Positions 1 through 45,237 of a stretch of 45,237 nucleotides of DNA are shown piece by piece (the first letter of the stretch is position 1; each line of letters opens with the position of its first letter). Under the pieces are notes generated by a model, which did not search any database, was not told the origin of the DNA, and saw only the letters and a program-made list of their open reading frames with translations. This DNA comes from Chitinophagaceae bacterium. Lineage in GTDB: Bacteria; Bacteroidota; Bacteroidia; Chitinophagales; Chitinophagaceae. Both the position numbers and the translations under genes were made by a program. The DNA is taken from NCBI GenBank assembly GCA_017853235.1, contig JAFMJX010000002.1, positions 1 to 45,237 of the forward strand. Reading direction: 5' to 3'.

Positions 1-1694
1 GTAAAATCCATTAATGTTTTAACATAATCAGGAGAAAAATTAAATGACAACCCTGCTGCGGTATACAATTCGGGTAAAGTTTTAGTACCTCCTAAACTTA
101 AAGCATGCATGTAATTTTCCAAAGCTTGTGTTGGATTTTTTTGATATTGCATCCACATACCAATCGCACCTAATTGTGCAATACCATATTCGATGTAATA
201 AAAAGGCACTTCAAATAAATGAAGTTGACGTTGCCAACCAATTGCTCGAAAATGGTCCAACCCAGTATAATCAATACTCTTGGTAGAAAATTCATTAGCA
301 ATTTTCACCCATGCATCTGTACGCTCTTGAATGCTATGTGTAGGATGCTCATATATCCAATGTTGAAATTTGTCAATGATGGCAATCCAAGGAAAAATAG
401 TAATGGTTCTTTCTAATTGGTGTTCCTTGGCACGTTGTAAGTCGGCGGGATGATCAAAAAATGATTGCCAATGATTCATCGTAAATAATTCCATTGACAT
501 ACTTGCCACTTCTGCAATTTCCATAGGATATTCTTTAAAAGCACTCAAGGATAAAGGATGTGCTAAAAAGGAATGAATGGCATGTCCTCCTTCATGAACC
601 ATCGTAGTCACATCACTCATTTGGCCAGCAGCATTCATAAAAATAAATGGGGCTCCGGATTCGGCTAAAGGACAATTATAGCCTCCTGGCGCTTTTCCTT
701 TTCTACTCTCTAAATCAAAATGTTTTAATTCATTCATCTTTTTTAAACAGTCAGCAAAAAATGGATTTAACTGCTCAAAACAACGCACTGTTTTTTCATA
801 TAAATCTTGGCCATTCGTAAAAGGACGTAATGGTAAAGTGCCAGCTGGCTCCGCTTCGGTATCCCATGGCTTTAAAGTATCTAATCCTAATTTTTGTTTT
901 TTACGTGCATAAATTTTATCAATGATAGGAAGTACATGAAGTTTTACTGCCTCATGAAATTGAAAACAATCCTCCTTGGTATAATCAAACCTGCCCAACT
1001 CCACAAATTTATAATCACGATAATTTTGAAATCCAGCATTTACAGCAATCTGATGTCTTTTTTCAATTAAGGAAGTAAATAAATCATGCATCGCTTGTTG
1101 ATCCTGTAAACGACGTTCTTGAATTTTCATATACACCGATGCTCTCTTAGCGCGGTCTTCGCTTTCCAAAAACTGTGCAGCTTGTTGTAAAGTATATTCT
1201 TTGTCATCCACTGTAATAGTCATTTTTCCAGCAATCGTTCCATATTGTTGTTGCAATACACTTAACTCTGCCTGAAGTGGAATATTTTCGGATCTAAAAA
1301 GTTCAATGCTTTTTTTGACAGATCTTAAATAAGTATAATATTCCTTTTCATCCAATTGAGCAGTGAAACTGCATTGCATCAATTTTTTATTGAGCGCATC
1401 TGCGTAGGGCTGAATTTTAGGCTGAATTTCCATGCAGAAAAAAGTAAAGGCAGCTTCTAAAGAGGCGTCCGTGGTATCACAAGTCATTTTAATTTGTCTC
1501 CAACAAGCATCTTCACTAATAAAGGCCTCCAGTTCACTCAAATCCTTCATCCATTGCTCCAATTCCTGCTTATCGGTGATGTCTCTTTCTAAAAGCGCTT
1601 TAAAGTAAGGTTCAAGGCTATCCCAATTGGTTAATACAAAGTCCTTTGGTAAAAAATGATGGGGTAACTTTTGAATGTCCGCAGTTCTGAGCAT
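1..1694 (-). CDS. M3 family oligoendopeptidase (oligoendopeptidase F-like), 3' end truncated by window edge
   Basis: Reverse-strand reading frame starts MLRTADIQKLPHHFLPKDFVLTNW at 1694 and stays open to position 1. It contains the zinc-peptidase motif MVHEGGHAIHSFLA (HExxH). Absent from the ORF track because it runs off the window. Confidence 0.9.
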   Translation of the reverse strand, partial: MLRTADIQKLPHHFLPKDFVLTNWDSLEPYFKALLERDITDKQELEQWMKDLSELEAFISEDACWRQIKMTCDTTDASLEAAFTFFCMEIQPKIQPYADALNKKLMQCSFTAQLDEKEYYTYLRSVKKSIELFRSENIPLQAELSVLQQQYGTIAGKMTITVDDKEYTLQQAAQFLESEDRAKRASVYMKIQERRLQDQQAMHDLFTSLIEKRHQIAVNAGFQNYRDYKFVELGRFDYTKEDCFQFHEAVKLHVLPIIDKIYARKKQKLGLDTLKPWDTEAEPAGTLPLRPFTNGQDLYEKTVRCFEQLNPFFADCLKKMNELKHFDLESRKGKAPGGYNCPLAESGAPFIFMNAAGQMSDVTTMVHEGGHAIHSFLAHPLSLSAFKEYPMEIAEVASMSMELFTMNHWQSFFDHPADLQRAKEHQLERTITIFPWIAIIDKFQHWIYEHPTHSIQERTDAWVKIANEFSTKSIDYTGLDHFRAIGWQRQLHLFEVPFYYIEYGIAQLGAIGMWMQYQKNPTQALENYMHALSLGGTKTLPELYTAAGLSFNFSPDYVKTLMDF

Positions 1695-1713
1695 AAGATG
1701 AAATTTTAAGTGG

Positions 1714-1721
1714 CAAATTTA
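1714..1721 (-). promoter_or_regulatory. Candidate Bacteroidota -7 element (TAAATTTG) for the oligopeptidase gene
   Basis: Matches TAnnTTTG on the minus strand about 20 nt before the ATG; no good -33 TTTG seen. Confidence 0.4.
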
Positions 1722-1752
1722 CTACTTTTACACACTTTAATACGTTAAAAAA

Positions 1753-3585
1753 GTGTCCGATACCATTCAAATTCTTCCCGACCACATAGCCAATCAAATT
1801 GCCGCAGGCGAGGTGATTCAAAGGCCGGCGAGTGCCGTTAAGGAATTGATGGAAAATGCAGTTGATGCTGGCGCTACCGAAGTTAAGTTAATTGTGAATG
1901 ATGCCGGAAAATCGCTCATTCAAGTCATTGATAATGGAAAGGGGATGAGTCCCTCAGATGCTCAAAATGCATTTGGTCGTCATGCTACAAGTAAAATTAG
2001 AAGTATTGAGGATTTGTTTCAAATTAGATCCATGGGTTTTAGAGGAGAAGCTTTGGCTTCCATTGCAGCTGTTGCTCAAGTGACTTTAAAAACAAAAACT
2101 GCCAAGGATGAATTGGGCACAATGGTTGAAATTGAAAACAGTAAAGTCATCTCCACTAGTGCGGTGGCACATGCACAAGGAACAAACATTGCGATGAAAA
2201 ATTTATTTTTCAATGTGCCTGCAAGACGTAATTTTTTAAAAAGCAATTCCGCCGAACTCAAACATATTATTGAAGAATTCACAAGAGTCGCACTTGCTTT
2301 CCCTGAAGTATTTTTTAGCTTAACCAGCAATGGTCAAGATGTATACCATTGGGAAGGGGGAAGTTTTAAACAAAGAGCAATTCAAGTTTTAGGCAATAGC
2401 TATCAAACCAAATTAGTTGCGGTAGGAGAAAAAACAGATTACTTAACAGTATCTGGATTTGTAGGTAAGCCCGAAACTGCACGTAAAACAAGAAGTGATC
2501 AATATTTTTTTGTAAATCGTCGTTTTATTAAAAGTGCCTACTTGCATCATGCAGTAGCCAACGCTTTTGACGGACTTATTCCAAAAGACAGTTATCCAAG
2601 TTATATTTTATACATTGATGTAGATCCTGCACAAGTGGATATAAACGTGCATCCTACAAAACAGGAAATAAAATTTGAAGACGACAAAATAATATACGCT
2701 TTTGTTCAAGCTGCTGTGAAACATGCCTTAGCTCAATTTAGTATTGCTCCTTCACTTGATTTTTCCTTAGATGCGAATATTCAACAATTAGACGCAATAC
2801 AAAAACCATTTACAGATCAACAAGTACAAGACACCTCAAAAAAATCATTATATACTGGGTTTACACAAAAAAATCAAGCACATTTTATTCCCTCATCTGA
2901 AAATACAGGGAACCCTGACTGGAAAAATTTTTTTACAGATATCCCTAAAGCCGAAGAAAATTTTATTGTGAAACCTTCTTCCATGGGATTGTATAAAGAA
3001 GATGATGGATTGGCTGTCATTGAAGATGCTACCCTACTTCAATTGCATCATACTTATATTATTGCACCTACACAAAGTGGTTGTGTAATTATTCATCAGC
3101 AATTAGCCCATGAGCGAGTGTTGTATGAAAAATATCAAAAAGCAACAAGTCATCCACATGCCACACAAAAAAGCTTATTTCCTGTAGTACTAGAATTAAA
3201 TCCAAGCGATGCCATTTTACTTTCTGAAATGTTGGAAGACTTGGCATTGATTGGATACGAAATTGAAGCATTTGGATCCAATAGTTTTATCATTCAAGGA
3301 ATTCCAGCAGATGTCATTTCAGGAAATGAAAAAAATGCAATTGAATTATTGCTAGAGCAATTCAAGCACTTTAGTAATGAAGTGAAGTATAGTAAAAGAG
3401 AGAAATTAATTCGTTGCTTAGCACGTCAAATGGCTATTAAAGCAGGGCAAGCATTAAGTCAAAAGGAAATGCATGCTATTATTGAACAATTAAGTCAATG
3501 CGATATACCCAATATCACAGCTTCTGGTGCCCCCACTTATATTGAATTAAAGGAATCTTACCTAGATGGATTGTTTAGCAAATAA
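1753..3585 (+). CDS. mutL: DNA mismatch repair protein MutL (GTG start)
   Basis: N-terminal GHKL ATPase motifs: IANQIAAGEVIQRPASAVKELMENAVDAGA, DNGKGM, GFRGEALASIA. C-terminal dimerisation domain present. Confidence 0.97.
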   Translation: MSDTIQILPDHIANQIAAGEVIQRPASAVKELMENAVDAGATEVKLIVNDAGKSLIQVIDNGKGMSPSDAQNAFGRHATSKIRSIEDLFQIRSMGFRGEALASIAAVAQVTLKTKTAKDELGTMVEIENSKVISTSAVAHAQGTNIAMKNLFFNVPARRNFLKSNSAELKHIIEEFTRVALAFPEVFFSLTSNGQDVYHWEGGSFKQRAIQVLGNSYQTKLVAVGEKTDYLTVSGFVGKPETARKTRSDQYFFVNRRFIKSAYLHHAVANAFDGLIPKDSYPSYILYIDVDPAQVDINVHPTKQEIKFEDDKIIYAFVQAAVKHALAQFSIAPSLDFSLDANIQQLDAIQKPFTDQQVQDTSKKSLYTGFTQKNQAHFIPSSENTGNPDWKNFFTDIPKAEENFIVKPSSMGLYKEDDGLAVIEDATLLQLHHTYIIAPTQSGCVIIHQQLAHERVLYEKYQKATSHPHATQKSLFPVVLELNPSDAILLSEMLEDLALIGYEIEAFGSNSFIIQGIPADVISGNEKNAIELLLEQFKHFSNEVKYSKREKLIRCLARQMAIKAGQALSQKEMHAIIEQLSQCDIPNITASGAPTYIELKESYLDGLFSK

Positions 3586-3587
3586 GT

Positions 3588-3611
3588 CTAATGAATACAT
3601 TAGTTGATTTT
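3588..3611 (+). terminator. Weak candidate terminator after mutL
   Basis: CTAATG-AATA-CATTAG hairpin followed by TTGATTTTT. Confidence 0.4.
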
Positions 3612-3655
3612 TGCGCACCAAACGATCAAACGATTAACCTATTTGATGGAGATTA

Positions 3656-4969
3656 TTAATTTCTTTTTGCCACTTCTGTCAAATAAGCTTCCACTGCTTT
3701 ACGAACACCAGCACTTGATGGGCTCATATGATTAGAAACAAGTACCGAAAAATATAATTTTTGTTTCTTTTGTGTAAATATGAAACCACTTAAAGCAATC
3801 TGTCCTCCTAAACTTCCTGTCTTAGCATGTATTTCACCAGGAAAATTTTTATAATAACTTGCTAAAGTACCTTCCCCTCCTCTTTCAAAAATTGAAGTAA
3901 CTCTTGCTTCTCCAAATTGATCTTGCATCTTTTTTAAAATGGCAACATAATTTTGTGGTGTATTTAAATTATATCTGCTTAATCCACTGCCGTCTGCCCA
4001 ACGCATTTTTTGTGGTAAGCCAGCAAAGTCAGATTTTAAAATGGTATCAATAATGAGCCCATCATCCATTTTGCCTAAGACTTGTTCACTAGCCATAAGC
4101 AATACTTGTTCTGCAAAAAAATTATCACTTCGGCGCATCATGATCTTTAATAAAGAATCGGTAGGTACCGTTTTCACAAGATGGGATTTGGCTAATATGG
4201 GATATGAAATATTTTGAATATCTATTTTAGTTGATAAAGTATCATTCAATAACAAAACAGGTAAATTGGCATTATAGTAATTGACATCAAATGGAACTTG
4301 AAAATACTTAGCAGTATTTTTTTGGTTTGTTGTAAAAAAGAAATTACCCACCTGTTTGCGAGTCCATTGTTTTTGATAGGCAGCATCCATTTCCTTAATT
4401 CCTTTAAAAAAATAGGAAGGTCGTGTTTGAACATTTCCATTGGAACTATAAAAATGTACTACGTTACCATAAATAGGCATGCGAGATCTTTGTGGCTGAT
4501 AATCTTCGGCGTAATCATTCCAAGCCCATCCATCCCCAAATGCGTCAAAATGGTCTGCAATATTTTGATATTGAACCACTACCGTTTTTTTTGTTTGACG
4601 AATTAAATCCAATATTGGTTGGTAGGTAAAATCGGGATGTAAAAAACTAGGGTCTCCTTTTGGTAATAAAAATAAAGTGTCCTGATTTTCTGCCACACCC
4701 CAACCAGGTAAAGAATCGCCTAAAAAACGCAAACCCACATAAGTCGCTAAAATTTTAGTATTACTTGCGGGGGTAAAATAGTGATCACTTTGGTATTGAT
4801 TTACCCATTGTTGTTTGCTGTCATTGAACACTGCAATACCAACATGGGCTCCTTGTAACGCATTGGAATGCAATAATGTTTTTTGCGCTTTTTGAATACC
4901 ACAAGCACTTGCAAAAAACAAAGCCGCCGTTAAAATAATGTAATTAGGAATAAATTGTTGATTGAACAC
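3656..4969 (-). CDS. dacB: D-alanyl-D-alanine carboxypeptidase / PBP4-type (peptidase S13)
   Basis: SxxK-like TPASNTKILAT, SDN-type RRSDNFFAEQ, KTG motif HAKTGSLGG, lipoprotein-like N-terminus. Track start is 4996; the GTG at 4969, overlapping the upstream TAG stop by 1 nt, is more plausible. Confidence 0.85.
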   Translation of the reverse strand: MFNQQFIPNYIILTAALFFASACGIQKAQKTLLHSNALQGAHVGIAVFNDSKQQWVNQYQSDHYFTPASNTKILATYVGLRFLGDSLPGWGVAENQDTLFLLPKGDPSFLHPDFTYQPILDLIRQTKKTVVVQYQNIADHFDAFGDGWAWNDYAEDYQPQRSRMPIYGNVVHFYSSNGNVQTRPSYFFKGIKEMDAAYQKQWTRKQVGNFFFTTNQKNTAKYFQVPFDVNYYNANLPVLLLNDTLSTKIDIQNISYPILAKSHLVKTVPTDSLLKIMMRRSDNFFAEQVLLMASEQVLGKMDDGLIIDTILKSDFAGLPQKMRWADGSGLSRYNLNTPQNYVAILKKMQDQFGEARVTSIFERGGEGTLASYYKNFPGEIHAKTGSLGGQIALSGFIFTQKKQKLYFSVLVSNHMSPSSAGVRKAVEAYLTEVAKRN

Positions 4970-6102
4970 TATTCTCTTTCTAAAGCCCTTAACCATCTTT
5001 CTGGAATTTCGTTATTGGAAGCTACTAAATAATCTTTATAACTACAAGGACTCCACTCGTTATTATGCAATTGCATCCACCATCTGCCTGTACTTTTACT
5101 TTGCAAAAAGTGAGTTTCAATATCTGAAAAAGCAATATGAAATTCTTTAAAACGGTCTGTGTCAGATAAAGGCGATTCCTTCTTTCCTTTTTGAACGCCA
5201 TCTATAATGTACCAAATCATTTGGGCCATTTGTACCGCCGTCATGCCATGTACATCCAATTCGGCTTGGTATCCAAAAAGTCCAATGGTGCTGGTTTTCC
5301 AGCTCATTCCAGCATATTGCATCAACACACAAGCTTCTTCGCCATTAAAACCATTAGGTGTTATTAAATTAGCGGGTGCTTGTGCATTTTGAATTGCACT
5401 AATATCAAAACTTACGATATGACTATCTCTTATAGCTGGTTCCATTTCTTCAATACTTTCTCTCACTTTTCCTAATCTAAAACAATCAAATCGAAGCTTA
5501 TCAATTGTTTCTAACATATGAGGATGCATGAAATAACTTTGGAATCCAATATGACAATAATGATTTAAATGATTAGGCAAGCCAGTAAAAAGTTCTTCTA
5601 AAAAATGATCTGATGGCAATCTGGCTTCTAAGTCTAAATCAATTTTAGCATCCACCACTGCAGCATTTACTAAAGTGGGGATAGAAGTATAAGCATGGTA
5701 TTGCGCCAAGGTTAAATCATGTGACCCGCCAATAATAACAATTTTTTTGTTTTGTAAAAGGAGTTCAGAAATGACCGTCCTGAGAGCTGCATAACTATCT
5801 TGAATAGATTGCCCAATTTTTACATTCCCAATATCCGCAATAGTGACTTGTGCATGCCAGTAGTATAAATTGTATAAAGCTGTTCGGATGGCATTGGCGG
5901 CTACATGCCCATTGAGTGCAAATCCTGCACCACGACATTCCCCGGCACCAATAATTACAATATCAGCCTCTGAAATATCAGGAAGAGTCCCTTCATTCAC
6001 CTTGATATGCTTCCCTAATTGCGTATCTCGATAGCCTTCATCCAAGGATATTTGAGCTAAATTAATAGGTGTAAGAAAATCTTGTATGGTACTTAATGAC
6101 AT
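4969..6102 (-). CDS. Arginase/agmatinase/formimidoylglutamase-fold protein with altered metal-ligand motifs
   Basis: GGSHDLTLAQ, VDAKIDLD and SFDISAIQNAQAPA correspond to the ureohydrolase GGDHS, DAHxD and SxDxDxxDPxxAP motifs. Confidence 0.8.
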   Translation of the reverse strand: MSLSTIQDFLTPINLAQISLDEGYRDTQLGKHIKVNEGTLPDISEADIVIIGAGECRGAGFALNGHVAANAIRTALYNLYYWHAQVTIADIGNVKIGQSIQDSYAALRTVISELLLQNKKIVIIGGSHDLTLAQYHAYTSIPTLVNAAVVDAKIDLDLEARLPSDHFLEELFTGLPNHLNHYCHIGFQSYFMHPHMLETIDKLRFDCFRLGKVRESIEEMEPAIRDSHIVSFDISAIQNAQAPANLITPNGFNGEEACVLMQYAGMSWKTSTIGLFGYQAELDVHGMTAVQMAQMIWYIIDGVQKGKKESPLSDTDRFKEFHIAFSDIETHFLQSKSTGRWWMQLHNNEWSPCSYKDYLVASNNEIPERWLRALERE

Positions 6103-6106
6103 TGAA

Positions 6107-6122
6107 CAGGTTTATCTACCTG
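6107..6122 (-). other. Small hairpin in 5' UTR of the arginase-fold gene
   Basis: Inverted repeat CAGGT-TTATCT-ACCTG 5-20 nt upstream of the ATG at 6102. Confidence 0.35.
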
Positions 6123-6140
6123 AAATAACGACTAAATTGC

Positions 6141-6164
6141 AAAAAGATTGCCCTAAAAAGGGGC
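6141..6164 (-). terminator. Weak candidate terminator after the response regulator gene
   Basis: Minus strand GCCC-CTTTTTA-GGGC followed by AATCTTTTTGC; overlaps the stop codon. Confidence 0.35.
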
Positions 6165-6868
6165 TAATCCTGAAATTTATAGCCTACCCCCCTAATGGAA
6201 ATGAAATGAACTGGATTTTTGGGGTCTTGCTCGAAATATTTTCTAAAATTCAATATAAAATTATCAATCGTTCGCGTATTTGGGAACACATTATACCCCC
6301 AAACAGTTTGCAAAATTCTTTCTCTAGTGATGATTGTGTTTTTATTTTCAATTAATAATTTTAAAAGCATTCCTTCCTTTTTGGTTAAAGTAATGGCCAC
6401 GCCAAGATGAGATGTTGCTTCTAATAATTTGAAATAAACAGTATTGCTTCCAAAACGATATTGATCCAATGCAGCAGGTGCAGTATTTGATTGAGTAGAT
6501 TTTTGAATCAGTTTACCCACTCTTAATAAAAGTTCTTCTAAATTAAATGGTTTAGTTAAATAATCGTCGGCCCCAAGTTTGAGTCCTTGCACTCTATTCA
6601 AACTTGTATTTTTTGCACTCAATACCAAAATGGGGGTTTCATTGTTATTTAAGCGAACCGTTTCGATAATGGAGAAGCCATCTAAACCAGGAAGCATGAC
6701 ATCTAAAATAATTAAATCAAAATGACTGTGTTGAATTAGCTGTAAGGCCTTAGGGCCTTCAAATGCAGATGTTACATCATAGCCTTCCATTTCTAAATTC
6801 AACTTAAGGGCTTCATGTAAATGAAGTTCATCCTCTACCAATAATATGTTGGGTTGATAATCGCTCAT
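6164..6868 (-). CDS. OmpR/PhoB-family response regulator transcription factor
   Basis: Receiver domain (LLVEDE, LIILDVMLPGLDG, KLGADDYLTKPF) and C-terminal winged helix (RTIDNFILNFRKYFE, ISIRGVGYKF). Confidence 0.95.
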   Translation of the reverse strand: MSDYQPNILLVEDELHLHEALKLNLEMEGYDVTSAFEGPKALQLIQHSHFDLIILDVMLPGLDGFSIIETVRLNNNETPILVLSAKNTSLNRVQGLKLGADDYLTKPFNLEELLLRVGKLIQKSTQSNTAPAALDQYRFGSNTVYFKLLEATSHLGVAITLTKKEGMLLKLLIENKNTIITRERILQTVWGYNVFPNTRTIDNFILNFRKYFEQDPKNPVHFISIRGVGYKFQD

Positions 6869-7848
6869 CCTATTGGAAATTTGATCGTAAAAACAGAACC
6901 TACCGGTACATGATCGCTTATTTTGATAGTAGCTCCATGAAAATCAGCTATTTTTTTACATAAAAAAAGTCCTAAACCAGTTCCCTTTGAAGTACGTGTA
7001 TTTTCCTCGCCCATTCGGTAAAATTTTTCAAATACTTTTTCTCTTTCTTCAACAGGAATACCTGCACCTTCATCAGCTACCTCCAAAATATGCGATTGCG
7101 AATTTGAATACACTCTTAAAGTGATGGGCTGTGTGAGTGGGGAATATTTATGCGCATTGTCTAATAAATTATTAATCAATAGCTGTATTAATATAGTTTC
7201 TCCTTTAATAGGTAGGACTTCATTACAAGTATACTCAATCAACCTATCAGGGTATCTTTCTTTAAATGAACCAATAGCTTGCATTGCTATGGCAGCAATA
7301 TCAATAATTTGTTTTTCTGATTCGTATTTTCCCATATCTAGCTGAGAAGCTAATAAAATATTATTACAAAGGGTATCTAATCTTTTAGTTTCCTTTAAAG
7401 TGTTTTCAATGAGTTTTTTTTGTTGCGCAGGTTCCAAATCGCGTTTTAATAAAGTTTCAATATTTAACTGAGTGACAGCAATTGGTGTTTTTAATTCGTG
7501 TGTCACCGCCATCATAAAATTTTGCTGTTGGTTAGAATACTTTAATTGTTTTAACAAGGATCGATATACATAGAGCGCTCCTACTAAAAATAAAAATAAA
7601 AAAGTAATGCCTTCCCCTAAATATTGCTTTGTTTTGCGTGATTCAAAGTTTTCAATGCTCTTTACTTTTGCATACAAGGCAGGATCATTCAAGGATATTG
7701 ATTGAAATTTAATATTAGCTATTTCGGAATTTTGTTTTTCTAAGGATACATACCACCATATAAATGCAGCCACCATATAGGTCAAGAAAATCCAATAAAT
7801 AAAATTGACAAACTTTAACTTATTAAAGTTGAAATATTTATTTTTCAT
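6865..7848 (-). CDS. Membrane sensor histidine kinase
   Basis: H-box FMMAVTHELKTPIAV; N/G boxes LLINNLLDNAHKYS, VADEGAGIP, GTGLGLFLCKKI. ATGA overlap with the response regulator. Confidence 0.95.
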   Translation of the reverse strand: MKNKYFNFNKLKFVNFIYWIFLTYMVAAFIWWYVSLEKQNSEIANIKFQSISLNDPALYAKVKSIENFESRKTKQYLGEGITFLFLFLVGALYVYRSLLKQLKYSNQQQNFMMAVTHELKTPIAVTQLNIETLLKRDLEPAQQKKLIENTLKETKRLDTLCNNILLASQLDMGKYESEKQIIDIAAIAMQAIGSFKERYPDRLIEYTCNEVLPIKGETILIQLLINNLLDNAHKYSPLTQPITLRVYSNSQSHILEVADEGAGIPVEEREKVFEKFYRMGEENTRTSKGTGLGLFLCKKIADFHGATIKISDHVPVGSVFTIKFPIG

Positions 7849-8339
7849 GGCTGCACTTTTTCCACACGAATGCCTGTAGCCAAAACCCCCATCAATGGAT
7901 CTTCCCGCATGGTGTGTTGAAGACTAAAATGATAGGTTCCCCATTTCAATTTGGTTGGTATGGCGTTAATAGGAATACGTTGATCAAAAATATCATCCAT
8001 CCCTACGCCCAACCATCCTTTTTGATCATCGGCCAATTGTAAGTTGAGTGTTTGTTTAACAGCACTATCCTTCGGGGATTGCGTTGTAAATTCTACCCAA
8101 ATATTTTTATATCGATACGCGTTATGATGTCTTATTACAAAAAATATTTTATATGAAGCATTGGTATCTGTTATGGCAAAATCATACTTATTAATTTGTT
8201 GAGAGGACCACTCATGCGTGGGGTAGATGGTGTTTTGCTCATATAATTTAATAGGTTCGCAACCAGCTATGATTAATAACATTAAAATAATACCCACCCC
8301 ATTATAAATAAATTTTTTCCAAAACATCTTACAAAACAT
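7845..8339 (-). CDS. gldH: Gliding motility lipoprotein GldH
   Basis: Lipobox-like IIAGCEPI and GldH-like body (YDFAITDTNASYKIFFVIRHHNAYRYKNIWV ... DDIFDQRIPI ... FSLQHTMREDPL). Start may be the internal ATG at 8327. Confidence 0.8.
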   Translation of the reverse strand: MFCKMFWKKFIYNGVGIILMLLIIAGCEPIKLYEQNTIYPTHEWSSQQINKYDFAITDTNASYKIFFVIRHHNAYRYKNIWVEFTTQSPKDSAVKQTLNLQLADDQKGWLGVGMDDIFDQRIPINAIPTKLKWGTYHFSLQHTMREDPLMGVLATGIRVEKVQP

Positions 8340-9204
8340 TTAGTATTTGTTCTTTTGCTTTTTCTAATTCATCTTTCATTAAAATTACGGCCTTTTGAAT
8401 AGCCACATCATTGGCTTTAGACCCAGTAGTATTTATTTCGCGTCCAATTTCTTGCAATACAAATGATAATTTTTTTCCTTTGCATGGGTCCGACTCATTC
8501 ATGATTGTCTTGAAATAAGTACAATGATTTTTAAGTCTAACGCGTTCTTCAGAAATATCAATTTTTTCGATGTAATAAATCAATTCTTGTTCCAATCTGT
8601 TGGTATCGTATTTATCTGTGCCCACATATTGTTCTAATAATTTAACCAAACCTTCCTTTATTTTATCCCTACGATTTGGTTCCAATTTTTCGACGATTAC
8701 TTGTTGTGCTTCGATTGCTTCTATTTTCTCTAACAAATCTTTTTCGATGGACTTGCCTTCTTCTTTACGATGGGCAGTTAAATGTTGAATGGCTTGTTGT
8801 AATAAACTTAAAACAGATGCCCATTCTTCCTCAGATAATACTTCATTACTAGAGGAAACTACATCTGGCATTTTTAATAAAGTGCTTAAAATGTTGTCTT
8901 TTTCAATACCTAACTCATTGGCTAATTCAATGATGGGTTGGTAATAAGATTTAGCTAATTCTTTATTTACGCTCACCGGCTTGGACGCTCCATTGGATTT
9001 AATTGAAATATTACACTCCACACTTCCTCTAAATAACTCTTCATTTAGTTTATTACGAATTTCCACTTCATAAGGCTTTAATAAAGAAGGCATATTAAGC
9101 CTCACATCAAACTGTTTCCCATTTAAGGACTTCACTTCAATTAAGAAAGTTTTGTCCTTATAAGTGGCCTCAGCCCTCCCATAACCCGTCATTGAGTAAA
9201 TCAT
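8329..9204 (-). CDS. yicC: YicC family protein (YicC/YloC-like endoribonuclease)
   Basis: MIYSMTGYGRAEATYKDKTFLIEVKSLNGKQFDVRLNMP N-terminus and LSFVLQEIGREINTTGSKAND C-terminus are characteristic. Confidence 0.95.
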   Translation of the reverse strand: MIYSMTGYGRAEATYKDKTFLIEVKSLNGKQFDVRLNMPSLLKPYEVEIRNKLNEELFRGSVECNISIKSNGASKPVSVNKELAKSYYQPIIELANELGIEKDNILSTLLKMPDVVSSSNEVLSEEEWASVLSLLQQAIQHLTAHRKEEGKSIEKDLLEKIEAIEAQQVIVEKLEPNRRDKIKEGLVKLLEQYVGTDKYDTNRLEQELIYYIEKIDISEERVRLKNHCTYFKTIMNESDPCKGKKLSFVLQEIGREINTTGSKANDVAIQKAVILMKDELEKAKEQILNVL

Positions 9205-9265
9205 AATAAACCCTTTTTAAATAGTGTGTAAAGGTATTAAAATTATAGGCAAGGGCATTCGTTTT

Positions 9266-9973
9266 TTAAAAATCAATGCCAATCCAATTTTTCTCTCTAG
9301 CTTGATAGGCAGCGAAATCAAAGGAGTATAATTTGCCAGGACGATGGGTTACATTGGTCTCCATTTCATTAATGTCAATCAAGCATCCCATACTGGCGAA
9401 TTTTTTTCTAAAATTGCGCCTATCTAAAGAAATATTTAAAATGGCTTCATACACACTTTGTAATTGTCTTAATGAGAATTTTTCGGGCAATAAATTAAAG
9501 GCCAATGGATGCTCTTGAATTCGTTTTTGTAACCAGCTATGGCATAGTTCCAATATCATCTGATGATCAAACGCCATTTCTTTTATATCCTTCACTACAT
9601 GCCAACTTAATTCGTTTTCTAAAATCTTAAGCTCATGGTGTTTAATATTCAGCAGGGAAGCGTACACCGTGGTGACCACCCTTCCCCCTGGATGTCGCTG
9701 AGGCTGACTAAAAGTATGCACTTGCTCCAAATACACATTTTGCATACCCGTTCTTTCTACTAAAACACGATTTGCCGCATCATCTAAATTTTCATTAGAC
9801 AAAATGCTGTCTCCTAAAAGAGATAATTTGTCATGAAATTGGGGTAAATCACTTTTAATGGTAAGCACTTTTAAGGAATTATCATCAAAGCCAAAAATAA
9901 CACAATCTACCGTGAGAGGTACCGTAGGGTATGATTGGACTAGTTTTACAGCGTCTTTTATGTTATTTTCCAT
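9266..9973 (-). CDS. NrtR/AraR-type Nudix-like transcriptional regulator (degenerate Nudix box plus C-terminal winged helix)
   Basis: TVDCVIFGFDDNSLKVLTIKSD Nudix-type N-terminus; C-terminal FSLRQLQSVYEAILNISLDRRNFRKKFASMGCL resembles the NrtR wHTH. Confidence 0.85.
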   Translation of the reverse strand: MENNIKDAVKLVQSYPTVPLTVDCVIFGFDDNSLKVLTIKSDLPQFHDKLSLLGDSILSNENLDDAANRVLVERTGMQNVYLEQVHTFSQPQRHPGGRVVTTVYASLLNIKHHELKILENELSWHVVKDIKEMAFDHQMILELCHSWLQKRIQEHPLAFNLLPEKFSLRQLQSVYEAILNISLDRRNFRKKFASMGCLIDINEMETNVTHRPGKLYSFDFAAYQAREKNWIGIDF

Positions 9974-10044
9974 CCTATAACTAATTCAAAAGGTTTTATA
10001 GTACCAAAATACGAAATAAAAGATTAAAACAATTTGTATTTTAG

Positions 10045-12141
<2,097 letters not shown>

Positions 12142-12197
12142 TCAATCACTTTATTCGTTTATTAAATAGCAAGCAACTTCATTCATTCCCGGCTTTC

Positions 12198-13196
12198 TTA
12201 AATAATTCCTTGTTCCATTAAATATTCCGCAATCTGAATCGCATTGGTAGCAGCTCCCTTTCGCAAGTTATCACTCACGATCCACATATTTAAAGTTTTA
12301 GGCTGTGTTTCATCGCGACGTAAACGACCAACAAAAACTTCATCTTTTTCATGTGCCCATAAAGGCATAGGATATAATTGTGTAGCATCGTCTTGTTGCA
12401 CAATGATCCCTGGTGATTTTGTTAATATGTCAGTGACTTCGGCTAAATCAAATTCATTTTCAAATTCAATGTTTACGGATTCACTATGCCCTCCCACTAC
12501 AGGAATACGAACTGTAGTAGCAGTAACTTTAATGGAATCATCCTGCATAATTTTGCAAGTTTCTTTTACCATCTTCATCTCCTCCTTAGTATACCCATTG
12601 TCTAAAAACACATCAATTTGAGGAATTACATTTAAGTCAATTTGATATTTATATGCCATGTCGCTGGCTTGTAAATCAGCACCCCCTCTTTCATTGAATA
12701 ATTGGTCTACCGCTTTTTTACCAGTACCTGTTACACTTTGATAAGTACTTACCACCACTCTTTTAATTTTATATTGAGCATGCAGTGGTTGTAAAGCTAC
12801 TACCATTTGTATGGTGGAACAATTCGGATTTGCAATAATGAAATCTTGTGCTGTTAATACACTTGCATTTACTTCGGGAACTACTAATTTTTTAGTAGCA
12901 TCCATACGCCATGCAGATGAATTATCAATGACACGGATACCTGCTGCAGCAAATTGAGGTGCCCACTCTAAGGAAGTACTACCACCCGCAGAAAACAATG
13001 CCACCGCAGGTTGCGCAGCAATACCTTCTTCCATGGTTACCACTTTATAATTTTTACCTTTAAAAGAAACTTCTTTACCAGCAGATCTTGCAGATGCCAC
13101 AGGCACTAATTCAGTAACAGGAAAATTTCTTTCGGCTAAAACTTGTAACATTTTGGTACCTACTAAACCAGTAGCACCAACCACTGCAACTTTCAT
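12198..13196 (-). CDS. asd: Aspartate-semialdehyde dehydrogenase
   Basis: MKVAVVGATGLVGTKMLQVL, catalytic IIANPNCSTIQMVVAL, VVGGHSESVNIEF. Confidence 0.97.
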   Translation of the reverse strand: MKVAVVGATGLVGTKMLQVLAERNFPVTELVPVASARSAGKEVSFKGKNYKVVTMEEGIAAQPAVALFSAGGSTSLEWAPQFAAAGIRVIDNSSAWRMDATKKLVVPEVNASVLTAQDFIIANPNCSTIQMVVALQPLHAQYKIKRVVVSTYQSVTGTGKKAVDQLFNERGGADLQASDMAYKYQIDLNVIPQIDVFLDNGYTKEEMKMVKETCKIMQDDSIKVTATTVRIPVVGGHSESVNIEFENEFDLAEVTDILTKSPGIIVQQDDATQLYPMPLWAHEKDEVFVGRLRRDETQPKTLNMWIVSDNLRKGAATNAIQIAEYLMEQGII

Positions 13197-13247
13197 TTTT
13201 TAAAATTTAAATTTTTAAACTATTTTTTATTTTTTTAATTGAACTAT

Positions 13248-13280
13248 AAAAAAAGCCTTCCATTTATTTTGGAAGGCTTT
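13248..13280 (-). terminator. Intrinsic terminator in the asd 5' leader (candidate attenuator)
   Basis: Minus strand AAAGCCTTCCA-AAATAAA-TGGAAGGCTTT followed by a continuing T-tract (TTTTATAG); perfect 11-bp stem 52 nt upstream of the asd ATG. Confidence 0.85.
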
Positions 13281-13319
13281 GAATATATTTTTAAAACATA
13301 CATACAAACACACCTTCCT

Positions 13320-13364
13320 TTAGTGAGGTTTTTTGTTTTGTTTGGTATGTTTATATAAATTCAT
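13320..13364 (-). CDS. Putative 14-aa leader peptide MNLYKHTKQNKKPH upstream of asd
   Basis: ATG AAT TTA TAT AAA CAT ACC AAA CAA AAC AAA AAA CCT CAC TAA, preceded by an A-rich stretch. Lies between a candidate promoter and the leader terminator. Confidence 0.35.
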   Translation of the reverse strand: MNLYKHTKQNKKPH

Positions 13365-13416
13365 TTTTTACTTTTTTGTAGTTTTAAAAGAGGATCCTTT
13401 CAATTATCATCGTTAG

Positions 13417-13448
13417 CGAAAATAAATGGAATGTAACATTCCACCAAA
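13417..13448 (-). promoter_or_regulatory. Candidate Bacteroidota promoter for asd with palindromic spacer
   Basis: Minus strand TTTG (13448-13445), N20, TATTTTCG (13424-13417; one mismatch to TAnnTTTG). Starts just after the kinase stop codon. Confidence 0.55.
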
Positions 13449-13449
13449 T

Positions 13450-14370
13450 TTACACTAATTCAATATCAAAATTGACCAACTGAACAAACGATTGTATGCG
13501 TTCTTTAATATCGTCTGCATTAATTTCCGTCAATCTTTGTGTACCAAATTTTTCAACACAAAAGCTAGCTAATGCACTACCCACAATGATTGCAGACTTC
13601 ATATTGTTAAATGAAAAATCCTTTGTTTTTGCTAAGTGTGCGACAAATCCACCAGCAAAGGTATCCCCTGCACCAGTGGGATCAAATACTTCCTCCAAAG
13701 GCAATGCAGGAGCAAAGAAAACTTGATTATCATGAAATAATAAAGCGCCATGTTCCCCTTTCTTAATAATTAAATACTTAGGACCCATTGCCATAATTTT
13801 TTTAGCAGCCTTGACTAAACTATATTCTCCACTCAATTGACGAGCTTCACTGTCATTTACTAATAACACATCCACTAAACTTATTGTGTGTAATAAATCA
13901 GGCATCATAATTTCCATCCAAAAATTCATCGTATCCATAACGATTAATTTTGGACGCTTCTTCATTTGTTTGATCACACTACTTTGCACTGCTGGAACCA
14001 AATTACCCAACATTAAAATTTCGCAATCTTGATAGCTATCTGGAACTACTGGTTCAAAATTTTCTAATACATTTAATTGCGTATCCAAAGTATCACGGGT
14101 ATTCATATCTAAATGATACTTGCCACTCCAAAAAAATGTTTTCTCCTCTTTTTTAATTTGTACCCCTTCTAAAACCACACCTCTGTTTGTTAAAGCGTCT
14201 AATTCGGATTGTGGGAAATCGCCCCCTACTACAGATATTTGTTTTACAGTTGTAAAATTGGAAGCACACCAAGCAATATAAGTTGCGGCGCCGCCAATAA
14301 TTTTATCACTTTTCCCAAAGGGAGTTTCAATGGCATCAAAAGCCATAGATCCAACAACAACTAATGACAT
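13450..14370 (-). CDS. PfkB family (ribokinase-like) carbohydrate kinase
   Basis: KIIGGAATYIAW, LIIKKGEHGALLF, and PfkB signature VFDPTGAGDTFAGGFVAHL. Confidence 0.92.
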   Translation of the reverse strand: MSLVVVGSMAFDAIETPFGKSDKIIGGAATYIAWCASNFTTVKQISVVGGDFPQSELDALTNRGVVLEGVQIKKEEKTFFWSGKYHLDMNTRDTLDTQLNVLENFEPVVPDSYQDCEILMLGNLVPAVQSSVIKQMKKRPKLIVMDTMNFWMEIMMPDLLHTISLVDVLLVNDSEARQLSGEYSLVKAAKKIMAMGPKYLIIKKGEHGALLFHDNQVFFAPALPLEEVFDPTGAGDTFAGGFVAHLAKTKDFSFNNMKSAIIVGSALASFCVEKFGTQRLTEINADDIKERIQSFVQLVNFDIELV

Positions 14371-14473
14371 GAGTTTAGATTTATTTTCAGGTGCGAAACT
14401 ACGATTTTTAAAGTTATAATTGTAAGTACTTGATAATCAAAAAACTAACAAATTTGCCATTTTTTTTAAAATA

Positions 14474-14507
14474 AAATGATTTTTTAAGTGTTTATCATTT
14501 AATTTTG
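14474..14507 (+). promoter_or_regulatory. Candidate promoter/operator of the TetR-family gene
   Basis: -7 TAATTTTG at 14500-14507; inverted repeat AAATGAT-N13-ATCATTT (14474-14480 / 14494-14500) just upstream. Confidence 0.5.
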
Positions 14508-14536
14508 CGCTAACAAATCATTCAAAATATAGTATT

Positions 14537-15133
14537 ATGGCCAGAATTAAAACCGAAAAAAACATTTCTAGAAAAGATGTGATTGTGAGTAAGGCAGCCA
14601 CTTTATTTCGTGAGAAAGGATATAAAGCTGCAAGTATGCGTGATTTAGCCGAAGCTGTAGGAGTAGAAGCGGCTAGCTTATACAATCATATAAAGTCAAA
14701 AAGTGAATTATTGCACGAATTAGTATTTAGTGTGGCCAATAAGTTTGTGCTTAAAATGGATGAGATTGAATCTGATAACATAAGCTCTCTTCAAAAAATG
14801 GAAAAGTTATTGCGATTCCATATCACTGAAATGATTAATAATTATGAAGAAGTATATGTAAGCGATAGAGAATGGAAACATTTATCAGACCCCTATTTAT
14901 CCAATTACCAAAATCAACGAAGAGTATACCGCAAAAGGATTGCAGCGATTATTGAAGAAGGTATTAGAAATAAAGAAATTAAGGCCATTGACGCTCCCAC
15001 TGTTGTTTTAATATTTTTACATGCCGTGAGTGGTATTGAAAGCTGGCACCGTTCTACTAAAAAAATTACCGCAGAAGAATTAGAACAAAATATGGTGACA
15101 ATTTTAATTGATGGTTTAAAATTGACAAAATAA
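14537..15133 (+). CDS. TetR/AcrR family transcriptional regulator
   Basis: N-terminal HTH: ISRKDVIVSKAATLFREKGYKAASMRDLAEAVGVEAASLYNHIKSKSELL. Confidence 0.95.
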   Translation: MARIKTEKNISRKDVIVSKAATLFREKGYKAASMRDLAEAVGVEAASLYNHIKSKSELLHELVFSVANKFVLKMDEIESDNISSLQKMEKLLRFHITEMINNYEEVYVSDREWKHLSDPYLSNYQNQRRVYRKRIAAIIEEGIRNKEIKAIDAPTVVLIFLHAVSGIESWHRSTKKITAEELEQNMVTILIDGLKLTK

Positions 15134-15192
15134 TTCGCATTCATTTTTGACATATATAGCAGGTCATTCAAAAGTGATTTTTAAAATTATGG

Positions 15193-15225
15193 AAGCCCAA
15201 CAAATTGTTGGGCTTTTGCTTTTTA
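15193..15225 (+). terminator. Intrinsic terminator after the TetR-family gene
   Basis: AAGCCCAACAA-A-TTGTTGGGCTT inverted repeat followed by TTGCTTTTT. Confidence 0.85.
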
Positions 15226-15323
15226 AACCCCTTGCCTATCAAATTAAATGGTATGATACCTTAAAAAAGACAACATAAAACAAAAAGAAAATCTGCTCGC
15301 GTAAACTGAAAAATCAAGTATTT

Positions 15324-15359
15324 AAGTATTGTAGTAACTCATCAAGTATTGTAGTAACT
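15324..15359 (+). repeat. Two tandem copies of AAGTATTGTAGTAACT (period 20 bp) upstream of obgE
   Basis: Identical 16-mers at 15324-15339 and 15344-15359, separated by CATC. Confidence 0.95.
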
Positions 15360-15378
15360 TCGCCCAAATATTATCCCG

Positions 15379-16386
15379 GTGTCCGAAAGAAATAATTTTA
15401 TTGATTACATCCGAATTTTTTGCCGAAGTGGCCATGGAGGTGCAGGGGCACGCCATTTCATGCGCAATAAACTCACTGCCAAAGGAGGACCTGACGGCGG
15501 TGATGGAGGACGTGGAGGGCATATTATACTAAAAGGGAATGCGCAACTTTGGACCTTACTTCACTTACGCTACTATAAAAATGTACATGCCGAAGATGGT
15601 GAAGGAGGAAGTAAAAACAACTGTACTGGAAAAGACGGAAAGGATATTATTATTGAAGTGCCCTTGGGTACTATTGCCAAAGATGAAGAAACAGGGAAAG
15701 TGGAAGCAGAAATTTTAACGGATGGGCAAGAAGTGATTTTTTTAAAAGGGGGTCGTGGAGGTTTAGGCAATAGCAATTTTGCCACTCCTACCAATCAAGT
15801 ACCTGAGCACGCGCAACCAGGCGAAGAAGGACTAGAAGGATGGAAACAAATTGAATTAAAAGTACTTGCAGATGTAGGTTTAGTGGGATTTCCCAATGCT
15901 GGTAAATCCACTTTGCTATCGGTGATTACTGCAGCAAAACCTAAAATTGCAAATTATGCTTTTACTACTTTAACGCCTCAATTAGGTATGGTTGCTTATC
16001 GTGACAACCGATCTTTTTGTATCGCAGATTTACCTGGAATTATTGAAGGAGCTGCAGAAGGCAAAGGATTAGGGCATCGATTTTTAAGACATATTGAACG
16101 CAATGCTGTTTTACTTTTCTTAATCCCAGCAGACAGCAATGATCATAAAAAGGAATTTGAAATTTTAAAAAATGAATTGGCTGAATTCAATCCGGAACTA
16201 TTGCAAAAGGAATTTATCATCGCGATTAGCAAGTCGGATTTATTAGACGACGAACTTACCGAAGCAATTAAAAAAGAACTTCCTTCCAATATCCCACATA
16301 TTTTTATTTCCTCTGCAACACAAAAAAATTTAGTAGAACTTAAGGATTTATTATGGGCTGCATTAAATAAACCTATTACAGTATAA
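15379..16386 (+). CDS. obgE: GTPase Obg/CgtA (GTG start)
   Basis: Obg fold [36 protein letters not shown]1 [10 protein letters not shown]3 DLPGIIEGA. Confidence 0.98.
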
Positions 16387-16446
16387 AGTGAAGATGAAGT
16401 AGCAAACAATTAATTTATTTTTCACACTATTACAAAATGTATTTAT

Positions 16447-16483
16447 AAAAAAAATCCCTCCAAATTTTGGAGGGATTTTTTTT
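16447..16483. terminator. Bidirectional intrinsic terminator between convergent obgE and typA
   Basis: AAAAAAAATCCCTCCAAA-T-TTTGGAGGGATTTTTTTT (A-tract, stem, T-tract). Confidence 0.92.
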
Positions 16484-16489
16484 ATCGCA

Positions 16490-16511
16490 AATATCATTTC
16501 AAAATGATATT
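16490..16511. repeat. Perfect inverted repeat in the typA 3' region
   Basis: AATATCATTT-CA-AAATGATATT, 10-bp arms. Confidence 0.85.
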
Positions 16512-16537
16512 ATCTCATATGTAACTTACATTGAAAA

Positions 16538-18340
16538 TTATCCGTTGTTCGCTTTTGAAGCTTTGTTTCGCTCATTCTCATCTAACATAGATTTACGCAT
16601 ACGAACTGATTTTGGAGTTACTTCAATACACTCATCAAATTGGATATACTCCATACACTCTTCCAAAGTAAATTGAACCTTAGGCGTAATACGAACGCTA
16701 TCATCACTACCACTTGCACGGTGATTGGTTAATTTTTTCATCTCCACCGCGTTGATATTTAAATCACCTGGCTTTATATGTTCTGCTAATATTTGACCTG
16801 CATAAACTTCCTCTCCTGGTTCAATAAAGAAACGACCTCTATCTTGTAACTTGTCAATAGAATATGCAGTAGTGGTCCCTGCAAATTTTGCAACTAATAC
16901 ACCATTGCTTCTTCCAGGAATACTTCCTTTCCAAGGTTTGTATTCGTTAAAGCGATGTGCCATAACAGCTTCCCCTGCGGTTTGTGTTAACATTTGTGAA
17001 CGTAAACCAATCAAACCACGAGAAGGAATATCAAATTCCAAATGTTGCATGGTACCCTTAGATTCCATGATTAACATTTCCCCTTTCTTTTGAGTCACAA
17101 GGTCAATCACCTTACCGCTAAATTCGGAAGGAACATCCACTACTAATATTTCAAAAGGTTCATGTTTACGACCATCTATATCTTTGACTAATACTTGAGG
17201 ATTTCCAACTGTTAATTCATATCCCTCACGACGCATAGTTTCCACTAATACGCCCAAGTGTAAAATACCACGACCAAAAACCAAGAAACTATCAGCACTA
17301 TCTGTTTCTTCTACACGTAATGCTAAGTTTTTTTCTGTCTCTTTCATCAAACGATCACGAATATGTCGAGAAGTTACAAACTTACCTTCCTTACCAAAGA
17401 AAGGTGAATTGTTGATACTAAAAGTCATACTCATCGTAGGTTCATCCACACTAATGATAGGTAATGCTTCTGGATTTTCAGGATCTGCAATAGTGTCTCC
17501 AATATTGAAATCTTCTAAGCCAACCACAGCGCATAAGTCACCTGAAACGACTTCGGTTACTTTACGCTTACCCATTCCTTCAAATACGTATAATTCTTTT
17601 ACTTTATTCTTTTTAATACTTCCATCTGCTTGCACCAATACAATATTTTGACCTTCTTTGATCACACCTCTTTCTACTTTTCCAATTGCAATACGACCTA
17701 AGAAAGAAGAATAATCCAATGAAGTAATTTGCATTTGAGTATGCCCTTGTTTTGCATCTGGACCTGGTACATATTTTAAAATACCATCCATTAATGGAGT
17801 AATATCTTCACATTGTGTTAAGCTTTCATTGAACCAACCATTTTTTCCACTACCATAAAAAGTAGGGAAGTTTAATTGCTCTTCGGTAGCATCTAGGTTG
17901 AAAAACAATTCAAATACTGCATCATGTACTTCATCAGGACGACAGTTTTCCTTATCAACTTTATTTATAATAACAATTGGCTTTAAATTTAACTGTAACG
18001 CTTTTTGTAAAACGAAACGAGTTTGAGGCATAGGTCCTTCAAAAGCATCTACTAACAAACAAACTCCATCAGCCATTTTTAATACACGTTCTACTTCACC
18101 ACCAAAGTCACTGTGTCCTGGAGTATCAATGACATTAATTTTTACATCTTTATAAGTAACAGATGCGTTTTTACTAAGGATGGTGATCCCCCTTTCACGT
18201 TCTAACTCATTGCTATCCATGATTAATTCACCAGTTTCCTGATTGTCACGGAATACTTTTGTAGCGTGTAAAATTTTGTCCACCAAAGTAGTTTTACCGT
18301 GGTCAACGTGGGCGATAATAGCGATGTTTCTTATTTCCAT
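16538..18340 (-). CDS. typA: Translational GTPase TypA/BipA
   Basis: [49 protein letters not shown]; TypA C-terminus. Confidence 0.98.
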
Positions 18341-18357
18341 GTACTGTTTTGAGGGTG

Positions 18358-18365
18358 CAAAGGTA
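18358..18365 (-). promoter_or_regulatory. Candidate -7 element (TACCTTTG) for typA
   Basis: Exact TAnnTTTG on the minus strand 18 nt upstream of the typA ATG. Confidence 0.5.
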
Positions 18366-18415
18366 CATGGTTTAAAGCTCCTAAAAAAACAAAAGAGGAA
18401 AAAGAGTGATAAGAT

Positions 18416-19510
18416 TTACACCCTAATATATATTTTATATTTATCTAATATATAACCCAATAACCAGCAAACTAACATAAAGGCGAATGCGAATCCAAGA
18501 GACGCCCAATAAGGTGGTAAATGAGCAAAGCTGTTTTGGAATATCCAACTAAATAGAGAATCTGCGCCACCTGGACCCTTTAAAGTATATAAAGTGGTAG
18601 CTAAAAGTTCAGAAAACAAGTAGATCACCAAAGGGTTTTTACCAAAAACAGTAAAAAAACTTGAAAATTGAAGCTGCCTTTGCAATTCTACTCTATAAAT
18701 AATGGTCCCTATTATCACCATGTCTAAACCAATGGTCAACATCACAAAGGAACTTGTCCATAATTTTTTGTTAATTGGAAATTGATAATTCCACATAAAA
18801 GCTAAAAAGATAAATCCCGCTCCCCACATAAATAAATGTGTAAGTCCTTCATAGGTTTTTCCTTTTTCTTGAATAAAGCTACCCACACGGTATCCAATTA
18901 ATACATTGACAATAGCAGGGATTGTACTTAACCATCCTTCGGGATCAAAAGCAAAACCTTCCCCATGGTATTGATGAGCTTCCCCCATCAACCAAGTATC
19001 AAATCGATAACCCGCATTACCATGAATACTTAATGGATCACCCGGATCCCCAAAGTGTATACAGATATACCAGTACAATAATAATAACACAGCCGACAAT
19101 ACCACCACCACTCTTTCATGCATGTAAAACACGATGATAGAAGCAATACCATAGCAAATTGCGATGCGTTGTAATACCCCTAAAATTCGGGTATCAGATA
19201 ATGGTCCTGTAAAGGGAAACCAGTACATTAAAAATCCTAATAAAAAAATAATTGCAGTACGTTTAAAAATTTTTAAAAGCACTGTGGTATGACTTAACTT
19301 ACTCCAAGAGGGTTGCACAAAACTCATTGCATTACCCACTGCAAATAGGAATGAAGGAAATACTAAATCGGTAGGAGTAAACCCATTCCAATGCGCATGT
19401 AATAATGGAGCAAAAGTAAAATCGCCATCACCCGGCGTATTCACAATAATCATTAAACAAATAGTCATCCCTCTAAAAATATCTAGAGATGTGAATCTTT
19501 GATTGGACAT
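18416..19510 (-). CDS. Membrane protein of the heparan-alpha-glucosaminide N-acetyltransferase / DUF5009 acyltransferase family
   Basis: RFTSLDIFRGMTICLMIIVNTPG start and multiple TM segments (PTDLVFPSFLFAVGNAMSF, FWNYQFPINKKLWTSSFVMLTIG). Confidence 0.85.
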   Translation of the reverse strand: MSNQRFTSLDIFRGMTICLMIIVNTPGDGDFTFAPLLHAHWNGFTPTDLVFPSFLFAVGNAMSFVQPSWSKLSHTTVLLKIFKRTAIIFLLGFLMYWFPFTGPLSDTRILGVLQRIAICYGIASIIVFYMHERVVVVLSAVLLLLYWYICIHFGDPGDPLSIHGNAGYRFDTWLMGEAHQYHGEGFAFDPEGWLSTIPAIVNVLIGYRVGSFIQEKGKTYEGLTHLFMWGAGFIFLAFMWNYQFPINKKLWTSSFVMLTIGLDMVIIGTIIYRVELQRQLQFSSFFTVFGKNPLVIYLFSELLATTLYTLKGPGGADSLFSWIFQNSFAHLPPYWASLGFAFAFMLVCWLLGYILDKYKIYIRV

Positions 19511-19536
19511 AATATCGTTTTAGGGTATTAAGATAC

Positions 19537-19565
19537 AAAAAATGCCTCTATGAAAGAGGCATTTT
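19537..19565 (-). terminator. Intrinsic terminator after the RND permease gene
   Basis: AAAATGCCTC-TATGAAA-GAGGCATTTT; T-tract on the minus strand. Confidence 0.85.
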
Positions 19566-19594
19566 AAATGATATGATAAAATCTATGTGAAGGA

Positions 19595-22500
19595 TTAATC
19601 CTCGGTTTTCACTTTATGACTTGAAATATAAGAATAGACAGCAGGAATCACAAACAAAGTAAGCACCAATGAAAACAACAAGCCACCCACTACCACAATA
19701 CCTAAAGGCTTACGGCTTGTAGCTGCTGCCCCTAAACTAATTGCAATTGGTAATGCCCCTAAAGCGGTTGCTAAGCTTGTCATTAAAATAGGACGAAAAC
19801 GTTGGGAAGCGGCTTCAATGACAGCGGCTAATTTATCCATCCCTGCTTCTCTTTTTTTGTTGGCAAATTCAACAATTAAAATACCATTTTTAGTAACTAA
19901 ACCAATCAACATAATGATTCCAATTTCTGAAAATATATTTAAGGTTTGTCCAAAAATTGATAAACATAATAATGCTCCAGCAATAGCAAGTGGTACTGTA
20001 ATCATAATGATGAATGGATCCTTAAAACTTTCAAACTGAGCGGCCAATACTAAATAAATTAATAAGAGCGCTAAAATGAGTGCTTGAGATGTATTAGAAG
20101 CACTTTCCTTATAATCACGTGATGGTCCACTTAAAGCTGTTTGGAAGGATTCATCTAATTTATCTTTCGCAATATCTTCCATCGCTTTCACCCCATCGCC
20201 AATCGTTTTTCCTTCTGCTAAAGAAGCGGAAATTGTTGCAGAATTAAAACGGTTATAGTGATATAAATTAGGTGCATTACTATTCTCCTCAATATTTAAA
20301 ACACTGGAAATAGGAATGCTTTCTCCACGATTATTTCGGATATAAATTTTATTGATATCAGTAGGCGTATTTCGATCTGGTTTAGACACTTGTGTGATAA
20401 CTTCATACTGCCGATCATTCATAATAAAATAAGCCGAACGTGCTCCACTAAATGCTGCTTGTAAAGCTTGCGAAACATCGGCTGTAGTCAAGCCTAAGTC
20501 TCTTACTCGCATACGATCAATAGTCAAATCAAATTCGGGTTTATTGAATTTCAAATTCACATCTACGTTTGCAAAAGTTTTATCTTTTCTTGCCGCTTCT
20601 AAAAATTTAGGAATGACATTTCTAATTTTTTGAAAATCTAAATTTTGAATAATAAACTGAACTGGCAAAGAACCTCTAGACATCAAGCCCACCGAAATAG
20701 TTTGCTCTTCAATGGAGAAAACTCTTACGTTTTTGAAACGCTTAAATTTTTTATTGATATCGGCAACAATTTGTGATTGAGTTCTTTTTCTTTGGTCTAA
20801 AGGAACAAAACCTACTCTACCCGATGCACTGCTGCTTCCACTTGATCCACCATAACCCGGAACACTACCCCAGGTAAATGCTTGTTCTGGTATAGAGTCT
20901 TGTAAAATTCGAATGGCTTTAAAAAGTTCGGCACGCATGTCCTCATAACTATTTCCTTCTGCACCAGTTAATGTAACACGCACCGTCCCTTTATCTTCCA
21001 TAGGAGCAAGCTCACTTTGAATATTTTTTCCAATAAAATAAATAATACCAACGCAAGCAATTACAATCACCCAAGCAAACCATCTTATTTTGAAAAATTT
21101 AGTAAGTAAGTTTTTATACCCATTTTCCAATCCTTTAAAGAAAGGTTCTGTTTGTTCATAAAACTTACCTTGCTTACCATCTTTACGATTTAAATAAACA
21201 TTCAAAACAGGAGTGATGGTTAATGATACAAAAGCAGAAACAAGCACTGCAGAAGCAATGACCACTCCAAATTCTTTAAATAAGGATCCCACAAAACCTT
21301 CGAGGAAAATCACAGGCATAAATACCACCGCCAATGTGATTGAAGTAGAAATAACCGCAAAGAAAATTTCCTTACTTCCTTCCAATGCTGCTTTTCTCAA
21401 AGGCAACCCTTCTTCTAGTTTTCTGAATATATTTTCCGTGACCACAATACCATCATCCACCACCAAGCCCGTAGCTAATACGATTGCTAATAAAGTAAGT
21501 ACATTAATAGAGAACCCCGATAGGTACATGATAAAAAAGGTGGCTATTAATGAAATAGGAATATCAATTAATGGGCGAATGGCAATTAACCAGTTTCTAA
21601 AAAAGAAGAAAATAACCAATACCACCAATGCAAAAGAAATAAAGATGGTTTCTTTTACTTCCTGCAATGCTCTACGTACATTTTTTGTGTTGTCAATAGG
21701 TATCGCAAATTCAATATCTGATTTGTTTTGTTTTTTTACCTCATCTAATCTTTTGTAAAATTCATCTGCAATTTTAATTTGATTGGCACCCGGTTGAGGT
21801 GAAATTGTAAGCATCACAACAGGTACGCCATTAAAATACATACCTTGATCTTCTTGCTCCGGACCAAGTTCCACTTTAGCAATATCCCCTAGTCTTACAA
21901 TACCATTGGCATCTTCTTTTATGATGACACTTCTAAAATCAGCTTCGGTAGATAATCTTCCTAAAGTTCTAATAATATATTCTGACTTATTTCCATAAAT
22001 GCGTCCTGCAGGTAATTCAACATTTTCTTTATTCAATGCTGCTTGAATATCATTAAAAGCAACCCCAAAAGCATTTAATAAATCCGTATTGGGATAAATG
22101 CGCATAGATTGACGTTTCCCACGCACCCCTACACTACTTACCTCATCAATGGTTTGGAATCTTTGTTGCAATACATTTTCGGCATATTCGGTAAGCTCCA
22201 AAAGCCCTTTTGTTTTACTACGAATGGTTAACATCATAATAAAATCACCACTTGCATCTGCTTTAGAAACAATAGGTGGGCTACTAATATCTTCGGGTAA
22301 ACTTCTTGCAGCCTGACTCACTTTATCTCGAACATCGTTGGCAGCAGTTTCCAAATTCACTCCTAAATTAAATTCTACGGTAATGTTGGAAGAACCTACG
22401 GAACTAGAAGAAGTGATGGTTCTAATACCAGGAATACCGTTGATTGATTTTTCAAGTGGCTCAGTAATCTGACTTTGTATTACTTCAGAGTTAGCGCCAG

Positions 22501-22654
22501 TATAATTAGTTTGTACACTAATAATAGGTGGATCAATGGCAGGATATTCACGTAATGCCAAAAAGGTAAAACCCACTATCCCAAAAAGAATAAGTGCTAA
22601 ATTCATCACAGTGGCGAGCACTGGTCGTTTTAAGGAAAGTTCAGATATATTCAT
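19595..22654 (-). CDS. Efflux RND transporter permease subunit (AcrB/MexB-like, HAE1)
   Basis: 1019 aa; MNISELSLKRPVLATVMNLALILFGIVGF, YTGANSEVIQSQITEPLEKSINGIPGI, VDDGIVVTENIFRKLEEG. Confidence 0.96.
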   Translation of the reverse strand: MNISELSLKRPVLATVMNLALILFGIVGFTFLALREYPAIDPPIISVQTNYTGANSEVIQSQITEPLEKSINGIPGIRTITSSSSVGSSNITVEFNLGVNLETAANDVRDKVSQAARSLPEDISSPPIVSKADASGDFIMMLTIRSKTKGLLELTEYAENVLQQRFQTIDEVSSVGVRGKRQSMRIYPNTDLLNAFGVAFNDIQAALNKENVELPAGRIYGNKSEYIIRTLGRLSTEADFRSVIIKEDANGIVRLGDIAKVELGPEQEDQGMYFNGVPVVMLTISPQPGANQIKIADEFYKRLDEVKKQNKSDIEFAIPIDNTKNVRRALQEVKETIFISFALVVLVIFFFFRNWLIAIRPLIDIPISLIATFFIMYLSGFSINVLTLLAIVLATGLVVDDGIVVTENIFRKLEEGLPLRKAALEGSKEIFFAVISTSITLAVVFMPVIFLEGFVGSLFKEFGVVIASAVLVSAFVSLTITPVLNVYLNRKDGKQGKFYEQTEPFFKGLENGYKNLLTKFFKIRWFAWVIVIACVGIIYFIGKNIQSELAPMEDKGTVRVTLTGAEGNSYEDMRAELFKAIRILQDSIPEQAFTWGSVPGYGGSSGSSSASGRVGFVPLDQRKRTQSQIVADINKKFKRFKNVRVFSIEEQTISVGLMSRGSLPVQFIIQNLDFQKIRNVIPKFLEAARKDKTFANVDVNLKFNKPEFDLTIDRMRVRDLGLTTADVSQALQAAFSGARSAYFIMNDRQYEVITQVSKPDRNTPTDINKIYIRNNRGESIPISSVLNIEENSNAPNLYHYNRFNSATISASLAEGKTIGDGVKAMEDIAKDKLDESFQTALSGPSRDYKESASNTSQALILALLLIYLVLAAQFESFKDPFIIMITVPLAIAGALLCLSIFGQTLNIFSEIGIIMLIGLVTKNGILIVEFANKKREAGMDKLAAVIEAASQRFRPILMTSLATALGALPIAISLGAAATSRKPLGIVVVGGLLFSLVLTLFVIPAVYSYISSHKVKTED

Positions 22655-22695
22655 CGAATCATGATGTTTAAGAGTAAATGTTGAATGTCGTCCCC

Positions 22696-23745
22696 TTATT
22701 TTGTGATGTCCACTATGTTGAGTGTTTTCCCAACTTTAATTTTATTGCCTTGTCTCACAAAAAGCATTCCAGCCACTATCACACTATCACCTGGATTAAT
22801 TCCTTTGGTGATTTCTACGGCAGTGGCCGTTCTGTAGCCAGTTTCTACATCAACAAACTTGGACACCCCCCCCTTTACCAACACGACTTGTTTCACTTTG
22901 GAATCAGGTATGATGACATTGGTAGGTACCATGATGCTAGGTTTTTGAACATTCTCACCTAGTAATACTTTTACATAGGAACCTGGTAATAATTTTCCTT
23001 GTAAACTAGCACGAACTTTTATATTACGACTTGTTGCGATAATTTGAGGCTCAATGGCTGTTACAGTTGCAGTTAACTTTGCACCCTCATTTCCAATACT
23101 TTCAATCTTTACTTTTTTCCCAACTTTAATAAAAGATTGATACACTTCAGGTAAAGTAAAATCTACTTTTAATTGATCCACTTTTTGCAATGTAGCAATC
23201 GTGGTAGTATTATTTATAAATGCACCTAAACTTACTTGTCTCAAGCCTAATTGACCGGTGAAAGGCGCTTTCACAATTGTTTTATCAATTAAAGATTGTG
23301 TGTAAGCAATATCTGCTTTTAAACTTTTTACTTGTTGTAAGGAAATATCATAATCACTTTGATTGATGCCTTTCACATTCAATAATTGTCTATTACGTTG
23401 TTCATTGATATTGGCTAATTCCAATTGAACTTTAATTTTTTCAACCTGTGCTTGCAAATCTGCGTCATTTAACTTGGCCAATACGGTTCCAGCAGTGACC
23501 ACCTTGCCTTCCGGTATTTGTAAAAATACCACACGACCATTGGTCTCCGGATGAATATCAATATAATCATTGGCTTGAACAGAACCATTTACTTCGATGG
23601 TTTTGTCTACGATTTGTGTTTGGGCAATAGCAATATCGACAGATACAGCAGCATTTGGGTTGAACTTGTCAACAGATTTTGGTTTTTCGGAACAAGCAAC
23701 TAACAAAAGAGTGCTTGCAAAAGCCATCCAATTAATTTTTCTCAA
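22696..23745 (-). CDS. Efflux RND transporter periplasmic adaptor (membrane fusion protein)
   Basis: Lipoprotein-like N-terminus (LLVACSEKP), MFP barrel/hairpin motifs (GRVVFLQIPEGKVVTAGTVLAKLND, KAPFTGQLGLRQVSLGAFI). TTG start in the track; ATG at 23727 is an alternative. Confidence 0.93.
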   Translation of the reverse strand: MRKINWMAFASTLLLVACSEKPKSVDKFNPNAAVSVDIAIAQTQIVDKTIEVNGSVQANDYIDIHPETNGRVVFLQIPEGKVVTAGTVLAKLNDADLQAQVEKIKVQLELANINEQRNRQLLNVKGINQSDYDISLQQVKSLKADIAYTQSLIDKTIVKAPFTGQLGLRQVSLGAFINNTTTIATLQKVDQLKVDFTLPEVYQSFIKVGKKVKIESIGNEGAKLTATVTAIEPQIIATSRNIKVRASLQGKLLPGSYVKVLLGENVQKPSIMVPTNVIIPDSKVKQVVLVKGGVSKFVDVETGYRTATAVEITKGINPGDSVIVAGMLFVRQGNKIKVGKTLNIVDITK

Positions 23746-23791
23746 AGCAAAAGAATTTAGCTTTAAAGATAGCTAAAAAATGCTTTTTGAG
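23741..23791. repeat. Nested inverted repeats upstream of the RND adaptor gene
   Basis: Outer CTCAAAGCA ... TGCTTTTTGAG (imperfect, bulged) and inner TTTAGCT-N8-AGCTAAA (23756-23777). Confidence 0.5.
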
Positions 23792-23818
23792 GCACAAAAA
23801 TAGATGAGTGGCGAGCGA

Positions 23819-24583
23819 TTATTGGTTGATAGGTTTGGGAAGGGAAAAGCCGTTGTTGACCGCTTTTTTATAAACTGCATATTTTTTTTCAATATATAAG
23901 CCTAATTCAAGGTCATTGAGTAAAGCCAAAACAGCGTAATCTGGCCTACAATAGGTCATAAATTTGGATAATTCTTCCCCTTCCAAATGAGTCAGTTTTT
24001 TGACAAAAACTTTTGTAAACCTATAATTCACATACTTTTCTTGTTCTTGTGAAATCAAACGGTTTTGTAAGAATTGCAAATTGCGGTTTCTTTTAAATCG
24101 AAAAGCATTTATGATTTCGTCTAAATCAAAACCAATAGTGAGACCGTTGGGTCCAAATAAATTTTGACTACTACTCAACTTCAATCCTGGAGGTTGGTAA
24201 TTAAAGTATTTGGCATAATCGTTTCTATTTTGGATAGAATCTAATTTATAATAAGAATTACGAACGCGAACTTCAGGCAAATCAAAACCGGTAACATGGA
24301 TCATGATATTGAAATTGCGTAAATCCTCCACCGTGTCTATTGAATATTTTTGTGTATTCTTTCCAAACAATGAAAACCAAATTGAATCCTTTGGTTTCAC
24401 CGTGATAATATACCTGCCCATTGAATCGGTGACAGCGCGATTCAAAGAACTATACACCATGACAGATTCAATAGGGCGTCTACCCGAAATGTCATATACT
24501 GTTCCTTGAATAGTAACTGCTTGTGCCTCTGATTGTATATAAAAAAGAGTAGTCAGTAATAAAATGCAAATCCTTTTAAACAT
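23819..24583 (-). CDS. Carboxypeptidase-like regulatory (CnaB-like) domain protein, secreted
   Basis: Signal peptide MFKRICILLLTTLFYIQSEAQA, then VTIQGTVYDISGRRPIESVMVYSSLNRAVTDSMGRYIITV. Track start 24604 is TTG; ATG at 24583 preferred. Confidence 0.8.
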   Translation of the reverse strand: MFKRICILLLTTLFYIQSEAQAVTIQGTVYDISGRRPIESVMVYSSLNRAVTDSMGRYIITVKPKDSIWFSLFGKNTQKYSIDTVEDLRNFNIMIHVTGFDLPEVRVRNSYYKLDSIQNRNDYAKYFNYQPPGLKLSSSQNLFGPNGLTIGFDLDEIINAFRFKRNRNLQFLQNRLISQEQEKYVNYRFTKVFVKKLTHLEGEELSKFMTYCRPDYAVLALLNDLELGLYIEKKYAVYKKAVNNGFSLPKPINQ

Positions 24584-24656
24584 GTTGATTGCAATATTAA
24601 GCAAGGAAAAATTAAAACAGGCTTTCTGTATTTACAATTAACAGGTTTTTACCTTT

Positions 24657-25988
24657 TTATTGAAAAAAAGTCCAGCAAATACCTAAAAAAATACAAGAAA
24701 TAGCAATCCACTGAGGAGATAATTTTTGTTTATATATCAAAAAAGTACTTGTGATAAAAACGAATAGATAACTCATATAATGAAGAGGCATGCCAAATTC
24801 AATTTCATGATATAAATCCTTGATTAAAAAAATGGAGGCTCCTGTCATAATGCCTACTATGGCTGCATAAATCCCTTCGAGTGAACGATAAAAAACTGCA
24901 AATTTTTTTAACTTTTGCCAAATAGGAAAAAAGAAAAGTACAATTAAAAAACTGGGAAGAAAAACTCCAATACTTCCAATAATAGCCCCAACAATTTGCC
25001 CAATAAGACCTTTGTCCTTAAAAGAAATTGCCCCTGTATAACTGGCTATAGAAAAAATGGGGCCAGGAATTGCACGCACTAAACCCGAGCCTGTTAAAAA
25101 TTCCTCACTCGTCATTTTTAGAACATCTCTCTTATTTTTCTTTACAATGGCTGATTGTGGACGCGTTACATATTGCTCATACATAATAGGCATTAAAACA
25201 TCGCCTCCTCCAAATACCAAGCTTCCAAAACGATAATTATTTTCAAATAAATTAAACGCTTTGCGATAAGTCCAATTTTGACGTGTGGCCTCTTCCGATA
25301 AAAAACCAGCCATCGCGAATAATACAATAAAAATAAAAAGACTATTCCAATTTACCTTTTTGGGAGCTGCTCCATCATCTGGAATACGTTTATTGCTAAA
25401 ATTAGTAACAATACCCGCCAACACAATCGTGATGGGAATTGTCCAAGGAGTTTTAAATCCAATGAAAGTAATTATTGCGGTACAAATAAAAATAGACAAT
25501 GTGATGGTACTTTTAATTGCTTTTTTATAAAGTAACAAGGCTGCACTCACTAAAAAACCTACCGCCATGGGTTGTAAAAATTGTAAACTTTTTAACGTGC
25601 CTTTAAATTCAAAATGAGTCACTAGTATCGCTAAGGATCCCATGATGATCGTTGCAGGAAGTATCCAAATGAGTAAAGTGAAAAATGCTAAAATCACCCC
25701 GCCTCTTTTATAAGCAATTAAAATAATGGTTTGTGTAGAAGAGGCTCCAGGAAGCAGTTGACAAAAGGCATTATATTCCATAAGCTCCTCGGCAGTGACA
25801 TCCTTTCTTTTTTCTACAAAACGATGTTGCATCAAACCCACCGCTACCTGCGGACCTCCAAAGGCGGTGATGCTGTAATTTAATACAGCACGTAAAAAAG
25901 GGATGTGTCTTAATAGTTGCAAAGGCAGGATTTCACCTAAAAATAAATTAATTTTTTTTAAGAAAGTAAGGTTATTGTAAACAGCCAT
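24657..25988 (-). CDS. chrA: Chromate transporter family protein (ChrA, fused two-domain)
   Basis: FGGPQVAVGLMQHRFVEKRKDVTAEELMEYNAFCQLLPGASSTQ and second-half repeat FGGGDVLMPIMYEQYV...EEFLTGSGLVRAIPGPIFSIASYTGA. Confidence 0.93.
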   Translation of the reverse strand: MAVYNNLTFLKKINLFLGEILPLQLLRHIPFLRAVLNYSITAFGGPQVAVGLMQHRFVEKRKDVTAEELMEYNAFCQLLPGASSTQTIILIAYKRGGVILAFFTLLIWILPATIIMGSLAILVTHFEFKGTLKSLQFLQPMAVGFLVSAALLLYKKAIKSTITLSIFICTAIITFIGFKTPWTIPITIVLAGIVTNFSNKRIPDDGAAPKKVNWNSLFIFIVLFAMAGFLSEEATRQNWTYRKAFNLFENNYRFGSLVFGGGDVLMPIMYEQYVTRPQSAIVKKNKRDVLKMTSEEFLTGSGLVRAIPGPIFSIASYTGAISFKDKGLIGQIVGAIIGSIGVFLPSFLIVLFFFPIWQKLKKFAVFYRSLEGIYAAIVGIMTGASIFLIKDLYHEIEFGMPLHYMSYLFVFITSTFLIYKQKLSPQWIAISCIFLGICWTFFQ

Positions 25989-26031
25989 TAAACCATCTGT
26001 CCAATTAATCAGTCAAATACTATATAAGTAT

Positions 26032-26039
26032 TAACTTTG
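26032..26039 (+). promoter_or_regulatory. Candidate -7 element (TAACTTTG) for the DUF3089 gene
   Basis: Exact TAnnTTTG; supports the ATG at 26071 rather than the TTG at 26050. Confidence 0.5.
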
Positions 26040-26070
26040 TATTCTCAACTTGATTAAAATCCAATTCTTT

Positions 26071-27129
26071 ATGCGTTTTTTGGCAGTTATATTAGTCTCT
26101 CTTTTAATAATTGGTTGTGCTCAAAATAACTATACCACTTATAAATCACAATATGAGCAATTGACATTCAATGACGCTCCCGATTATGGTAATTTAGACT
26201 CATGGGCTGCACATCCTCAAAAAAAAGATCCTTCAGATAGTTTACCCAACGCATTGGCAAAAAATTTTCATCCCATTGATAAAGTAGATGTATTTTTCAT
26301 ACACCCAACTACCTATTTAGATACCGCAAAACCCTATGGTTGGAACGCCTCATTAAAAGATGTGAAAACAAATATTAGCACCGATTTTGGGACCATTCTT
26401 AATCAAGCAAGTGTGTTCAATGAAGTAGGTTTAGTGTATGCGCCAAGATACCGTCAAGCTCATATTGGAAGTTATTCCCCCATTGGTCATGCTGATACTG
26501 TAAAAGCCTTAGCGGCTTTTGAACTTGCATACCAAGATGTAAAAGCGGCTTTTGACTATTATTTAGCGCATTATAATAATGGAAAACCTATCGTGATTGC
26601 ATCCCATAGTCAAGGATCTACTCATGCTAAAAGATTATTAAAAGAATATTTTGATGACAAACCGCTGGGAAAAAAATTAGTAGCCGCTTATGTTGTAGGG
26701 ATGGCTATTAATCCTGCTGATTATACTCAGTTAAAACCCTGCAGTACACCTCATTCAATTGGATGCATTTGTGCATGGAGAACTTATAAAGAAGGATATG
26801 TACCTGCATTTGTAGAAAAAGAAAATTATACCTCTATAGTCACAAATCCTTTAAGCTGGAGTGATCAAGTAACACAAGTGGATCGCAAAAATAATAAAGG
26901 ATCCGTATTGTATAATTTTAAAAACATTACACCTAAAGTGGCAGGGGCCATTAATCATAATGGGATTTTATGGACACCAAAACCTCAATTTTTTGGAAAT
27001 TTTTTATACAACACACCTAATTACCATATAGCTGATTACAATTTGTATTACTTAAGTGTGAGACAAAATGTTGCAGAGAGAGTGCAAACCTATTTAAGTA
27101 AGGGGGAACATTACAGCACCAACAACTAA
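26071..27129 (+). CDS. DUF3089 family lipoprotein (alpha/beta-hydrolase-like)
   Basis: Lipobox LLIIGCAQ; DVFFIHPTTYLDT, VYAPRYRQAH, HSQGSTHAKRLLKEY. Track start is the TTG at 26050. Confidence 0.85.
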   Translation: MRFLAVILVSLLIIGCAQNNYTTYKSQYEQLTFNDAPDYGNLDSWAAHPQKKDPSDSLPNALAKNFHPIDKVDVFFIHPTTYLDTAKPYGWNASLKDVKTNISTDFGTILNQASVFNEVGLVYAPRYRQAHIGSYSPIGHADTVKALAAFELAYQDVKAAFDYYLAHYNNGKPIVIASHSQGSTHAKRLLKEYFDDKPLGKKLVAAYVVGMAINPADYTQLKPCSTPHSIGCICAWRTYKEGYVPAFVEKENYTSIVTNPLSWSDQVTQVDRKNNKGSVLYNFKNITPKVAGAINHNGILWTPKPQFFGNFLYNTPNYHIADYNLYYLSVRQNVAERVQTYLSKGEHYSTNN

Positions 27130-27130
27130 G

Positions 27131-29389
27131 TTAGTTTCCAACCACACTTAAAAATTTAATTCGCATGATTTTTAGTTGTTCCCAACTATAATCATTTTCG
27201 CTTAATTCTTGTTGCGCTATTTGCAAGGACGAAGTTTCACAAGTTCTAAAATATTCCAAAATATCAGCTTGGTCATATTCATCCAACCATTCATCAATGG
27301 CATAATCTAAATTTAATTTAGTGCCGCTTGCTGCGATGGTCTCCATTTCTTCTAGCAAAGCATCTAATCTTAAATCTTTGTTTTTCGCAATGGTTTCTAA
27401 AGGAATTTTTTTATCTACATTTTGAATGATGTAAATTTTATTGCTAGATTTATTCGCCACCGATTTCATGATAAAATCATCTGGCTTTTCAATGTTATTT
27501 TCGGTTACATATTTGTCAATTAGTGCTACAAAAGGTTTACCGTATTTTATAGCTTTACCTTTACTTACTCCTTGACAACGATCCAACTCCTCCAATTTGG
27601 TAGGATATAAAGTTGCCATATCCTGCAATGAGTTTTCTAAAAAAATAACGAAAGGAGGAAGCCCTATTTTTTTTGCTTCTTTTTGACGAAGCTCTTTCAG
27701 CATTTCAAAAAGTGTTTCATCGGCTGCAGCGCCCACATTAGCTTCGGTTTCTGCATCCTCATCATCCATGTTAGTGTCGTCAAACACATTGTTTAAGGTA
27801 ATTTTAAAGCCAGCAGGTTTTTTCAAAAATTTTTGTCCTTTAGGCGTCACTTTTAATAAACCATATTCTTCAATATCCTTTTGAATCATTTGTTCAAGCA
27901 TTGCTTGACGTATCAAACTATTCCAAAATAAATTATCCTGTTCTTTGCCAATTCCAAATACATTTAATTTTTCATGACGATACAATCCAATTTGTGGAGT
28001 GAATTCGCCTGTTATGATTTGTACAACATATTCTGCAACAAAACGCTCATCCAATGCTTGTATGACTTGAAGCAATTGGACTAATTGAGTTTTTGCCTCT
28101 AGTTTTTCCTTAGGATGTAAACAGTTATCACAATTGCCGCAATTTTTATCGGCCCAATCTTCTCCAAAATAATGTAATAAACTACGACGACGACACACCC
28201 CACTTTCGGCAAAAGCTACTGTTTCATCAATTAACTGTGCCCCTACTTCACGTTCACTTAATGGTTTATCTCTTAAGAAATGTTCCAGCTTTGCTACATC
28301 CGTATGTGAGTAGTATAAAATGCAGTTGCCTTCTAACCCATCACGACCAGCTCTTCCAGTTTCTTGATAATAATTTTCAATAGACTTGGGGATATTATAA
28401 TGAATGACAAAACGAATATCAGGTTTATCAATACCCATTCCAAAAGCAATAGTAGCAACAATGACCTGCACGTCTTCATTTAAAAATTGATCCTGTCTAT
28501 CGGCACGCAATTTTTGATCCAAGCCTGCATGGTATGCCACTGCTTTAATATTGTTTGCCATTAATAATTCAGCTAACTCTTCGGTGGTTTTGCGATTTAA
28601 GGTGTAAATAATTCCGCTCTTGCCTTTGTGTTGTGAAATATATTTGACAATATGTTTAACCGTAACTTCTTTTTTTGTTTTGGGCTGTACTTCGTAATAT
28701 AAATTTGCACGATTAAAAGAAGAAATTAAAACTTCAGGATTACGTAATGCTAAATTTTTTACAATATCACTTTGCACTTTAGGTGTCGCAGTAGCAGTCA
28801 ATGCGATGATGGGAGCTTTGTCGTTAATTTCTTCCATCATTTCCTTTAACCTTCTGTATTCAGGTCTAAAATCATGTCCCCATTCAGAAATACAATGTGC
28901 TTCATCCACCGCAAAAAATGATACTTGTAAGTCACTAAAAAAATCTAAGTTTTCTTGTTTGGTTAAAGTTTCGGGAGCGACATATAATAATTTGGTTTTA
29001 CCACTTAATAAATCCGCTTTTACTTCCTTGATTTGACCCTTATTTAAAGATGAGTTTAAAAAGTGAGCGACATCATCTTTTTCACTATACCCTCTCACCA
29101 AATCAACCTGATTTTTCATTAAAGCAATTAAAGGAGACACCACAATAGCACAACCAGGTAAGACCAAAGCAGGCAACTGATAACATAAGCTTTTGCCGCC
29201 CCCTGTAGGCATGATGACAAAAGTATCACGACCACTCATAATAGACATGATGGCTTTTTCCTGAGTACCTTTAAACTCGGAAAAACCAAAATGTTGCTCT
29301 AAAGCTTTCACCAAGGCAGCCTTATCCAAAGAAGAATCCTTGGAAGGTGTTTTGGGGGGTTTAGAAGTGGTTTTTTTACTCGTTGCCAT
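27131..29389 (-). CDS. recQ: ATP-dependent DNA helicase RecQ
   Basis: Motif I MPTGGGKSLCYQLPA, DEAH box AVDEAHCISEWGHDFRPEY, QETGRAGRDG, zinc-binding CRRR..CGNCDNC, HRDC region. Confidence 0.97.
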   Translation of the reverse strand: MATSKKTTSKPPKTPSKDSSLDKAALVKALEQHFGFSEFKGTQEKAIMSIMSGRDTFVIMPTGGGKSLCYQLPALVLPGCAIVVSPLIALMKNQVDLVRGYSEKDDVAHFLNSSLNKGQIKEVKADLLSGKTKLLYVAPETLTKQENLDFFSDLQVSFFAVDEAHCISEWGHDFRPEYRRLKEMMEEINDKAPIIALTATATPKVQSDIVKNLALRNPEVLISSFNRANLYYEVQPKTKKEVTVKHIVKYISQHKGKSGIIYTLNRKTTEELAELLMANNIKAVAYHAGLDQKLRADRQDQFLNEDVQVIVATIAFGMGIDKPDIRFVIHYNIPKSIENYYQETGRAGRDGLEGNCILYYSHTDVAKLEHFLRDKPLSEREVGAQLIDETVAFAESGVCRRRSLLHYFGEDWADKNCGNCDNCLHPKEKLEAKTQLVQLLQVIQALDERFVAEYVVQIITGEFTPQIGLYRHEKLNVFGIGKEQDNLFWNSLIRQAMLEQMIQKDIEEYGLLKVTPKGQKFLKKPAGFKITLNNVFDDTNMDDEDAETEANVGAAADETLFEMLKELRQKEAKKIGLPPFVIFLENSLQDMATLYPTKLEELDRCQGVSKGKAIKYGKPFVALIDKYVTENNIEKPDDFIMKSVANKSSNKIYIIQNVDKKIPLETIAKNKDLRLDALLEEMETIAASGTKLNLDYAIDEWLDEYDQADILEYFRTCETSSLQIAQQELSENDYSWEQLKIMRIKFLSVVGN

Positions 29390-29541
29390 TATAAAATACT
29401 TAAAATCAATCGTTTCTGTTTTACCGGGTCTATTAAGTTAACGAAAATACGCTATGATTTGTTCAATTTTGAGCCCTTTTTTTTGAAACTACTAATTTTT
29501 GGCATTTTATTAAAAATTGAGGTGTAAAGTAGATGAAACGT

Positions 29542-29549
29542 TAACTTTG
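29542..29549 (+). promoter_or_regulatory. Candidate -7 element (TAACTTTG) for kdsD/kpsF
   Basis: Exact TAnnTTTG; ATTG/TTGA about 21-22 nt upstream. Confidence 0.55.
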
Positions 29550-29552
29550 CTG

Positions 29553-29566
29553 CTCCCGAAAGGGAG
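29553..29566 (+). other. GNRA-tetraloop hairpin at the likely 5' end of the kdsD/kpsF mRNA
   Basis: CTCCC-GAAA-GGGAG immediately downstream of the -7 element and 7 nt before the ATG. Confidence 0.6.
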
Positions 29567-29573
29567 TCCTTAA

Positions 29574-30551
29574 ATGGCGTCAATGACAAATAACATAAAT
29601 ATTTTATCAGTCGCAAAAAAGGCATTGGCCATGGAGGCCACAGCCATTCAGGAATTGGAGCCTTTTATAGATGCCTCCTTTGTGCAAATAGTGGAAGCCA
29701 TCCATGCCAATACAGGTCGTTTAGTGATTAGTGGGATTGGGAAAAGTGCCATCATAGCTCAAAAAATAGTCGCTACTTTAAATTCAACAGGTAGTGCTGC
29801 TATTTACTTACACGCAGCGGATGCTATTCATGGTGATTCAGGAATGATTCACCCGCAGGATATGGTGATGGTGATTAGTAAAAGTGGAGAAAGTCCTGAA
29901 ATCAAAAATTTAGTACAGCTCATACAACAATTTGGCAATCCTATCATTGGGATGGTGGGCAATACGAATAGTTACTTAGCGCAACATGCTCATCATGTTA
30001 TTAATACCACTGTTACGCAAGAGGCTTGCTTGAACAATTTAGCACCTACTTCATCTACCACTGCACAAATGGTGATGGGAGATTTATTGGCGATATGCCT
30101 GATGGAATTAAATCAATTTGATGCCACGAATTTTGCAAAATTTCATCCTGGTGGTAATTTAGGAAAACGACTTACTTTAACTGCAGGAAACATTGCTCAA
30201 GTAAATGCAAAACCATCTGTACATAAAAACACCTCTATAAAAGAAGTCATCATAGACATTTCAAAAGGCAGATTGGGTGCGACGGTGGTGACAGATGAGC
30301 AATCAAATGTATTAGGTATCATTACAGATGGAGACATTCGAAGAATGCTTGAACAACATAATTCTATTCAAGATTTAAAAGCAGAAGATATTTATCATAC
30401 CAACTCCATTACTATAGCCCCCCATGCATTAGCAATAGAAGCTTTAAACTTGATGGAACAAAAAGACATCAGCCAACTCATAGTTGCAGAAGGTCAAAAG
30501 TACATAGGTATGATTCATATCCATGATTTAATGAAAGAAGGGATTTTATAA
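29574..30551 (+). CDS. kdsD: KpsF/GutQ family arabinose-5-phosphate isomerase (SIS plus two CBS domains)
   Basis: SIS motifs RLVISGIGKSAIIAQKIVATLNSTG, MVISKSGESPEIKNLV; TSSTTAQMVMGDLLA; FHPGGNLGKRL; C-terminal CBS pair. Confidence 0.95.
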   Translation: MASMTNNINILSVAKKALAMEATAIQELEPFIDASFVQIVEAIHANTGRLVISGIGKSAIIAQKIVATLNSTGSAAIYLHAADAIHGDSGMIHPQDMVMVISKSGESPEIKNLVQLIQQFGNPIIGMVGNTNSYLAQHAHHVINTTVTQEACLNNLAPTSSTTAQMVMGDLLAICLMELNQFDATNFAKFHPGGNLGKRLTLTAGNIAQVNAKPSVHKNTSIKEVIIDISKGRLGATVVTDEQSNVLGIITDGDIRRMLEQHNSIQDLKAEDIYHTNSITIAPHALAIEALNLMEQKDISQLIVAEGQKYIGMIHIHDLMKEGIL

Positions 30552-30575
30552 AAATAAAAAACAAGTAAAGTTGTT

Positions 30576-31661
30576 ATGCAGCATAAACATCATTACGTAG
30601 CCATCATGGCGGGAGGAATTGGGAGTAGATTTTGGCCAATGAGTCGCACTTCTTATCCAAAACAATTTTTAGACGTTTTAAATACTGGGAAAACACTCAT
30701 TCAATGGACCTTTGACAGATACGCAAAATTTATTCCTACAGAAAACATATTCATTGTCACTTCAGAAGAATATGTAGATATTGTCAAACAACAATTACCA
30801 CAAATTCCAGTTCAAAATATTTTAGCAGAGCCAAGTAAAAAAAATACAGCACCTTGTATTGCTTATATTTCTTTTAAGTTAGCACAACTGGATCCTGAAG
30901 CAACTTTTATTGTAGCTCCTAGCGATCATTTAATTTTAGAAGAAGCTAATTTTGAAAAAATTACTATACAAGCACTTGACTTTGTAAACAATATTAAAGC
31001 ATTAGTAACATTAGGTATTAAACCCACACATCCCAACACCGGATATGGTTACATTCAATTTGAAGGTTTAGAAGTAGCAAATGGAGTTTATAAAGTAAAA
31101 ACATTTACTGAAAAACCAACTTTAGAAATTGCAGAGTCCTTTTTATCCAGTGGAGACTTTTTATGGAATGCAGGTATTTTTGCTTGGAAAGTGTCTACCA
31201 TATTAGCTGCTTTTGAAAAATATCAGCCTGAGATGTATGAATTGTTTGATCAAGAAAAAAACGCATTCAATACGGATCAAGAACATAAAGCAATTCAAAA
31301 AATTTATCCTCAGTGTACCAATGTTTCTATTGACATTGCCATTATGGAAAAAGCATCCAATGTGTTTGTCATTCCATCAAGTTTTGGTTGGAGTGATTTA
31401 GGAACCTGGAATAGTGCCTATGACAATATGGAAAAAGATTATTTTGGAAACGCTGTAGCTTCGGATAATGTCATTGTCATTGATGCCACTAAATGTATGG
31501 TGAATGCTCCTAAGGATAAATTAGTGGTTTTACAAGGATTAGATGATTTTATTATAGTGGATACGAAGGATGTTTTACTTATTTGTAGTAAGGAAAAAGA
31601 ACAATCCATTAAAGAATATGTAGCAGAGGTGAAGAGACATAAGGGAGACAAATACATCTAA
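30576..31661 (+). CDS. manC: Mannose-1-phosphate guanylyltransferase
   Basis: IMAGGIGSRFWPMSRTSYPKQFLD nucleotidyltransferase signature, FIVAPSDHLI, FTEKPTLEIAESFLSSGDFLWNAGIFAW. Confidence 0.95.
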   Translation: MQHKHHYVAIMAGGIGSRFWPMSRTSYPKQFLDVLNTGKTLIQWTFDRYAKFIPTENIFIVTSEEYVDIVKQQLPQIPVQNILAEPSKKNTAPCIAYISFKLAQLDPEATFIVAPSDHLILEEANFEKITIQALDFVNNIKALVTLGIKPTHPNTGYGYIQFEGLEVANGVYKVKTFTEKPTLEIAESFLSSGDFLWNAGIFAWKVSTILAAFEKYQPEMYELFDQEKNAFNTDQEHKAIQKIYPQCTNVSIDIAIMEKASNVFVIPSSFGWSDLGTWNSAYDNMEKDYFGNAVASDNVIVIDATKCMVNAPKDKLVVLQGLDDFIIVDTKDVLLICSKEKEQSIKEYVAEVKRHKGDKYI

Positions 31662-31724
31662 GGTTTGGGTAAATATCCTATCTTAGATAACATCAATCAA
31701 ATTGCACAGTTAAATTACCCCTAA

Positions 31725-32792
31725 ATGGCAACTATTATTAGCGGAACAGGAAGTTACATTCCAAATATTGTTATTACCAATGAATCATTTATTGACCATA
31801 CTTTTTATGGTGAAGATGGCCAATTAATTGCCACCCCCAATGCCGAGATAGTAGAGAAATTCAAAGACATTACAGGGATTTACGAAAGAAGATACGCCCC
31901 TGAAAATTTAAACACTTCCGAATTAGCCACCAAAGCGGCGGAATTGGCAATTCAAGATGCAGGCATTGATCCTGAAACCATCGATCAAATCATATTTGCG
32001 CATAATTTTGGAAACGTCATTCAAGGAACGATACAAACAGATACTATTCCTGCTTTAGCATCCCGTGTGAAACATCAATTAGGAATAAAAAATCCAAATT
32101 GTGTGGCTTATGATATTTTATTTGGTTGTCCAGGATGGATACAAGGAGTGATTCAAGCTGATTCTTTTATCAAATCGGGTATGGCCAAAAGATGTTTGGT
32201 TATAGGGGCCGAAACTTTAAGCCGAGTTGTAGACGCACACGATCGTGATAGTATGATATTTAGTGATGGAGCAGGTGCATGCATTGTGGAAGAAGCCCCT
32301 GCAGGATCCCAGAGCGGAATTTTAGCAGCCAGTGTTCAAAGCCATTGTGTGGATGAAACTTATTATTTATACTTAGGAAAGTCCTATCATCCTGATGGTG
32401 AAGAAGATACTAGATATATTAAAATGAAAGGTCGTAAAGTATATGAATACGCTATTAAAAACGTACCCATTGCTATGAAAGAATGTATTGAGAAAGCTGG
32501 CGTAGATATACATGATGTAAAAAAATTCTTCTTGCATCAAGCCAATGAAAAAATGGATGAAGGATTTATAAAAGCACTTTATAAGTTATACCATATTCGA
32601 ACTGCACCAGAACATATTATGCCAATGAGCATTCATGAATTAGGGAATAGTTCGGTTGCTACAATTCCAACTTTATATGATATGGTGAAAAAAGGTAAAT
32701 ACAAGGAGCATGTATTACACCAAGGAGATGTTGTTATTTTCGCTTCTGTTGGAGCAGGAATGAATATAAATGCAATTTGTTATAGAGTATAA
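31725..32792 (+). CDS. 3-oxoacyl-ACP synthase III (FabH-like) family protein
   Basis: Cys site DILFGCPGWIQG, His site FFLHQANEKM, Asn site HELGNSSVATIPTL. Confidence 0.9.
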   Translation: MATIISGTGSYIPNIVITNESFIDHTFYGEDGQLIATPNAEIVEKFKDITGIYERRYAPENLNTSELATKAAELAIQDAGIDPETIDQIIFAHNFGNVIQGTIQTDTIPALASRVKHQLGIKNPNCVAYDILFGCPGWIQGVIQADSFIKSGMAKRCLVIGAETLSRVVDAHDRDSMIFSDGAGACIVEEAPAGSQSGILAASVQSHCVDETYYLYLGKSYHPDGEEDTRYIKMKGRKVYEYAIKNVPIAMKECIEKAGVDIHDVKKFFLHQANEKMDEGFIKALYKLYHIRTAPEHIMPMSIHELGNSSVATIPTLYDMVKKGKYKEHVLHQGDVVIFASVGAGMNINAICYRV

Positions 32793-32798
32793 CGAGCA

Positions 32799-34646
32799 TT
32801 AATAGCCTCTTACATTTTTACCTTCTATATAGTTTACAAAAGCTTTATTGCAAACTTTGTTACCCCCTGGTGTAGGGTAATTACCAGTGAAATACCAATC
32901 GCCTGTATTAGTGGGACAACACTCATGTAAATCTTCTATGGTCTGATAAATTACTTCCACAGGAATGGTTGAATTTTCGGGCGTAATTAATGCTGCAATT
33001 TTATCTGAAATTTCTTCAGGTGTAAAAGGCTTATATAATTGACGTACTACATTTTCGGTATGCAACTCACCTGCAGCATCTAATTGTTTTATTCTTTGAT
33101 AGGTTTCATCAATGACGTTTTCCATGCCTTTTTCTTTTAATAAAGCTATGGCAGCACGAAAAGCAATAAAATCACCCATTTTACTCATATCTATTCCATA
33201 ACAATCAGGATATCTAATTTGTGGTGCAGATGATACTACAATAATTTTTTTAGGAGAAAGTCTTGACAACATTCTAATAATACTTTCCTTAAGGGTAGTG
33301 CCACGAACAATACTATCATCAATAACAACTAAAGTGTCTTCATCCTTACGAACAGTACCATAAGTTATATCGTAAACATGTTGCACCATTTCGTTGCGAT
33401 TTGCATCCTCGGTGATAAAGGTTCTTAATTTAACATCCTTAATGGCAATCTTTTCTTGTCTTATTTTACGATTTACCATTTGTTCCAACTTCTCCTCATC
33501 AATATCATTTCCCCAACTTAAAATTCTTTCTACCTTAATTTTATTCAAGTATTCTTCCATTCCTTTTACCAATCCAAAAAATGCTACTTCAGCAGTATTA
33601 GGAATGTAGGAGAAGATGGTATTTTTTAAATCTTTTTCTATGCGATCCAATACACGAACGCTTAAATGGTTGCCTAGAGCAATACGTTCGCGATAAATTT
33701 TTTCATCACTGCCTCTTGAAAAATAAATACGCTCAAAAGAACATGCTCTTCTTTCTTTAGGTGCTATAATTTGTTCCACACTATATTTACCAGTATCGTC
33801 CACTACTAAAGCGCAGCCTGGCATTAATTCCAACACTTCATTTTCGGCCACATTAAAAGTTGTTCTAATAGCAGCGCGTTCACTAGCTGCAACTATCACT
33901 TCATCATCAATGTAATAATATGCAGGGCGAATTCCATTAGCATCACGCATAATAAAACTATACCCATTACCTACTAAGCCGCCCACTGTGAAACCTCCAT
34001 CAAATAATGGTACCGCTTTTTTAAGCACATTAATGATATTGGGATTATTGGGGTTTAATTTTTCTTCTTCCTCCAAAAAATAGTGAACTACTTCCATCAT
34101 CGCAGCCAAATCACTTTCTTTTTCAAAAGTGCCAGGTTGCATATTAATATGTTGATATAGCTCGTCGGTATTGACTAAATTAAAATTACCCGCTAATGCT
34201 AAATTTTTTCCAGGGACCAAATTGCGTTTGATAAAAGGATGACAAAATTCAACATTATTTTTACCCTGGGTACCATAACGTAAATGTCCTAATAAAATTT
34301 CCCCCATAAAAGGCAAATGACCTTTCATTAAACCTGGATGCTTGGAAATATCTGGCTGAAATTTTTCCAACTCTTGAATTTCTAATCCAATTTTGTAAAA
34401 TAAATCGGCAATAGGTTGTTGTGCATTACTACGAAGTCGATATAAAAAAGGATTACCTGGTTCGATGTTTAATTTTAAAGTGGCTAATCCTGCTCCATCC
34501 TGCCCACGATTATGTTGTTTTTCCATTAACAAGTATAATTTGTTAAGGCCGTAGGTTACTGATCCTCTTTTTTGAAGATAATAAGAAAGTGGTTTTCTTA
34601 AACGAATGTAAGCAAGGCCACATTCGTGTTTGATGTCATCGCTCAT
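32799..34646 (-). CDS. Amidophosphoribosyltransferase-like protein (class II glutamine amidotransferase plus PRTase; long Bacteroidota form)
   Basis: Cys9 in MSDDIKHECGLAYIRL, EKQHNRGQDGAGLAT, HLRYGTQGKNN, PRPP loop LVVIDDSIVRGTTLKESI. Confidence 0.88.
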   Translation of the reverse strand: MSDDIKHECGLAYIRLRKPLSYYLQKRGSVTYGLNKLYLLMEKQHNRGQDGAGLATLKLNIEPGNPFLYRLRSNAQQPIADLFYKIGLEIQELEKFQPDISKHPGLMKGHLPFMGEILLGHLRYGTQGKNNVEFCHPFIKRNLVPGKNLALAGNFNLVNTDELYQHINMQPGTFEKESDLAAMMEVVHYFLEEEEKLNPNNPNIINVLKKAVPLFDGGFTVGGLVGNGYSFIMRDANGIRPAYYYIDDEVIVAASERAAIRTTFNVAENEVLELMPGCALVVDDTGKYSVEQIIAPKERRACSFERIYFSRGSDEKIYRERIALGNHLSVRVLDRIEKDLKNTIFSYIPNTAEVAFFGLVKGMEEYLNKIKVERILSWGNDIDEEKLEQMVNRKIRQEKIAIKDVKLRTFITEDANRNEMVQHVYDITYGTVRKDEDTLVVIDDSIVRGTTLKESIIRMLSRLSPKKIIVVSSAPQIRYPDCYGIDMSKMGDFIAFRAAIALLKEKGMENVIDETYQRIKQLDAAGELHTENVVRQLYKPFTPEEISDKIAALITPENSTIPVEVIYQTIEDLHECCPTNTGDWYFTGNYPTPGGNKVCNKAFVNYIEGKNVRGY

Positions 34647-34655
34647 GATGGAGTA

Positions 34656-36050
34656 TTAATACACTTTTTCGGTAACTATTGCGTCAGCTGCTTTTTTCCA
34701 ATCAGTCAATTCCACACATCCATTATATTCTGGATCTACGAAAATATAATAATTGGGAATATGCTCCTTAAACCAGCTTTCTAATTGTTTCGTCTTTTTT
34801 TCCTCTAAGGCTCTTTGTGAGACACGATTGTAGTCTTCTTTCAAATTTTCCTTATGAGGTTCGGTTCTTTCTTTGAAATAAATGATACGAACAGTTTTAC
34901 GACCGCGATCATCATTGTATACTTGAGGACTTGAAATTTCACCTGGTTTTAAATTTTTCATTAAAACCACCATATCCTTATCCAATTGATCAATGTTTAC
35001 ATAACTAGATCCATCTGCTCCTGTAATAGAACCACCGCTAAACTTGCTGGCATCGTCATCGCTATATTTATTAACTGCTTCTCCAAAAGACATTTTATTG
35101 GCAAGTACTTCCTTACGAATGCTATCTAATAAATGTTTGGTGTCATTAATTTCATCGTTGGTGATAGGTGGAATTCTTAAGATATGTTTAACCACTGCAT
35201 CATCACCCGAACGTGATACTAATTGGATAATATGATACCCAAATTTAGATTTAATAGGTGCCGAAATTTGACCTTCTTTTAAACGGAATGAACCCGCCAT
35301 AAATGCAGGATCCCAAGTTTTTTCGTTTCTGTTGATATTAAATTGACCTAGGTTTTCTTTAGCACTTGGATCCTCTGAATATAATTTTACCAATTGATCA
35401 AACTTATTAATGCCTGTTTCAATTTGATGACGATAATCCATTAATTGCTTGATGACATATTCTTCAATGTCTCGATTTGCTTTGGGATGTATTATAATTT
35501 CGGCAATGTTTACTTCGCTTTCATATAAAGGCAAGCTGTCTTTAGGAATTTTGTTATAAAAGGCACGCACTTCAAAAGGAGTAATCTTTACTTTATCTAC
35601 AATTTTGGATTGCATTTCTGCAGCCAACTTTTGCTCTTTAATCATTGTACGGAAATCTTCCTTCAATTGTTGAATACTACGACCCGCTACTTCTTCTAAC
35701 ACTTCTTTAGATCCAAATTGTTGTAAAAAACTTCTAATACGCGTATCAATTGCATTTTCAACTTCTTCTTCGGTTACTAAAATGGAATCCTTTTCGGCTT
35801 GTAAAACCAAGGCCTTACGGATCATTTGTTGTTCCACAACTTGGCATAAGGTGGGTAAAGTGACATTTTCTTGGCCTTGCGCTTGTCTTTTTAAATCTAA
35901 CAGGGCATTCTCTACATCCGATTTTAAAATAAATTTATCTCCAACGGTACCCACAATTTTGTCGGCTAATACTTTTTTTGTTTGCGCTATCGAACTTATA
36001 GATAAGCCTACAAAAAGAAAACAAACAACAAGTTTAACTAGTTTCATCAA
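34656..36050 (-). CDS. surA: Periplasmic peptidylprolyl isomerase, SurA-like
   Basis: Signal peptide, SurA N-domain (KIVGTVGDKFILKSDVENALLDL), parvulin PPIase regions (LVKLYSEDPSAKENLGQF, FGYHIIQLVSR). Confidence 0.92.
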   Translation of the reverse strand: MMKLVKLVVCFLFVGLSISSIAQTKKVLADKIVGTVGDKFILKSDVENALLDLKRQAQGQENVTLPTLCQVVEQQMIRKALVLQAEKDSILVTEEEVENAIDTRIRSFLQQFGSKEVLEEVAGRSIQQLKEDFRTMIKEQKLAAEMQSKIVDKVKITPFEVRAFYNKIPKDSLPLYESEVNIAEIIIHPKANRDIEEYVIKQLMDYRHQIETGINKFDQLVKLYSEDPSAKENLGQFNINRNEKTWDPAFMAGSFRLKEGQISAPIKSKFGYHIIQLVSRSGDDAVVKHILRIPPITNDEINDTKHLLDSIRKEVLANKMSFGEAVNKYSDDDASKFSGGSITGADGSSYVNIDQLDKDMVVLMKNLKPGEISSPQVYNDDRGRKTVRIIYFKERTEPHKENLKEDYNRVSQRALEEKKTKQLESWFKEHIPNYYIFVDPEYNGCVELTDWKKAADAIVTEKVY

Positions 36051-36075
36051 TATTTTTATTAATGTTCAAAGGTCT

Positions 36076-36102
36076 GATAGATGGGTGGTATACCCAACTA
36101 TC
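36076..36102. repeat. Hairpin in the infB-surA spacer
   Basis: GATAG-A-TGGGT-GGTAT-ACCCA-A-CTATC; no clear T-tract. Confidence 0.6.
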
Positions 36103-36116
36103 AAATCTTAATTATT

Positions 36117-38945
36117 TTATAAAGTACGCTTTACTTCTTCCTCTTCAAATGCTTCTACGATATCACCTACTTTTAAGTCAATAAAGTTTTTGATCGTCAA
36201 GCCGCATTCCATATTTGAAACCACGTCTTTCACGTCGTCCTTAAAGCGTTTCAAGCTTCCTAATTCGGCAGCCTGACCTTCCCCTTTAGGATATTCTACG
36301 ATACCATCACGAATGATACGTATTTTACTGTTACGACTTAATTTACCATCCAATACAAAACAACCAGCAACAGTGGCTTTATCAAATTTGTACACTTCGC
36401 GTACTTCCACATTCGCTGTAATTTTTTCTTGGATCTTAGGCTCTAACATACCTTCCATAGCGCTCTTAATTTCATCAATAGCGTTGTAGATAATAGAGTA
36501 TAATTTAATTTCCACTCCTTCATTTTCCGCTAACTTATTTGCTTGCATAGAAGGACGAACGTTAAATCCAATAATAATCGCATCAGAAGCTGCAGACAAC
36601 AATACATCTGATTCAGAAATTTGTCCTACTCCTTTTAAAACAACTCTAACTGCAATTTCTTCGGTAGAAAGTTTTTGTAAAGAATCACTTAAGGCTTCTA
36701 CAGAACCATCCACATCCCCTTTGATGATAATATTCAATTCCTTAAAGTTTCCTAATGCTAAACGACGACCAATTTCATCTAAAGTAATATGTTTTCTAGT
36801 TCTTAAACCTTGTTCTCTTAATAATTGAGCACGTTTAGTAGCTAATTCTTTGGCTTCCGATTCGTCTTCAAATACTTTGAATTTTTCACCTGCTTGAGGT
36901 GCTCCATTTAATCCTAATATCACCACAGGTGTAGATGGAGGTGCTGTTTCAATACGTTGATTACGCTCATTGAACATCGCTTTGACTCTTCCATAAAACT
37001 GACCTGATAAAATTAAATCTCCTTGGCGTAAAGTTCCATTTTGAACCAAGATGGTTGCTACATATCCACGTCCTTTATCTAAAGAGGCTTCAATAATAGT
37101 TCCAGTTGCTTCACGATTTGGATTGGCTTTTAAATCTAGAATTTCAGATTCCAATAATACTTTTTCTAATAAAGCATCTACATTTAAACCTTGCTTAGCA
37201 GACAATTCTTGGTTTTGGAATTTACCACCCCAAGCCTCTACTAAAATATTCATTTGAGAAAGTTGCTCATATATTTTTTGTGGATTGGCACCATCCTTAT
37301 CAATTTTATTCACCGCAAAAATCATAGGAACACTTGCAGCTTGAGAGTGACTGATGGCTTCTCTAGTTTGAGGCATCACAGCATCGTCTGCAGCGACAAC
37401 TATAATAGAGATATCAGTTACTTTAGCACCACGCGCACGCATCGCAGTAAAGGCTTCGTGACCCGGCGTATCTAAGAAAGTAATTGCTTTACCATTTGGC
37501 AAGGTCACTTCATAGGCACCAATATGTTGCGTGATACCTCCTGCTTCCCCTGCTACTACATTGGCATTACGTATATAATCTAGTAAAGAAGTTTTACCAT
37601 GATCTACGTGACCCATAATAGTTACAATAGGAGGACGTTCAACCAAATTCGCTTGATCTTCTAATTCTTCTTCTTCATCCATTTCATCGGCTTCTTCCAA
37701 TCCTACAAATTCAACTTCAAAGCCAAATTCGCTTGCAACTAATTCAATTACTTCCGCATCTAAACGTTGGTTAATGGAAACCATGATGCCCAAGTTCATA
37801 CACTTACTAATGATATCAGCAAAACTTACATCCATTAAACTAGATAACTCACTCACTGTCACAAACTCGGTGACTTGTAATTTATTGTTTTCTAGATTTT
37901 CATTTTGTTCGTTTTCCGCTGCTTCTTCGCGTTTAGCACGACGATATTTTGATTTCAATGATTTACCTCTTCCACCCGCGCCAGATAATTTTGCTTGGGT
38001 TTCTTTGATTTTATCTTGAATCGCTTTTTGATCAATTTCTTTTTGTTCGGCGGTTTGTGGTGCATATTTATTATTGCGCCCCCCTGCTCCCGGACGATTT
38101 CCACCTGGACGATTTCCACCTTGTTGTCCTGGGCGATTGCCTCCTTGTTGGTTTCCACCTGGACGATTTCCTCCCCCTTGTTGACCTCCTTGTTGAGGTT
38201 GATTTGGTCGGTTTCCGCCACCTTGCACTGGAATACGTTTACGAACACGTTTTTCCTCTTGACTCATTGGTTTAGGACGCGTATCACTATTCATAGGTAA
38301 ATCAATTTTACCCATAATTTTTGGACCTTCTAAACGAGTTGCTTGAATATTCTCAATTTTTCCATGCACATTTTCGGGCGCGATCGAATGATCTACTGGA
38401 GGTTCTACTGGTTTGTCTTCTGCTTTTGTTGCTTTCTTTTTTGGAGCAGCTGGAGCAGGAGTTTCAGCTTTAGGTTCTTCCGCTTTTTTAGTTCCTTTTT
38501 TAGGACGAGTTGAAGAATCAATTTGAGATAAATCTATTTTATCTACTACTTTAGGTGCTTCTACTTCAGGCGCCTTTATATTAACAGGAGCTTCTTCAGC
38601 AACTGGTGCCGCTTTGGTAACTGGAGCTGCAGCTTCTACAGCAGGTGTTTCAACCACTGGCTTTTTAGCAGCAGGTGCCGCTTTTTTTGCGGTTTCCTCT
38701 TCTTTTTTGCCTTTATCTGCAATAGCATTCTTTGGCAATTCAACATGATCTGCTTTATCTCTAGCGACCTTATCACTTTGGAATTCGGCTTGTAGAGAAT
38801 AATACTGATCCTCTGTTAATTTAGCTGCTGGCTTAAGGTCATCCTTAGGATAACCTTTTTTTACTAGGAATTCAATCAGGGTATCCTGACCGATGTTAAA
38901 TTCCTTAGCAGCTGCTAGCAGTCTTGGTAGTTTCAATTCTGACAT
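36117..38945 (-). CDS. infB: Translation initiation factor IF-2
   Basis: [43 protein letters not shown]; long low-complexity N-terminal extension. Confidence 0.98.
38060..38235 (-). repeat. Low-complexity [12 protein letters not shown] repeat-coding segment within infB
   Basis: Encodes [50 protein letters not shown]; repeated ggacgatttccacct units on the + strand. Confidence 0.85.
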
Positions 38946-39002
38946 TCTGTTATTTTTTGTCCCGAATCATCTGTTGGATGTATCGGAACGAGTCACCTAA
39001 TA

Positions 39003-39010
39003 CAAATATA
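39003..39010 (-). promoter_or_regulatory. Candidate internal -7 element (TATATTTG) upstream of infB
   Basis: Exact TAnnTTTG on the minus strand in the nusA-infB spacer; no -33 found. Confidence 0.35.
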
Positions 39011-39026
39011 CTTTCAAAAATCAAGG

Positions 39027-40277
39027 TTATTCACCTTTATCAAACTCTTCTTGTAAGATTCTTCTCACGTCTGCGATTGTCTCTTTTTCTAAATCCGTTC
39101 TGCGTTCTAATTCCTCTGGACTTAACTTGATGACACTGCGGGCAGTATCACAACCCACACGCTTAAATTCGTCAATAATCCAAGTTTCAATTTCATCGCT
39201 AAATTCATCTAAGTCAATATCAAATTCATCCACCATTTCTTCATCTTCGCGGTACACATCTAATTCGTATCCGGTTAATTCGGAAGCTAATTTAATATTT
39301 ACACCACGACGACCAATCGCTAAAGAAACTTGATCTGCTTTTAAATAAACTTCAACACGTTTGGTATCATTATCAATGTTCATGTAGCTAATTTTTGCTG
39401 GCGTCAAGGAACGTTGAATTAATAACTGCGTGTTAGTGGTATAGTTAATAACATCGATGTTTTCATTTTTCAATTCTCTAACAATTCCATGAATACGACT
39501 TCCTTTCATACCCACACAAGCACCCACTGGATCAATACGATCATCAAAAGATTCCACTGCAACTTTAGCGCGTTCTCCTGGTTCACGAACAATTTTTTTG
39601 ATAGTGATTAAACCGTCAAAAATTTCAGGTACTTCAATTTCTAACAACTTCGCAAGGAATAAAGGACTGGTTCTAGATAAAATAATAACTGGTGAATTAT
39701 TTTTCATATCCACTCTTGCTACTACTGCACGAATATTCTCTCCTTTTTTGAAAAAGTCCTGTGGAATTTGTTCTGTCTTAGGAAGAATTAATTCATTTCC
39801 TTCTTCATCTAATAATAAAACTTCTTTTTTCCATACTTGATAAATTTCAGCATTGATGATATCGCCAATTCTATCAGAATATTTTTTAACTAAAACATTT
39901 TTCTTTAAATCATTAATACGAGAAGCTAAAGTTTGTTTAGCAGCTAAAATAGCACGACGACCAAAATCAAGAATATCTACCTCCTCATATAAGTCCTCAC
40001 CTATCTCAAAGTCAGGCTCAATAGTGATTGCGTAAGAGTAAGAAACTTCTTCCAATGGGTTATCTACATCGTCATCTGGACGAATTTGGCGACGACGAAT
40101 AATCTCAAGGTCACCTTTTTCGGCATTTACAATGACATCGAAGTTTTCATCACTGCCATATTTTTTTCTGATCAAAGTTTTGAAAACATCTTCCACTACT
40201 TTCATCATCGTAGGACGATCAATATTTTCAGCGTCTTTAAACTCCTGAAATGCGTCGATCAAATTTATACTTGCCAT
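39027..40277 (-). CDS. nusA: Transcription termination/antitermination factor NusA
   Basis: MASINLIDAFQEFKDAENIDRPTMMKVVEDVFKTLIRKKYG, S1 and KH domains (DPVGACVGMKGSRIHGIVRELKNENIDVI, SLAIGRRGVNIKLASELTGYELDV). Track TTG start (40295) is probably not used; ATG at 40277. Confidence 0.97.
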   Translation of the reverse strand: MASINLIDAFQEFKDAENIDRPTMMKVVEDVFKTLIRKKYGSDENFDVIVNAEKGDLEIIRRRQIRPDDDVDNPLEEVSYSYAITIEPDFEIGEDLYEEVDILDFGRRAILAAKQTLASRINDLKKNVLVKKYSDRIGDIINAEIYQVWKKEVLLLDEEGNELILPKTEQIPQDFFKKGENIRAVVARVDMKNNSPVIILSRTSPLFLAKLLEIEVPEIFDGLITIKKIVREPGERAKVAVESFDDRIDPVGACVGMKGSRIHGIVRELKNENIDVINYTTNTQLLIQRSLTPAKISYMNIDNDTKRVEVYLKADQVSLAIGRRGVNIKLASELTGYELDVYREDEEMVDEFDIDLDEFSDEIETWIIDEFKRVGCDTARSVIKLSPEELERRTDLEKETIADVRRILQEEFDKGE

Positions 40278-40291
40278 AACATACTTTTTTT

Positions 40292-40306
40292 TCAAGCACT
40301 GCTTGA
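40292..40306. repeat. Perfect palindrome in the rimP-nusA spacer
   Basis: TCAAGCA-C-TGCTTGA on the + strand, 15 nt upstream of the nusA ATG. Confidence 0.85.
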
Positions 40307-40313
40307 TGATTTG

Positions 40314-40784
40314 TTAAAATTGTATTTGAACTATTGTTGATTTTATATTTTCAAACGGTATAAGCAGTTGTTGTTGCACTGCTTTTTTTCCTTTGCCTTC
40401 GGTCCACTCAATTAAAATATCCGCTTCCGCTACAGTGAGTAAAATGCCTTCTTTCACCACTCCATCCAACAAAGTAACTTGTACTTTTCTACCCACATTT
40501 TTGTTGTATTGTCGCTTCAGCAACAAAGGCTCGTCTACACCCGGTGATGAAACTTCTAATGAAAAATCACCCTCAGGAAACCATGCTTCTTCTTCTATCG
40601 CCTTATATAATTTGCGATTAAAAAAAGTACATTTCTCAATTGGCAAACCTTGATCCCCATCCAAAAACACTTTAATATTATTGGTAGGCTTGATTTTAAT
40701 TTGCACAATAAAATAGCTTGACTCCTCTTCTAAAAAAGATTCAATGACTGCTTTTACTTTATCAATTAATAGGTTTGGTTCCAT
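40314..40784 (-). CDS. rimP: Ribosome maturation factor RimP
   Basis: Position directly before nusA-infB; FLEEESSYFIVQIKIKPTNNIKVFLDGDQG, DFSLEVSSPGVDEPLLLKRQYNKNVGRKVQV. Confidence 0.95.
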   Translation of the reverse strand: MEPNLLIDKVKAVIESFLEEESSYFIVQIKIKPTNNIKVFLDGDQGLPIEKCTFFNRKLYKAIEEEAWFPEGDFSLEVSSPGVDEPLLLKRQYNKNVGRKVQVTLLDGVVKEGILLTVAEADILIEWTEGKGKKAVQQQLLIPFENIKSTIVQIQF

Positions 40785-40787
40785 AGT

Positions 40788-40821
40788 AAAAAAAGAAGAA
40801 GGGAACGATTTCGTTCCCTTC
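40788..40821 (-). terminator. Intrinsic-terminator-like hairpin directly upstream of rimP (candidate operon attenuator)
   Basis: Minus strand GAAGGGAACGA-AA-TCGTTCCCTTC followed by TTCTTTTTTT, ACT, then the rimP ATG. Confidence 0.85.
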
Positions 40822-40840
40822 GATAGCTTTTACACTGGTC

Positions 40841-40872
40841 CAAAGGTAATAAATAGGGATGAAATAACCATA
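40841..40872 (-). promoter_or_regulatory. Candidate promoter of the rimP-nusA-infB operon
   Basis: Minus strand TATG-N20-TACCTTTG: exact TAnnTTTG -7, 3/4 match to TTTG -33. Confidence 0.5.
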
Positions 40873-40890
40873 AAATAATAGAATAGCCCT

Positions 40891-40898
40891 TATTTTTG
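40891..40898 (+). promoter_or_regulatory. Candidate -7 element (TATTTTTG) for the DUF4834-type gene
   Basis: Exact TAnnTTTG ending 4 nt before the ATG at 40903. Confidence 0.5.
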
Positions 40899-40902
40899 TA
40901 AT

Positions 40903-41115
40903 ATGAGCAAGTTGATTTTTTACGGTTTAATGATCTATTTCCTTTACAAACTGATCTTCAATATTGTTGTTCCAGTAAGCGATGGCATTAAAAATGTAAG
41001 GCAGAATATGGAACAAAGACAATCCTCTTCTACAACTCCTAATGCTTCATCTACTCCCCCTAAAAAGGAGACCCCAAAAGACGAAGAATACATTGATTTT
41101 GAGGAAGTTAAGTAA
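40903..41115 (+). CDS. Small membrane protein, DUF4834-like
   Basis: 70 aa; N-terminal TM segment MSKLIFYGLMIYFLYKLIFNIVVPV and acidic tail EYIDFEEVK. Confidence 0.75.
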   Translation: MSKLIFYGLMIYFLYKLIFNIVVPVSDGIKNVRQNMEQRQSSSTTPNASSTPPKKETPKDEEYIDFEEVK

Positions 41116-41146
41116 TATTCACGCTTGCATAAACTCCAATAAAAGC

Positions 41147-41770
41147 TTACAAGTAATCAAAAATACATTGATGTATTTTCATACATTCTGTTAAATGTAT
41201 AGTAGACATACCCAAGGAAGCTGCCGCTTCCACATTTGGCTTGTTATCATCAATAAATAAAGTCTCAGAAGCCATAAGTGATTCATTTTCAAGTATTTGA
41301 GCAAAAGATGCAGGATCTGGTTTGCGCATCCCTAATTCATGTGAAAAATATGCTTTCTTAAAAATACTTTGAAAGGGGACATCCGCTACTTCTCTTTCAA
41401 ATTCGGGTATAAAATGGTCAAAATGTATTTGATTGGTATTGGAAAACAAATAAATATTGTATGCTCGGTCATTTTCTAATATCCAATTGATAGCCGCTTT
41501 TCGATAACCCATTAATAGTGAATTCCATGCAGTTGTAATTTGTAATGGGCTTAACACTACTGGAGAAATTTTATTAAAGCCTTCAAAAAATTGTGTCTGA
41601 TTTATGGTGCCCTTTTCTAGTTCAAAAAATAAGGGATCTGATTGATTTAAAGTAAAATAGGTTTCAAAATGAGGAATCCCCAATTCCTCAAAGGATTGGT
41701 ACATTTTTGTAAAATCAATGTCATATAATACATTACCTAAATCAAAAATTATATTTTTAACTTTATTCAT
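41147..41770 (-). CDS. HAD family hydrolase (HAD-IA-like)
   Basis: IIFDLGNVLYDID, LFSNTNQIHFDHF, GMRKPDPASFAQIL, LFIDDNKPNVEAAASLGM. Confidence 0.93.
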   Translation of the reverse strand: MNKVKNIIFDLGNVLYDIDFTKMYQSFEELGIPHFETYFTLNQSDPLFFELEKGTINQTQFFEGFNKISPVVLSPLQITTAWNSLLMGYRKAAINWILENDRAYNIYLFSNTNQIHFDHFIPEFEREVADVPFQSIFKKAYFSHELGMRKPDPASFAQILENESLMASETLFIDDNKPNVEAAASLGMSTIHLTECMKIHQCIFDYL

Positions 41771-41795
41771 AAATCAATGTTGAAATCAAATCCAA

Positions 41796-41942
41796 ATGAG
41801 TAAAAAAGGAAAAAGTCGAAGTCAAAAAATGTATGATAAAGAATTTGGAAATCATATATTATTGTTTAATAAGCTTACCGTTAGCAGGACTAAAGGTAAA
41901 TCTTATTCATCTTATATAGCGTTTAGTCTATTTAATTCATAA
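41796..41942 (+). CDS. Candidate 48-aa small basic protein (below the ORF-track cutoff)
   Basis: ATG..TAA encodes MSKKGKSRSQKMYDKEFGNHILLFNKLTVSRTKGKSYSSYIAFSLFNS in the 193-nt gap between HAD and VOC genes. Confidence 0.3.
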   Translation: MSKKGKSRSQKMYDKEFGNHILLFNKLTVSRTKGKSYSSYIAFSLFNS

Positions 41943-41963
41943 AATAATTTAAAAAAATATTGA

Positions 41964-42362
41964 ATGTCACAGCAATTAGCGCATATAAGTTTAGTAGTAA
42001 GAGACTATGATGAAGCGATACAATATTATACTCAGGTTTTGGGATTTAAATTAATAGAAGACACAAAATTGTCTGATGTTAAAAGATGGGTAATCGTAGA
42101 ACCCAATGGCAGCATGGGTGGATGTCAATTATTATTGGCAAAGGCAGCTACTCCCGAACAAGAAAAACATATTGGGAATCAAACTGGAGGAAGGGTATTT
42201 TTATTTTTATTTACGGATGATTTTGAAAGAGATTATCAAAATTATATTGCTAAAGGCGTCCTATTCACAATAGCTCCTCATACCGAAGAATATGGCACGG
42301 TTGCCGTATTTAAAGATTTATATGGAAATCTTTGGGATTTAATTCAGCCAAATAAAAAGTAA
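41964..42362 (+). CDS. VOC family (glyoxalase/bleomycin resistance-like) protein
   Basis: AHISLVVRDYDEAIQYYTQVLGFKLIEDT ... TVAVFKDLYGNLWDLIQP. Confidence 0.93.
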   Translation: MSQQLAHISLVVRDYDEAIQYYTQVLGFKLIEDTKLSDVKRWVIVEPNGSMGGCQLLLAKAATPEQEKHIGNQTGGRVFLFLFTDDFERDYQNYIAKGVLFTIAPHTEEYGTVAVFKDLYGNLWDLIQPNKK

Positions 42363-42378
42363 AACCCAAAAAATATTT

Positions 42379-42837
42379 TTATAAAGGAAGTGCAGTTGTG
42401 ACTTTTATTTCATCCATCACAAATAAACTATTAATGTGAGCCACCATGGGGAGTACTGCTAATTTTTCTTGATAAAACTGATTATATGTTTCTACGTCCT
42501 TGGTTACTAATTTTAAATAATAGTCAAAGCTACCCGACACTAAACTACAGGATATAATTTCGGGAAATTGAGCAATGGTTTTTTCAAATTCAGAAAAATG
42601 ACTTTTAGTTTGTTTATCTAAAGTCACCTGACAATGCACTACCAATCCAAGTTCTAATTTTTTTCGATCCAATAATGCCACATATTGTTGGATATAACCT
42701 TCGTTTTCTAATCTTTTAACACGATCATGCGTAGGACTTAAGGAAAGATTAACCTGCTTACTGATGTCTTTTAGGGTTACTAAAGCATTTGTTTGTAACA
42801 ATTTTAAGATGGATCGATCAATATTGTCTATGGCCAT
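42379..42837 (-). CDS. Lrp/AsnC family transcriptional regulator
   Basis: IDNIDRSILKLLQTNALVTLKDISKQVNLSLSPTHDRVKRLENEGYIQQYVALLD, followed by a RAM-type domain. Confidence 0.96.
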   Translation of the reverse strand: MAIDNIDRSILKLLQTNALVTLKDISKQVNLSLSPTHDRVKRLENEGYIQQYVALLDRKKLELGLVVHCQVTLDKQTKSHFSEFEKTIAQFPEIISCSLVSGSFDYYLKLVTKDVETYNQFYQEKLAVLPMVAHINSLFVMDEIKVTTALPL

Positions 42838-42847
42838 AACGAAATAA

Positions 42848-42859
42848 TTTCTGTAAAAA
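42848..42859 (+). promoter_or_regulatory. Candidate Lrp-type operator box, lrp-proximal
   Basis: TTTCTGTAAAAA; 11/12 match in opposite orientation to the ald-proximal box; overlaps a -7-like TAACTTTT for the lrp gene. Confidence 0.4.
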
Positions 42860-42966
42860 GTTATTTTTGAACTCTAAACTACCAATTATTTGTTTAAAAT
42901 ATCTTTTTTACCATATTTTTTACTGAATTTTTATATAAATAAAAGAATATTTCCTTTTGAGTGATA

Positions 42967-42978
42967 TTTGTACAGAAA
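42967..42978 (-). promoter_or_regulatory. Candidate Lrp-type operator box, ald-proximal
   Basis: Minus strand TTTCTGTACAAA, 14 nt upstream of the ald ATG at 42993. Confidence 0.4.
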
Positions 42979-42992
42979 TAAAAACAAATATT

Positions 42993-44078
42993 ATGATCAT
43001 TGGAGTTCCTAAAGAAATTAAGATACAAGAGTACCGAGTAGGTCTTACTCCAGAAGGAGTAGATGCTTTAAGCAGACAAGGACATACCATTTATGTAGAA
43101 ACGCAAGCAGGTGCAGGTTCTGGTTTTTCGGACGATGCCTATAAAAATGCTGGTGCAAGTATTTTAGCGACTGCAAAAGAAGTATATGAAATTGCCGAAA
43201 TGATTGTAAAAGTGAAAGAGCCTTTGGCAGTAGAATATCCTTTAATAAAATCAGGTCAAATTTTATTCACCTATTTCCATTTTGCAGCGTCTAAGGAACT
43301 AACCGATGCCATGATGAAATCTCATGCAGTTTGTATTGCATATGAAACTGTTGAATTGCCTGATGGTTCACTGCCATTATTGGTTCCTATGTCGGAAGTG
43401 GCAGGTAGAATGGCTGTGAATGTGGGAGCTTATTATTTAGGTAAGCCATTTGGTGGTAAAGGAAAATTATTAGGTGGTGTTCCAGGGGTGAAGCCAGCCG
43501 AAGTATTAATTATAGGAGGGGGAATTGTAGGAACACAAGCTGCGAAGATGGCTGCTGGTTTAGGTGCCAATGTCACTATCATGGATACCAATTTAACACG
43601 ATTAAGATATTTATCAGATGTGATGCCTGCCAATGTAGTCACTCAATATTCTACCGTTTTAGCAATTCGCGAAAAATTACCACATACCGATTTAGTCATT
43701 GGTGCAGTATTATTACATGGAGCTAAAGCACCTCACTTAATAAAGAAGGAAGATTTAAAAACCATGGAAGCAGGTTCGGTTGTGGTGGATGTTGCAGTTG
43801 ATCAAGGTGGATGTATTGAAACTTGTCGTCCAACTACACATGAAAATCCGGTGTATGTGGAAGAAAATGTATTGCACTATTGTGTAGCAAATATGCCAGG
43901 TGCCGTTCCACAAACATCTACACGTGCATTAACACAAGCTACTTTACCTTATGCAATGTCTATAGCAAACAAAGGTTGGGAAAAAGCATGTGCCGAAAAT
44001 CCAGCTTTAGCAAAAGGGTTAAATATTCGTGCGGGAAAAATTTTGCACAAAGGGGTATCAGAAGCGTTTAATGGATAA
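42993..44078 (+). CDS. ald: Alanine dehydrogenase
   Basis: MIIGVPKEIKIQEYRVGLTPEGVDAL, VLIIGGGIVGTQAAKMAAGLGANVTIMD, VVVDVAVDQGGCIETCRPTTHENPVYVE. The TTG start at 42957 in the track is less plausible. Confidence 0.97.
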   Translation: MIIGVPKEIKIQEYRVGLTPEGVDALSRQGHTIYVETQAGAGSGFSDDAYKNAGASILATAKEVYEIAEMIVKVKEPLAVEYPLIKSGQILFTYFHFAASKELTDAMMKSHAVCIAYETVELPDGSLPLLVPMSEVAGRMAVNVGAYYLGKPFGGKGKLLGGVPGVKPAEVLIIGGGIVGTQAAKMAAGLGANVTIMDTNLTRLRYLSDVMPANVVTQYSTVLAIREKLPHTDLVIGAVLLHGAKAPHLIKKEDLKTMEAGSVVVDVAVDQGGCIETCRPTTHENPVYVEENVLHYCVANMPGAVPQTSTRALTQATLPYAMSIANKGWEKACAENPALAKGLNIRAGKILHKGVSEAFNG

Positions 44079-44102
44079 TTGATTTTTGGTGATAAAAAAA
44101 AC

Positions 44103-44136
44103 AAAAGCCACTTCGAAATATCGGGGTGGCTTTTTT
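44103..44136. terminator. Bidirectional terminator between convergent ald and the GNAT gene
   Basis: AAAAGCCACTTCGA-AATA-TCGGGGTGGCTTTTTT (10-bp stem with two G-U pairs, T-tract). Confidence 0.85.
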
Positions 44137-44626
44137 AATACACTTCTTTTACATATAATTTTTTATTCACTTTAAAACCGCGTTTGGTATAAAAATTTTG
44201 ATTCAGAGTAGAGTTGATATAACAACTTACATGTAATTTAAATACTTTTTTTGCAATAGTAAATTGCTCAATGGCTTGGTATAAAAATTCAGCAGCATGC
44301 AATTTTCTATATTTTGGCAATACAAATAATGTTTGGATTTCTATAAAAGGAAATTTATCTAGAAAAGTTTGTCTGTATTGCAATACAGCACCCCCGGCTA
44401 CTTTTTTTTCTTCATCTTCAAGTATCAAAAAAAAATATTCTTTGTTTTTTATTTTTTGCTTATAAAATTCATCAAATTCCATCATATTCCAAGGCTTTGT
44501 CAATTGCATGCTAATGGCATCCTGAAAATGCATTACATCATTCAACTGAGCTTTTCGAATATTAAAATGAGGAACTCGATTCATATTGCTAAAATGAGAT
44601 TTAGTATTTGGTAATATAAATATCAC
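44135..44626 (-). CDS. GNAT family N-acetyltransferase
   Basis: FNIRKAQLNDVMHFQDAIS ... VAGGAVLQYRQTFLDKFPFIEIQTLFVLPKYRKLHAAEFLYQAIEQF. Confidence 0.85.
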   Translation of the reverse strand: MIFILPNTKSHFSNMNRVPHFNIRKAQLNDVMHFQDAISMQLTKPWNMMEFDEFYKQKIKNKEYFFLILEDEEKKVAGGAVLQYRQTFLDKFPFIEIQTLFVLPKYRKLHAAEFLYQAIEQFTIAKKVFKLHVSCYINSTLNQNFYTKRGFKVNKKLYVKEVY

Positions 44627-44698
44627 TTGTTATTATAATCAAAATGTTAAGCAATCATGAACAAATTGTTAAGTGTTATGATAGAAGAGTTTGGAAAA

Positions 44699-44730
44699 AA
44701 AAGGCTGGCTTCTTCAGAAGCCAGCCTTTT
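44699..44730 (-). terminator. Intrinsic terminator after the surface-protein gene
   Basis: AAAAGGCTGGCTTC-TTCA-GAAGCCAGCCTTTT, perfect 14-bp stem 20 nt past the stop codon; T-tract on the minus strand. Confidence 0.92.
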
Positions 44731-44749
44731 AATATTGTCAAACTATATT

Positions 44750-45237
44750 TTAGTAATTAAATCTAGCCCAACCTTTCCACCAAGTTGCATCTTCACCATT
44801 TAAACCCACAGCACCTCTAAAAGTAACTGGTTTAATGAATGCATTTTGTAATTTTGAATCCGTAAAACTTCCGTTACTTGCATAGTTAAAGTTAGCAGCA
44901 ACGCCTACAGGTAAGTTCGCTGCAGTTGGAGCTGCGGTACCTGCATAAGGTGTTGGATCAAATAATGTATAATTAAACGGCTGAATTAATTTTGCATCAA
45001 CCGCATTGGTTGTAATAGCATTACCATAACTAGGAGTTGAAACCCATGCTAACATACTTGCTGCTGTTGCACCTGTAGGAGCAGAAGAACTTGCTGTATA
45101 AGCAACATTCACTGTGTTTCCTGCAAAAGTATTATTCTTGAAGCGAATAGTACTATCAGCAATATTTAAATCAGTTGGAGATCCTAAACCAGCATCAATT
45201 AACAATGCAGTTGGCCATCCTAAGAAAACTGAATTTT
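44750..45237 (-). CDS. C-terminal part of a large secreted/surface protein (5' end outside window)
   Basis: Frame is open through the window edge (..FLGWPTALLIDAGLG..); Thr/Ala/Asn-rich; ends VTFRGAVGLNGEDATWWKGWARFNY. The track start at 45205 is internal. Confidence 0.7.
   Translation of the reverse strand, partial: NSVFLGWPTALLIDAGLGSPTDLNIADSTIRFKNNTFAGNTVNVAYTASSSAPTGATAASMLAWVSTPSYGNAITTNAVDAKLIQPFNYTLFDPTPYAGTAAPTAANLPVGVAANFNYASNGSFTDSKLQNAFIKPVTFRGAVGLNGEDATWWKGWARFNY

Follow-up and report, generated by a model that had tools for sequence, protein, structure and literature searches.

A conserved terminator-like hairpin in the leader of the rimP-nusA-infB operon of Bacteroidia, a probable attenuator that stays with nusA in genomes without detectable rimP

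What does a structure that looks like a transcription terminator do between the promoter and the first gene of an operon? The question is raised by a 45,237-nt stretch of DNA from a Chitinophagaceae bacterium (assembly GCA_017853235.1, contig JAFMJX010000002.1, positions 1 to 45,237; hereafter the window), whose minus strand carries rimP, coding for the ribosome maturation factor (40314..40784; Pfam RimP_N and DUF150_C above cut-off), nusA (39027..40295, with a likely ATG start at 40277, MASINLIDAF...; Pfam NusA_N and KH domains) and infB, coding for IF-2 (36117..38945; Pfam IF-2 and GTP_EFTU). These domains match RimP, NusA and IF-2 and confirm the operon identity proposed in an earlier note on this DNA; the adjacency of rimP and nusA was also found across the class sample described below. 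Upstream of the operon, a small, putatively DUF4834-like gene was read from the sequence on the plus strand (about 40903..41115). Beyond it lies a minus-strand HAD hydrolase gene whose end, at 41147, is some 325 nt away, in agreement with the earlier statement that this gene ends more than 300 nt away, across the divergent gene. Because the immediate neighbor is divergent, no upstream minus-strand gene ends at the hairpin.

Reading along the minus strand, a promoter-like box is followed by a short leader, a perfect hairpin of 11 bp, a T-tract and the rimP ATG. The box, TACCTTTG (40841..40848), is a predicted Bacteroidota-type -7 promoter element (TAnnTTTG) and is preceded, across an N20 spacer, by the poor -33 region TATG (40869-40872). 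A 5' leader of 19 nt (40822..40840) precedes the terminator-like hairpin GAAGGGAACGA-AA-TCGTTCCCTTC (40798..40821), which is defined by sequence, folding, conservation and covariation. The adjoining T-tract TTCTTTTTTT (40788..40797), which is interrupted in the window, would form the U-tract of the putative terminator; it reads TYCTTTTT in the genus and is T-rich in other families. Thirteen nucleotides lie between the stem and the rimP ATG at 40784, the last three (ACT) separating the T-tract from this start codon. The earlier note had described the same order of promoter-like box, hairpin, T-tract and ATG, and direct reading of the sequence bears it out, except that the gap in front of the ATG is 3 nt and not 4 nt as claimed. 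With the promoter and transcription start site of the window operon assigned from consensus, transcription would start at about 40836, at the usual distance from the -7 box and approximately 15 nt ahead of the hairpin, and an attenuated RNA would have an expected length of about 45-50 nt.

Folding of the leader yielded a minimum free energy of -25.9 kcal/mol (z = -6.1), with none of 200 dinucleotide shuffles being as stable, and the stem by itself accounted for -17 kcal/mol. The site is the top-scoring terminator-like site within positions 30000-45237, and the hairpin pattern matched once in the whole window and never in shuffled sequences. An Rfam scan of the site returned chance matches only and no cis-regulatory match (E up to 10). 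The parts of a leader-peptide or riboswitch type of control are not present: the leader of approximately 50 nt, being mostly hairpin, contains no leader ORF, aptamer or antiterminator and has no room for these or for a ligand domain, and the approximately 15 nt located 5' of the hairpin hold no complement to its 5' arm.

Conservation of the element was analyzed at increasing phylogenetic distance. Within the genus, rimP loci were obtained from 36 genomes, 29 of which included upstream sequence. All 29 carry the element, with a near-invariant stem and T-tract between diverged flanks (consensus: GAAGGGAACG, A/G, 2-3 nt, T/C, CGTTCCCTTC, TYCTTTTT), and 20 additional loci from public contigs agree with this pattern. 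Over the same range, RimP identity falls to 57% and the remaining leader can no longer be recognised from one half of the genus to the other. Compensatory changes from A-U to G-C are found in L024 and L029, and the loop-closing pair, either A-U or G-C, is compensatory as well. In L022, L026 and L027, the hairpin is situated about 30-100 nt ahead of the start codon and does not adjoin it. The exact genus motif exists as one copy per genome in 28 genomes and, by exact-pattern search, is absent from other genera. Two terminators of the window served as controls: an ordinary 3' terminator (19565-19539) is recognisable in the nearest relative only, whereas the asd terminator is conserved in the genus but is probably itself an attenuator. 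As the two controls gave opposite answers, stem conservation inside the genus is suggestive, not decisive.

In other families of the order, a diverged element with the core GRGGGRAC..GUYCCCYC and a T-tract was identified upstream of rimP in 20 of 20 loci, in nearly all of them just behind a TAnnTTTG box. The class was sampled with 60 loci representing 54 families of Bacteroidia. An automatic rule for a hairpin plus T-tract recovered the element in 52 of these, compared with 0-1 of 60 in each of 20 dinucleotide-shuffled sets; this is the widened form of the rule, as a narrower region and rule had called 33/60 loci on the sense and 21/60 on the antisense strand. Inspection added five loci, in which an extended stem had defeated the rule, and removed one (L176), so that 56 of the 60 loci carry the element. 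L157 shows a weaker variant. A GGG in the 5' arm was present in 49 of the 52 automatically found hairpins. The promoter is equally constant: 66 of 70 leaders have a TAnnTTTG-like box no more than 34 nt ahead of the hairpin, and TTTG or TTCG was found at most 45 nt upstream in each of the 49 class leaders tested. The hairpin is far from a chance occurrence and is conserved in almost the entire class Bacteroidia.

Three of the 60 class leaders (L160 from G086, L176 from f64 and L183 from f72) lack a recognisable element, as do further members of f64 (L265, L266) and f72 (L264) despite linked rimP and nusA genes; another element-less leader is L256 (G085). The absence of the hairpin from some linked operons indicates that it is not indispensable. 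A separation of rimP from nusA was considered as the cause of hairpin-less leaders and was ruled out, since linkage is kept there. In the element-less leaders of f64 and f72, the start codon is located close behind the promoter.

Covariation was examined in an alignment of 34 distinct leaders (A2). In this alignment, 97.7% of cells are paired, and six of nine pairs show two-sided changes, amounting to 45 doubly changed cells, a result that none of 500 shuffles reached; the pairing signal collapses once the partner is slid by one column. Three pairs, including the loop-closing C-G, are invariant, G-U pairs occur and the loop varies from 3 to 8 nt. Across relatives, the distance from hairpin to start codon ranges from a few nt to about 100 nt, and the spacing from promoter to hairpin is short. 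The one-sided T-tract, the variable loop, the covariation and the G-U pairs are consistent with a hairpin that forms in RNA and serves as an intrinsic terminator just after initiation. Conservation and covariation had been named in the earlier note as checks of a promoter-proximal terminator or attenuator; the first held across genus, order and class and the second in the stem pairs, and both support that reading.

A model of the element (R1) has a single match in the window's own genome. Across the class, it matches many generic, nearly symmetric AAAAGGGGAC..GTCCCCTTTT terminators and is not specific as a stand-alone detector; therefore, the location beside rimP or nusA, and not the score, was used to call the element. 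In many Bacteroidia, R1 also matches bidirectional terminators whose stems are of the AAGGGGAC type, which suggests that the stem sequence reflects in part a general terminator preference of the class. Away from rimP, nearly symmetric terminators of the form AAAAAAGGG[AG][AG]C..GT[CT]CCCTTTTTT turn up repeatedly in Bacteroidia and give scores on both strands (seen at L108, L112-L118, L121, L122, L124 and L129, with matches near position 1501). It is possible that they represent a class-wide terminator style.

Eleven genomes of the class sample gave no RimP_N match. The region upstream of nusA was readable in eight of them, and in seven of these eight (f37, f66, f46) the promoter, hairpin and T-tract are situated before nusA; the eighth genome, G085 (0.5 Mb), has no hairpin before nusA. 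Wider sampling extended this arrangement to seven of seven genomes in f37. In f66, which is represented by a single genus (g71), all five rimP-less genomes carry the hairpin before nusA and four genomes show the order hairpin, rimP, nusA. G084, also rimP-less, has nusA headed by the same promoter, hairpin and T-tract. The hairpin of G177 (f66) is found about 270 nt ahead of the nusA ATG, and the hairpins of G105 and G186 are weak, not reaching significance by themselves when folded (z = -1.7 and -0.6). Wherever a rimP-less locus reaches infB, nusA is followed by infB. A RimP profile that included four same-genus RimPs gave no match with E up to 1 in any of the 13 rimP-less genomes, which are drafts and in most cases no less than 95% complete; the same profile recovered RimP from four same-genus controls with E below 1e-58. 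Matches to PF17384 in G075 and G156 were considered as a relocated rimP and rejected, as by eye these ORFs read like YajC. Among the loci L256-L263 and L267-L282 (f37, f66, f46), several near-complete genomes of Bacteroidia seem to have lost rimP, with g71 holding both states.

Thus, a promoter, hairpin and T-tract head nusA(-infB) in 13 rimP-less genomes of three families, and one genus exhibits both states; this is new here. From the gene order, rimP appears to have been lost from the locus while the leader stayed with nusA. As these 13 genomes keep the element before nusA, the element tracks nusA and not rimP, which suggests that it controls nusA, probably through NusA itself. In the leaders examined, nusA follows in the predicted operon, and the 13 rimP-less genomes have it as their first gene. 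We would give an even chance to the further proposal that the module of promoter, hairpin and nusA is the unit of inheritance, with a NusA-sensing attenuator that is ancestral to Bacteroidia and was re-attached to nusA on rimP deletion. If true, natural rimP deletions would show that NusA dosage, and not RimP, is served by the most common bacterial attenuator.

The structure in question is most probably a promoter-proximal intrinsic terminator, built from hairpin and T-tract, that functions as an attenuator of the rimP-nusA-infB operon, with NusA as the best candidate effector. In this mechanism, RNA polymerase would start approximately 15 nt upstream and form the hairpin at once; a fraction of polymerases would stop after about 45-50 nt, and the remainder would read through into the operon. 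Termination at the hairpin and its efficiency are predicted from the sequence. Since nothing in the leader could serve as antiterminator, leader ORF or ligand domain, the share of polymerases that read through would have to be set by factors that act on the polymerase during elongation. NusA stimulates intrinsic termination. This property, its being encoded in the operon and its autoregulation by leader termination in Bacillus subtilis make it the candidate, and by analogy we lean toward NusA as the effector. High NusA would then lead to more termination and consequently to less of its own operon, resulting in negative feedback. The retention of the hairpin before nusA in rimP-less genomes, together with the analogy to B. 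subtilis and Escherichia coli, provides indirect support for such NusA sensitivity.

The leading alternative, unlikely but to be reckoned with, is a fixed throttle that terminates a constant fraction of transcripts and thereby sets the output of the operon without NusA feedback. Neither a sensing domain nor an alternative structure is found in the leader, and the strong stem of the window may not need NusA at all; however, NusA feedback via such leaders is described in B. subtilis (PMC12288461) and E. coli (PMC6511841), and the retention of the element with nusA after rimP loss fits feedback, though without proving it. Recognition of the conserved stem by RimP or another protein, which would then regulate the operon, is improbable. 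It would agree with the high primary-sequence conservation of the stem in the genus and with the three invariant pairs among the 34 leaders, yet RimP as the effector is contradicted by the 13 genomes that have no detectable RimP and keep the element before nusA, and G-rich 5' arms are likewise found in the stems of class terminators that do not belong to rimP.

The fixed position of the hairpin relative to the promoter, its variable position relative to the start codon and its variable loop favor a terminator or attenuator over both a translation block and a DNA operator. That the hairpin limits initiation of rimP translation, the alternative offered in the earlier note, is suggested by the 3 nt between T-tract and ATG in the window; it has been weakened and is now quite improbable, since the hairpin always lies close behind the promoter and at changing distances from the start codon (e.g., in L022, L026 and L027), precedes a different gene, nusA, where rimP was lost, and would not need the conserved T-tract for this role. 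The observed terminator shape would also suit an ordinary 3' terminator, or an insulator against upstream transcription, and a hairpin at the 5' end can protect mRNA. Both roles are very improbable here: the neighboring gene is divergent, the predicted promoter box of the operon is located upstream of the hairpin, so that transcription of the operon has to pass it, the ordinary 3' terminator of the window (19565-19539) is recognisable in the closest relative only, and a stability hairpin does not require a T-tract. There is hardly any probability left for a palindromic DNA operator that lies directly behind the promoter and binds a dimeric repressor. The inverted repeat is perfect and adjoins the promoter, and covariation cannot distinguish the two cases, as paired arm changes would equally keep operator symmetry; however, a loop of 3-8 nt means that half-site spacing is not constant, the T-tract keeps to one side and one orientation and the stem contains G-U pairs.

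The preferred reading, an attenuator, has close relatives. The rimP-leader has been presented as the most widespread of attenuators, its conserved terminator stem having a G-rich and a C-rich arm and NusA being the suspected effector (Naville and Gautheret, 2010; PMC2965389); the main text of that study does not mention Bacteroidetes. As described there, rimP-leaders share with the Bacteroidota element the location upstream of rimP-nusA-infB, the short terminator with a G-rich 5' arm, a C-rich 3' arm and a T-stretch, the lack of a visible antiterminator and a distance of 4-130 nt from the gene (13 nt from stem to ATG in the window). In contrast to the GGGc..gCCC signature given in that description, the Bacteroidota core is GGG-RA-C..G-UY-CCC: nearly all of the 34 leaders have the GGG and all have the loop-closing C-G, with RA in between (GGGRAC..GUYCCC), so that the literal GGGc(...)gCCC is partly matched. 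The Bacteroidota element is, moreover, also found directly before nusA without rimP, unlike the rimP-leader as presented there (PMC2965389). Judged by its sequence, it belongs to the rimP-leader kind while matching the literal signature only in part.

A structured element 5' of rimP without an Rfam match is reported for Flavobacterium psychrophilum and other Flavobacteriaceae (PMC9723704). It agrees with the present element in phylum, gene, conservation and lack of an Rfam match; the passage concerned, a single sentence, calls it original, does not name it a terminator or rimP-leader and does not extend it beyond the family. In the E. coli metY-rimP-nusA-infB operon (t1/t2; RF01770), the rimP-proximal terminator CTGGGCTTTAGGCCCTTTTTTTATG is alike in place and design, consisting of a GC hairpin, a T-tract and the ATG, whereas the E. 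coli leader differs in having two terminators upstream of rimP and in being long and containing a tRNA gene. RF01770 gave no match at the window site (E up to 10) and none above the gathering cut-off in 40 class genomes, with a positive E. coli control; G000 matches were on other contigs. E. coli NusA regulates its own expression (PMC6511841), NusA-stimulated attenuation is reported for the B. subtilis nusA operon leader (PMC12288461, citing Mondal et al., 2016) and termination occurs 31 nt after the transcription start site in the Streptococcus agalactiae rimP leader (PMC4448216). Premature termination in the same operon is thus experimentally supported for the B. subtilis and S. agalactiae leaders, whereas here it is predicted from sequence.

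No description of the class-wide extent, the consensus or the rimP-less nusA leaders was found in the literature consulted. With the present analysis, the rimP-leader family comes to include the Bacteroidota, a phylum whose promoters are of a type of their own and in which few attenuators are known; the element now has a covariance model and a clean consensus, neither of which is in Rfam. Lineages without rimP tell the two candidate targets, RimP and NusA, apart with no bench experiment needed, and what the leader senses becomes directly testable by comparing sister species that have or lack rimP.

A second leader of the window was observed in the course of the control analysis. The asd gene (12198-13196, minus strand) is preceded by a leader (13364-13252) with a short ORF, MNLYKHTKQNKKPH*, which reads MMKNKHTKQIKKPL* and MMNMKHTKRIKKPL* in relatives and is rich in Lys codons, with Thr and, in the relatives, Ile codons. 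A GGAAGG in this leader (about 13321-13311) is complementary to the 5' arm of the next terminator, GCCTTCCA..TGGAAGGC plus T-tract (13280-13252). From this sequence arrangement, the asd leader is a probable leader-peptide attenuator and looks like a case of control by aspartate-family amino acids; the arrangement is kept in most members of the genus.
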